From a virus: DNA of 46,559 bases. Where the stretch lies: IMG/VR virus record IMGVR_UViG_3300030108_000471, positions 1-46,559 of that record. One strand, given 5' to 3'. The position numbers and the translations under genes are program-made. Below the pieces are notes generated by a model that made no database searches, was not told the origin of the DNA, and was given only the letters and a program-made list of their open reading frames with translations. This document shows positions 1-46,559 of this stretch, one piece after another. Within the stretch, counting starts at the first letter, position 1. Every line of letters begins with the position of its first letter.

Positions 1-2
1 GT

Positions 3-236
3 GATGCGTATAAAGCGTATCATGGGGTACGTCCTCATATATATATGGGCATACCTTCCATTGAAGAAATGGAAAGGCAAACTCAAGCATATTACGATTG
101 GATCGCAGAAGATTTGGCACAAGAACGTGCCGATGAAGATACCAGTATCAATGCCTGTATGGAATATGGTGCACCTGATATTGATACCGCAATGAGGTGG
201 CTTGAGCAAGATAATATCCACTCGGAATGGGTGTAA
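3..236 (+). CDS. Small phage protein, 5' truncated by the window edge
   Basis: The frame is open to the left edge, so the start lies outside the window. The first visible residues, DAYKAYHGVRP, match the (D)xYKxxxGxRPR motif I know from small conserved phage proteins of unknown function. This is why I take the gene as partial rather than starting at the internal ATG at 45. The rest is acidic and probably helical. No function can be assigned. The frame starting at 1 is a basic shadow and was not used. Confidence 0.7.
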   Translation, partial: DAYKAYHGVRPHIYMGIPSIEEMERQTQAYYDWIAEDLAQERADEDTSINACMEYGAPDIDTAMRWLEQDNIHSEWV

Positions 237-249
237 GCAAACTGAAACC

Positions 250-263
250 GTCCAACATTGGAC
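250..263. repeat. Palindrome GTCCAA-CA-TTGGAC (copy 1)
   Basis: Six-base inverted arms are separated by two bases, 20 bases before the ATG at 284 and just upstream of its ribosome binding site. A second copy with the same arms and the complementary centre lies at 1147-1160. The position here suits an operator. The longer frame starting at 227 would read through it as PSNIGHF, so it could be coding instead. Confidence 0.4.
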
Positions 264-283
264 ACTTTTACGGAGTAACCGTT

Positions 284-970
284 ATGCCTTACAATGTTCA
301 CATCAACATGAAATCAAATAACCGCAAGGTAGGTAAGATACCAGTATCTACTACTAGTGCTGATACTTGCCCCACTGTTTGTCCTTTTAATCATGCCAAT
401 GACGGTGGCTGCTATGCTAACGGTGGTCCATTGGCTATGCACTGGCGCAAGGTAACAAGCGGTGAACGTGGCACTGGCTGGCGTGAGTTCATCACCTCTG
501 TCACTAACATGAAAGCTGACACTTTGTGGCGGCATAATCAAGCAGGTGACTTGGCAGGTGATGGCAACCGTTTAGATGCCAAAGCAAACCGTCAACTCTC
601 ACAGGCTAACAAAGGCAAGCGTGGTTGGACATATACACACTACAATGTGTTAACTGACAAGCACAACGCCAAGGTAGTCAAGGACATGAATGATGAAGGT
701 TTCGTGGTTAATCTGTCAGGTAATACACTAGCACATGCGGATGCCTTGTACGATAAAAACATTGGTCCAGTTACAACTGTACTACCTGCCGATCAAATGA
801 CTAACACCACCACCCCAAAAGGGCGTAAGGTAGTCATATGCCCAGCAGTAATACGTGATGACGTGTCATGTGAAACCTGTGGACTGTGTGCAAGAATGCG
901 TGATGCCATTGTAGGTTTCCCTGCACATGGTAGCAGCAAACGTAAAGCAGATAAGGTAGCAAATGGATGA
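284..970 (+). CDS. Cysteine-rich phage protein (DUF7227-like), possible metal or Fe-S protein
   Basis: The product is 228 residues from the ATG at 284, chosen because a GGAG sits 8 bases upstream; an alternative ATG at 227 adds 19 residues. It has an N-terminal cysteine cluster C29-x3-C33-x9-C43 (CPTVCPFNHANDGGCYANGG) and a C-terminal one C186, C196-x2-C199-x2-C202 (SCETCGLC). Conserved histidine and glycine-rich segments lie between. The pattern resembles a family of phage proteins I recall as DUF7227, function unknown. The clustered cysteines suggest binding of zinc or an Fe-S cluster; this is inference. It lies in the early small-gene block and overlaps the next gene by ATGA. Confidence 0.75.
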   Translation: MPYNVHINMKSNNRKVGKIPVSTTSADTCPTVCPFNHANDGGCYANGGPLAMHWRKVTSGERGTGWREFITSVTNMKADTLWRHNQAGDLAGDGNRLDAKANRQLSQANKGKRGWTYTHYNVLTDKHNAKVVKDMNDEGFVVNLSGNTLAHADALYDKNIGPVTTVLPADQMTNTTTPKGRKVVICPAVIRDDVSCETCGLCARMRDAIVGFPAHGSSKRKADKVANG

Positions 971-1128
971 AAATAAAACCAAAGACAGGAATAGTGAACC
1001 CTGTAGCTAAAGCTATGCTACAGCAACGTAAATCACCGCAAGTTGTCCTTCCAAAGAAGGGCAACAAAGCAAAACGCAACCGCAAAAAGGAGTTCAGAGA
1101 TGCGCTACGAGATGCAGAATTATATTAA
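967..1128 (+). CDS. Small basic phage protein with NPVAK motif (DUF7230-like)
   Basis: The product is 53 residues and very Lys/Arg-rich, and its ATG overlaps the upstream stop as ATGA. It carries the core NPVAKAMLQQRKSPQVV followed by a basic tail, a pattern widespread in small phage proteins (DUF7230-like, from memory). A second copy of this family lies at 4048-4170. The charge suggests nucleic-acid or ribosome binding, but no function is known. Its end overlaps the next gene. Confidence 0.7.
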   Translation: MKIKPKTGIVNPVAKAMLQQRKSPQVVLPKKGNKAKRNRKKEFRDALRDAELY

Positions 1129-1243
1129 GTTCACTAAGCGGAAAGCGTCCAATGTTGGACAGTTTAAGAAACACAATGACGATTGGAAACGTGAACGTAA
1201 GATAGCACGTAAACAGAAACTACAAACACGAAAGGTAGCGTAA
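1100..1243 (+). CDS. Small highly basic phage protein
   Basis: The product is 47 residues. The ATG at 1100 is preceded by a strong AAGGAG at 1087-1092, so I prefer it to the upstream start at 1043, which would overlap the previous gene fully. The sequence includes KRKASNVGQFKK, like the KPSNIGHF stretch encoded just before the DUF7227-like gene. The C-terminal half is almost all Lys and Arg, suggesting nucleic-acid binding. Function unknown. Confidence 0.6.
   Translation: MRYEMQNYIKFTKRKASNVGQFKKHNDDWKRERKIARKQKLQTRKVA
1147..1160. repeat. Palindrome GTCCAA-TG-TTGGAC (copy 2)
   Basis: This has the same six-base arms as the copy at 250-263, with the central CA changed to TG, so the two sites are exact reverse complements over 14 bases. 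It lies inside a small coding region, where it encodes SNVG. It may therefore reflect a shared protein motif rather than a binding site. Confidence 0.35.
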
Positions 1244-1244
1244 C

Positions 1245-1643
1245 ATGTCTACTCAAACTAATACATTTAATTCAAACCCAACTAGCGAAGGAGCTAATAC
1301 AATGACCAATTCAAATGAAAATGCACCAAAAGTAAAAGCAGCACATCCAGAACTGTATGCAGAGCATACATTTCATATGAAGCGTGCCAAGAACTTTACT
1401 TATAATTATTGTGTAATTGATGAGGTTCTATTAGAGTTTTGGGATGAAATGTCTGCACGTGAAATTGCGGAAGTAATGAATGAGTATCCTCATCGTATTA
1501 TATATAGAGTGCAAGTTCTCAAAACGCTTGGACTTATCAAGGCAAAGCGTGACGGTAACAAGATGAAATTAACACGTACCAAGCGTATGCTTGAAAAAGA
1601 ATTAAAAGAAGTAGAACGTAAGTTAGCTGAAATAGCTGCATAA
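1245..1643 (+). CDS. Winged-helix-like putative DNA-binding protein
   Basis: The product is up to 132 residues. The first ~40 are Asn/Thr/Ser-rich. The core from ~60 to 110 (LLEFWDEMSAREIAEVMN, then RIIYRVQVLKTLGLIKAKRDG) has the look of a winged helix-turn-helix: a recognition helix, a turn, and a strand pair with basic residues. A charged helix ends the protein. A good GAAGGAG precedes an in-frame ATG at 1302, so translation may start there and give 113 residues. It may be an early regulator; family not certain. Confidence 0.65.
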   Translation: MSTQTNTFNSNPTSEGANTMTNSNENAPKVKAAHPELYAEHTFHMKRAKNFTYNYCVIDEVLLEFWDEMSAREIAEVMNEYPHRIIYRVQVLKTLGLIKAKRDGNKMKLTRTKRMLEKELKEVERKLAEIAA

Positions 1644-1655
1644 GGAGCAAACATA

Positions 1656-2033
1656 ATGCGAGTTGAAGTGTACTTCAATTTACATAAACACACTTTCTCT
1701 ATCCGATCAACCAAATCGGGTAGAGTAATATGTCATGCTGATCGTGTATGTATTGAAAGCCCTGAGTTTATAGTGCGTCAATCTGGACGTAATCGTGTGC
1801 TACGTGAAGGCAAAAAGAACGTACATGCTTTCGTTCGTGGCGAAGCTAAACAACAGGGTTTAGATGAACCAGATTACGATATAACTACATCAGTAGTTTA
1901 CAATCCATATAAGTATGACAACTTTGTAGTTGACGAAACAAAAACCCCTGTCAAAAAAGCTGATACGGTATGGCTAGGTGTTACAGAGCAGGGTATACCT
2001 TGGATACAAGCAGAAGGAATAAAAAATGACTAA
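1656..2033 (+). CDS. Conserved phage protein with NLHKxxFSIR motif
   Basis: The product is 125 residues with TAAGGAG upstream, sharing the previous stop codon region. It starts with VYFNLHKHTFSIRS and contains SGRNRVLREGKKNVHAFVRG, patterns I know from uncharacterised proteins in many marine and soil phages. It is basic in the middle and acidic at the C-terminus. No enzymatic motif is visible. It sits in the early operon of small host-takeover-type genes. Confidence 0.7.
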   Translation: MRVEVYFNLHKHTFSIRSTKSGRVICHADRVCIESPEFIVRQSGRNRVLREGKKNVHAFVRGEAKQQGLDEPDYDITTSVVYNPYKYDNFVVDETKTPVKKADTVWLGVTEQGIPWIQAEGIKND

Positions 2034-2178
2034 CAAAGACATTTTAATTTGCAAAGCAGAGAACGAGATACGCCAAGCACAGCAAAGGATACGTGTTCTG
2101 CAAGATGAATTGGACAAGCAAGCAGAGATTATACGCTTGGCATATGAGAGAAAACTAAAACTAGAGGAGACAAAGTAA
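2026..2178 (+). CDS. Small coiled-coil protein
   Basis: The product is 50 residues. The ATG overlaps the upstream stop by 8 bases and its own stop overlaps the next start (TAATG). After a short head, residues ~10-48 form one long heptad-like helix (ENEIRQAQQRIRVLQDELDK). It is probably an oligomerising accessory protein; function unknown. Confidence 0.55.
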   Translation: MTNKDILICKAENEIRQAQQRIRVLQDELDKQAEIIRLAYERKLKLEETK

Positions 2179-2369
2179 TGCAAGTGTGGTTAGAACATTG
2201 TGGACCTAACGACTACAGACTTTTTGACAGTGACCCGGATGAAGGGCAGGTAGGTATGAGTTATGATTTTGAAAGTTTAGATGCGGCTATGCTGTTCGCA
2301 AAGATTAACAAAGTAAAGATAACGATAAGCTACTTAAAGCCCTATTGGGAAAAATGGGAGAATAAATGA
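2178..2369 (+). CDS. Small hypothetical phage protein
   Basis: The product is 63 residues with an AGAGGAG ribosome site. It is acidic in the middle (DSDPDEGQVG) and aromatic at the C-terminus. It is coupled to both neighbours by TAATG and ATGATG overlaps. No recognisable family. Confidence 0.6.
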   Translation: MQVWLEHCGPNDYRLFDSDPDEGQVGMSYDFESLDAAMLFAKINKVKITISYLKPYWEKWENK

Positions 2370-2641
2370 TGCCATATATTGAGAACGAAGAAGAAAAGCA
2401 ACGCCGTGTAGAGTGGAAAGTAAAGCAACAAGCAAGGGATGCTAGACGGGATGCAGCATTTAACAAGCTAACACAAAAGCAAAAGGATGTGCTACGTGAT
2501 ATGTGGAAAGCATATGACCAGTGGGACAGAGAGACTACAGATCAGTTTTTACTGTATGAAACAGTGATACGGCTACAGTCTGTTCGTGGCTCTTTCATAC
2601 GAGCATTCCCTGCACTCACTGCGGATGATGACGATGAGTAA
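2366..2641 (+). CDS. Small charged helical phage protein
   Basis: The product is 91 residues starting at an ATGATG; the second ATG (2369) is equally possible. Residues 7-45 are a Lys/Arg/Glu-rich helix. A middle segment (VLRDMWKAYDQWDRET) and an acidic DDDDE tail follow. Function unknown; it is part of the tightly packed early operon. Confidence 0.6.
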   Translation: MMPYIENEEEKQRRVEWKVKQQARDARRDAAFNKLTQKQKDVLRDMWKAYDQWDRETTDQFLLYETVIRLQSVRGSFIRAFPALTADDDDE

Positions 2642-2825
2642 GTATCAATACGTCTGTGAACTCTGTGGTGGTGTAAATTTGACACACTCTGCGGATGTTG
2701 AATGGGATTTTAGCTTGCAAACATTTGTGGTGTGTGGTACACATGATGATGCTTACTGCAATGACTGTGATAAAGATATACACGGAATAGAAATGGAGGG
2801 AGAAGATGGAGATCAAGATGATTAA
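2634..2825 (+). CDS. Small zinc-ribbon protein
   Basis: The product is 63 residues from the ATG at 2634, which overlaps the upstream stop. It has two CxxC pairs, CELC near residue 8 and CNDC near residue 45, which can form one treble-clef or ribbon zinc site, and an acidic C-terminus. Upstream in-frame ATGs at 2625 and 2628 are alternatives. Such small zinc proteins in phages often bind nucleic acid or host proteins; the exact role is unknown. Confidence 0.6.
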   Translation: MSKYQYVCELCGGVNLTHSADVEWDFSLQTFVVCGTHDDAYCNDCDKDIHGIEMEGEDGDQDD

Positions 2826-3057
2826 AAAAGATGAACTATATCAGTATGTTATGGTAGGTAGTTATCAGACTACGGATGGTTCTACAAAAGATGTGATGGT
2901 GTATGGTAAGAGTTTATACCATTGCGTCAAGAGGGTGAAAGAAAAGGATATAAAGTTTGGTATTGATCAATTCAACACCAGTCTCAGGGGTGGATACCTA
3001 GTTGCTGACTATGATGTTTCACGACAAGCAGAAACAATTGCAAGATATATTACTTGA
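2806..3057 (+). CDS. Small hypothetical phage protein
   Basis: The product is 83 residues and overlaps the upstream gene by 20 bases, with GGAGGGAG upstream. It has a probable alpha/beta fold: YQYVMVGSYQTTDGSTKDVM strands, then a helix around YHCVKRVKEKD. It is the last gene before the integrase control region, and its stop codon falls inside the -35 element of that promoter. Confidence 0.6.
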   Translation: MEIKMIKKDELYQYVMVGSYQTTDGSTKDVMVYGKSLYHCVKRVKEKDIKFGIDQFNTSLRGGYLVADYDVSRQAETIARYIT

Positions 3058-3081
3058 CAAAGGGAAAAATATCAGTATCCT
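3054..3081 (+). promoter_or_regulatory. Sigma70-like promoter before the integrase
   Basis: A perfect -35 TTGACA at 3054-3059 is followed by a 16-base spacer and TATCCT at 3076-3081. The spacer starts AA and ends CAG, as in the capsid promoter at 38694-38721. The likely start point is near 3088, exactly where the first of three operator-like palindromes begins. It would give a ~80-nt AT-rich leader before the integrase ATG. Confidence 0.55.
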
Positions 3082-3087
3082 TATATT

Positions 3088-3146
3088 ATACTAATAGTAT
3101 ACTAATAGTATTATTATATTATATAAAATATAAATACTAATAGTAT
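3088..3146. promoter_or_regulatory. Triple 13-bp palindrome, putative operator or recombinase arm sites
   Basis: The palindrome ATACTAATAGTAT (six-base arms, one central base) occurs three times without mismatch, at 3088-3100, 3099-3111 and 3134-3146. The centres are 11 and 35 bases apart. Copies 1 and 2 overlap by two bases and cover the predicted start point of the promoter at 3054-3081. This is the layout expected for a repressor operator, or for Int/Xis arm sites close to an attachment site. The surrounding DNA is nearly pure A/T. Confidence 0.6.
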
Positions 3147-3166
3147 ACTTTAAGTAGGTGAGAAAG

Positions 3167-4051
3167 ATGAGATTTAAAACAGCAACAGCTAAATACTTGA
3201 ACAGTAGATACTTTGGTTCTTTGTCGCCTTCTTCACAGAAGGGGTACGAAAATAAGTTGAAGTCTTTCTGCAAGGATACTATCAATGGCAGGACTCTTGG
3301 AAACATAAGTATTGATAGAATCAGTGTCGTTCTTTGTGCTGATCTGTATGATACATGGGAAGCTGAGACATCCACATCTAATGCGAACCATTGCTCTAGG
3401 ATATTCTCTGTGCTCATGAACTATCTTGTGTCTATGGAATACATACCGAATAATCCTATGGCAAGAGTGAAGAAAAGAACAAGTGAACCTCGATCCGTAA
3501 TATGGACACACGATCAAGTCATGAAGTTTTTAGATACAGCATTCACAAAGTTTGAATGGAGAAACATTGGACTGATTGTGTTGATGTGTTACGAGTGGGG
3601 CCAACGTCCAGTTGATATTAGGAATTTAAAATGGGAGAACGTAGACCTAGAAAACCAAGTGGTAAAGATTACACAAACAAAACGTGGTGCTACAGTTGAA
3701 CTACCTGTTCCTGATAATATCAACAACATGTTAGTACAGCAGAAAGAAGATTGGGACTTCCAAGAATATGTAGTACCCCACCTAAGACCACAGGACAGGG
3801 CATACAGACCACTAACGGTATTTCAGATGACCCACCTACTAGGTCAAGTAAAGGACGCTGCTGGACTACCTGATGAGATACAGGTGGGTGACTTGAGAAA
3901 GACTGCCATAGTTCAAATGATAGAGAGTGAGGTGGATCACCTAGCTATTCAATCTGTGACAGGGCATAAGAACGTGGCTAGTCTGAACCCATACAATAAG
4001 TTCAGTTTAAAAACTGCAAAGTCTGCATTGGATAGGAGACAGAGACAATGA
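3167..4051 (+). CDS. int: Tyrosine-family integrase (site-specific recombinase)
   Basis: The product is 294 residues from the ATG at 3167, chosen because AGGTGAG precedes it; a GTG at 3158 is the longer alternative. The N-terminal ~95 residues form a SAM-like core-binding domain (SQKGYENKLKSFCKD). The catalytic domain shows Arg147 in GQRPVDIRNLKW, Arg244 in GDLRKT (the usual HxLR histidine is Gly here), His267 in TGHKN and the nucleophile Tyr276 in NPYNKF. It cuts and joins DNA through a phosphotyrosine link, integrating or excising the phage. It stands directly behind a promoter and palindrome array and overlaps the next gene (ATGA). No excisionase or CI-type repressor was recognised nearby. 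Confidence 0.93.
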   Translation: MRFKTATAKYLNSRYFGSLSPSSQKGYENKLKSFCKDTINGRTLGNISIDRISVVLCADLYDTWEAETSTSNANHCSRIFSVLMNYLVSMEYIPNNPMARVKKRTSEPRSVIWTHDQVMKFLDTAFTKFEWRNIGLIVLMCYEWGQRPVDIRNLKWENVDLENQVVKITQTKRGATVELPVPDNINNMLVQQKEDWDFQEYVVPHLRPQDRAYRPLTVFQMTHLLGQVKDAAGLPDEIQVGDLRKTAIVQMIESEVDHLAIQSVTGHKNVASLNPYNKFSLKTAKSALDRRQRQ

Positions 4052-4170
4052 GAAAACCTAATCCAATGGCAAAAGATTTACGTCAACCTAAATACAAACA
4101 GCAAGTAATACCGAATAAGAAAAAACCAAAACCAAAGAGAAAAGAAAAACACAAAGGAGATACAACATGA
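4048..4170 (+). CDS. Small basic phage protein with NPMAK motif (DUF7230-like paralogue)
   Basis: The product is 40 residues, coupled to the integrase stop by ATGA. The core NPMAKDLRQPKYKQQVIPNK parallels NPVAKAMLQQRKSPQVVLPK in the 967-1128 protein, followed by a Lys/Pro-rich tail. The two look like paralogues of one widespread small phage family. Role unknown. Confidence 0.6.
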   Translation: MRKPNPMAKDLRQPKYKQQVIPNKKKPKPKRKEKHKGDTT

Positions 4171-4301
4171 GTGATGAGCCGTATCATATAAAAGGCTGGT
4201 TCTATGCCTTCTTGGTTTGTGCATTCCTGATATTGGGTGTACCTATCATTATTAATCTTATTTATTGGCCTGACATTGGAGTATGGAGTTTTCTGAGATG
4301 A
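4167..4301 (+). CDS. Small single-pass membrane protein
   Basis: The product is 44 residues with ATGA overlaps at both ends. A hydrophilic head (MSDEPYHIKG) precedes one membrane segment of about 22 residues (WFYAFLVCAFLILGVPIIIN). It is the first of four small membrane-associated genes behind the integrase. It may be an inner-membrane effector or exclusion-type protein; no family is recognised. Confidence 0.55.
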   Translation: MSDEPYHIKGWFYAFLVCAFLILGVPIIINLIYWPDIGVWSFLR

Positions 4302-4570
4302 AGTGGTATGTAATGGTTTTCTTTTTGTCCTACAATGAGGATGGAACAAGAGACACATTTGTGTTCACTAATCCAGTGTATAACACAGAGATAGAGTGTC
4401 GTGCTACATTGTTAGATAGAAAAGAGGTGATGAAATATACACACGGATTAATGATGGCCTACAATGGTCAGATACCTGGTCCTATTGAAATGGTAAACTG
4501 CATAGATGAGAACGAGTTTAATCAGCTAGAGTTTTTAAAGAATGAGCAAGAAGGAAAGATAGCACTATGA
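4298..4570 (+). CDS. Small phage protein, possibly secreted or periplasmic
   Basis: The product is 90 residues from the ATG at 4298 in the ATGA overlap; an upstream ATG at 4283 exists. It starts with a short hydrophobic stretch (WYVMVFFLSY), followed by a soluble part with two cysteines (IECRATLL and VNCIDENEF). The pattern loosely resembles the 68-residue protein at 43539-43745, which also has two cysteines. Function unknown. Confidence 0.55.
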   Translation: MKWYVMVFFLSYNEDGTRDTFVFTNPVYNTEIECRATLLDRKEVMKYTHGLMMAYNGQIPGPIEMVNCIDENEFNQLEFLKNEQEGKIAL

Positions 4571-4782
4571 TACCTAGAGAAGCAGCGCAACTAGAGGCAG
4601 AGAGAACATTTGATATGTTTATCCTGTGGTCAAAGAGAGCCGCTATATACAGTGCACTATTTTTAATGGTGGTTGTTTTTGGTTGTAATAGTGGTGTTGA
4701 AGTTGGACCTAACAAAAGTGGGTCACAATATAATGGTGAGGTTTATTCACCTATGAATTTAAATAAAAAGGAAAAGAGATGA
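4567..4782 (+). CDS. Putative small lipoprotein or membrane-anchored protein
   Basis: The product is 71 residues, with ATGA overlaps on both sides. A charged N-terminal ~25 residues precedes a hydrophobic segment (AIYSALFLMVVVFGC) ending in a lipobox-like VFGC, then a short polar tail. The long head is unusual for a signal peptide, so a plain membrane anchor is possible. It may act at the cell envelope with the neighbouring membrane genes. Confidence 0.55.
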   Translation: MIPREAAQLEAERTFDMFILWSKRAAIYSALFLMVVVFGCNSGVEVGPNKSGSQYNGEVYSPMNLNKKEKR

Positions 4783-5132
4783 GTGATAAATTAAAAATTG
4801 TACCATTGAGTATCGTAAGTATTTTTGACATTTTCAAAGAGGCATGGAATAGTATAATGACCATAGAGGATTCTCCTTTACGTCACATACAAAAGCTAGA
4901 TCCAATGGCTGCACATGCGGTGTTTCAGATACTAGCGTACATGTGGAGTGCTATTTTTGCACTGTGGATTGGTAACATTTTCTGGTTTGCTATTAGTGGT
5001 ATGGGACATACTTTGCTTATTGCTGGTATCTTTATAACTGCTATGACTTACAGAGAGGCTAACAAACGATCCAACAATGATCCAACTGATAATGTAACTA
5101 GCGGTAGAATGTTTGGAGGTGAACATGAATAG
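4779..5132 (+). CDS. Small membrane protein with about two TM segments
   Basis: The product is 117 residues. A soluble N-terminal half (~55 residues) is followed by two hydrophobic segments (AVFQILAYMWSAIFALWIG and TLLIAGIFITAMTY) and a charged C-terminal tail. Two TM helices and the small size would fit a holin, but it lies in the early arm far from the lysis hydrolase, so I do not call it one. Confidence 0.55.
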   Translation: MSDKLKIVPLSIVSIFDIFKEAWNSIMTIEDSPLRHIQKLDPMAAHAVFQILAYMWSAIFALWIGNIFWFAISGMGHTLLIAGIFITAMTYREANKRSNNDPTDNVTSGRMFGGEHE

Positions 5133-5541
5133 AATATTAAATATGCTACCAGAGTTTTGTTTATCTCACTGGTTACTCAGGATACCTTTGGCAATTATAT
5201 TTATACAGCAAGGTTTATCGAAGTTTCCTGTTACAGTTGATGGGGCTGAGTCCTTTGATCTGCCGTACATTGTGTGGTGGTTTGCAGCATACGGTGAGTT
5301 AGGTGCAGGGATAGGACTGCTACTAGGTGGGCTAATAAGTTTTACTTACCTACACCTAGATCATCCTTGGGTAGAGGATATGGTGACAAGGTTTAGTGGC
5401 TTGGTAATCTGCTGCATAATGACAGGTGTGATATGGGTAGGTGAGCCTGACAGTTTGCTGGATGTTTTACTATATGACAATCTACATGTATTACTATGGG
5501 TAGGTGGTTTATTCTTCGCACTCAGGGGTAGAAGGGCATGA
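5125..5541 (+). CDS. DoxX-like integral membrane protein
   Basis: The product is 138 residues from the ATG at 5125 with GGAGGTG upstream. About four membrane helices are visible. The first contains the DoxX-type signature LRIPLAIIFIQQGLSKFP, followed by an AAYGELGAGIGLLLGG helix, two more helices, and an RGRR end. DoxX proteins are four-helix membrane proteins linked to redox or electron-transfer partners in bacteria; the role in phages is unknown. It closes the membrane cassette downstream of the integrase. Confidence 0.7.
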   Translation: MNRILNMLPEFCLSHWLLRIPLAIIFIQQGLSKFPVTVDGAESFDLPYIVWWFAAYGELGAGIGLLLGGLISFTYLHLDHPWVEDMVTRFSGLVICCIMTGVIWVGEPDSLLDVLLYDNLHVLLWVGGLFFALRGRRA

Positions 5542-5636
5542 TGAGAAGAACTAAATTGGTAGAGTGTGACAAGTGTGGAAAACTTTTTGACACAAGTGAA
5601 CACACATCATGTCCTAAATGTGAGGAGAAAAAATGA
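5541..5636 (+). CDS. Very small zinc-ribbon protein
   Basis: The product is 31 residues starting at the second ATG of an ATGATG, so 5538 is the alternative. It consists of two CxxC knuckles (CDKC and CPKC) separated by 12 residues, a minimal zinc ribbon. It is coupled to the next gene by ATGA. It may bind nucleic acid or a host protein. Confidence 0.5.
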   Translation: MRRTKLVECDKCGKLFDTSEHTSCPKCEEKK

Positions 5637-5866
5637 TTGATGTAGAGATGTGGGCTATAAAAGACACTGAAAAAGACAAGTTGGTGGTAACTAAATGGGG
5701 TAGGAGCACTTGGAAACATAAAATGAACCCTAACAGTGTTAATATTGTCGGATACCAACGATATGATTTTGATTGGACAACTAAACCCCCAACGCGAACG
5801 GAGAATGCTAAGTATAAAAATTTAAAGCCCATCAAGATCAGAGTAAAGGAAATTATTGATGATTAA
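5633..5866 (+). CDS. Small hypothetical protein upstream of ThyX
   Basis: The product is 77 residues, basic, with many Trp, Tyr and Lys (DFDWTTKPPTRTENAKYKNL). It overlaps thyX by 8 bases, so the two are probably translated together. No domain is recognised. Confidence 0.55.
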   Translation: MIDVEMWAIKDTEKDKLVVTKWGRSTWKHKMNPNSVNIVGYQRYDFDWTTKPPTRTENAKYKNLKPIKIRVKEIIDD

Positions 5867-6737
5867 AGCAACTATGATGGACTACATGGGTCTGGATGTT
5901 ACCGTTGTAAACGCAGCTAGAGTTAGTTTTGGTAAGAAAGTGCCACCAGGTAGAACATTTACCACAGAGGATGATAATAAACTAATTCATTATCTAGCGA
6001 AGCACAGGCACATGTCACCTTTTGGTCACTGCTTTGCCAGCTTTCATGTCCAAGCACCTATCTTTGTGGCTAGGCAGTTAGTGAAGCATAAGTTCTTACG
6101 TTGGAATGAGATCAGCCGCAGATACGTGGATGAAGAGCCTGAGTTCTACCAGCCTGACGCATGGCGAGGACGTAGCGAGGATAAGAAGCAGGGTAGTGAG
6201 GGTGTTGTATATCCTAAAACAGATACAGACTTTGTTGGTTACACTGCACTCAGAGTTTATAAAGAACTTCTTGACGAAGGTGTATGCCCAGAACAGGCGC
6301 GTATGGTACTGCCACAATCTACAATGACTGAGTGGTACTGGTCAGGTAGTCTTGATGCATGGTTTGATATGTGCAAACTACGATGCGCTTTTGATACGCA
6401 AGTAGAGACACGCCTCGTTGCTGATCAAATCAGTGATACAATGCAAACATTGTTTCCTGTGTCATGGAAAGCCTTGACAGGAGAATCAAATAATGATAAA
6501 CGTTTTGATGAGTACAGTTATTACGGAGAAAATAATCCACCAGTATCTACAAAAGATGTGTGGCATGGTAATGATCCAGTAATTGATCTAGAAAATAAAA
6601 AGGCTATTGAGAGTAGAAAGTTGTATGGGGATGATCAGATAAGACCTATGACTGACTCAGAAAAGAAGAGAGCAATGGAGAAAAAAGAATTGAATCAAGC
6701 GTGGTATGATGGAGATGGTGGGGAGTTGTTTGAGTAA
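5859..6737 (+). CDS. thyX: Flavin-dependent thymidylate synthase ThyX
   Basis: The product is 292 residues from the ATG at 5859; a TTG one codon upstream is less likely. ThyX makes dTMP from dUMP with FAD, NADPH and methylene-tetrahydrofolate. The N-terminal NAARVSFG and HMSPFGH segments match the family. The signature region reads VKHKFLRWNEISRRYVDEEPEFY, so the usual RHRx7S motif has Lys-His-Lys in place of Arg-His-Arg. The C-terminal block EQARMVLPQSTMTEWYW and the R-x-x-x-x-D-T-Q-x-E-T-R segment also fit. It abuts the primase-helicase and, with the downstream RNR, supplies DNA precursors during replication. Confidence 0.93.
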   Translation: MIKATMMDYMGLDVTVVNAARVSFGKKVPPGRTFTTEDDNKLIHYLAKHRHMSPFGHCFASFHVQAPIFVARQLVKHKFLRWNEISRRYVDEEPEFYQPDAWRGRSEDKKQGSEGVVYPKTDTDFVGYTALRVYKELLDEGVCPEQARMVLPQSTMTEWYWSGSLDAWFDMCKLRCAFDTQVETRLVADQISDTMQTLFPVSWKALTGESNNDKRFDEYSYYGENNPPVSTKDVWHGNDPVIDLENKKAIESRKLYGDDQIRPMTDSEKKRAMEKKELNQAWYDGDGGELFE

Positions 6738-8362
6738 TGGCTGAAGGAGACAACCCACATCTGCCTTGTCCCTTTGAAGAGTGTGGATCTAGCGATGCTT
6801 TCAATTGGAACGATGAGGGATATGGTTTTTGTCACAGTTGTGGCACATCTTATCCTAGTTCCAAGCCTACTTTTGATTGGGCAAAAGAGAAGTATCCAGT
6901 AAAACAAAGGATAAATATTATGGATGTAGTTGTAAAGTCTGGAACCTACGATAATATCAGAGGTATAAAACCTGATGTGTGTCAGTTGTATGGTATACAG
7001 TTGCAACTTGGTGAGGATGGTAGTCCTGTGAGGTACGCTTACAAATATCCACACACAACCAAGTACAGGTCTTACACAGATAAATCTAAGACTTGGGTAA
7101 AAGACACAGGACTTGGTATGATACATCTGTTTGGTCCAAAGTTTAATGCTGGAACTAGCAAACGTTTGTATCTTACTGAGGGAGAGTTTGATGCGGCAAG
7201 TCTGTATGAAATCCTTGGAGAAAAGTTTCCTGTCAAGTCTCTACCTAGTGCGTCCATAGGGGAGAAGTTTCTACAGAATAACCTAGATTATCTTAGATCT
7301 TTTGAGGCTGTTATTTATGCAGGAGAACTTGATACAGCAGGTAAGGCAGCAGCAGATAAAATTTATTCTGTGTTACCAGAAAAGTTCTACTATGTTCCTA
7401 TGTCCAAACACAAAGACGCCAATGACTTTCTAACTAATGGTGATGGTAAGGAACTTATGTGGGCTGCTATGAAACCACAGAAGTATTCTCCTGATAATTT
7501 CTTTATCTCTGACCAAGATGTAGAATATGCCATACTAAATGAGAATCCATACTCCTACACCCCCACAGGTCACTCAGGATTAGACTCAAAGATTCGAGGT
7601 GTGGTCAAAGGAGGTCTGACTTTTATCAAAGCACCAAGGGGTACAGGTAAGACTGAGGTAATACGTTACTTTGAAGCGGGACTGTTACGCACAAAAGAAA
7701 CAAAGATCGCACTGCTACATATGGAGGAGATGAAGTCAACAACTTATAGGGCTATGGCTACGTATCACCTTGGATGTAATGTACGTACTAATGATGATGC
7801 ACTCGCCAATGGTATCTCTATCGAAGAGGTAATTAGGGCAAGTCAGATAGCTGCTGATACAGAGAACAACAGAACCATAGTTTTTGAGATGAGGAGTCAT
7901 GATGATCCACTCAAATTACTTGATCATACCCGTACTGCGGCTACTGTGTTTGGGGCTGACTTTATATTTGTGGATCACGTACAGCGTTTAGCCTATCTAT
8001 CTAACACTGGAGTTGATGGAGCCACAAGCACACTGACTACTTTGGGATCACGCATGGCACAGTTAGCCAAAGAATTAGACATAGGTGTTGTATTTATATC
8101 ACAGGTTAATGATGATGGTAGAACAAAATATGCTGCATCCCTTGAAGAAGAAGCAATAATATGCATAAAGATTGATAGGAATGTAGAATCAGAGGATGAG
8201 ATAATACAGAATACAACTAACTTTATCGTTGACAAGAACAGACCTTTTGCTAAGTTGGGTAATGCAGGTTCAGTTTATTATGATCCTGAGACAACAATAC
8301 TTACGGAGGATGTTCCGTATACTAATGGTGGAAACGTGGTGAATTTACATGATGGTATTTGA
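6737..8362 (+). CDS. T7 gp4-like primase-helicase
   Basis: The product is 541 residues, close to T7 gp4 (566). An N-terminal zinc-binding domain has C11, C16, C32 and C35 (CPFEECGSSDA and CHSC). A TOPRIM fold follows, with LTEGEFDA near residue 146 and GELDTAGKAA near 195. The RecA-like helicase domain has Walker A RGTGKTEV near 300 and a Walker B-like FIFVDHVQ near 410. It unwinds DNA and lays RNA primers for the phage polymerase encoded next, with which it overlaps by 14 bases. The stop of thyX overlaps its start. Confidence 0.93.
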   Translation: MAEGDNPHLPCPFEECGSSDAFNWNDEGYGFCHSCGTSYPSSKPTFDWAKEKYPVKQRINIMDVVVKSGTYDNIRGIKPDVCQLYGIQLQLGEDGSPVRYAYKYPHTTKYRSYTDKSKTWVKDTGLGMIHLFGPKFNAGTSKRLYLTEGEFDAASLYEILGEKFPVKSLPSASIGEKFLQNNLDYLRSFEAVIYAGELDTAGKAAADKIYSVLPEKFYYVPMSKHKDANDFLTNGDGKELMWAAMKPQKYSPDNFFISDQDVEYAILNENPYSYTPTGHSGLDSKIRGVVKGGLTFIKAPRGTGKTEVIRYFEAGLLRTKETKIALLHMEEMKSTTYRAMATYHLGCNVRTNDDALANGISIEEVIRASQIAADTENNRTIVFEMRSHDDPLKLLDHTRTAATVFGADFIFVDHVQRLAYLSNTGVDGATSTLTTLGSRMAQLAKELDIGVVFISQVNDDGRTKYAASLEEEAIICIKIDRNVESEDEIIQNTTNFIVDKNRPFAKLGNAGSVYYDPETTILTEDVPYTNGGNVVNLHDGI

Positions 8363-10178
8363 TATAGAGGCTGATGATTTATTAGAGGATGCGACAAAGA
8401 TACATTGCATGTCGTACACCTTTGATGGAAAATCCTATGTCAGCATCTACGACTATAGCCTTATGAGAGATATGCTACTAAAACAACGCGGTCTAGTGGG
8501 TCACAATATTATTCGTTATGATATACCACTGCTAGAAAAAATACTTGGTATAAAGATTAAGGCACAGTTGTTTGATACCTTACCTATGTCTTGGGTTATA
8601 AACTACAATAGGTCACGTCACGGTCTTGAATCTTTTGGCAATGACTACGGTGTACCTAAACCTGAGATTCATGACTGGAAAAACTTAACACAGGAGGAAT
8701 ATGCGTATCGCTGTCAAGAGGATGTTAAAATAAACTACATACTTTGGCAGAATTTACTTAAACGATTTATGTTTATCTACAAAGATAAATCAGAACTCAA
8801 TCGTTTCTTTCGTTACCTACAATTCAAGATGGACTGTGCGAGAGAAGCAGAACAACAGGGCTGGAAACTAGATGTCCCAAAATCACAAAACCTTGTGCAA
8901 CAGCTTACTGATTTACAAGATCAGAAAACACAAGACCTCATTGAAGTTATGCCAATGCGTAAGGTTATGGCGATTAAAACAAAACCTAAAGTAATGAATA
9001 AAAAGGATGGCACACTATCTTCTCATGGTAAAAGATGGATCAATTTATTAAAGGAGCATGACCTACCTGAAAGCTATGATGGTGAGATAAGTGTAGTTAA
9101 AGGTGTTGAACCAGCTAACCCAATGTCCTCAGATCAAGTTAAAGATTGGCTGTTCTCTATGGGTTGGAAGCCATGCACATTCAAGTATGTAGATGATAGA
9201 AAGATACCACAGGTAAGATCCAATGGTGAACTTACATCGTCTGTCAAGAGACTTATGGAGACTAACAAACAGGTACAAGTTCTTGATGGACTGACTGTAC
9301 TACAACACAGGTTAGGTATTCTCAAAGGCTTCTTAGAGTGTGAGAGGGATGGCTATGTCAAAGCAGAGATAGCAGGTCTTACCAACACACTTAGGTTTAA
9401 ACATCAAAAGCCTCTGGTTAATCTACCAGGTGTGGATAAACCTTGGGGGATGGAGATACGTGGTTGCTTGACTGCACCAGAGGGATTTACTCTTTGTGGT
9501 GCAGACATGACTTCTCTTGAGGATACAACCAAGCGTCACTATATGCAGCCCTACGATCCTGACTACGTTGCAGAAATGTCACAGAAAGGATTTGATCCAC
9601 ATTTAGACTTGGCAAAACATGCGGGATATGTTACTCAATGCGACATAGATAAGTACAACAGGGGTGATATGCCAAAGTTAAAAGAGTTACGTAAGAACTT
9701 TAAGGTAGTAAATTACTCTGCTACTTATGGTATCGGTGCACCTAAACTCTCTCGTGAAACAAGTATGTCAGAGGGTGAAGCAAAGGATTTACTAGATGCT
9801 TATTGGAATCGTAATTGGTCTGTTAAAAAGTTTGTAGAGGATCAAAAGATACGTCACATAAACGAAGAGATGTGGGTTCAGAATCCAGTCAGTAAGTTCT
9901 GGCACAGCTTGAGGTTTGAGAAGGATGCTTTCTCTACTATCAATCAAAGCACAGGTGCCTATTGTTTTGACAGGTGGGTTGCACTATATAGATCAAGAAG
10001 ACCTAATATAGTGGGACAGTTTCATGATGAAAGTATTAACGTGATAAAGAAAGGTGAAGAGAATGAGCACACTTCTGTTTTACAGTGGGCCATAGAAAAA
10101 CTTAACGAACAATTAAAATTAAATGTTGACTTAGGTATTGATATACAGTATGGTCAAACTTATGCAGATGTACACTAA
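8349..10178 (+). CDS. Family A DNA polymerase with 3'-5' exonuclease
   Basis: The product is 609 residues. The proofreading domain is present: ExoI VFDIEADD, ExoII GHNIIRYD near 55 and ExoIII YRCQEDVKINY near 118. In the polymerase domain, motif A reads GADMTSLEDTTKRHY near 383 instead of the common DYSQIELR, keeping the Asp and Glu but losing the Arg. Motif B is KNFKVVNYSATYG near 450, with Tyr at the position equivalent to E. coli Phe762. Motif C is GQFHDES near 555. It copies the phage genome. The second ATG (8352) is an equal start. It overlaps the primase-helicase and lies 12 bases before the SSB gene. Confidence 0.94.
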   Translation: MMVFDIEADDLLEDATKIHCMSYTFDGKSYVSIYDYSLMRDMLLKQRGLVGHNIIRYDIPLLEKILGIKIKAQLFDTLPMSWVINYNRSRHGLESFGNDYGVPKPEIHDWKNLTQEEYAYRCQEDVKINYILWQNLLKRFMFIYKDKSELNRFFRYLQFKMDCAREAEQQGWKLDVPKSQNLVQQLTDLQDQKTQDLIEVMPMRKVMAIKTKPKVMNKKDGTLSSHGKRWINLLKEHDLPESYDGEISVVKGVEPANPMSSDQVKDWLFSMGWKPCTFKYVDDRKIPQVRSNGELTSSVKRLMETNKQVQVLDGLTVLQHRLGILKGFLECERDGYVKAEIAGLTNTLRFKHQKPLVNLPGVDKPWGMEIRGCLTAPEGFTLCGADMTSLEDTTKRHYMQPYDPDYVAEMSQKGFDPHLDLAKHAGYVTQCDIDKYNRGDMPKLKELRKNFKVVNYSATYGIGAPKLSRETSMSEGEAKDLLDAYWNRNWSVKKFVEDQKIRHINEEMWVQNPVSKFWHSLRFEKDAFSTINQSTGAYCFDRWVALYRSRRPNIVGQFHDESINVIKKGEENEHTSVLQWAIEKLNEQLKLNVDLGIDIQYGQTYADVH

Positions 10179-10190
10179 AAGGAGGGCCAT

Positions 10191-10721
10191 ATGGCTACGC
10201 GAATAGTTAAACTAACAGGTATTGCAGAATGGGCAAAGGTGTTTGAACAGAACAGGGATCTTACAGGTTGGAAGCCTACCCTTCAAGCAGAGGGTTCCTA
10301 CGAAAAGTACAAGGGTGCTTGCACTATTGACATGATACTTGATGATGAAAACATTGCTAAACTTCAAGCAGCTAAATGCTCTAAAGATCCAAAGGTTGAT
10401 CCAGAGGGCAGAGGAATGAAGGTGAAATTTGATAGGAAGTTCGATACTGGATATGATTGGAGCAGCGGTGCGCCTCGTGTTACTAAGTCTGATGACAGTG
10501 CTTGGGATTTTGATAATGATGGCACCATTGGCAACGGTTCTATTGTAGAGGCAACGATTGCTGTCTATGATCTACCTAAATATGGTAACACAGGAACACG
10601 ACTAGAATCTGTTAAGGTTTTAGATCACGTTCAATATATCCAGCCACAGGACGGTGGTAGTTCTCCTCCTGCCACAAAGAAGCCTGTGACAACACCCCAA
10701 GAAGAAACAGTTTTATTCTAG
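10191..10721 (+). CDS. Single-stranded DNA-binding protein, T7 gp2.5-like
   Basis: The product is 176 residues with an AAGGAGG ribosome site. The core (~1-145) has the size and pattern of a phage OB-fold SSB (GWKPTLQAEGSYEKYKGACT, later VKVLDHVQYIQP). The C-terminus is a flexible Pro/Thr/Ser linker ending EETVLF, the acidic tail with terminal Phe used by gp2.5-type proteins to contact polymerase and helicase. Its place right after the polymerase supports this. It should coat ssDNA at the fork. Confidence 0.8.
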   Translation: MATRIVKLTGIAEWAKVFEQNRDLTGWKPTLQAEGSYEKYKGACTIDMILDDENIAKLQAAKCSKDPKVDPEGRGMKVKFDRKFDTGYDWSSGAPRVTKSDDSAWDFDNDGTIGNGSIVEATIAVYDLPKYGNTGTRLESVKVLDHVQYIQPQDGGSSPPATKKPVTTPQEETVLF

Positions 10722-10778
10722 GGGTGTAACTAGGGGGTGGGTACTGTGGGTGTGTCCATCCCCACATTAAGGAATATT

Positions 10779-11642
10779 ATGAAAAATATAGATACACTTG
10801 TAACAGACATAGCTGAAGTTATCCAAGGTAAGGGTGGTTGGTCTTCTTTGATAGCTAAAGACATGGGGAATAACATAGCACAGATCGCTAACACAAGGTT
10901 CTCTAAACCCCAAGAGCCTAGAGGATATCTATCCTTGTCTGGTTTAGGGACACCCTGTAAAAGAAAGCTGTGGTTTAAAGTAAATTGTTCAGAGTCAGGG
11001 GAGCCATTAAAATACAATGTGCTTCTCAAATTTTTTTATGGGGATATAATAGAAGAGCTAATCTTGTCGTTAGCTAAAGCATCTGGACACGATATAAAAG
11101 GTCAGCAAGACAGACTTAATGTGCATGGTATAAGAGGTCACAGAGATGCAGTGATAGATGGTATGACTGTAGATGTTAAGTCCTGTAGTTCTTACGCATT
11201 TAAAAAATTTAAAAGTGGTACGCTAAGGGATGATGATGCCTTTGGTTACATATCTCAGCTATCAAGTTATGTTTATGCTGCAAAGGACGATCCTTTAGTT
11301 ACCAATAAAACACATGGAGCTTTTCTAGCAGTTGATAAACAGAACGGAAACATTTGTTTGGATGTGCATGATTTTACTGAGGATCTAAAAACAAAAGAAA
11401 AAGAAGTAAAAGAAATAAAAGCTATGGTCAAAGGTGATATACCAAAAGATCGGATACCACCAGTACCACAATCTAAAACAAGTCCCAACATGAAGTTAAG
11501 TATGGCTTGTAGTTATTGTGACTACAAGAAAAGATGCTGGCCTACATTAAGGACTTTCCTCTATAAGACAGGCCCATTACATCTTGTCCATATAGAGCAT
11601 GAGCCTAACGTACCAGAGATTAAACATGACCAGGCAAGCTAA
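10779..11642 (+). CDS. PD-(D/E)XK exonuclease, RecB/Cas4-like
   Basis: The product is 287 residues from the ATG at 10779, preceded by AAGGA; a longer frame opens at 10737. The nuclease core has GHRDAVIDGMTVDVKSCSSY, with catalytic Asp and the D-x-K motif, and an N-terminal LGTPCKRKLWF with the first cysteine. Near the end, ACSYCDYKKRCW adds three clustered cysteines. The Cys plus Cys3 arrangement is like the Fe-S cluster of Cas4/AddB-type nucleases. T7-like phages use an exonuclease here (gp6) for primer removal, host DNA breakdown and recombination; that role is inferred. It overlaps the next nuclease gene by 17 bases. Confidence 0.8.
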   Translation: MKNIDTLVTDIAEVIQGKGGWSSLIAKDMGNNIAQIANTRFSKPQEPRGYLSLSGLGTPCKRKLWFKVNCSESGEPLKYNVLLKFFYGDIIEELILSLAKASGHDIKGQQDRLNVHGIRGHRDAVIDGMTVDVKSCSSYAFKKFKSGTLRDDDAFGYISQLSSYVYAAKDDPLVTNKTHGAFLAVDKQNGNICLDVHDFTEDLKTKEKEVKEIKAMVKGDIPKDRIPPVPQSKTSPNMKLSMACSYCDYKKRCWPTLRTFLYKTGPLHLVHIEHEPNVPEIKHDQAS

Positions 11643-11970
11643 ACAAAAAGGAAGACTGGGACAACAAGAGATAAGGGACAAACTTTTGGAGACATTTCCT
11701 GATCTTGAGCCTGATGATATTAAGTCTACAATTATGGGAGATAGTGGTGCAGATATACAGTTGTCACCAGCAGCTAGAAAAAAGATACCACTATCTATTG
11801 AAGTAAAGAGGAGAAAGTCTGAACTAAAAACAGTTTATGGTTTTATTGAACAAGCGACTAAACATTCTGGTGAGGAACCTGTTGTATTTTTTAGATCAGA
11901 TAGAAAACCTTGGGTTGTCATGATAGGTCTAGAACACTATATGGAGTTATTGAAAGGTTGGAAAACGTGA
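11626..11970 (+). CDS. Resolvase-like endonuclease (T7 gp3 analogue)
   Basis: The product is 114 residues from the ATG at 11626. An N-terminal KGRLGQQEIRDKLLETFPDL helix is followed by a core with GDSGADIQLSPAAR and PLSIEVKRRK, a PD-(D/E)XK arrangement as in archaeal-type Holliday junction resolvases and VRR-type nucleases. A helix and strand (PVVFFRSDRKPWVVMIGL) complete the small fold. Together with the exonuclease it probably resolves branched DNA before packaging. The stop overlaps the next GTG. Confidence 0.72.
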   Translation: MTRQAKQKGRLGQQEIRDKLLETFPDLEPDDIKSTIMGDSGADIQLSPAARKKIPLSIEVKRRKSELKTVYGFIEQATKHSGEEPVVFFRSDRKPWVVMIGLEHYMELLKGWKT

Positions 11971-12206
11971 TAAAAGTTTGGGGAATAATAGAGGGACCAA
12001 TATATATAGAAGATTTACCAGAGGATGAAGAAGCCCCAGAGTATATGGAATATCTCTTGGTTTGCAAGGCTGAAATAGATGGTGAAATAGAGCCTGTAAA
12101 CTTTTGGTTTGCTGATTTAGAACAAGCATACGAATGGCAAAAACACTTCAGCAAACACATAGAACCACTACACATAAAGGACTCACACAGGGATATAATG
12201 ATATGA
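11967..12206 (+). CDS. Small acidic hypothetical protein, GTG start
   Basis: The product is 79 residues from a GTG in a GTGA overlap with the nuclease stop. It is acidic (IEDLPEDEEAPEYMEY) with a C-terminal aromatic part (NFWFADLEQAYEWQKHFSKH). It overlaps the metallophosphoesterase start by ATGA. No family is recognised. Confidence 0.6.
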   Translation: MIKVWGIIEGPIYIEDLPEDEEAPEYMEYLLVCKAEIDGEIEPVNFWFADLEQAYEWQKHFSKHIEPLHIKDSHRDIMI

Positions 12207-12979
12207 CAAAAACAGCAGTAGTATTTACATGTGCACATGCAGATCCATCTGTATCTAATGAAAGATTTGATTGGCTTTCAGATTTTTTATATGATATTAG
12301 ACCTGATTATGTAATTGATCTAGGTGATGGTGCGGATATGAAATCTTTAAATAGCTATGATACTAGGTATCCTCAAGCCATAGTAGCACAAAACTATGAG
12401 TCTGATATAAATTGTTATAACGATTCTCAAGAACGACTAAGAGCTAAGTTTAAAAAGATGAAAAAGAAACGTCCTGCCTTCATAGGTATGGAAGGTAATC
12501 ATGAAAATAGGATTAAGAAAGCTATAGCTAATGATCCAAGATTAGAAGGTGTGACACATGGTATAAGTTTCTCACACCTACAAACAGATGTGTGGTTTGA
12601 TGAATATTATGAATACGAAAACTCAGCCCCCTCCATCTTTGATCAGGATGGTATATCATATTCACATTACATTGCTTCTGGTAATTATGGCACAGCTATG
12701 TCTGGTGATCATCACGCTTACAACCTCCTCAAGAAGCGTCATAGCTCTACTACTGTTGGTCACAGTCATAGGCGTAATATCTTTTTTAAGGATGACGCTC
12801 ACCCTAATCCAACTATCGGGCTGGTCGCGGGTTGCTTCAAAGGAGGAAAAGAAAGTTGGGCTGGGCAGTCTAACAACGAGTGGTGGAAGGGCATCGTTGT
12901 TAAAAGAAATATCCAAAACGGGTATTATGAACCAGAGTTTATCTCACTGGAAAGATTACGAGATATCTATAGCAAGTGA
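12203..12979 (+). CDS. Calcineurin-like metallophosphoesterase
   Basis: The product is 258 residues from the ATG at 12203 in an ATGA overlap. Motifs of the two-metal phosphoesterase fold are in order: TCAHAD near 9, DLGDGADM near 40 (GDxxD), GMEGNHENR near 97 (GNHE), SGDHHAY near 171 and VGHSHRR near 188. The first motif has Cys where Asp is usual (D-x-H becomes C-A-H). Phage members cut phosphodiesters in nucleic acids or nucleotides; the substrate is unknown. It ends the replication block. The next gene follows a promoter. Confidence 0.8.
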   Translation: MTKTAVVFTCAHADPSVSNERFDWLSDFLYDIRPDYVIDLGDGADMKSLNSYDTRYPQAIVAQNYESDINCYNDSQERLRAKFKKMKKKRPAFIGMEGNHENRIKKAIANDPRLEGVTHGISFSHLQTDVWFDEYYEYENSAPSIFDQDGISYSHYIASGNYGTAMSGDHHAYNLLKKRHSSTTVGHSHRRNIFFKDDAHPNPTIGLVAGCFKGGKESWAGQSNNEWWKGIVVKRNIQNGYYEPEFISLERLRDIYSK

Positions 12980-13017
12980 AAACTTAATAAAAAATATCAG
13001 GATAAGGGAGGGAACAC

Positions 13018-13045
13018 TTGACTAATGTTTATAAATAAGTATAAC
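13018..13045 (+). promoter_or_regulatory. Sigma70-like promoter of the RNR unit
   Basis: A -35 TTGACT at 13018-13023, a 16-base spacer beginning AAT and ending AAG, and a -10 TATAAC at 13040-13045 are followed by TTGGGG. The capsid promoter on the other strand has the same spacing, the same AGTATAAC core and TAGGGG. The start point should fall near 13052, leaving only about 7 bases before the ATG at 13059. Confidence 0.6.
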
Positions 13046-13058
13046 TTGGGGTTTCAAC

Positions 13059-13226
13059 ATGACTTATGAGATCACCCTAAATATATTAGTTGATAAAGAC
13101 GCAAACTTTCTAGAGGTTTCTGGAAATAATTGTGATGTAGTAAAAGACTTGATTAGGTCTGCGTTATATGATATAGACGATATAGAGATAATAAAATGTG
13201 AGGTGCTCTTTGAAGATGCTGACTAG
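13059..13226 (+). CDS. Small acidic protein upstream of RNR
   Basis: The product is 55 residues (starts MTYEITLNILVDKDANF, ends CEVLFEDAD). It has a beta-alpha-beta look and is acidic. Its end overlaps the RNR start by 11 bases, which suggests translational coupling. The leader from the predicted promoter is very short. It is unknown whether it acts with RNR. Confidence 0.6.
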   Translation: MTYEITLNILVDKDANFLEVSGNNCDVVKDLIRSALYDIDDIEIIKCEVLFEDAD

Positions 13227-15186
13227 GGAAGAAATAAACAGTTGGGACAACCCTGTAACAAACACCAAGATAGGAATAAGTATGAACAATTATTTACCCA
13301 CAGATTACCAAGCATTTATTCATACTTCTAGGTATGCTAGGTGGCTTGATAAAGAAAAACGTAGAGAGTCTTGGCTAGAGACTGTTGAAAGATATATGGA
13401 TAATGTAGTCAGACCTAAGATAGGTGATGATTCATATGTTGATCAAATACGTGACTGTATTTTAAACCTAGAGGTTATGCCATCTATGAGAGCATTAATG
13501 ACTGCAGGGCCAGCATTAAGTAGGGATAACACTGCAGGATATAACTGTAGCTATCTACCTATAGATGACCCCAAGGCTTTTGATGAGGCTATGTTCATCC
13601 TCCTCTGTGGCACTGGTGTTGGCTTCAGTGTTGAGAGGCAGTACATCAATAAGCTCCCTGAAGTCCCTACTCTCTTCCAGAGCGATACCACTATCGTTGT
13701 AAGAGACAGCAAGGAGGGATGGGCTAAGGCGTTTAGACAATTGTTGGCACTCCTATGGGCTGGTGAGATTCCCCAATGGGATACCTCAAAGGTTCGTCCT
13801 GCTGGTGCAAGGCTAAAAACATTTGGTGGTAGGGCTAGTGGTCCTGCACCCTTGATAGACCTATTTAATTTTTCAGTGAAAGTATTCAAAGACGCTCAAG
13901 GTAGAAAACTCTCCAGCATTGAGTGCCATGATATTATGTGCAAGGTTGGTGAAGTGATAGTTATGGGTGGCGTTCGTAGGTCTGCTATGATATCTCTTAG
14001 TAATTTATCTGATGATCGTATGCGTCACGCTAAATCAGGTGCTTGGTGGGAGAATGATCCCCAACGCGCTCTTGCTAATAACTCAGTCTCTTATACAGAA
14101 AAACCAGATGCTATTTCTTTTATGCGTGAGTGGCTGTCTTTGGTAGAATCAGGGAGTGGAGAGCGTGGTATATTCAACCGTGAAGCAAGTAAAAAACAAG
14201 CTAGTAAGTTTGGTAGGAGAGATTCTGATTGGGACTTTGGGACTAATCCATGCAGTGAAATCATACTTAGGCCGTATCAGTTTTGTAACCTTACAGAGGT
14301 TGTGGTCAGGTCTACAGACACTATTGACGATCTTGAAAGGAAAGTCAGAGTTGCAACTATACTTGGAACTATTCAATCTACGTACACCAAGTTCCCATAT
14401 CTGCGAAAAGTGTGGCAGCGTAACACAGAAGAAGAACGTTTGCTTGGTGTGTCACTCACAGGGATAATGGATAATAAATTACTCACCATCAAAAATAAAG
14501 GATTGGAGAAAACTCTTGAACATTTACGTGAAGTTGCTGTTAATGTTAATTCTATGTGGGCTGATCGCTTGGATATTCCCAAGTCCACCTCTATTACCTG
14601 CGTGAAACCAAGTGGAACCGTATCACAACTTGTTGACTCTGCCAGTGGGATACACGCACGTCATTCAAATTATTACATTAGAACCGTTAGAGGAGATAAC
14701 AAAGACCCTCTTACCGCCTTCATGAAAGATCAAGGTATACCTAGTGAGCCTGATGTTATGAAGCCTGATGTAACTACGGTGTTTAGTTTTCCAATGCAAT
14801 CACCACAAGGGGCAGTAACCACAGCAGATCTTACTGCTATTGAACAACTAGAAACTTGGTTGATCTATCAAAGACATTGGTGTGAGCACAAGCCTAGCAT
14901 AACAGTTAATGTTAGAAAAGACGAATGGTTTGAAGTGGGTGCATTTGTATACAAACACTTTGATGAGATGTCAGGTGTATCCTTCTTGCCCTATAACGAA
15001 CACACTTATCAACAGGCACCATACCAAGAGATACAGAGATCAGACTATAAAAAATTATTTGATCTTATGCCAAAAGCTATTGACTGGAGTAAACTTTCAG
15101 GGTATGAAAAAGAGGACACTACCTCTAGCAGTCAGACCTTAGCTTGTACAGGAGATGTTTGTGAGGTGGTAGACATAGGAGCATAA
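13216..15186 (+). CDS. nrdJ: Adenosylcobalamin-dependent (class II, monomeric-type) ribonucleotide reductase
   Basis: The product is 656 residues from the ATG at 13216. It reduces ribonucleotides to deoxyribonucleotides using a B12-generated thiyl radical. Key residues match Lactobacillus RTPR: Cys111 (GYNCSYL), Cys346 and Glu348 (TNPCSEI, thiyl radical and Glu), Cys357 (FCNL), and the C-terminal pair Cys644 and Cys649 (ACTGDVC). The spacings 2, 9 and 5 equal those of C408/E410/C419 and C731/C736. It is somewhat shorter than RTPR (739). Phage growth would depend on host or environmental B12. It overlaps the small upstream gene and is followed by the DUF3310 gene. Confidence 0.95.
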   Translation: MLTREEINSWDNPVTNTKIGISMNNYLPTDYQAFIHTSRYARWLDKEKRRESWLETVERYMDNVVRPKIGDDSYVDQIRDCILNLEVMPSMRALMTAGPALSRDNTAGYNCSYLPIDDPKAFDEAMFILLCGTGVGFSVERQYINKLPEVPTLFQSDTTIVVRDSKEGWAKAFRQLLALLWAGEIPQWDTSKVRPAGARLKTFGGRASGPAPLIDLFNFSVKVFKDAQGRKLSSIECHDIMCKVGEVIVMGGVRRSAMISLSNLSDDRMRHAKSGAWWENDPQRALANNSVSYTEKPDAISFMREWLSLVESGSGERGIFNREASKKQASKFGRRDSDWDFGTNPCSEIILRPYQFCNLTEVVVRSTDTIDDLERKVRVATILGTIQSTYTKFPYLRKVWQRNTEEERLLGVSLTGIMDNKLLTIKNKGLEKTLEHLREVAVNVNSMWADRLDIPKSTSITCVKPSGTVSQLVDSASGIHARHSNYYIRTVRGDNKDPLTAFMKDQGIPSEPDVMKPDVTTVFSFPMQSPQGAVTTADLTAIEQLETWLIYQRHWCEHKPSITVNVRKDEWFEVGAFVYKHFDEMSGVSFLPYNEHTYQQAPYQEIQRSDYKKLFDLMPKAIDWSKLSGYEKEDTTSSSQTLACTGDVCEVVDIGA

Positions 15187-15187
15187 G

Positions 15188-15451
15188 ATGAAATTTAAAA
15201 CAGACAGAGAAACAACACTAACCTTTGATCGCGTCAATAGCCCACCACACTATACGATAGGGGATGGTATAGAATGCATTGAATACATTAAACAAGTCTT
15301 GACACCAGAACAATTTAAGGGTTACTGTCATGGTAATGTAATTAAGTATCAACATCGTCATGGATACAAAGGTAATCCTGTAGAGGACATGGAGAAAGCA
15401 GAATGGTATCTAGAAAAAATGCTAGAAACAATGAGGGAAATGCGAAAGTAA
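15188..15451 (+). CDS. DUF3310 (SaV-like) protein, nucleotide-kinase-type annotation
   Basis: The product is 87 residues. The core VNSPPHYTIGDGIECIEYI, then GNVIKYQHRHGYKGNPVEDMEKAEWYL, is the DUF3310 signature found in many phages, often next to nucleotide metabolism genes. Database names such as nucleotide kinase exist for it, but I know of no firm biochemical proof. It begins one base after the RNR stop. Confidence 0.82.
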   Translation: MKFKTDRETTLTFDRVNSPPHYTIGDGIECIEYIKQVLTPEQFKGYCHGNVIKYQHRHGYKGNPVEDMEKAEWYLEKMLETMREMRK

Positions 15452-15636
15452 AACCTTTTGATCAAGGTAAAGTGGCTTTTATAACTGGTAATCTGGGCAA
15501 TCCTTACGAACAGAATACCAAGAATAACAGGGAGTGGGAGATGGGTTTTAACAAAGCCTATTTCTTTAACTTAGAGAGAGTTAAAGAGAATGAAAGAAAA
15601 AACAATAAGTCTCGAACAAGAGGCAAAGAAATATAA
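15403..15636 (+). CDS. Small conserved phage protein with NPY...GFNKAYFFNL motif
   Basis: The product is 77 residues, overlapping the DUF3310 gene by 49 bases; GGAG at 15391 supports the ATG at 15403. The core GNPYEQNTKNNREWEMGFNK followed by AYFFNLERVKE is a pattern seen in many marine phage proteins next to DUF3310. No function is known. The C-terminus is basic. Confidence 0.68.
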   Translation: MVSRKNARNNEGNAKVKPFDQGKVAFITGNLGNPYEQNTKNNREWEMGFNKAYFFNLERVKENERKNNKSRTRGKEI

Positions 15637-15805
15637 GAAACTACGACAGGCTAAACCACAAAAAGATAGACCATTAACAGCACGTATTTACCTTGCAGGA
15701 CAGGCTCTTGCAGGGTTACTTGCGTCTAATAGTGGTCGTGCTAGAGTTAATGATATAAAACATGAGGCTTTTGAGTGGGCAGATAAAATGTTAGAAGATG
15801 ATTAA
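15590..15805 (+). CDS. Small helical phage protein
   Basis: The product is 71 residues. A charged helix (ISLEQEAKKYKKLRQAKP) is followed by DRPLTARIYLAGQALAGLLA and an acidic end. It is the last gene of the + strand arm. Its stop codon touches the stop of the converging - strand gene with no spacer. Function unknown. Confidence 0.62.
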   Translation: MKEKTISLEQEAKKYKKLRQAKPQKDRPLTARIYLAGQALAGLLASNSGRARVNDIKHEAFEWADKMLEDD

Positions 15806-18800
15806 TTATTTGATTGCCCTTGAAAAAAGTTCGTCGTAATATTTTAATAGCGTCTTAATCCTGTTGAGGTTCTCAAGACCATCTTCCTGATTTAGTAAGT
15901 CCTTTACCTCTCCCTCTAGACCAAGTGCGTCCATAATTTTTTTTATCTTATCTTTATCTTTTCCAGATAATACCTTGACTAAATTAAGTTCGCTTGGTAA
16001 TCCATTTTCTAGAGCCTTTTCAACATTCTCTCTAACCTCTGCCCTCATATTTTCTAAAACTTCTTGTTTAAATTGTAAGTCTTCTTTAAAGTAGGTAGGG
16101 TTCTTTTTTAATGCTCTGAGGGCTGCTATCTCAAAGTATGGTGCAGCTATAGCATCCATTCTATTTTTTACCTCTGCAGGACCAGAGAATCTTATCGCCT
16201 CCCAATATTTTTCTCCCGCAGCATTCATCATTTGTTCTACAACATTAGGAATACTAAGCCCTCTTACACCAAGGAGTATTTTACCCACATCAGGCACAAA
16301 GTCAAAACCCCTTGTAGGTGTAGCTCTTTTCTCAAAAGGTTCTGGAGTTGTTATAATATTATCTATATACTTAAATATTTGATTTAAGTTTTGATTACCT
16401 TGACGTAGATCAGGGTTTAGATTACCATCAGTTACCAAACCTACAACCTGATTTATAGGATCAAGAGGTCTTGTTACACCCTGTATAGGTCTTGCTAACA
16501 CGGTTAAACCAATGTTCATAAGAGACTCTGGTAAGTTCTCCGAATCCAAAAGCTCTTGCCCAACTTGCCTTATAGTCTCACCTATATCATCTAAATCTCT
16601 AACTGCTTGACCACCTATTTGTAAACCTAACTCAGTTAGCAAACTCTTTGGAACTTGCTTTCTATCAAAATCTCTTATGTCTTTACTGTCTCCCAAACCA
16701 TGTGCAAGTATTTGAGACATTAATCTCATGGTAGATACAGGCCAATCGAAAGTTCTATCTTGAATACTTCCATCAGGCAGTTGATCTTGATTGTAGGCTA
16801 GATTATTATTTATTCTATCTTTAGCACCTCCCTTAGATTCTAAACCTATATACAAAGCAGTATAAAATGTGGCAATCTTACCTAAATCTTCTGCACCTGT
16901 TGGCGTTGTATAGTCTAAGTTTTTACCTGTAGCTCTTCTATAAGTGTGAAAGATAGCATTTACACCAATTAAATCTCCCATAGTAGCCACAGTGGTATTA
17001 AAAAAACTACCAAAAGGTATTGCAAAACCTAATGGGGTTCTGTTAGTAAGTCTTTCTATCTCTGTAGCACTTGATCTTAATGCACTATTACCAGGAAGCG
17101 TTGACCAATTAACAGAGGCTGTCTCTCTCATTGCACGATAAGCTGCCCTATCTAAGGCATTTTGAAACTTATCTTTGGTCATAAGAACTGAGGCATTTGG
17201 TTTAGCAAAAAACTTTTCTGGACTCATACCGTAAGCCCTCATAATCTCTTGATTTAAGTTTGAGCCAAAAGTCCAACGCTTTGTCAGTTCGTCTTGTAAT
17301 CTTACAAGTGTTATTGTTTGTGCACCTTTTGTGGCTGCATCAACACCTTTATATAAAATGTTTGCCTTGTCTAAATTAAAATCTGAAAGAGCATCCCTGA
17401 CACCCCCATCTCCAGACACATCTCTAAACAGTTTTGCAGCTACATCAGGTCTTAATGAAAGTATCTTATTCGCGTACTCTATAGGTATATCAGGAGAGAC
17501 AACATCTAAAGATCTACGAATAGAACCACCAAATGATCCATACGCCCTGTTAAAATATTTTTCTGCTGCTTCTTCATTACGTACAATCTTTGCTAGGCCA
17601 GCCTGAGTTAAATCTATTGATGCAGTAAATAGATCTGCTGCAGTATTTATACTGACAAGTGCAGCAAAACCTTTGATGTTTGCACCTGTGGTTGATAAGT
17701 GAGATGTTAAAAGTCTTTTGTAAACAGATAAAGCAAACTGCAGTTTCTTGGGATTTCTATCAGGTTTCTCTCCTTTTAAGAGTTTTATTGCATCCTCTTC
17801 AGATAAAACACCATCAGATATATCTATAGAATCTTCTATGGTTCTAAGTAAATCCTGAACCATTTTTAAAGATCGACCAGCTTCCGTAGTTTGATTCACA
17901 AGGTGTGCTTTTAAAGTTTTACTTGTGGCATCACTACCCTGCGTGACTTTTCCATCCTCATCTATAAATCTTAGTTTATACCCAGTGTCCTTTTCAAATT
18001 TATTTACAAGCTCTGAAACTTTTTCGTTAGGAAGAAAATCTAGAGTTTGTGCTAGTACTGCTGTCTTCGTCCCATACTTCTCTATTAATGCTTCATGTGC
18101 AGTAAAGCCAGCATCCTTCAGAGCTTTACCATATGCAGGTGCGTCTTTAGATGGATCTCCCAAAAAAAGATATTTATAAAAAGCATTTGTAACTTGACTA
18201 TCAGTATACCTGTGTCCTTCTTTTCTAATAATTTCATCTGCCTTATCTTTAAGTTCTTGCCAGACTAAAAAGTTTTTAGTGTCTCCTTTTAACAACCCAA
18301 AGTTTTCATCAACAGCATCCACTTTTATTTTTGAGGCTACATCATCTCTTAAATCTTTTTCAGCCTGTTCTAAACTTACCTCTAAAAGAGTTTCATCAAA
18401 CTTTTTATATGCAAGAAATGTATCTGCCAGCGGTCCTCTACGTAGTTCTTTTACAGAAGCACCTAAACCTACCATTGTAGGGATTACAAATAGTGTACCT
18501 ATTCCTGCTATTTGAGTTTGAGTTTTATTATACTCATCTTGTGCATTTGTGTCTATAAGTTGTGCCTGATAAAGAACGTCAACACCAGAGGCAAACAAAG
18601 CATCAGCAGTGGCGTAAGGCATAGCTTTTGCAACAGCGGTAGTTATGTTTCTTAATGCAGTTTCTTTTGCTACACCCTGTGCAATTTGATTCCTATACGC
18701 TTGTGTGGTAAGTGCTCTATAGGCCGCTGTAGAGGCTTTAGTTGCACCTGCTGAAAACAGTTTACCTAATCCTAACGACAGGATTGTAGTGGGATCATAT

Positions 18801-19414
18801 ACGACAGCCTTTGTGTAGTCAAATATAGCGTCTGCCATTTCAGGCCAAGTACCATCACCAGTAAATGCATTATCCATCTTATCAAATAACGTATACCCTG
18901 CACCCAATTTTGCTTTTATTTCATCACTAGAACTCATACCGTAAACTAGTTCATTAGCAACAGTTACAGATTGACCAGCAGCAAAAGATCTTTGATAGTT
19001 TTGATAGATTTCAAAAACTTTTTCGTCACTCATTTGTCTATAGTCTAAACCACTCAAACCACCTATTGCTGCACCAGTTAAACCCGAAACAGTTCTTCTG
19101 GCTTTTGTTAGTGCACCTCTAGGTGTAAATCTAGCCTCAAGACTTGACCTAACGATTTCCATTAGACGTGGATCAGCCAACACATCTTCTTTTACAAGAC
19201 CATCTGCATACTCTTCATCAATAAAATTTAGATCAACAAGCTCCTCCTCTGTTTTTTCTCTATCAAAAAAAATAACTCCTGGCTCTTTTACTTTTGGTTG
19301 CTCTAAAGTTGTAGATTGAACAGGATCAGGCTGTGGAGAAAATGTAATTATTTTAGGCTCTTTATATATTTTCTTTGGAGCACTAGGTATTTCTATTACG
19401 CCTGGTTCCGACAC
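15806..19414 (-). CDS. Large internal virion (ejection-type) protein
   Basis: The product is 1202 residues from a GTG start at 19414; an AAGGAG lies about 10 bases upstream. It is the last gene of the structural operon. The N-terminal 70 residues are Pro-rich and disordered-looking. A Gly/Ala-rich hydrophobic stretch near 110-125 (TVSGLTGAAIGGLSG) and another near 300-330 could contact membrane. The rest is long helices with Lys/Glu. Length, place and composition fit the large internal virion proteins that podoviruses eject to make a channel for DNA. No lytic transglycosylase motif was seen. Confidence 0.65.
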   Translation of the reverse strand: MSEPGVIEIPSAPKKIYKEPKIITFSPQPDPVQSTTLEQPKVKEPGVIFFDREKTEEELVDLNFIDEEYADGLVKEDVLADPRLMEIVRSSLEARFTPRGALTKARRTVSGLTGAAIGGLSGLDYRQMSDEKVFEIYQNYQRSFAAGQSVTVANELVYGMSSSDEIKAKLGAGYTLFDKMDNAFTGDGTWPEMADAIFDYTKAVVYDPTTILSLGLGKLFSAGATKASTAAYRALTTQAYRNQIAQGVAKETALRNITTAVAKAMPYATADALFASGVDVLYQAQLIDTNAQDEYNKTQTQIAGIGTLFVIPTMVGLGASVKELRRGPLADTFLAYKKFDETLLEVSLEQAEKDLRDDVASKIKVDAVDENFGLLKGDTKNFLVWQELKDKADEIIRKEGHRYTDSQVTNAFYKYLFLGDPSKDAPAYGKALKDAGFTAHEALIEKYGTKTAVLAQTLDFLPNEKVSELVNKFEKDTGYKLRFIDEDGKVTQGSDATSKTLKAHLVNQTTEAGRSLKMVQDLLRTIEDSIDISDGVLSEEDAIKLLKGEKPDRNPKKLQFALSVYKRLLTSHLSTTGANIKGFAALVSINTAADLFTASIDLTQAGLAKIVRNEEAAEKYFNRAYGSFGGSIRRSLDVVSPDIPIEYANKILSLRPDVAAKLFRDVSGDGGVRDALSDFNLDKANILYKGVDAATKGAQTITLVRLQDELTKRWTFGSNLNQEIMRAYGMSPEKFFAKPNASVLMTKDKFQNALDRAAYRAMRETASVNWSTLPGNSALRSSATEIERLTNRTPLGFAIPFGSFFNTTVATMGDLIGVNAIFHTYRRATGKNLDYTTPTGAEDLGKIATFYTALYIGLESKGGAKDRINNNLAYNQDQLPDGSIQDRTFDWPVSTMRLMSQILAHGLGDSKDIRDFDRKQVPKSLLTELGLQIGGQAVRDLDDIGETIRQVGQELLDSENLPESLMNIGLTVLARPIQGVTRPLDPINQVVGLVTDGNLNPDLRQGNQNLNQIFKYIDNIITTPEPFEKRATPTRGFDFVPDVGKILLGVRGLSIPNVVEQMMNAAGEKYWEAIRFSGPAEVKNRMDAIAAPYFEIAALRALKKNPTYFKEDLQFKQEVLENMRAEVRENVEKALENGLPSELNLVKVLSGKDKDKIKKIMDALGLEGEVKDLLNQEDGLENLNRIKTLLKYYDELFSRAIK

Positions 19415-20482
19415 TTAATTAGTCTCCTTCTTTTTTGCTGTTAATCTAAAAATATCTCCAGAAAACATACCATTTTCATCTGGTAGCTCTACAATCGTAC
19501 CTGGTGCAAAAATGCCCAACTTTCCAAGTTGTTGTGCCATCTTCATACTAGAAACTTGTGGATAAATTACCTCTGTCGGATCAAACAAATCGCTTCCTTT
19601 TAGTCTAGCAAAAGAGTCTTGTTGCAGAAGTTTTTGAGTTATAGCGTTACCATATAAATCTAGTAGTGCCAAGGGATCTTGTGCTGAGGCTGCTATACCT
19701 TCATCAAGTAAATCTAATCTATCTGTATTTATTTTAAGTTCCTTTTGCTGTTCTTCTGAAAGTTTTATCCCAGCATCTATAAGTTTGTTAAATTTTCCTA
19801 TCTCTTTTTGTAAAAGACGTTTTTCCTTTCTTGCATCATTTAACAAAAAGTTTTTAACTATCTTATCAAAATCTTGTATCTCTTCGGCGCTAACTGGTGA
19901 AACAAATGTACCTTGTGTTGGAGGAGAAGCAGCACCAGGGATAAGTCTCTTAGGTATATTTGCAAGAAATTCTTTTGCAGTTTCAGATAATTCTCTACCT
20001 AGTATTTCTCCAATTTTATTTGGATCAATACCAACTTCAGTAGAGTTTTCCACAACAACGTCTTTTAGTATGCCAGCAACAATTTTCGTAGGGTACGTTT
20101 TTCCTGCTTCTTCATATTTTTTAAAATCTTCATCAATAAGTTTTGCTAATTTAGTAAATACTGTATTATCTCCTGATGCATAAATTCTTGCTAACTCATC
20201 ATCAAGAACCCCTGTTCCCTCTGGATCAAAAGTATTTTTTATCCTCTCCATAGCAGCCCTATTTGCCGCAGCTTTTGCACTATCTTTGGAAGGAGTGCCA
20301 CCAAGTTTACCTTCTAAAGCAGCTAGTGTAAGTTTATCCTCAAGAGTGTCTTTTCTTCGTCTTTGATAAAGTTCCTCTTCTAACTCAGCTTGACGTTCTA
20401 GTTCAGCAAGTCTGTCAGCAGCAGCCTGTCTACTAAGTTGTACCTTTCGTAGACCTACAAATGTACCTAATGGTAATGCCAT
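19415..20482 (-). CDS. Helical virion-associated protein
   Basis: The product is 355 residues with GGAGG before the ATG. The N-terminal ~80 residues form an Arg/Glu/Leu coiled coil (RLAELERQAELEEELYQRRR). Helical and charged segments follow, and a beta-rich end (GIFAPGTIVELPDENGMFSG). Its place between the hydrolase and the giant internal protein suggests an internal virion or tail-associated role. No family is recognised with certainty. Confidence 0.6.
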   Translation of the reverse strand: MALPLGTFVGLRKVQLSRQAAADRLAELERQAELEEELYQRRRKDTLEDKLTLAALEGKLGGTPSKDSAKAAANRAAMERIKNTFDPEGTGVLDDELARIYASGDNTVFTKLAKLIDEDFKKYEEAGKTYPTKIVAGILKDVVVENSTEVGIDPNKIGEILGRELSETAKEFLANIPKRLIPGAASPPTQGTFVSPVSAEEIQDFDKIVKNFLLNDARKEKRLLQKEIGKFNKLIDAGIKLSEEQQKELKINTDRLDLLDEGIAASAQDPLALLDLYGNAITQKLLQQDSFARLKGSDLFDPTEVIYPQVSSMKMAQQLGKLGIFAPGTIVELPDENGMFSGDIFRLTAKKKETN

Positions 20483-20483
20483 G

Positions 20484-21011
20484 TTACTCCTCCATCCTCG
20501 CCATCAAACCCTCTTTAGGTTTCTCCTCTGCCACAGGCTCTTCCATCATGGGTTCCTCTGGCACATCTTCAGGTTCTTCTATTTTTTCTACTGTTTCTTC
20601 TGGACTAATATCCATTTCAGAAAGCATTTTTCTAGCACGTAAAACATCTCTATTATATCTAACTGCAGCCTTACCTTCTCTATCCTCAAGTCCCTCATCA
20701 TACTCTATACCCGCAGCATCTGCAGCAGACTTAATGAACTCGTGTATGATTGGTCCAATAATTAAACTAACATCAACGCTATGAACACCAGCTAACACAG
20801 CAGTTCTCAAAAGACCTTCTGTAACTGCAACGACACTTATACCATTTTCAAGAAAGAACAGTATAGACTCTACAGCCTCTGCATTATTAATTCTTTCTAG
20901 GTGAACTAAAGCAGCTTGCTCTGGATCAACCAACTCTGGAGGATTCTCGTATGGCATGTTTCCTGGCTCTGTCGTTAAAGACTGCCCTGGTATTGGTCTT
21001 TCAAAAATCAT
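20484..21011 (-). CDS. Conserved virion-region protein with acidic tail
   Basis: The product is 175 residues with an ATGA overlap with the hydrolase gene. A helical hydrophobic middle (AVESILFFLENGISVVAVTE and LAGVHSVDVSLIIGPIIHEF) is followed by a Glu/Pro-rich tail. Similar proteins occur near internal virion genes of marine podoviruses. Function unknown; it may be an internal head protein. Confidence 0.6.
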   Translation of the reverse strand: MIFERPIPGQSLTTEPGNMPYENPPELVDPEQAALVHLERINNAEAVESILFFLENGISVVAVTEGLLRTAVLAGVHSVDVSLIIGPIIHEFIKSAADAAGIEYDEGLEDREGKAAVRYNRDVLRARKMLSEMDISPEETVEKIEEPEDVPEEPMMEEPVAEEKPKEGLMARMEE

Positions 21012-21880
21012 GACTCACCCTCTTTATCAACCTTATTACTTTTAATCCAAGCAAGCCCATCATAAGATTTGTTATTATCGGCATTACCAAATAAATGAGA
21101 ACCTATTTTTACAGTTCCCCGTTCTCTACTCTTCATGTCATCTAACCAATCAGGTTTTCTAACGCTTTCATTTAAATAATGAGTTGCACCTTTTGTAGCA
21201 TCTTTGTAATTACCTGATAGTATAGCATTAGCGGCTTTATAAGAATCCTCACTAGGCTTCATTTCTGCCCCTAGCATATCTTTACCTTGCTCTCCTTCTG
21301 CGTAACCTGTCCAACTATTCCAAGCAGAAAACTGACCTTCTTTTAATATTACACCCCTTATATCATTACCAAAATTACCTGCAGCCGCTCTATTAGCTAT
21401 TACCGCACCCACTGCAATTTTACCTTTATAAGGTTCTATCCCTGCTTCTGCTTCAATAGTACGAGCTAATATTTCAACTTCAGACATTTCATCAGGGTCA
21501 TCATATATTTCAACATTGGAGGTAGGGTATGATACTTTTGCACCTAAAGCCTGTTTAGACATTTCTTCTTGATCATCTTTTGAGTCTACTGAGGTATCAA
21601 TATCTTGCCCTTGATAGTAGTCTGGTGCTTTAGGAGAGGGTTCTTTCTCTGATAAATCTTTCCTAAGCATTTTTCCATACCTAGCACCTAAACTATTTGC
21701 AGAAACTCTAACTTGTGATAATTTTGCACCTAATTCTTCTGCTTCCTCAAGCCCTGTTTCCTGCATTGTTTTTTTATAAACATCAAGATCAGCCTTTTTT
21801 GGACGCATCCCTAACGCCTCACTTCTTTTGGGGGTAGGTGGTGTAGGTGGTCTAGGTCTAAGTTGTGCTGCATAACTCAT
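21008..21880 (-). CDS. SleB/CwlJ-type cell-wall hydrolase (virion lysin or endolysin)
   Basis: The product is 290 residues. The first ~120 are charged linker. The hydrolase domain from ~135 to 265 has the SleB/Hydrolase_2 pattern: ILARTIEAEAG with probable catalytic Glu145, AVGAVIANRAAAGNFGNDIRG, KEGQFSAWNSW and GATHYLN. It should cleave the glycan strand of peptidoglycan. The long N-terminal part and its place among internal virion genes suggest it rides in the virion, but it could also be the endolysin. CGGAG precedes the ATG. Confidence 0.78.
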   Translation of the reverse strand: MSYAAQLRPRPPTPPTPKRSEALGMRPKKADLDVYKKTMQETGLEEAEELGAKLSQVRVSANSLGARYGKMLRKDLSEKEPSPKAPDYYQGQDIDTSVDSKDDQEEMSKQALGAKVSYPTSNVEIYDDPDEMSEVEILARTIEAEAGIEPYKGKIAVGAVIANRAAAGNFGNDIRGVILKEGQFSAWNSWTGYAEGEQGKDMLGAEMKPSEDSYKAANAILSGNYKDATKGATHYLNESVRKPDWLDDMKSRERGTVKIGSHLFGNADNNKSYDGLAWIKSNKVDKEGES

Positions 21881-21895
21881 TAGTATTATCTCCGT

Positions 21896-24800
21896 TTACT
21901 CTGATGTATTTTTAAAAAAATAATTTCCAAGATTAAAGTTTTTAGGTGTAAAAAAATCGGTAATAAACGCAGTCTTAGCTGTTTGTTCTACCATTTCTAG
22001 TTGGTCTCTAGCTGCCTCTGCACTTTGTTCTGCTAATAATAATCTTAAAGCTCTATCCTTATCACTTTCACCCTCTGCCATAAAGAAACTCATTATGTCT
22101 CTTTCTTGCTGCCAGTAGTTATCAAGGTTTTTCTGAGTTAACCCATTTATATCTTTGGCATATTGTGCGTTAGATAAGTTCTGTGCTTCAGTGTTTGCAG
22201 TATTTATTGCCTGTCTCCATGCCGCATTTGCCTGTGCAACGACAAGATAGTTTTGTGCGTTAAACATTTCTCTTTGGTTCTGTAACGCTGAGTTAAACTC
22301 AAGAACCGCATTGGCCTCCTCTGCATTAAACTGATCTATTGCATTCTTTTGTGCAGCATTAAATTGTGATACTTGGGCTGCAAGATTAGAAAAGAATTGG
22401 TTTGTTTGATTCTCACTTGATGCGTTAAACTGTGCAGCAGCATTTGCAGCAGCAGCATCAGAAAGAATACTATTAACTAAAGATTGTTGTTGAAACAATG
22501 CTGTTTGCTGTGAGTTACTTAGGTTTGCCATATCTAACTGTAAAAAGTTTTGAGCATTCTGCACATTAGCTTGCTGTCTATTATTTAAATTAGCCATATC
22601 TAATTGTGACAATGCTGCAGCTTCTGCCATAATAATACCTTGTCTATTAGACAGATTATTCAGATTTATTGTATTAGCTGCACGAGAATTTTCCAAAGCA
22701 ATTGTCTGATCTGCACTAAAATTCATGTTTGCTATTTCAGAAACACGAGCGGCATTTTGTACTTTAGCTTGGAACTTTTGATCAAAGTCTAGTTTTAAGA
22801 AGTTAGCTCTTTGCTGCGCATTAAACATTGCAATCTGTTGTTTGTTACCAGCCTCTATTTGTGCAATAGGTAGTGCAGCTTCCATAGCAGCTTGTACAAT
22901 AGCCTGACCAGCCATAGTAGATGCACCTAGTCCACGTTCATTCATAATTGCTGTAGCTTGTCTCATGGCTCCTGCAGCCCAAGCTGGGGTGTCTCCCCCC
23001 TCAAAATCTTTTAATAAAGTTGCTAGTTCACCTGTAATAGATGCAGCTTGTACTTTACCAGTGCCAAAGGCTGTATCAACTCTTGATGTATCAATAGCAT
23101 CAGCAGTTATTAACTCACTTGTGTCAAGAGTTCTAGCTGTTGGAGAAACAACATCAGTGGCAGTTCCTGTGGCGGCTTCTAAACCAGATACAGAGGGGTC
23201 AGTTGTTTGTTGTGCAATAATCTCTCTGGTGGGAGCACTAACCATTATAGGATTACCTTGAGCATCTGTTAAGACATTACCTTCTGCATCTCTAGCAGGA
23301 ACTCGTTGAGTAGCGGGGGTAAATGTCTGTGCCTTAACTGTAGGTGCAGCCTGTGTAAATGGCATTTGTGCTGCACCAGGATTTACTGCACCTGTAGATT
23401 GTGTCACATCAGAAACTTGAGCTATTTGATCCCCAGCTATTACAGGGGCGACAGGTATAGCTCTTCCTGCAGTGGCTTCAATAACTGTCCCTGGTGCTCC
23501 CATTTCAGTTAGATATTGAACACCCATAGGTGCTACTGCAGATGCAGGGTTTACTCTTGTCTGTGCCTCTATGTTTTGTTTTGTTTGTAAATACTGAGGA
23601 ATACTTTGTTTAACTAACTGCCCCGACACAGGATCTTGGAAGAATACATCTCCATAAACATTAGATGGATTAAGAGTTTGTGTTGCAGCATCTGCTGTAG
23701 TATCTCCTGCAGCATCTCCTGCAGCATCTCCTGCAGCATCAGAAGCAGAACCTTGAAGATAAGACTGATACGTTTCATAAACAGTATCAAAATCATAACC
23801 TGGCGAATCCCTATCAATACCTTGTTGTGATAAATACTGAGTATAATCAGGAAGACCCAGGTTAGTTGTTGCGGTCTTTCTTGCCTGATTAGCATCCATT
23901 GCTGTATCATAATTTTGAGATTTTGATCCATCAGGATACTCAATATAGTAGGCACCTCCATCTTCTTTTACTGTGCCACCAGGTTTAAAATTAATTGGTG
24001 GGCTTACTATACCACCAGGTTGATACCCTTGAATTACTCCTCCTTGATTTACAGCCGTAGGAGGTGTATACTGTTGAGATGCAGTAACAGGGTTAAATAC
24101 ATTTGCTGGTAAACCAAATGGTGATTGTCCAGTAACATCAACCTTAACAAACCCAGCAGGGATAGGAGATGCAGGTTGATCCCCATAAAAAGGAATGTAA
24201 ATTTGTTGGCCTGTCAGGGGATTTCTGTATAATCTTTGAGTTAGTGTAAATGCAGACGTATCTTGACCTGCTTGACGCATTTCTGCTAGAGTTTGTGGCT
24301 GAAAGAACTGGGCTTGCTGTGCTGTTCTGGCATCAAACGCTGTGCCTTGTCTTGTAATACCAGGGGAAAAATCTTCTGCAGGGGTAGCTGTTGTAGATGT
24401 AGGTGTAGTATTTGGTGGGTTAAAGTATGGTGTTATAGCCTCAGAGCCAATATCTAAAGTAGCAGGATCAGCTTTTGTTACCACACCAGGAGTTGCAGTG
24501 GGTGTTGGAGTCTGTGCCACTTCTTGAACCGTAACAGGTTGACCACTTTGGGTAGTAGTTGGTATAACTCTCTCTTGTTGTTTTGGTTTTATATCTCCCC
24601 ATTCAAGTATATTAAGTGTGCCTTCACCGTAAGTTAAATCACCTAACCTTTTAAAATAAAAACTATCTGGATTTTCTTTTATTTGTTCATTAATATTTTT
24701 TTCTTGTGCAGCTAAATCCGCTCTATTTTCTCTTCTTAAAATAGCGTTACCTGTATAACCTAATACACCTGTACCCATTTTTTCTAGTTGTTCTTTTAAG

Positions 24801-25354
24801 AATATAGAATTAGCTACATTATCGTTTACAGGCATATAAACATCAGGATCTAATCCTGAAGCAGAAAGATCTTCATCTGTAGGCCGTAATTTTAATCCTT
24901 CTATAAGTATGTTAATTGCTGGGTCATCACCAGTATAAGGATTAGTATCAAAAGTTTTAGATGGATCACCAGAGTTATAACCAGATTGATCAAGTATCTG
25001 CTGTTTATAACTTTCTCTCCTTGGATCACTTAGATCAATACCTACATCTTGCATTGCTTTATCTAAAACAGAGCTATTTATGCCTGTAGTTTGAGCTAAA
25101 AAATGAGCCTCTGCTAACTTAGCAATAGCCTGTTTCTCTTCATCTGTAGCATTTGTTACATCAACAACTGTTGTAGTGCCACCCGCAGAGGTAAGTTCTC
25201 TGCCATCAGGGCCAACATAATTACCTGCAGCATTTATAGTTACACCCGCAAGAGCCGGATTACCCTCTGCTATCGCTTTATCAATATCACGACTTTCCCC
25301 TGCCTTAAGAGGAGTACCCGCAGGTAAATTATCACTTGTACTAAAAATTGGCAT
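21896..25354 (-). CDS. Giant Gln/Asn/Ala-rich virion protein
   Basis: The product is 1152 residues. The N-terminal ~270 are mixed. Pro/Thr-rich linkers follow from ~270 to 330. A conserved block near 370-450 (LYRNPLTGQQIYIPFYGDQP, then NQGGVIQGYQPGG) recurs in virion proteins of marine phages. Residues ~780-1100 are a long helical array of Asn/Gln/Ala repeats (FNAAQKNAIDQFNAEEANAV, LDMANLNNRQQANVQNAQNF). Such polar helical arrays fit an ejected internal protein or tail-needle-type coiled coil. A 12-bp tandem repeat lies in it at 23702-23737. TAATG links it to the upstream gene. Confidence 0.62.
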   Translation of the reverse strand: MPIFSTSDNLPAGTPLKAGESRDIDKAIAEGNPALAGVTINAAGNYVGPDGRELTSAGGTTTVVDVTNATDEEKQAIAKLAEAHFLAQTTGINSSVLDKAMQDVGIDLSDPRRESYKQQILDQSGYNSGDPSKTFDTNPYTGDDPAINILIEGLKLRPTDEDLSASGLDPDVYMPVNDNVANSIFLKEQLEKMGTGVLGYTGNAILRRENRADLAAQEKNINEQIKENPDSFYFKRLGDLTYGEGTLNILEWGDIKPKQQERVIPTTTQSGQPVTVQEVAQTPTPTATPGVVTKADPATLDIGSEAITPYFNPPNTTPTSTTATPAEDFSPGITRQGTAFDARTAQQAQFFQPQTLAEMRQAGQDTSAFTLTQRLYRNPLTGQQIYIPFYGDQPASPIPAGFVKVDVTGQSPFGLPANVFNPVTASQQYTPPTAVNQGGVIQGYQPGGIVSPPINFKPGGTVKEDGGAYYIEYPDGSKSQNYDTAMDANQARKTATTNLGLPDYTQYLSQQGIDRDSPGYDFDTVYETYQSYLQGSASDAAGDAAGDAAGDTTADAATQTLNPSNVYGDVFFQDPVSGQLVKQSIPQYLQTKQNIEAQTRVNPASAVAPMGVQYLTEMGAPGTVIEATAGRAIPVAPVIAGDQIAQVSDVTQSTGAVNPGAAQMPFTQAAPTVKAQTFTPATQRVPARDAEGNVLTDAQGNPIMVSAPTREIIAQQTTDPSVSGLEAATGTATDVVSPTARTLDTSELITADAIDTSRVDTAFGTGKVQAASITGELATLLKDFEGGDTPAWAAGAMRQATAIMNERGLGASTMAGQAIVQAAMEAALPIAQIEAGNKQQIAMFNAQQRANFLKLDFDQKFQAKVQNAARVSEIANMNFSADQTIALENSRAANTINLNNLSNRQGIIMAEAAALSQLDMANLNNRQQANVQNAQNFLQLDMANLSNSQQTALFQQQSLVNSILSDAAAANAAAQFNASSENQTNQFFSNLAAQVSQFNAAQKNAIDQFNAEEANAVLEFNSALQNQREMFNAQNYLVVAQANAAWRQAINTANTEAQNLSNAQYAKDINGLTQKNLDNYWQQERDIMSFFMAEGESDKDRALRLLLAEQSAEAARDQLEMVEQTAKTAFITDFFTPKNFNLGNYFFKNTSE
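23702..23737 (-). repeat. Three tandem 12-bp units in a virion gene
   Basis: The unit ATCTCCTGCAGC (+ strand) is repeated three times without change. On the coding strand it gives repeated Ala-Gly-Asp-Ala in a disordered linker of the giant virion protein. Being in frame, copy-number change would only alter linker length. Confidence 0.8.
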
Positions 25355-25815
25355 TATCTAGTTCCTAACCATACAAATCCAAACAGACTAGTTACAAGAA
25401 CTAAAAATAACAAAGTTCCTAAAGTCCATTCTATAATTGCTTGTTTTATTTCCATTTGTCTGTGTTCATGTTCTCGTTTTTGTTTTCTTAATTGTGCTTC
25501 TATTTCTAATATCTCTTGCCACTTTGAAGGTCCATACACAACCGATATAAAATCCTTTAACTCTTGTCTCATATTAGCAGCTTTTTGTTTTGCTGCAAAT
25601 ATTTCCATAGCTTCTGCTTGTACACCACCACCTAGCGTCTTATACCATGAGGGTTTTTGGTTCTGACGATCTGCAAAGTCTAAGTCAGCTATTGCACCTG
25701 CCCACTTAGAAAGTTGACTACCCATATCTTGCAGATCTTTGCCAACCTGTATGCCTTTTTTAAGAGCATTAAACGCAGCAGTAGCCCCTGCTATTGCAGT
25801 TACTGGATCAATCAT
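25354..25815 (-). CDS. Small virion-region protein with C-terminal membrane helix
   Basis: The product is 153 residues. It starts MIDPVTAIAGATAAFNALKKG, Ala/Gly-rich and amphipathic. A helical middle with a basic stretch (RKQKREHEHRQMEIKQ) precedes a single membrane helix near 130-150 (LGTLLFLVLVTSLFGFVWLG) and a short basic end. GGGGAG precedes the ATG. It may be an internal virion protein or a holin/spanin-like lysis factor; the sequence does not decide. Confidence 0.6.
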   Translation of the reverse strand: MIDPVTAIAGATAAFNALKKGIQVGKDLQDMGSQLSKWAGAIADLDFADRQNQKPSWYKTLGGGVQAEAMEIFAAKQKAANMRQELKDFISVVYGPSKWQEILEIEAQLRKQKREHEHRQMEIKQAIIEWTLGTLLFLVLVTSLFGFVWLGTR

Positions 25816-25839
25816 TAAGCGTTCTCCCCTACGCTTGTA

Positions 25840-26085
25840 TTATTTAAATGTCATCCAGACTGCTGTGGCTATAAATGTTAGTACGGCTACTGTTCCCATT
25901 TTTACTGTTGTAGACCATATACTTCTTTTCGTTAATCTCCAAGCATCTAGCAGACTACGCATTTCTTTAATATCGCTTGCTGCATCTTCATCCTGCAACC
26001 CTATCTCTCGCAGTGCTTGACTTGCGCCTTTTTTTGCTGCCCTGTCTAACATTGCTTCTATCTGTTCTTCCGTCAGTTCTGCCAT
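25840..26085 (-). CDS. DUF6127-like small TM protein, possible holin or lysis partner
   Basis: The product is 81 residues. The pattern AAKKGASQALREIGLQDEDAASDIKEMRSLLDAW is the DUF6127-type signature (from memory), followed by one membrane helix (VKMGTVAVLTFIATAVW). AGAGGAT sits 8 bases before the ATG. It overlaps the 3' end of the upstream gene by 98 bases in another frame. Location near the hydrolase suggests a lysis or virion role; not proven. Confidence 0.7.
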   Translation of the reverse strand: MAELTEEQIEAMLDRAAKKGASQALREIGLQDEDAASDIKEMRSLLDAWRLTKRSIWSTTVKMGTVAVLTFIATAVWMTFK

Positions 26086-26911
26086 TTGTTTTATCCTCTA
26101 GTTGTGGCGTATTAGCCAATGACGTAGGGTCAAAAACATCAAACCCTCTACTGTTAGCAAATGCTGCAGGACATCCCGCCCACTTATCTGCACAAGCCTC
26201 TAACCATGCTACTGTGTGATGATGTTCAGGGGCTTTATTTTCTTTAAGTAACTCATTCTCCCAATTTAGGTATGCAAAAACTTCTGCTTGCGCTTGTGCT
26301 CCACTAATACCCAGATCAAATAAGTATATCATGTTACCTTCATCAATGTGTCCGTTTCGTGGTCTAGCACTATTTAATGCTTGCTTCATACAAGTCATGA
26401 TGTGATAACGTGCTTCTTCTAGTTCATAGTCCTCTTCTGTTAGTTCTTTCTTGCCTATCTTTTTCATCAGGTTGTCATACTGATTAGTAAAGAAGTTCAT
26501 TTTACGCACTGCACCTTGCATGTGATTACGTGATGATTCTAATTGTCCTTGTATCTCTAGTATCTCTATTTCTAGTAATTCTAGCTGTAAGTCATCAACA
26601 CAAGTTGCAAGTTTACGTTCTTTCTTTTTTAGCTGCACTTCTTTTTTTCTCACACTTATGTAAGCTTCTTGTAGTGCAGCCCTTGTTTTATCTATTTCAG
26701 CTAGAGTGTGCTTAATGCTACGTATGGGGGTAATAGCTGTTACATCGAGTGTAACTCCCATAAACTGACTGTGTGATTTGTGGAAGTTGCTGGTAGCCTG
26801 TGTAACTGCTGGCATCTTTTCAGAGATGTTTGTCAGCATAGATTTATACTCAGGGGCAGCAGTAGGTAGTGCTTGATTTAGTGTAGTTGTTATAGCTAGT
26901 TTGTTAGACAA
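25988..26911 (-). CDS. Conserved phage coiled-coil protein, TTG start
   Basis: The product is 307 residues. It starts at a TTG (26911) with CGGAG 7 bases upstream and its own promoter, so the rare start looks real. Residues ~65-155 are a long charged coiled coil (IDKTRAALQEAYISVRKKEV). A compact part follows (YHIMTCMKQALNSARPRNG, GAQAQAEVFAYLNWENELL, HHHTVAWLEACADKW). Homologues occur in marine podoviruses without known role. The last ~32 residues (Arg/Lys/Ser-rich) are read from DNA that also encodes the DUF6127-like protein. Confidence 0.68.
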   Translation of the reverse strand: MSNKLAITTTLNQALPTAAPEYKSMLTNISEKMPAVTQATSNFHKSHSQFMGVTLDVTAITPIRSIKHTLAEIDKTRAALQEAYISVRKKEVQLKKKERKLATCVDDLQLELLEIEILEIQGQLESSRNHMQGAVRKMNFFTNQYDNLMKKIGKKELTEEDYELEEARYHIMTCMKQALNSARPRNGHIDEGNMIYLFDLGISGAQAQAEVFAYLNWENELLKENKAPEHHHTVAWLEACADKWAGCPAAFANSRGFDVFDPTSLANTPQLEDKTNGRTDGRTDRSNVRQGSKKRRKSSTARDRVAG

Positions 26912-26947
26912 GTTAAACTCCGTTATTATTATTGTTATTAGGAGACA

Positions 26948-26976
26948 GTTATATCATATTGTTCAATAAAATGCAA
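26948..26976 (-). promoter_or_regulatory. Extended -10 promoter before the coiled-coil gene
   Basis: On the - strand, TTGCAT (26976-26971), a 17-base spacer and TATAAC (26953-26948) are preceded by TGA, giving an extended -10 TGATATAAC. The -35 is weak. It lies directly after the stop of the 26980-27213 gene, with a ~30-nt leader carrying CGGAG. It would restart transcription for the internal virion and lysis genes. Confidence 0.45.
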
Positions 26977-26979
26977 GTG

Positions 26980-27213
26980 TTAATTGTTTGACCATTGTGT
27001 GTACCAGTTACCGTCAGAGTGTTTGTATGCACCGTTATATACTGGTCCTATCTTTGGTCCCTCAAGCACAGGATCTATACCCTCACCATCTAACCACTCT
27101 CTCGTTAGCTGACCCATAGGTGGCACATTATGAGGTCTACGCTTTCTGTTCCTAAAGCGAAACTCTTTCTCTGTAATTACTTCACCTGTTTCTCTGTATC
27201 TAAGTAATCCCAT
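26980..27213 (-). CDS. Small basic hypothetical protein downstream of the fibre
   Basis: The product is 77 residues. It starts MGLLRYRETGEVITEKEFRF with a basic RNRKRRP stretch and ends with an aromatic KHSDGNWYTQW. Position right after the tail fibre gene suggests a fibre chaperone or small tail protein; there is no direct evidence. GGTGAAC precedes the ATG. Confidence 0.58.
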   Translation of the reverse strand: MGLLRYRETGEVITEKEFRFRNRKRRPHNVPPMGQLTREWLDGEGIDPVLEGPKIGPVYNGAYKHSDGNWYTQWSNN

Positions 27214-27220
27214 TGTTCAC

Positions 27221-29272
27221 CTATGTTGCTATTGCATAGAAAATATAAGTTACGCCACTGGCATTTAAATAGTTTCCAAGTGCGTTTTGATTTACGATAA
27301 ATCCAGAACTGTTTGCATCTATATCATCAGAGGCCGTGCTTTGGGCGGTTTGATTATTAAGAACATACATAGGATCATCGCCTGCATTAATACCTCTTGT
27401 AGTATCGTAAACCTGCCATCCACCTGTTACCCCAGAGGCTGGTTTAATTATAACAAATTTTGCACCAGAGGTAAAACCGCAATCAATCACACGTCCGGAT
27501 GAGTTATCACCTGTGTAACTTCCTACTTTACTCACCCCTGCAAGTGTGGCGAAAAGAAAATTTACATATCTGTAGTTTGAATTATTAACATCATAAGAAT
27601 TTCCCAAAGTAAAAACAGACGAGGTTGGTGTTGTGTTATTCCAATATCCAGACTGACTTGTATTTGCGGTGCCAGTATCATCCAGATTTAGATATGCCGC
27701 ATTTCCTAAATCTTTGTGATATACGGCCCATTGTCGTGTGTGACTAGTAGACTTTACCCACATCATTTCTGGCACTACACCAAGATTATGTGTTATGTTA
27801 CGACCAGAAGTTGCGTTTCCTTCATAAGCAACTACATCGTGATAACCGGGAGCACGGCTCCAAAAGTAGCCTATATAGCCTGATAAACCACCCGAATTAT
27901 GATAATGACCGAACTGTGATGCTCCAAAATCCCATGCATTCTGACCAGTAGGCTGAGTATTAGTGCCGTTACTATATAGATATCCCTTGTGACGTAATCT
28001 GTACGACCAGTACCTGTTGTCATTTGAACTTATTGATGTAAGCATGGCTGTGTCTATAATATTATTAGACGTAAAAGCAGGGTTAGTGGTAGTAGAATTT
28101 TGAATATCAAACACATCAGACGCTGCGGTTGGTGTAGCCATTGGACCACGACGGATTGCCATATAGATGTAAGTTTGTGTGGCGTTAAAAATATTTATGT
28201 CCCCCAGAAGTCCAACTCTAAATCCGTTTGGAGTTGGAACAATACCACCTGCAGTTCCATCTGCACTTTCGCTGTCAGTTGTATTCCATTGTAAGTAAGG
28301 GTTATTATCTTCAGGTAATTCTGCCATACCACGCATGGTATCTTGAACATGCCAGTTACCAGTTGTTGTAACTGCTTTAACCATAACAAATTGTGGTTCA
28401 AATCCTAAATCAACAGATATTTCACCAGCAGCCCCATCTGACTGATAATACCCACACTGGATCATACCATCAGAGCTTGTGTCGTGACCAAAGAGATAAG
28501 CTAAATAAGTAGATCCAGAAGCATTAGTGTCTGTGTCATTAGCAACTGTAAACTGTGTGCTTGTTGGAGCTTCTGTATTCCACAAAGCACCAAAGCCTTG
28601 TGCAGAAGTGTCATTCAGTTTTAAGCTGTAATTCTGTGGAGAACTCCCTGCATTCACGCCACGATGATATACTCTCCAATCACTAGTGCCACTAGTTCTC
28701 TTCACAATAATCATGCCCGGAACACTGCCTAAATTATGTGAAATGTTCCTTGCAGTTCCATCCCCTGTCCAAGTTTGAATGTCAAAAAACTTACTGGCTT
28801 TTTTAAAGGTCCATGAAACGTAATCAACCCCATTTACATTGTTATAACTAGCACCACTACTTACAGTGGTAAATCCATTACTATTATAAGATGCAATTTC
28901 TGAAGCATAATCACTTGCTCCATTTGTTGCATCACTAAATAAAGTTCCTGATCTTTCTGTATCATATAAAGTATTATTGTACCCAGAATTTGACCTAGCT
29001 TTCAACCAAACCAAACCACCCTCACCACTAAGGTCAATGCCATTATTAACAGTATAAGCAGAGCCTGTGCCTGTTACTAAAAACGTACTGAACACATTCT
29101 CTACAAACACATCAGGATTGGTTGCACCAGCTTCAGGCCATGTATTACCACGTCTAGCCCTTGCCTGATCTTGTAGTGACCACATACCAGAAGCTACACC
29201 ATCTTGAAACCGACTAGTAGGATTTACTATTGTAGGTGTTATCACACTTTTGAAGAATCTAGTTTGTGACAT
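27221..29272 (-). CDS. Tail fibre/tailspike-like protein with lectin-like repeats
   Basis: The product is 683 residues. It starts with SRFQDGVASGMWSLQDQARA. At least three copies of a ~190-residue beta-rich module follow, with marks GLVWLKARSNSGYNNTLYD, IISHNLGSVPG/ITHNLGVVPEMMWVK and WRVYHRGVN/WAVYHKDLG/WQVYDTTRG, each followed by a LNxT segment and an F-x-V-xN strand. This pattern is typical of marine phage fibre proteins (DUF7483-like, from memory). It probably binds host surface sugars. It is linked to the upstream fibre gene by TAATG. Confidence 0.75.
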   Translation of the reverse strand: MSQTRFFKSVITPTIVNPTSRFQDGVASGMWSLQDQARARRGNTWPEAGATNPDVFVENVFSTFLVTGTGSAYTVNNGIDLSGEGGLVWLKARSNSGYNNTLYDTERSGTLFSDATNGASDYASEIASYNSNGFTTVSSGASYNNVNGVDYVSWTFKKASKFFDIQTWTGDGTARNISHNLGSVPGMIIVKRTSGTSDWRVYHRGVNAGSSPQNYSLKLNDTSAQGFGALWNTEAPTSTQFTVANDTDTNASGSTYLAYLFGHDTSSDGMIQCGYYQSDGAAGEISVDLGFEPQFVMVKAVTTTGNWHVQDTMRGMAELPEDNNPYLQWNTTDSESADGTAGGIVPTPNGFRVGLLGDINIFNATQTYIYMAIRRGPMATPTAASDVFDIQNSTTTNPAFTSNNIIDTAMLTSISSNDNRYWSYRLRHKGYLYSNGTNTQPTGQNAWDFGASQFGHYHNSGGLSGYIGYFWSRAPGYHDVVAYEGNATSGRNITHNLGVVPEMMWVKSTSHTRQWAVYHKDLGNAAYLNLDDTGTANTSQSGYWNNTTPTSSVFTLGNSYDVNNSNYRYVNFLFATLAGVSKVGSYTGDNSSGRVIDCGFTSGAKFVIIKPASGVTGGWQVYDTTRGINAGDDPMYVLNNQTAQSTASDDIDANSSGFIVNQNALGNYLNASGVTYIFYAIAT

Positions 29273-30201
29273 TAAGCTATGCCTCCATGAGCATTACAAC
29301 AGCCAGCTACACCTGCAGTGCTAAAACCCAAGTCTCCAAAATCTGAGGTATTACCTGTAGTAGATATGGTTACAAACTGCATAGCATTTCCTGAAGCACT
29401 ACTTGAAGCACCACCAAAGACACCACGAGTAGCATTTGCCAATGCACCAAGTTGTGAAGTAGCTGCAACAAGGTCGCCAAAGTCTGTGGCATTGCCAGTA
29501 GAGGCTATAGTAATATAGTCTATAATATTAGTATAAGTAGAACTTGCTGACCTACCCCCACCAAATAATGCTCTAGTTGAGTTAGAACAACCTGCAAGAC
29601 TATTTCTACCTACTGTTAAATTACCAAAGTCAGAAGCGTTACCAGTAGAAGCTATTGTTACATAATCTATTACATCTGAACGAACACTACCAGAGTATTC
29701 AAAGCCACCACCAAACACTGCCCTTGTTGTGCTACTACCAGCCCCTCCAAACTGACGAGTTGCACTAGAGTTACCAAAGTCTGTAGCATTACCAGTAGAA
29801 GCTATTGTGATGTAATCTATTGTATTTTTAGATTCACTATTATCTCCACCGTCGCTAAAGATTCCTCTAGTTTCAGAACCACAGCCAGCTAATCCATATC
29901 TTGCAACAGTAAGGTCACCAAAGTCAGAAGCATTGCCTGTTGATCTTACAGCAACAAAATCCATAACATTAGTTTCACTTTCTCCTCCACCAAACACTGC
30001 TCTTGTAGAAGATGAAAGAGCACCAGCATTAGGTTTATCTACAGTTCTATCACCAAAGTCTGTAGAGTTTCCTGTCGTAGCTACTTGTATAAATTCAATA
30101 GTTGTTCCTCTTTGAAATAAACCAATGTCAGGTGGACTAGGCCAATCACTAGCGTTCTGATACTGAGTTGTAATACTCCACACACCATTATAGTTGGGCA
30201 T
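29272..30201 (-). CDS. Six-repeat propeller-like (kelch-like) fibre protein
   Basis: The product is 309 residues. A ~25-residue head (WSITTQYQNASDWPSPP) is followed by six repeats of about 48 residues with the core DYITIASTGNATDFGNL and then STRAVFGGG. Six blades of such beta repeats suggest a beta-propeller. It ends NAHGGIA, like the neighbouring paralogue (NSHGGLS). It is probably a receptor-binding or fibre-tip protein. TAATG joins it to both neighbours. Confidence 0.72.
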   Translation of the reverse strand: MPNYNGVWSITTQYQNASDWPSPPDIGLFQRGTTIEFIQVATTGNSTDFGDRTVDKPNAGALSSSTRAVFGGGESETNVMDFVAVRSTGNASDFGDLTVARYGLAGCGSETRGIFSDGGDNSESKNTIDYITIASTGNATDFGNSSATRQFGGAGSSTTRAVFGGGFEYSGSVRSDVIDYVTIASTGNASDFGNLTVGRNSLAGCSNSTRALFGGGRSASSTYTNIIDYITIASTGNATDFGDLVAATSQLGALANATRGVFGGASSSASGNAMQFVTISTTGNTSDFGDLGFSTAGVAGCCNAHGGIA

Positions 30202-31385
30202 TAGGACAACCCTCCGTGACTATTAGATGTACCACCTAACTGATTTCTTGCTGTAGTTAGATCTCCAAAATCAGTCGTATTACCTGTGCTACCTATTGTA
30301 ATATATTCAATAAGATTTGATGGAACATTGCTACCACCAAACACGCCTCTTGTGCTATTTGAAACACCTGCAAACTCAAGATTACTTATAGATAAATCTC
30401 CAAAGTCTGTAGCATTACCAGTGGAGCCTATAGTAATATATTCTATTTCATTAACAACAGCACTACCTGTATAACCACCTGCAAAAATACCCCTAGTATT
30501 ATTAGAAAGAGCAGCACCAGCATATTTTGCTTGTGTCAAATTGCCAAAATCTGAAGCATTACCAGTGCTACCTATTGTAATGTAGTCTATTCTATTTTCT
30601 ATTGCTGGGTCATTGTTTGTTCTAAACCCTAAAATTACACCTCTTGTTGTAGAAGCAAGACCAGAAACACCATTACCTGCTGTCGTTAAGTTACCAAAAT
30701 CTGTAGCGTTACCTGTTGAGGATATGGTAATATAGTCTATTTCATCATCCCTAGAACCACTAAATCCACCTGCAAATATACCACGAGTTGCATTAGACAA
30801 ACTTGCAAGTCCATATCTGCCAACAACTAAATTACCAAAGTCTGTAGCGTTACCAGCAGAAGCTATGGTAATATAATCCATTACATCAGAATAAGTAGAA
30901 CTAGGAAGACCCCCACCAAATACACCCCTTGTGCTAGAAGCTAAAGATCCCACCGCAAGATTATCTCTTGCTACACTTAAATCTCCAAAATCTTGAGCAT
31001 CACCTGTTGAGGTAATAGTAATAAAATCCATTACGTTTAAATCACCAACACCACCAGCAAATACACCTCTTGTTCCAGCAGGAGTAACACTACTAGAAGG
31101 ATCACTAGGGGCAGAAGAGCCAAAAGCATTTCTAGCTATAACACTAAATGTAATAGCAGATCCTGCTGTAAGTCCAGTCACACTAATAGGAGAAGAAGAA
31201 CCTGTAGCACCTATTCCATCACTAGCTGTAGCAATAAAACTTGTAATAGCTGATCCACCTACATCTGTTGGTGCAGTAAAAGATACACTAGCACTTTCAC
31301 TGCTACCAGACGCAGAAACATCTGTAGGTTTATCAGGTGCGTTTATCCCATCCGTGCCAATAAAACCAGCATTTCTTCTGACCAT
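30201..31385 (-). CDS. Fibronectin III plus six-repeat propeller-like fibre protein
   Basis: The product is 394 residues. Residues ~15-101 are a fibronectin type III domain (APDKPTDVSASGSSESASVS, then ITSFIATASDG, GLTAGSAITFSVIARNAFG). Six propeller-like repeats follow, of the same kind as in the next gene (YITIGSTGNATDFGDL, TRGVFGG). The two genes look like a tandem duplication in which one copy has or kept the FN3 stalk. Likely a host-binding fibre. Confidence 0.74.
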   Translation of the reverse strand: MVRRNAGFIGTDGINAPDKPTDVSASGSSESASVSFTAPTDVGGSAITSFIATASDGIGATGSSSPISVTGLTAGSAITFSVIARNAFGSSAPSDPSSSVTPAGTRGVFAGGVGDLNVMDFITITSTGDAQDFGDLSVARDNLAVGSLASSTRGVFGGGLPSSTYSDVMDYITIASAGNATDFGNLVVGRYGLASLSNATRGIFAGGFSGSRDDEIDYITISSTGNATDFGNLTTAGNGVSGLASTTRGVILGFRTNNDPAIENRIDYITIGSTGNASDFGNLTQAKYAGAALSNNTRGIFAGGYTGSAVVNEIEYITIGSTGNATDFGDLSISNLEFAGVSNSTRGVFGGSNVPSNLIEYITIGSTGNTTDFGDLTTARNQLGGTSNSHGGLS

Positions 31386-31397
31386 TACTAATTACCT

Positions 31398-31760
31398 TTA
31401 GTCTACTAGAAGTTCGTAACTTACTAAATATGTCAAGTCACTATTTGCAGAGGCTGTAACTGCAAGCAAGTCTGTCTCATCTAAATAAAAACCATTATCT
31501 TTACCTACAACAACCAGTGAGGCATCAGCAGGTACAGATACCGTACTAGCAATCTTTACATAGTTTGATCCGTTGTCCGTACTTACCTCTACTGTAACAT
31601 CAGCAGCATTAGTGCCATCTATGTTTGCTATGATAAGTGAGTTGATCTTAGCACAGTTTTCTGCAGGGACATCTACAATATCTGCCCTACTTGTAGTGAT
31701 CGCACCAACTGCTACTTTAGGTGTAATAGTTGCTACATTAATTATATTTGGAGTTGCCAT
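31398..31760 (-). CDS. Small beta-rich tail/virion protein
   Basis: The product is 120 residues, Thr/Val/Ala-rich, with alternating strands (ADVTVEVSTDNGSNYVKIA, VPADASLVVVGKDNGFYL). It sits between fibre genes. Such small proteins occur beside fibre genes in marine phages, perhaps as a fibre connector. No firm family. Confidence 0.62.
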   Translation of the reverse strand: MATPNIINVATITPKVAVGAITTSRADIVDVPAENCAKINSLIIANIDGTNAADVTVEVSTDNGSNYVKIASTVSVPADASLVVVGKDNGFYLDETDLLAVTASANSDLTYLVSYELLVD

Positions 31761-31775
31761 TTACCTTTTCCTTTT

Positions 31776-34127
31776 TTATCCAAACACTATCGCCATAGCA
31801 ATAGCAAAGCCCTTAGTGGCAGCACTACCAGCAGCGTAAGTTTTTACATCTGAGGCAGGAATAGTTTTCATTGTTCCACCATCATTAACTACAAACCCAT
31901 CAGCATCTGCAAGTGTTATTGAACCACCAACAGAAGTATCACCATCTAGTAAGTTTAACTCTGAGGCAGTAGCAGTTACACCATCAAGTATATTTAGTTC
32001 TGCAGCAGTAGAAGTAATAGATGTGCCAGCTATTTGTAGTGTTGTTGCATTTACTTCTCCTGATGATCCATAAATTACTGCTTTACTATTTACTATTGTT
32101 CCTGCAGAAGAGCCATCTACTAAATTAAGTTCTGCTGTTGTAGAGGTCACACCGTCTAATATATTTAACTCTTCTGGTGTAGAACTAATTTGTGTAGTGC
32201 TGACTGCAGCTAATACAGGAATAGTACCACTTTGATTAGGCAAATTAATTGTATGATCTGCTGTAGGATCAATAATGGTGAGTGTAGTTTCATTTGCATC
32301 TGCTGTTGCACCTTCAAATACAATAGCATTCTGTGCGTTCATAGTAACTGTATCAACTACAGTTTGCGTACCACTAACAGTTAAGTTACCTGATACCGTT
32401 AAGTTATCTGCTATGGTTACTTCTGATGTGCTATGTCCTATCGTAATAGCTGTACCAGATATACCTGTTCCAATAGCTATCGACTCACTGCTGTTGCCTG
32501 TGTCAACTACAAAATAATTATCTGAGCCTTGTTTAATTGTAAATGCAGTTGCTGAGTTATCTGACACTGCTATATTAATGTCTGTTCCATCTGCACTAAT
32601 TGAGTCAAGAGCAATATCACCTACGTTAGTAATGTCATTATCACCAAAACTAGTAGCACCCATAGTTTTATTTGTAAGTGTTTGTGTAGCTGTAGTTCCT
32701 ACAATCTCTTGATCACCACCTGGAGGTAAAGTTAGAACGTTTGTAACAGAAGCCGAGTGTGGTTGTGCTTTTACTGTTTGACCGTGAGAGTTTGCTTCAC
32801 AATTAAATACAACAGTACCGGGATTACTATTACCTTTAACTACAACTTTACCTGTGCCATTAGGGGCTAAATCAATATCAGCATTTGATGTAGTAACAAT
32901 ATCTTGACCGTTCATATCTAGATCGCCACCTAGTTGTGGTGTGGTATCTTCTACTACGTTTGATATAGCAGCACCAGATACAGCAAGACCAGAAACTATG
33001 GTACTACGTGTAATCTTTTTAAGTCCACCACCAGAGGTATCTACAGCAAGAAACACATCATCATTTGCTACTGTACTAATCTCAGATAGATCACCTACAG
33101 CAGTAGGATTAAAGTTTGTACCATCTGCAATCAACAAGTGACCAGATGTATTAGTAGCCATAGTAAGATCATCACCACTAATAGTAAGATCTCCTGCTAG
33201 GGTAGCATTAGCACCACTAAATGTCAATGCTGTTGTCGTACCTGACTTAATAACAAGATTACCAGAACTGTTTGTAAGAGAGCCATACGTTGTTCCTGCA
33301 TCTTTTACAAATACATCTCCACCATCTGCATCTAATATGATGTCACCAGAAGAATCTAACGTAATATCTGTACCATCATTGGTGATAGTATCAAGTGCAA
33401 TGCTACCCACGTTAGTAATGTTAGCATCACCAAAGTCTAACGCACCTGCAACAGTAAGTGTACCTGATACATCTAAGTTACCATTTACATCTATCAGTGT
33501 TGCGTTAAGTTCAATCTCATCCGTAGCGTTAATGTCTAATGTAGTTGCATTAGGAGCACCTATGTTCTGACTAGAATCATTAAACTGTATTACACTAGTG
33601 CTATTTAACAACAACCCTGTGTCAGCTACGTGTGTAAGTGTTACATCGTTGTCAGTACCAAAACCTAATACAGCAGCATCACTATCTAGTTTAAGATCAT
33701 TACTAACTGTAACTGCAGTAGAAGCATTAATATCTACTGTAGCCTCTCCATCTATTCTGAGAACACCATCAGAGCTTTGTTGAATAAAAGTAGCAGTATC
33801 ACCAAACTGTAGTTTTTCTGTAGAAGATAAAAGTATATCATCAGAAAACTCAAAGTAGTCTTCATCTTCCATCCACTTTAATGTGCCATCGTTACTCTCA
33901 CCATCAAAAGTAACAGTGATATCTGTTCCTGCTGTTCCATCTCCTACTGTAATAGATGTACCTAAAAGTTTTGTTATAGGCCCACCTTCACCAGTAGTCC
34001 CATCATGAGTGTGTCCTGTACCAGAAGCGAAAGCAGCAAGAAGCTGATCAAACTCATTATTGGTATCAGATGCTTGAATAATATCACCATCTGTATACGA
34101 GGACTGTCTTGTGTATGTAGCTCCCAT
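31776..34127 (-). CDS. Long tail fibre protein with ELNILDG repeats
   Basis: The product is 783 residues. The N-terminal ~60 (YTRQSSYTDGDIIQASDTNN, FASGTGHTHDGTTGEG) form the usual virion-attachment part. The long shaft has alternating beta repeats (GTLTVAGALDFGDANITNVG, ITNDGTDITLDSSGDIILDA). Near the C-terminus come three ELNILDG/ELNLVDG/ELNLLDG repeats, a common marine phage fibre signature. A trimeric beta-helical fibre is likely. The stop of the upstream neck gene overlaps its start. Confidence 0.82.
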   Translation of the reverse strand: MGATYTRQSSYTDGDIIQASDTNNEFDQLLAAFASGTGHTHDGTTGEGGPITKLLGTSITVGDGTAGTDITVTFDGESNDGTLKWMEDEDYFEFSDDILLSSTEKLQFGDTATFIQQSSDGVLRIDGEATVDINASTAVTVSNDLKLDSDAAVLGFGTDNDVTLTHVADTGLLLNSTSVIQFNDSSQNIGAPNATTLDINATDEIELNATLIDVNGNLDVSGTLTVAGALDFGDANITNVGSIALDTITNDGTDITLDSSGDIILDADGGDVFVKDAGTTYGSLTNSSGNLVIKSGTTTALTFSGANATLAGDLTISGDDLTMATNTSGHLLIADGTNFNPTAVGDLSEISTVANDDVFLAVDTSGGGLKKITRSTIVSGLAVSGAAISNVVEDTTPQLGGDLDMNGQDIVTTSNADIDLAPNGTGKVVVKGNSNPGTVVFNCEANSHGQTVKAQPHSASVTNVLTLPPGGDQEIVGTTATQTLTNKTMGATSFGDNDITNVGDIALDSISADGTDINIAVSDNSATAFTIKQGSDNYFVVDTGNSSESIAIGTGISGTAITIGHSTSEVTIADNLTVSGNLTVSGTQTVVDTVTMNAQNAIVFEGATADANETTLTIIDPTADHTINLPNQSGTIPVLAAVSTTQISSTPEELNILDGVTSTTAELNLVDGSSAGTIVNSKAVIYGSSGEVNATTLQIAGTSITSTAAELNILDGVTATASELNLLDGDTSVGGSITLADADGFVVNDGGTMKTIPASDVKTYAAGSAATKGFAIAMAIVFG

Positions 34128-35869
34128 TAACGTCTAGCTCCTAATTGATATTCTAATTGAAATCCTTTTAGTGAATACGGTGCTGTTTCTCCACCATCAT
34201 CAACTTTTAATGCAACAGTAAATCCTGATCCCTCCACAGATTGCCTCACCAAAGGTTGCGTACCACCGCCATAAACAAACTGTGTTGCTGAAGAAGATGT
34301 GCTATATGTAGCAGAACCATACTGTGCAGCAACTTTAGATGTATCTAAAGCATACGCATCAGGTCTTGCTGAATCAACAGCTTCGTTATCATACCTTAAA
34401 AATAAATCAGCGTCAATAGATGCTTCTGGTTTAAAATTAAGAATAACTCTCTGCATATGTTTTCTTATGCCAGAATCACCAAAACTTAGGTCAGGACTTC
34501 TATATCTACCAAATATAACCGTTTCATTAAAGGTATTACCTTTCTCTTGTCTATGTACAAACCCATCAAAAGATCCATGTAAAACTATAACATCTCCTGT
34601 TTCAACAAAAGTATCTGTGGCAGAGGGTCTTATACCAAGGGTTTCTGAAAACTCAAACCTATCTCCACGCATAACACAAATAACACCTCTTGTCAAGCTA
34701 TCAGAAACAGTATCTTTAGTAAAAAATATTCTATATTGTGTTTTATCAGGTATAACAACACTTTCAAAAAGTGAAGAGTCTTTTATGTTTTTATCAAACA
34801 AAGATTGTACATTTTTAGAAATAGTGCCAAGTTCAACGTCACCAATTCTAGCTGTACCTGCAACAGTTCTTAAACCATCAGGACCAAGAAAAATTAAGTC
34901 GCCTGCAAATTCCTGTATTGTATCTCCATTAACACAACCAATATTTCTAGTAACAGGTTCTATTACAAAGTTAGATGAAGAAGAGCCTGTAAGTTTAAAT
35001 ATCCTGTTTTCACAAAATATAAACAAATTACTACGAAATACTTTTAGTCCTACAATAGTGTCATCTACATTAATACTACCTGCACCGTCTGAGGAAACAA
35101 AACCATCTTCATCAAAGGGTTCACTAAATACTAATGTTTGTGGAGTTGAAGACTTACCAGCATAAAACATATGGTTTCTAAATGCAGCAATAAATTTTGA
35201 ACCAGCCACAGAACTATCACTTACATCAGTCGCACTTAAAGAGGTGTTAAATATTACTGGAGCATTAGCACCATCCACAAAAATTATTTTATCATTACCA
35301 TCAAAGTTATATCTTTCAAAAGAATATTTATCAGCACTAGTTCTACCTGAATCTATTTCTGTCCAAGACGCAGGAGAAACAGTAGAATCAAAAAGATGTG
35401 TAGCTGCAGTAGTGCTAGATGTAGCTCTTGTTACTCCTGTAAAAGATGTGCTTGTAACTCCTGTATAAGTAAATTTTTCGTCATTTATTTGAACAGTACC
35501 ACTAGATGCAAAACCTGCTGTAGAATCAACGCTAATTGTACCAGAGCCTGTCATACCTGTTGTAGATGCTATGGTAAGAGCTAACTCTGTAGACGCAGCA
35601 GAAAATATCTTTTCTCCTCTGGCTGCTAATACTTTATTAGCAAAGTTAGCAACCATTAAGACTTTCTCACTAGAGGCAGAAGTTTGAGGAACTATGGGAT
35701 AAACAAACTTACGGAATCCATTTATTCTTCTATATCCACCCTCAACGTCAGGCTCAAAGTTTTCTAATACAAGAGCTTCACCTGGCTGCATAAGAAAAGT
35801 GGACCTATTCAAAACAAGTCCACCCTCACAGTTAAATGCTGCTGGTAACGCTTGGGAAGTATCTGCCAT
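34127..35869 (-). CDS. Tail tube/hub-like protein
   Basis: The product is 580 residues. The N-terminus NCEGGLVLNRSTFLMQPGEA, then ENFEPDVEGGYRRINGF, is typical for podovirus proteins placed after the head-tail adaptor. Residues ~92-165 hold a Thr-rich insert (STAGFASSGTVQINDEKFTY, GVTRATSSTTAATH) also present in the upstream adaptor-like gene. The rest is beta-rich and propeller-like. It is likely the T7 gp12/P22 gp10-type tail component; this assignment is positional. Confidence 0.65.
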   Translation of the reverse strand: MADTSQALPAAFNCEGGLVLNRSTFLMQPGEALVLENFEPDVEGGYRRINGFRKFVYPIVPQTSASSEKVLMVANFANKVLAARGEKIFSAASTELALTIASTTGMTGSGTISVDSTAGFASSGTVQINDEKFTYTGVTSTSFTGVTRATSSTTAATHLFDSTVSPASWTEIDSGRTSADKYSFERYNFDGNDKIIFVDGANAPVIFNTSLSATDVSDSSVAGSKFIAAFRNHMFYAGKSSTPQTLVFSEPFDEDGFVSSDGAGSINVDDTIVGLKVFRSNLFIFCENRIFKLTGSSSSNFVIEPVTRNIGCVNGDTIQEFAGDLIFLGPDGLRTVAGTARIGDVELGTISKNVQSLFDKNIKDSSLFESVVIPDKTQYRIFFTKDTVSDSLTRGVICVMRGDRFEFSETLGIRPSATDTFVETGDVIVLHGSFDGFVHRQEKGNTFNETVIFGRYRSPDLSFGDSGIRKHMQRVILNFKPEASIDADLFLRYDNEAVDSARPDAYALDTSKVAAQYGSATYSTSSSATQFVYGGGTQPLVRQSVEGSGFTVALKVDDGGETAPYSLKGFQLEYQLGARR

Positions 35870-36807
35870 TAAGAGACAACTCCACTAGTGAAATTGACAG
35901 AAGTTCCTGGCCTTGTTATCATAGAAGATCTTACATAGTCATACTTGTTGATAAGTAGACTTTGCATATTTTTTATTCCTTGCTCAAATCTTTGAAAATT
36001 TAGTTGATAATGATTTTGTTCACCTCTGTATAAGTATACATAGGCTGTCGCTCCATCCACTATCACTGGCTTAAACCTATCTGGAATAGTAGTTGTATCT
36101 CCATGTGCAGATAAATCAGAGGGAAACGTATAGTAATCAAATGCTAAAGTATATTGTTTATCAGGATATGGGTAAAGAATATAATTATTATCAGGACTTC
36201 TAATAATCTGTCTTGGTACACCTCCCCCTTCAAATTGTGTAACTGTTACACCACTATCATGTGCAGCAGCAGTTGTACTATTAGCTCCTCTTGTACAACC
36301 TGTTATATCATTTCCTGTAATACCTGTATATGTAATTTGTTCTCCACCAATATAAACTAAACCTGTAGCATCAAACCCTGTAGTAGATGTAAGAGTTAGG
36401 GTAGTAACAGAGTCTGAGTGAGAACCATTAAGAGTTGTACTCGCAACATCATCCTCTTCATTAGCATAGTCGTTATCAATGTATTCATAGTAATTTAAGT
36501 TAGTAAGGTTAGTTCCCGTTACGCTAAGAGATGTATCTTTTTTTATTCTAGCTGTACTATAGTCTAAAGACTTTGTGCTTGTAGGTAAAGAATATCTAGC
36601 CACCCCTGGGGTAAGTGTAGAACTGTTAGAGGCATGATTAAAAGAATATCCAAACTCTCTTTGATTGATATACCTAATAGCATCATTTACTGCATTTTTA
36701 CACTGTGTCTGTATACCTCTAGATGCAGAAAAATTACTAGAAGTAAGCACTACTTCATTCATCCTAGTTATAACATCATTAGTTAGTGTTAAAAAAGTGA
36801 GTGCCAT
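35869..36807 (-). CDS. Head-tail adaptor/tail tubular A-like protein
   Basis: The product is 312 residues. The N-terminal helix pair (TNDVITRMNEVVLTSSNF, QTQCKNAVNDAIRYINQREF) and the C-terminal part (IVDGATAYVYLYRGEQNHYQ) resemble T7 gp11-type adaptors. The middle (~128-178) carries an insert (GFDATGLVYIGGEQITYTGI, TRGANSTTAAAHDSG) shared with the next gene. AGGAAAA precedes the ATG, just downstream of the capsid-unit hairpin. Confidence 0.68.
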   Translation of the reverse strand: MALTFLTLTNDVITRMNEVVLTSSNFSASRGIQTQCKNAVNDAIRYINQREFGYSFNHASNSSTLTPGVARYSLPTSTKSLDYSTARIKKDTSLSVTGTNLTNLNYYEYIDNDYANEEDDVASTTLNGSHSDSVTTLTLTSTTGFDATGLVYIGGEQITYTGITGNDITGCTRGANSTTAAAHDSGVTVTQFEGGGVPRQIIRSPDNNYILYPYPDKQYTLAFDYYTFPSDLSAHGDTTTIPDRFKPVIVDGATAYVYLYRGEQNHYQLNFQRFEQGIKNMQSLLINKYDYVRSSMITRPGTSVNFTSGVVS

Positions 36808-36830
36808 TTTGTTTTCCTAAGATAAGCTAA

Positions 36831-36854
36831 AGGGGCTAACCTAAGTCAGCCCCT
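36831..36854 (-). terminator. Strong hairpin after the capsid unit (intrinsic or leaky terminator)
   Basis: The - strand transcript forms a 10-bp stem, AGGGGCTGAC paired with GTTAGCCCCT, with a 4-base loop TTAG. One pair is a G-U wobble in this direction but would be an A-C mismatch in the + strand transcript, so the structure suits the - strand RNA. TTAGCTTATCTT follows, a weak U-tract, which suggests partial read-through into the tail genes. It lies 7 bases after the 36862 gene's stop codon. Confidence 0.6.
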
Positions 36855-36861
36855 AAAGTTT

Positions 36862-37398
36862 TTATGCAAGCAGATCACGATCCACTTCAGTAGCTTCTAC
36901 ACCACCACGAATACCTGTTTCAATGCAACAAGCCATTACGCGAAGTTTACCTTCCGTAACATCAGCACTAGATGCAGCTAATACCACATCAATAGTGTCT
37001 GTTGTAGTTACGTGCTGTGTAAAAGTAATAGTACCTGATGTTGTCATTGCAGCACCATTACTACCACTTGCTAGGAATGTCCCAGCAGTAGCAGTAACAT
37101 CTGCCCCATCAACAATATCATCACCTTCTGCAAAGTCAATATCTACAGTAGGTGAACTACCGTTAAAAGATTTTAGGATTTGAGCACCTGCAAAAAGCAC
37201 CATCGTATTAGCAGGGATTTCCAAAACTTGAAAAACATCCCCGTTAGTACAAGAGTATCCATCCTCAACCATTTTTTCAATGTCAAGAACTGCTTCACGC
37301 ATGTACATCCCAAAACCTTGGAAACGTGAGGGTGGTACAGCAACAGAATTGGAATCAACACCAACGGTTGCTTTAGAGGTTAAGTCAAAAGTAGCCAT
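36862..37398 (-). CDS. Probable capsid decoration or minor head protein
   Basis: The product is 178 residues, following the capsid gene with GGGAGG upstream. It is beta-rich and Thr/Ala-rich (IPANTMVLFAGAQILKSFNG, GTITFTQHVTTTDTIDVVLA). The position between major capsid protein and adaptor, inside the capsid transcription unit, suggests a decoration or head-completion role. No catalytic motif. Confidence 0.62.
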   Translation of the reverse strand: MATFDLTSKATVGVDSNSVAVPPSRFQGFGMYMREAVLDIEKMVEDGYSCTNGDVFQVLEIPANTMVLFAGAQILKSFNGSSPTVDIDFAEGDDIVDGADVTATAGTFLASGSNGAAMTTSGTITFTQHVTTTDTIDVVLAASSADVTEGKLRVMACCIETGIRGGVEATEVDRDLLA

Positions 37399-37412
37399 GT
37401 CTATGTCCTCCC

Positions 37413-38486
37413 TTACGCTGCGTTATACTTAGCAGTTACAATTGCTTCTGGACGAAGAATCTTCCTGCCATATAGATGCATACCACGAACAATGTCAGCA
37501 AAGCTGTCAGGGTCACGATATGTTTCAGTCTTGCTGATTTGCTCTGCAGTTGCAACAGCAGAATCATGTCCAGCAACAATCACACCAAAATTAGAGTTTT
37601 GGTTTGCTGTTCCTGATGTACCTGGCCCCGTACCTACTGCTGGTAGGTTTGAAGACGAGTACAAACGAAAACCGTGAAAGTTGTTGATCACAAGACCATT
37701 ACGAAGTCCACCAGACTCACCATAGTCTCCATTCATGAAACGGCTATCTTCATCAGATAGAATCTCCATGAATACTGGATCAATTACGAGCCAGCGACCA
37801 TTAGTGTCAACTTGCTGTTGATCAAGCAGACGTTTCATACGAGCAACAATCATTGCAGGTGAAACAGTTGCAGTTGGTAGAGAAGTAGCACCTGGCATAC
37901 GTGCAGTTACTGGAATCGAGTGATCACCAGCAGATGCTGTTGTAATGTTGCCAAATGAACTCTTGATCAGTTTCATGCTAGAAAGCAATTCGTCTGATCC
38001 TGCAGTTGTTACAGCCTTTGTACCATTTACGGTAGTATTAGCTGTATCTGCTTTTGCATGTAGCGCAGACTGTTTAAAACCTGACATGTAGCCAAGAACT
38101 TCTTGGTCATATTGGTCAGCTAAACGATACGCTGCACGATCCGTAGCAAGCTGTAGAAAATTGATGTGGCTGTGAGCCTCCTCAATGTCATCCATTTTAA
38201 AAGCATAGTAGTTGCTTTTGTCGATAACAAGTTGGAAGTCTTCATCATCCAAATCTTGTGCTGTGACGGTGGTGCCACGAGCATACTCTTTCACCGAAAT
38301 TTCGGGTTCTTTGATAATACGCACTGTATCACCTTGGGCAGCAATCTCCCCAAAATAATCAGAGTTCGTAATATCACCTACGGTAGCAGCTTTACGGAAA
38401 GCAAGCTGTACCTTTTTGGAGTAGATTACGGGACTAAAATTACCGTTTGGTAAATTACCGTAACCCGCTGCTGTTTGAAAAGCCAT
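37413..38486 (-). CDS. Major capsid protein
   Basis: The product is 357 residues with a strong AAGGAGG site. Typical coat features: an N-terminal region PVIYSKKVQLAFRKAATVGD, then GEIAAQGDTVRIIKEPEISV and YYAFKMDDIEEAH, a P-domain-like DTNGRWLVIDPVFMEILSD and a C-terminal DIVRGMHLYGRKILRPEAI. These match HK97-fold coat proteins of P22-like type common in marine podoviruses. It follows the scaffold gene and has a private promoter and a ~200-nt leader, fitting its need for hundreds of copies. Confidence 0.9.
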   Translation of the reverse strand: MAFQTAAGYGNLPNGNFSPVIYSKKVQLAFRKAATVGDITNSDYFGEIAAQGDTVRIIKEPEISVKEYARGTTVTAQDLDDEDFQLVIDKSNYYAFKMDDIEEAHSHINFLQLATDRAAYRLADQYDQEVLGYMSGFKQSALHAKADTANTTVNGTKAVTTAGSDELLSSMKLIKSSFGNITTASAGDHSIPVTARMPGATSLPTATVSPAMIVARMKRLLDQQQVDTNGRWLVIDPVFMEILSDEDSRFMNGDYGESGGLRNGLVINNFHGFRLYSSSNLPAVGTGPGTSGTANQNSNFGVIVAGHDSAVATAEQISKTETYRDPDSFADIVRGMHLYGRKILRPEAIVTAKYNAA

Positions 38487-38649
38487 AATAAATCCTCCTT
38501 ATAATTGGCTTCGGGTTACAAAGCTAACGTTTACAAGAGGCTGTTACATTTTCTAGGGTGCAGAAATATTTAGTTGGCCTACCAAATAATATCTGGGCCT
38601 ATACTTGAACAGGTAGTTCTTATCAAATTAGACTTTTGGAATAAAGGTT

Positions 38650-38683
38650 TGTACAAAAGGTGGTCAAAAGAGGCTTTTGTACA
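38650..38683 (-). promoter_or_regulatory. 5'-end hairpin in the capsid mRNA leader
   Basis: TGTACAAAAG and CTTTTGTACA form a perfect 10-bp stem around a 14-base loop. An alternative stem, CAAAAG with CTTTTG (3-base loop, 38665-38679), uses one arm of it, so the two exclude each other. The hairpin begins within ~4 bases of the predicted start point of the capsid promoter. Such 5' stems can protect mRNA from decay; that function is inference. Confidence 0.5.
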
Positions 38684-38693
38684 TATACCCCTA

Positions 38694-38721
38694 GTTATAC
38701 TGTTGATTTTATATTTGTCAA
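38694..38721 (-). promoter_or_regulatory. Sigma70-like promoter of the major capsid gene
   Basis: On the - strand, TTGACA (38721-38716), a 16-base spacer and TATAAC (38699-38694) are followed by TAGGGG. The -35 starts three bases after the scaffold stop codon. It shares spacing, -10 core and downstream GGGG with the RNR promoter at 13018-13045. The start point should be near 38687, giving a ~200-nt leader. Confidence 0.65.
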
Positions 38722-38724
38722 CAA

Positions 38725-39618
38725 TTATCTAGCTTTGCCAGATATATCATAAACGAATTTACCAGAGCGTATTGCTTTGTTAATTTCGTCTGATCTTTCT
38801 TCAAACTCTTCGGCTGTCATACGTGAAACCTCAGACTCTGTAATTACATTGTTTGCGTCCTCTACATCTACTTGTGTTTTACTACGTTTAGTCACAGTAG
38901 AGGCTGCTGCTTTTCTTTTTGTTTTTCTGTCATTGTTTGTAATACCTTTGTCAACTTTATACAAATCAATAACACGTACCACTGAAGCAGGATCATCAGA
39001 GTTTTCATATAAGGCATCCCTGACCCACTTAGGTTGTTCATCTGCCCAAGTATGAAAGTCATCTGATTGTCTTAGTTGATCAAAATCCTCATGAGACTTT
39101 CTAATTTCATTCTCTGCTTTTGTTCTCGTAAGTTCTGCCTGTGCTTCATCTAGCTCCTGTAGACGTATCTCAGCTTTAGAAAACATCTCTTGTGCTTTTT
39201 GTGCAGCGATAGTTTCTACTATGCCAGCTACATCAGGATTTTCTTTTGCCCATTCTTCTATATCATCATCAGATTTAGGTGGTGCTATACCTTGTCTTTT
39301 AGATTGTTTTTGAAGAGCTTCAAACTTTTCTTCCCACTCTTTTTCTTTCTTTTGAATATGACGCCTTAAATCACCATAGCGTTTTTTAAAACTTCTTTCT
39401 TCTGCAGATAACGTTTCTTCTTTAACTTCTGTATCGGCCTCTTTCGTTTCGGTAGTTTCTTCTTCTTGTTGTTGTTCAGATTCACCACGATGCTCTGCTT
39501 CAAGACGTTTAATCTCCTTTTCGTCCTCTTCTAATTGTTTTTGTTTTCGTGTATAGTTATATCCTCTATCCACAAATCCTGCAGTTTTTTGAGTTTCTAC
39601 TTCTGCTAGTTCAGGCAT
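38725..39618 (-). CDS. Scaffolding protein
   Basis: The product is 297 residues, very acidic and helical. Long Glu/Gln/Lys coiled coil covers ~20-180 (KQLEEDEKEIKRLEAEHRGE, RRHIQKKEKEWEEKFEALQK), and the C-terminal part is basic, then acidic. There is no enzymatic motif. Location directly before the major capsid gene is the standard place for a scaffold, which shapes the procapsid and leaves before or during packaging. AAGGAG precedes the ATG. Confidence 0.82.
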   Translation of the reverse strand: MPELAEVETQKTAGFVDRGYNYTRKQKQLEEDEKEIKRLEAEHRGESEQQQEEETTETKEADTEVKEETLSAEERSFKKRYGDLRRHIQKKEKEWEEKFEALQKQSKRQGIAPPKSDDDIEEWAKENPDVAGIVETIAAQKAQEMFSKAEIRLQELDEAQAELTRTKAENEIRKSHEDFDQLRQSDDFHTWADEQPKWVRDALYENSDDPASVVRVIDLYKVDKGITNNDRKTKRKAAASTVTKRSKTQVDVEDANNVITESEVSRMTAEEFEERSDEINKAIRSGKFVYDISGKAR

Positions 39619-39659
39619 TTTATTCTCCTTATGTTGGGGCCAGTCGTAACTGGGTAGCC

Positions 39660-41252
39660 TTATCGTTGTTTTTTCTTTTTGGTCATTAGACCACCTTTTG
39701 CTCCACCTCTAGCACCACCACCTTGTGTACCAAATCCACCTTTTGCTTCAGGTTTGTCTTCTGGTTCTGAAACATTTCTACTTCTAAATGGTTTACGATC
39801 ACGATCTTTTCCACTACTTCCCCCACCTTGATTTATTTTTCTATCAGATACGGCAGTTTTTGGCACTGCAGAGAAAAAATCTGGGTCAGTAATACTTGTG
39901 CTTGAGCCATAATAACTAACATCATCAAAACCTTTTTTAGCAAGTGATTGACTATATACCTGTTGATTTGCAAGATACCTTGCTCTTTCACCATAAGTTC
40001 CTTGCATAGCTTCATGTAAGTTATACATACCTTCTGAAGTATCTGTGTTAAAAGTATATTCTCTTCGCTGCCCTACATTTTTACCAGCACTATCGTATCT
40101 TGCATTTGGTAAGACCTCATCATATTTACCAGAATAATAATTTTTAATTACTTCTTTATAACTATTTCCTGTACCAATATTTAAGCTATCTAGTGTTTTA
40201 AAGAACCCAGTGTCAAAAGCACTATTATCTATTAGTTTCTGTATTTCACTAGCTACTTCACTCATTCCTTCTACACCAGCGTCACCTTGCTCCTTTGCAA
40301 ATTTCATAATTCCTTTAGCTTGTGCTAATCTATTAATACTAGATATACCTCCAAGCAATTGTAAACCAGGAGGGCCAAGTCCTCCAGGTCTTGTAAGGCC
40401 AGGCATATTTTTTAAATCTAATAGTTCTCCTGCTTTATTTTTTAAACCCTCTGCATCATCAGCACGAATACCTTCTAAGAAACTTGTATCTGGTTTTTTA
40501 TCAGGAACAAACTCTCTACGATCTTTCTTTTGTGTTTCAAATTCAGGTTTTAAAGCGGCATATCCTTCCTCAGTAAGTGGGTATGCTGCAGCATTTTCTA
40601 CATTTTGAGGATCACTTGTATCTATAATAAACTCACTTGGATTATTAGGATCAGAAATATATTTAATATTTATAAATTTTCCAGTTGCATTATAGTGTTT
40701 TCTAAATTGAGTGATTGAAGTTGTTCCTGCAGCAGCGGCTCTATTTGCAATTGCAGAAGAACTCATTGTAGAAAAAGGAGAAAAATATTCTAGGGGATTT
40801 CTACCTTGAGGCAAATTTTGTGGACTAAAAGCAGAGTTATCTCCCCCACTTTGAAAACCTGTCATTACCCCACCTTGATTTGCAGTAGCTGGTTTAGGCA
40901 TACCTACAGGTTTAATCTGCATATTTCGTTGAGCTTGTTCTGGGGTAATAGGTTCTCCACCTATCCTACCTGTTCTTTCCATCTGTTGTAAATTATTTTT
41001 AGCTTGATTGCGCAGATTCTCAAAAAAACTTACTCCATAGTATCTAAGGACATCTGCAGGAACTACATATTCTCCCTCTGATAACATTGCAGGAATATCA
41101 TCTCTAACTTCTTTTGCCATAGAACCAGGCGGCACTTCATTACCAGAGACAGGATCACGTAACATACCATCGTCTTTCATACCATCATAATCAAATAAGT
41201 CCATCTGATCTTGCATACTTTTTATATTTTGCATAACGCCCCCTTCAGCCAT
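39660..41252 (-). CDS. Conserved virion-region protein with LSEGEYVVPADVLRYYG motif
   Basis: The product is 530 residues. The N-terminal ~120 holds the DDIPAMLSEGEYVVPADVLR block, followed by YYGVSFFENLRNQA, known from many phage genomes between portal and scaffold. NQGGVMTGFQSGG near 130 resembles a motif in the giant virion protein. The middle is unrecognised. The C-terminus is a Gly/Lys/Arg-rich disordered tail. Start ATG overlaps the upstream stop region by 8 bases. It is probably a head-assembly or virion protein; the function is not known. Confidence 0.65.
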   Translation of the reverse strand: MAEGGVMQNIKSMQDQMDLFDYDGMKDDGMLRDPVSGNEVPPGSMAKEVRDDIPAMLSEGEYVVPADVLRYYGVSFFENLRNQAKNNLQQMERTGRIGGEPITPEQAQRNMQIKPVGMPKPATANQGGVMTGFQSGGDNSAFSPQNLPQGRNPLEYFSPFSTMSSSAIANRAAAAGTTSITQFRKHYNATGKFINIKYISDPNNPSEFIIDTSDPQNVENAAAYPLTEEGYAALKPEFETQKKDRREFVPDKKPDTSFLEGIRADDAEGLKNKAGELLDLKNMPGLTRPGGLGPPGLQLLGGISSINRLAQAKGIMKFAKEQGDAGVEGMSEVASEIQKLIDNSAFDTGFFKTLDSLNIGTGNSYKEVIKNYYSGKYDEVLPNARYDSAGKNVGQRREYTFNTDTSEGMYNLHEAMQGTYGERARYLANQQVYSQSLAKKGFDDVSYYGSSTSITDPDFFSAVPKTAVSDRKINQGGGSSGKDRDRKPFRSRNVSEPEDKPEAKGGFGTQGGGARGGAKGGLMTKKKKQR

Positions 41253-41451
41253 TAATTTTATCTCTCAACCTTGATAAATCACGTAAAGCACGTATTACAC
41301 CCTGTAGTCTAAACATCTCTTCAGGTTCCCTAGATTGTTCAAGGGCTACTTGAGCAAACCCTAATCTTTCCTCTAACTCATCTAAAAAAGGATTGTAAAG
41401 TTCAGGGTTGTTGACAAAAGGTTTTAAATTATTATTTACTACTAACTTCAT
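41245..41451 (-). CDS. Small helical protein after the portal
   Basis: The product is 68 residues, coupled to the portal stop by ATGA. It is mostly helix (FLDELEERLGFAQVALEQSR, RLQGVIRALRDLSRLRDK). A small head-assembly or structural factor is possible. No family is recognised. Confidence 0.62.
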   Translation of the reverse strand: MKLVVNNNLKPFVNNPELYNPFLDELEERLGFAQVALEQSREPEEMFRLQGVIRALRDLSRLRDKING

Positions 41452-43538
41452 TGTAACTGCCGTTCACCACCAGTATTGCCTGAGAAGCCTTGTTCTCCTG
41501 GTGTAGGTGCTGTTCCTGTTCCTATAGTACCTCCCCCACTACCTTGCGTATCCTGCACCTGTGCGCCTGCTGGTGCGCTCTGAGGGGCTACTGGAGGTGG
41601 AGGGGGTGGATTCTCTTCTCTAAACTTCTTTAACACTTCTGCTTGCACTGCAGCTTCAGAAAGATTATTACCTACCTTATCAGGGTCAAGATCCATAGAC
41701 TTTGCAATCTCACGTACAATATAATCCATCCTAGCAAACGGAGCCAATACAGGATTAGATACTACCTGCATAAACTGCATCAGCCTTTGACTACGTACCT
41801 CAGTAGCCATCAGACTTTCTGTACCACGAGCTTTAACTTCTAAGTCACCTTTAATCTCTGGGTCAAAGTTAAACTGCATATTAAAACTAAAGAAAGCCTT
41901 ACCAAGTGGGGCTAATAAATAGTCATCAATATTCTTTATTACATTCCTAATACTACCATTAGCAGCAGACATAAGCATAGAAATACCAGAAGCAGTACGA
42001 CCCACGCCACTAACGCCTGTCTGACCATGAGCGAAAGATGGGAAGCCAGTTGATTCATCTGCTAATACCCTTGCTTTATCAAACATCTGCATATTTTCTG
42101 CAGACACATTTGGGAACTTAGTACCAAAGATTGCTTGTCCTGGTGCTCCCCCTTGTCTCCTAAATACTTTACCTGGATACACAGAAAGATCTTGTCCTGG
42201 CACTAAATTTGTTTCGTCTATCTCAATAAGTAAATTACCCGATAGTGCAGCATTATCTACCGCCATCCTCATAAACCCATTCATAAGGGTCTGTGTATCA
42301 TCCATATTTTCCCCTATACCTACCCCAAAGATACTATAAGGATTCATTTCGTATGGTGCAGCAAAATAAGGTATATATGCAGGTGTAAACGGATTCATAA
42401 CAAGACGTAGCACCTGACCATTACAAATCCAAGCATTTATACTTACTTGATCAGAATCTTGTAATTCCTCTGGTATTTCAACATCTTGTCCCTCTAAAGT
42501 CTCTGTGTCTATAAAACCCCAAAACTCTAAAACTTCAAACCTTTCAACACTATATTCTTCTGCATCATCCTCCATAATGTGTTCCCACCATTCTTTTTGA
42601 TAGGACTCACCTAAGTTAAGTGCATTATCTATTGCATTAGAACGAAAGTAGGGACGATTTTTTAAACCACGTAGCTGAGAGCGAGACATCTTATGTCGCT
42701 CTATAATATATTCTGCCTCTTCCATTGTTGCTGCATCAGGATCAGGATAGAAGTTCCAGATAGAAACACTAGAAGTTTGTGGTATAGTTTTAAATACTGG
42801 AGAATACTCACCGTCATCATTCCAATTAGGGTATTCTTTATCTATAGCAAATGGCCCCTTCATAATCCCTGTGCCAAACAAAGCTGTTTCAAAAGCAGCA
42901 GCACGTAAATGTTTTTTTGCGTAGGATTCTTCTAGCTGGTCATGTATTCTTTTTTCCATTTTCTTAGCTGCAATTTCTGCAGGATGGGTTTGAATAGTTG
43001 TAGGTGTTGAGCTTGGGTCTTCTTTTAATATATCTAAAACAGGTTCTAACTTATCCTCTAAACCTGCAAGTCTTTCTACAAACTGTGGGAAAGTTTCACC
43101 AGGAAGAAGATCTTTGCTTTCTTGTTTTTCTACTGCCTCTCTTATTTGTGGGTTTGTTTCAAAGCCAACTGTCTCAGCAACTCCCTCTGGTAAAGTTGTT
43201 GGATCTATTGAGATAGGAAATCTTTGTCCACCAAAAAGAACCTCTGCTATCTGACCATAAGCAGCTAACACTTTTGTCTTAGTAACCTTTACAAATATTT
43301 TAGATTTCTCTGTAGATGTAAATTGTACATCAGGGCCATACAAACCTCTATAATTTCTGTAAGCCTGTATCCATCTTTCTTCGTCTAATCGTCTAGAAGT
43401 TTCAGCCTTGTAATATTTTCCCTTTACAAAACTAACTATTTGTCCTGCTGCTGGATCAGAATATCCATCTTCCTCTACATCATCAATACTAGAGGTTTCC
43501 TCTCTGTCCATTAACATTTCTTCAAGTTCTTCTTCCAT
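41448..43538 (-). CDS. Portal protein
   Basis: The product is 696 residues, close to the P22 portal (725). Marks include WIQAYRNYRGLYGPDVQFTS, KVLAAYGQIAEVLFGGQRFP, YIPYFAAPYEMNPYSIFGVG, NMDDTQTLMNGFMRMAVDNA and ARVLADESTGFPSFAHGQTG, all usual for large portals of marine podoviruses. The C-terminal ~80 residues are Pro/Gly-rich and disordered. The ring of portals forms the DNA entry channel and binds the terminase, encoded two genes upstream. Confidence 0.88.
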   Translation of the reverse strand: MEEELEEMLMDREETSSIDDVEEDGYSDPAAGQIVSFVKGKYYKAETSRRLDEERWIQAYRNYRGLYGPDVQFTSTEKSKIFVKVTKTKVLAAYGQIAEVLFGGQRFPISIDPTTLPEGVAETVGFETNPQIREAVEKQESKDLLPGETFPQFVERLAGLEDKLEPVLDILKEDPSSTPTTIQTHPAEIAAKKMEKRIHDQLEESYAKKHLRAAAFETALFGTGIMKGPFAIDKEYPNWNDDGEYSPVFKTIPQTSSVSIWNFYPDPDAATMEEAEYIIERHKMSRSQLRGLKNRPYFRSNAIDNALNLGESYQKEWWEHIMEDDAEEYSVERFEVLEFWGFIDTETLEGQDVEIPEELQDSDQVSINAWICNGQVLRLVMNPFTPAYIPYFAAPYEMNPYSIFGVGIGENMDDTQTLMNGFMRMAVDNAALSGNLLIEIDETNLVPGQDLSVYPGKVFRRQGGAPGQAIFGTKFPNVSAENMQMFDKARVLADESTGFPSFAHGQTGVSGVGRTASGISMLMSAANGSIRNVIKNIDDYLLAPLGKAFFSFNMQFNFDPEIKGDLEVKARGTESLMATEVRSQRLMQFMQVVSNPVLAPFARMDYIVREIAKSMDLDPDKVGNNLSEAAVQAEVLKKFREENPPPPPPVAPQSAPAGAQVQDTQGSGGGTIGTGTAPTPGEQGFSGNTGGERQLQ

Positions 43539-43745
43539 TTATTTTTCTCCACTGTCTTTATGAATACAGTCTAACTGGATTGTATAATTTTTATTTTCTA
43601 TATAAGATTCCCAAGCATCAGAGTTTATTATTCTTTCACATTGTTTTAAAGTAAAAGGTTCTTGCATTACATATTGATTGCCAATGTAAATCCACTCAGT
43701 TCCATTAAATCCCCACATGCTAATAACAACTAAAAAAGTTTTCAT
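43539..43745 (-). CDS. Small protein with N-terminal hydrophobic segment
   Basis: The product is 68 residues between terminase and portal. It starts MKTFLVVISMWGF, a possible short signal or anchor, and has two cysteines (LKQCERII and LDCIHK). This loosely resembles the 90-residue protein at 4298-4570, which also begins MK plus a hydrophobic run and has two spaced cysteines. Function unknown; possibly periplasmic. Confidence 0.52.
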   Translation of the reverse strand: MKTFLVVISMWGFNGTEWIYIGNQYVMQEPFTLKQCERIINSDAWESYIENKNYTIQLDCIHKDSGEK

Positions 43746-45182
43746 TTAATATCCAAACTTTGTATCTGCCATTTGAAAACCTGAACTTTGTGCTACAGGA
43801 TCAAAATCAAATAAATTACTTCTAGGTCTTGTCATCACTCCATAACGTAAAGCGTCATATAAGTGGTCTTCTGAATTTGTATCTACATCTTCTGGATTAT
43901 TTTTATCAAGAGGTATGGCAGGGAATTGAGATATGGTATTAACACAACTATTAAAAAATACCAATCTAGGCTCCTCTGTAAACTCATCTACTTGTAATCT
44001 CCTGTGTATTTCATTTTTACCTGCTACACGAGATCCTCTTGATCTATCAGATGGCCTCCACCTACAACCTTTCATAATCATTTGTTCAGCAAGACTAGGA
44101 CCAGTATCTCCTCTATTGTGCCATAAAGAAGAGTCTAAAACACCGTATCGTATTTTATCTTCTCCTTCTGCTTCTAGAATCATATCTGCTAAATTATCAG
44201 CAGTTACTTTAGAAACATACAACTCTCTATAAACAACTAGTTGCTCTGCAGGTGTTACAGCAAACCACACCACTCCTGTATGAGAGCCATATCCATAGTC
44301 ACAAGCTCTAAACCTAGTCCAACTATTAGGGATATCGTAAGGATCTACCACATGAATCTTACGGTTAAATTCAGGGAAGGCGGCTCCCTCGTTAATATCC
44401 CAATCTCCTTCAAGTAGCTGTCTACGTTGGTGCTCAGGCAGAGATAAAAGATTAGCTTCGTACAGACCATCATCAGCAAGATACGGATTATCAAAAAGTG
44501 TTGCAGGGATAAACTTACGTTTAAATAAAGGCTCACCCTCTTTACTATGACCTTTAGGCCAAGTTATAATTTGTCCACTGTCTATATCAGTAGCCCAAAA
44601 AGATTTATTATGTTCTGCAGGATCAACAAAAGTTTTCTTTACCCACTGATGCCCTGGTCCTCCTGGGTTGCTTGTTGCCCTCATATACAAAGGCAACCTA
44701 CTGTCTCTTGTTGTACGTAACCTACTTCGCATAAAATTCCACGGATAAGGAGTGGGCCACTGTGTAAGTTCATCAAATCCTATCCAATTAAATGCTTGTC
44801 CCTGATACCTCATAACATCATCATCACGATCAAGATAAGACATCCACAACGTTGCACCAGAGGGAGCTACCCAAGTCTTATCACGTTCCATAAACTTTAT
44901 ACCAGGAATAGCTTTTGGGTAAAGTTGTTTAGATACTGAAATAAGTTCTCTTAGTTCTTCCGTGCTACGTCTAACAAGTAGCATACTAGCATGGGGATTA
45001 TCAAAATATCTAACAGGATCAGCAACTAAACTATAGCTCTTTCCACCACCAGCCGAACCTCCATAAAGCACCTCTTGTTCTGTAGCAGCAAGAAAAGCTG
45101 TCTGTGGACCAGGATTAGGTTTAAATATAACCTCTCTAGGTCTTTCTTGTATATCCTCAGCTAATACTTGAGGCTTCTCCAT
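43746..45182 (-). CDS. terL: Terminase large subunit
   Basis: The product is 478 residues from the ATG at 45182; an in-frame ATG at 45293 would overlap the upstream gene by 137 bases, so I prefer the shorter form. The ATPase domain has Walker A YGGSAGGGKSYSL near 40-50 and Walker B WIGFDELTQWP near 133-143, followed by a SNPGGPGH motif-III-like loop (MRATSNPGGPGHQW). The nuclease domain has FRACDYGYGSHTGV, YGVLDSSLWH and DHLYDALRYG. It drives DNA into the procapsid through the portal and cuts concatemers. Confidence 0.93.
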   Translation of the reverse strand: MEKPQVLAEDIQERPREVIFKPNPGPQTAFLAATEQEVLYGGSAGGGKSYSLVADPVRYFDNPHASMLLVRRSTEELRELISVSKQLYPKAIPGIKFMERDKTWVAPSGATLWMSYLDRDDDVMRYQGQAFNWIGFDELTQWPTPYPWNFMRSRLRTTRDSRLPLYMRATSNPGGPGHQWVKKTFVDPAEHNKSFWATDIDSGQIITWPKGHSKEGEPLFKRKFIPATLFDNPYLADDGLYEANLLSLPEHQRRQLLEGDWDINEGAAFPEFNRKIHVVDPYDIPNSWTRFRACDYGYGSHTGVVWFAVTPAEQLVVYRELYVSKVTADNLADMILEAEGEDKIRYGVLDSSLWHNRGDTGPSLAEQMIMKGCRWRPSDRSRGSRVAGKNEIHRRLQVDEFTEEPRLVFFNSCVNTISQFPAIPLDKNNPEDVDTNSEDHLYDALRYGVMTRPRSNLFDFDPVAQSSGFQMADTKFGY

Positions 45183-45570
45183 TTCCTTGGGAGATGATTT
45201 TACCTTCAAGTTTTTGCGCTTTCTCAAGGGCTTCTTTGTATCGCTTGGCAAGGTAGCGTTGATTTGAAGCTGCTGTCTTACGTTTTTGCTCAATCTTTAC
45301 CCTCTTCATTAGACCTACATGAGATATTTTTCTGCCAGATTGTGTGCTTAACCAATTTGCTACATCACGGTAGCTGTACTGCCTTAGATATTTCTTAGCC
45401 TTTTCATAAAGCTCTAATTCTTCTTCAATAGGTAAGAGTATATCTTTATCTTCAGGATCTTGTTTATATCCAAAAGGTATGTGTCTGCCTATTCTGACTA
45501 CGGGGTGCCAAATATAACCATCATCTGTTTTATCTGGTACTGGAAGTTTCCACTGTTTATTAATCTTCAT
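45157..45570 (-). CDS. HTH-type protein next to the terminase
   Basis: The product is 137 residues. The N-terminal WKLPVPDKTDDGYIWHPVVR and FGYKQDPEDKDILLPIEEEL blocks recur in marine phages beside terminase genes. Residues ~65-95 (YSYRDVANWLSTQSGRKISH, VGLMKRVKIE) form a resolvase-type helix-turn-helix, and the C-terminus is a basic coiled coil. It may help recognise packaging DNA as a second terminase component, or regulate the late genes. Overlaps the terminase start by 26 bases and the gene before by 11. Confidence 0.68.
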   Translation of the reverse strand: MKINKQWKLPVPDKTDDGYIWHPVVRIGRHIPFGYKQDPEDKDILLPIEEELELYEKAKKYLRQYSYRDVANWLSTQSGRKISHVGLMKRVKIEQKRKTAASNQRYLAKRYKEALEKAQKLEGKIISQGNGEASSIS

Positions 45571-45925
45571 TTTCTTTTGGGGGTAAAATAAACAAAGGAC
45601 TATCAGCTTTTACTTCTACCTTTTCTGTTTTAACAAAGCCAGCCCTATCTAATAAATCTTTTGCTGCTGCCATCTTTTCTTTATTACCTAACTCTGTAGG
45701 ATTGTTAAGAATCTCCATCATAGACCAAGCAGCTTGTGGTCCACGAGTTGCAAGAAACTTTTTAGTAAGCTCTGCAACTTCCTCCTGCAAAGAATTTAAA
45801 ATAACACTAGAAGAAATACCTGGAGCATAGCCAGCAAGTTTTACTGCTCTTGCTGGACTTCCTCGTGCCTCTTCAAAAAGCACATCTAAAAACATCTGTT
45901 GTTTTTCTGTAAGATTACGAGCCAT
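45560..45925 (-). CDS. terS: Terminase small subunit
   Basis: The product is 121 residues. It starts ARNLTEKQQMFLDVLFEEAR, with GSPARAVKLAGYAPG, the small terminase helix-turn-helix, followed by a helical oligomerisation part (LLDRAGF) and a short tail. TerS proteins mark phage DNA for packaging and control the large subunit. AGGAA precedes the ATG. The large terminase follows after one gene. Confidence 0.78.
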   Translation of the reverse strand: MARNLTEKQQMFLDVLFEEARGSPARAVKLAGYAPGISSSVILNSLQEEVAELTKKFLATRGPQAAWSMMEILNNPTELGNKEKMAAAKDLLDRAGFVKTEKVEVKADSPLFILPPKENED

Positions 45926-45933
45926 ATTATTTC

Positions 45934-46161
45934 CTATGCTACTACAAAGTCTACGTTTTCACCCTGTCTTTGTTGTGGATATACTTTACCCATATTCTGA
46001 GGATGGTACGTATAGGCATCTGTATATTTATACTTTTCTATTTTTTGATCTATTGCTCTAGCAGTTTCTTCTACTTTTTTAACTGAATAATCAACCAATC
46101 CTTTATCAAAAGGTTGTAAAGGTAAAGGCATATAATCAAGAAGTCCCAGACTTACACTCAT
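45934..46161 (-). CDS. Small hypothetical phage protein
   Basis: The product is 75 residues. It starts MSVSLGLLDYMPLPLQPF, then a charged helix (SVKKVEETARAIDQKIEKYK) and a polar end. It is placed just before terS and after the DUF5872-like gene with no gap. No function known. Confidence 0.6.
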   Translation of the reverse strand: MSVSLGLLDYMPLPLQPFDKGLVDYSVKKVEETARAIDQKIEKYKYTDAYTYHPQNMGKVYPQQRQGENVDFVVA

Positions 46162-46410
46162 TTATTTTACCTTCCTGTAGGCTCTGGTTTTCTTTGCAAT
46201 TTTTTTAGGCTGAGGTACATGCTGCTTACCTGCCTTAGTGCCTTTTCTTTTAGCTCTGGTTGTAGCGGCATATTCAGCATCGCTAAGAGACTTAATAGCC
46301 GCAGAAGGTAAATACCGCTCACCAGTTTTAGCACTAGGCTTGCCACTTTTAGTGCGCCACTTTTGTTTTGTCCATGCCTTTAGGCTTTTTTGTGATTTCT
46401 TGAGAGCCAT
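46162..46410 (-). CDS. Basic conserved phage protein (DUF5872-like)
   Basis: The product is 82 residues and strongly basic. MALKKSQKSLKAWTKQKWRT, then TGERYLPSAAIKSLSDAEYA and KKIAKKTRAYRKV, is a widely conserved marine phage protein, DUF5872-like from memory. The ATG follows the upstream TAA directly without a clear ribosome site of its own, so it may be read by translational re-initiation. Role unknown, possibly DNA binding. Confidence 0.72.
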   Translation of the reverse strand: MALKKSQKSLKAWTKQKWRTKSGKPSAKTGERYLPSAAIKSLSDAEYAATTRAKRKGTKAGKQHVPQPKKIAKKTRAYRKVK

Positions 46411-46485
46411 TTAACAGCAGTCACACTCTGGGTGACATTTACGATTTAGTAAAGCACACCATATTCTTTTTAAATATCTAAACAT
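46411..46485 (-). CDS. 24-residue cysteine microprotein
   Basis: The product is 24 residues: a basic amphipathic helix (MFRYLKRIWCALLNRK) plus CHPECDCC. A strong AGGAGGGGG sits 9 bases before the ATG, the start overlaps the upstream stop (TAATG), and the next gene starts right after its stop. Similar tiny proteins ending in clustered cysteines occur in marine phages. A metal site is possible. Confidence 0.5.
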   Translation of the reverse strand: MFRYLKRIWCALLNRKCHPECDCC

Positions 46486-46559
46486 TACTTGTATCCCCCT
46501 CCTGCTTTTTTGTAAGCAGAGGCCAACATCTGTGCTTTACGTGCTGACCACTGCCCAGG
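46485..46559 (-). CDS. C-terminus of a small phage protein, cut by the window edge
   Basis: Only the last 24 residues are visible (PGQWSARKAQMLASAYKKAG, then GGYK). The PGxWSARKAQxLAxxYKxxGGGY pattern is the typical end of a small conserved marine phage protein. The start lies outside the window. Confidence 0.65.
   Translation of the reverse strand, partial: PGQWSARKAQMLASAYKKAGGGYK

Follow-up and report, generated by a model that had tools for sequence, protein, structure and literature searches.

The palindromic array in front of the integrase gene of this marine phage is most likely one member of a pair of operators, serving the replication operon and the late operon respectively, and its effect there would most likely be repressive. 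We put the probability of this reading at roughly 0.6. Arrays of one type lie at the promoters of both operons and occur also in phages that possess no integrase gene (int), which argues for a phage-wide operator pair and against an integration switch. We refer to the array at the late operon as array 1 and to the one at the replication operon as array 2. The window, that is the whole stretch of DNA analysed, is a virus record of 46,559 bases and represents a linear fragment of the phage. Its early and replication genes run rightward from the left end, and its late genes run leftward between about 15.8 and 45.9 kb. The longer relatives mostly measure 54–58 kb, and therefore about 8 kb are probably absent from the window. 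Array 1 and its neighbouring genes lie outside the fragment, which holds array 2 only. The structural genes have homologues in phage HMO-2011. A homologue of mycobacteriophage L5 gp82 (Pfam PF25735) is encoded at 1656-2033, and the annotation of HMO-2011 also lists a gene similar to L5 gp82.

The features of array 2 are collected in Table 1. The sequence-only reading had described a TTGACA-N16-TATCCT promoter followed by three exact copies of the palindrome ATACTAATAGTAT, and all of these elements are present. The -35 hexamer TTGACA (3054-3059) is separated by a 16-bp spacer from the -10 hexamer TATCCT (3076-3081), which matches TATAAT at four of six positions and is thus a weak -10; from these hexamers transcription would start near 3088. 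The set of three is real and at the same time incomplete, as a fourth, imperfect copy (ATACTTTAAGTAG) had been missed. The four sites form two tandem pairs with a spacing of 11 bp, arranged symmetrically about 3122.5, the centre of an inverted repeat with arms at 3089-3122 and 3123-3156. The word perfect refers here to the 6-bp arms, since in a palindrome of odd length the central base has no partner. When the 100-bp intergenic stretch, which is 83% AT, was shuffled 20,000 times with its dinucleotides preserved, three identical perfect 13-bp palindromes never arose, and two arose in 15 of the shuffles. Within the window, ATACTAATAGTAT is the only perfect palindrome of such size that is repeated. 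Translation of int likely begins at the ATG at 3167.

Table 1. Coordinates of array 2 and of the operon that follows it in the window.
Feature	Position	Strand	Remark
Sigma70-type promoter TTGACA-N16-TATCCT of the int/replication operon (predicted)	3054..3081	+	Sequence; relatives
Palindromic site 1, ATACTAATAGTAT	3088..3100		Over the expected start point; homologous site in relatives
Palindromic site 2, ATACTAATAGTAT	3099..3111		11 bp from site 1
AT-rich centre between the site pairs	3112..3133		Itself a strong dyad in several relatives
Palindromic site 3, ATACTAATAGTAT	3134..3146		Exact copy
Palindromic site 4, ATACTTTAAGTAG	3145..3157		One arm mismatch; fourth site also in relatives
Whole array as one inverted repeat	3089..3156		68 bp, 34-nt arms, 82% complementary
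Tyrosine integrase (int), Pfam PF00589	3167..4051	+	First gene after the array
ThyX, primase-helicase, DNA polymerase	5856..10178	+	Downstream genes of the array-led operon

The same plan with altered letters (e.g., TACTTAAAGTA, TACTTAAGTA, TACTATAGTA) is found upstream of int in IMG/VR relatives, whose integrases are mostly 69–82% identical (56% in L020). Their arrays consist of two pairs around an AT-rich centre and mostly follow directly after a TTGAC-type -35; in part of them a TATAAT-like -10 stands just before the array. A scan for clusters of ACT-N2/3-AGT in 219 loci (2.7 Mb, with some overlap) gave 144 clusters, compared with three after shuffling. Among the non-redundant loci with an integrase, 37 of 43 carry an array within 450 bp upstream of int. 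Conservation of the palindromes in relatives had been proposed as a check; it holds, with a promoter beside them, and the palindromes resemble regulator sites. Several side features were seen in these upstream regions. A second palindrome, GTGACA-N-TGTCAC-like, lies directly upstream of the array in L006, L008, L013, and L020, where it shares bases with the stop codon of the gene in front and stands just before the -35. A conserved micro-ORF (MDDPHDDCTHWIGKI and variants) lies just upstream of int in L005-L014 and L017, and in many relatives with integrase it terminates on, or runs into, the start codon of int; places of this motif are L005 about 4955-5002, L045 5053-5307, and L052 1019-1192, and it is also contained in gp18 of CRP-2 and in an ORF of L052, which lacks int.

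Searching by DNA pattern also revealed arrays before the replication genes of relatives without recognisable integrase. Among loci lacking int, 27 of 31 have an array within 5.5 kb upstream of the primase-helicase gene, and equal stretches downstream have none (0/26). The cultured phages CRP-9 and CRP-13 carry both arrays, and the annotations of the stretches examined list no integrase in either. Conversely, L073, L074, and L077 possess int and a good promoter with no array. Array presence therefore does not track int. These observations bear on the earlier proposal that the sites form a dedicated integration or lysogeny switch bound by a winged-helix protein encoded at 1245-1643. The position of the array before int is what such a switch would predict, but the array is independent of int and recurs at the late-operon promoter. 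No homologue of the winged-helix protein turned up in the search of the other loci with arrays; the seven IMG/VR relatives of this protein lie in loci without a detectable array, six with an integrase of 36% identity and three with a 42–48% homologue of the 84-aa protein discussed below. We thus give the switch next to no credence and have dropped the 1245-1643 protein as the regulator. In the lineages that have it, int appears to be merely the first gene of the replication operon.

An unbiased scan of IMG/VR with a two-site motif returned 65 stretches, mostly from this phage group. Nearly every high-scoring array locus had the 84-aa gene or a primase-helicase gene, and most of the remaining stretches resemble chance matches. 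The array-1 regions of HMO-2011 and CRP-207/345/603 contain other palindromes or dyads (HMO-2011 CACTTAAGTG, CRP-345 ACACTTAAAGTG), no TACT sites occur in the array-1 region of CRP-2, and array 2 was undetected in the scanned stretches of HMO-2011 and CRP-2. Our literature search brought up no account of the array.

Array 1 occupies the region from which the late operon runs leftward and the early genes run rightward. It stands beside a gene for an 84-aa protein in every near-complete genome, at a distance of roughly 40–200 bp, and this gene opens the late operon. Both arrays reach the detection threshold in 10 of 12 near-complete relatives and array 1 alone in the other two, and the scan of these genomes gave a few low-scoring clusters besides the expected positions. 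The promoters leading into array 1 are of the form TTGACA-N16..18-TATAAT, exact in several cases, and face the late operon. In the promoters found, the sites sit a few bp from the -10 and overlap the -10/+1 region of the predicted starts; at array 2, a good part of the relatives gave no match to a consensus promoter. Another family of palindromes, AGTTTAACNTTAAACT-like, was observed in CRP-9 and CRP-13, at the right ends of L220 (MW514246.1 50000-56157) and L222 (MW514247.1 50000-55022). These palindromes occupy the non-coding region that precedes the first early gene, and they are perhaps operators of a second regulator.

The location of array 2 directly upstream of int raises the question of an attP site, with a central core repeat, integrase arm sites on both sides, and autoregulation of int. 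The arms are symmetric around a central dyad that is strong in 7 of 20 cases at p<=0.05 (lineages with integrase), although in the window by itself the dyad at 3112..3133 is not significant (p 0.13). Moreover, in four relatives the array and int are separated by a tRNA-Arg gene. Complete tRNA-Arg(TCT) genes are located at L005 4874-4950, L007 2227-2303, L009 3722-3798, and L010 4875-4951, and L012 keeps only the 5' part. The symmetry around the dyad made attP convincing until the carriers without int and array 1 turned up: an array of identical type is present in phages with no integrase to use it and again at the late promoter, and relatives with integrase and no array exist. The window integrase was matched in its catalytic domain only; the rest, about 113 residues, could hold a core-binding domain but probably no arm-binding domain in addition. 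An integrated close relative was not found in GTDB genomes. We therefore consider attP very improbable. In L019, L020, and L119, the reading frame upstream of the matched integrase region points to an additional N-terminal domain of some 75 residues.

A transcription-primed replication origin, built from a promoter and AT-rich iterons and present at two places, would account for the 83% AT, the iteron-like repeats, the promoter reading in, and the adjacent replication genes. GC skew speaks against it, being alike on both sides of array 2 in seven of nine genomes and never changing sign there; at array 1 the sign does change, but this coincides with divergent transcription. The origin was rejected for the lack of a sign change at array 2, and we rate it as poorly as attP.

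The most serious competitor places the function in the transcript. The array would then encode a long 5'-leader hairpin starting at about +1, which might protect the mRNA or, in the manner of T7-type messages, serve as a substrate of RNase III, and the DNA palindromes would be by-products of a repeated stem. A long conserved stem is indeed present in the transcripts of many relatives. The window array RNA (3086-3160) folds at -20.7 kcal/mol (z -3.4), and array-2 transcripts in general give much more stable folds than their shuffled versions (median z -4.3, lowest -8), as do those of array 1 to a lesser degree (median z -3.0). When the sites were kept and their order, orientation, and centre were randomised, the folds became weaker in 15 of 31 relatives (p<=0.05), which are related and hence not independent; the same test was neutral for the window (p 1.0 and 0.65). 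In L072, L083, and L119, all with integrase, the ACT..AGT sites are eroded while the long inverted repeat is kept with a hairpin z of -3.7 to -5.4, and this favours the hairpin. On the other hand, a stem does not require local 11-bp palindromes inside each arm, and array 1 often has 5–7 sites and folds unevenly. That the array acts mainly through the leader RNA is unlikely in our estimation, if clearly less so than attP or an origin. The site-preserving result together with the persistent dyad in L072, L083, and L119 indicates that the overall symmetry is probably real in the group, with a role either in the leader RNA or in the symmetric binding of a protein complex to the DNA.

In the operator-pair reading that we prefer, each array sits just behind, or overlaps, the predicted start of a strong promoter of the host (sigma70) type, with array 2 leading the int/thyX/primase-helicase/polymerase operon and array 1 the leftward late operon. 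A phage-encoded DNA-binding protein would occupy each TACT-N2/3-AGTA palindrome, most likely as a dimer, and neighbouring dimers about one helical turn apart would bind cooperatively. The bound protein would repress the two promoters either before or after a given stage of infection, and int, in the lineages having it, would come under this control solely by heading the replication operon. While the sites, their geometry and conservation, their proximity to promoters, their double occurrence, and their independence from int are direct observations, we infer from them the protein binding, the repressive effect, and the early-versus-late timing.

The sequence-only reading had recognised no CI-like repressor, and indeed no CI/Cro-like gene is conserved among the relatives; an XRE-type gene was noted only in L168. 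Part of the reason why a repressor escaped recognition may be that the fragment lacks array 1 and its neighbouring genes. Our best candidate for the regulator, proposed tentatively and at clearly less than even odds, is the 84-aa protein encoded beside array 1, whose candidacy is based on position and conservation. It corresponds to gp73 in CRP-9 and to gp74 in CRP-13. The family is present in all 12 near-complete genomes and in HMO-2011, and it is the only small protein found in 12 of 12 outside the packaging, structural, replication, and nucleotide-metabolism genes, as judged partly by reading the gene list. An AlphaFold2 model built from 19 IMG/VR sequences shows four helices and is all helical (pLDDT 78), and an initial assignment as a ribbon-helix-helix protein was dropped for this reason. 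Comparison of the model with the PDB by Foldseek and VIA-align gave nothing above Z 2.7, and a viral library gave one unnamed phage protein of note and no match of known function. Conservation of the protein in CRP-2, whose array-1 region is without the TACT motif, counts against the operator reading. At about 1023-1060 of L128 and at equivalent places, a TTGAC-N17-TATAAC promoter lies very close to the 84-aa start codon, and the mRNA may thus be leaderless. A host protein is also a possible regulator. The small protein at 15590-15805 of the window, taken by eye for a ribbon-helix-helix regulator, was set aside because its homologue matched no protein family; it also resembles a common small phage protein. 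A broader scenario, in which the 84-aa protein founds a novel regulator family controlling the replication and late operons through arrays that double as leader hairpins, and so provides temporal control with the host polymerase in phages of which many have no integrase, is doubtful at present.

Through their structural genes these phages are related to the HMO-2011-type group, which according to the passages of PMC9038755 consulted is dominant and widespread in the ocean; these passages make no statement on the timing of its genes. A pair of conserved operators, one at the replication promoter and one at the late promoter, would offer a direct handle on such timing, and CRP-9, which infects FZCC0023, and CRP-13 are cultured carriers. 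It also gives reason for caution, as sites near an integrase gene should not be read as a lysogeny switch.

Several known systems resemble the arrays in part. The lambda operators OL/OR, bound by CI and Cro, likewise form two multi-site palindromic arrays per genome, kilobases apart, that overlap the sigma70 promoters of two operons. Here, however, the sites are TACT-N2/3-AGTA, number four or more, and stand in two symmetric pairs, and the promoters lead the replication and late operons. No CI/Cro-like gene is conserved, many carriers have no integrase, and control of lysogeny does not fit an array that is kept in relatives without one. Operators of ribbon-helix-helix proteins such as P22 Arc and Mnt have short half-sites with dimers about one turn apart and are served by a small regulator. 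Half-sites, spacing, and the presumed size of the regulator are alike here, whereas none of the conserved genes was recognised as coding for a ribbon-helix-helix protein and the 84-aa candidate is predicted to be all helical. The stoperators of mycobacteriophage L5 are many short copies through which one phage repressor silences several operons; the many short copies are shared, but stoperators are asymmetric and scattered, and the sites described here are palindromic and confined to two arrays. Finally, in the regulation of the KplE1 integrase intS from its att region (PMC2951348), the sites also lie in the int promoter region, whereas the present array is not tied to int and is repeated at another operon.
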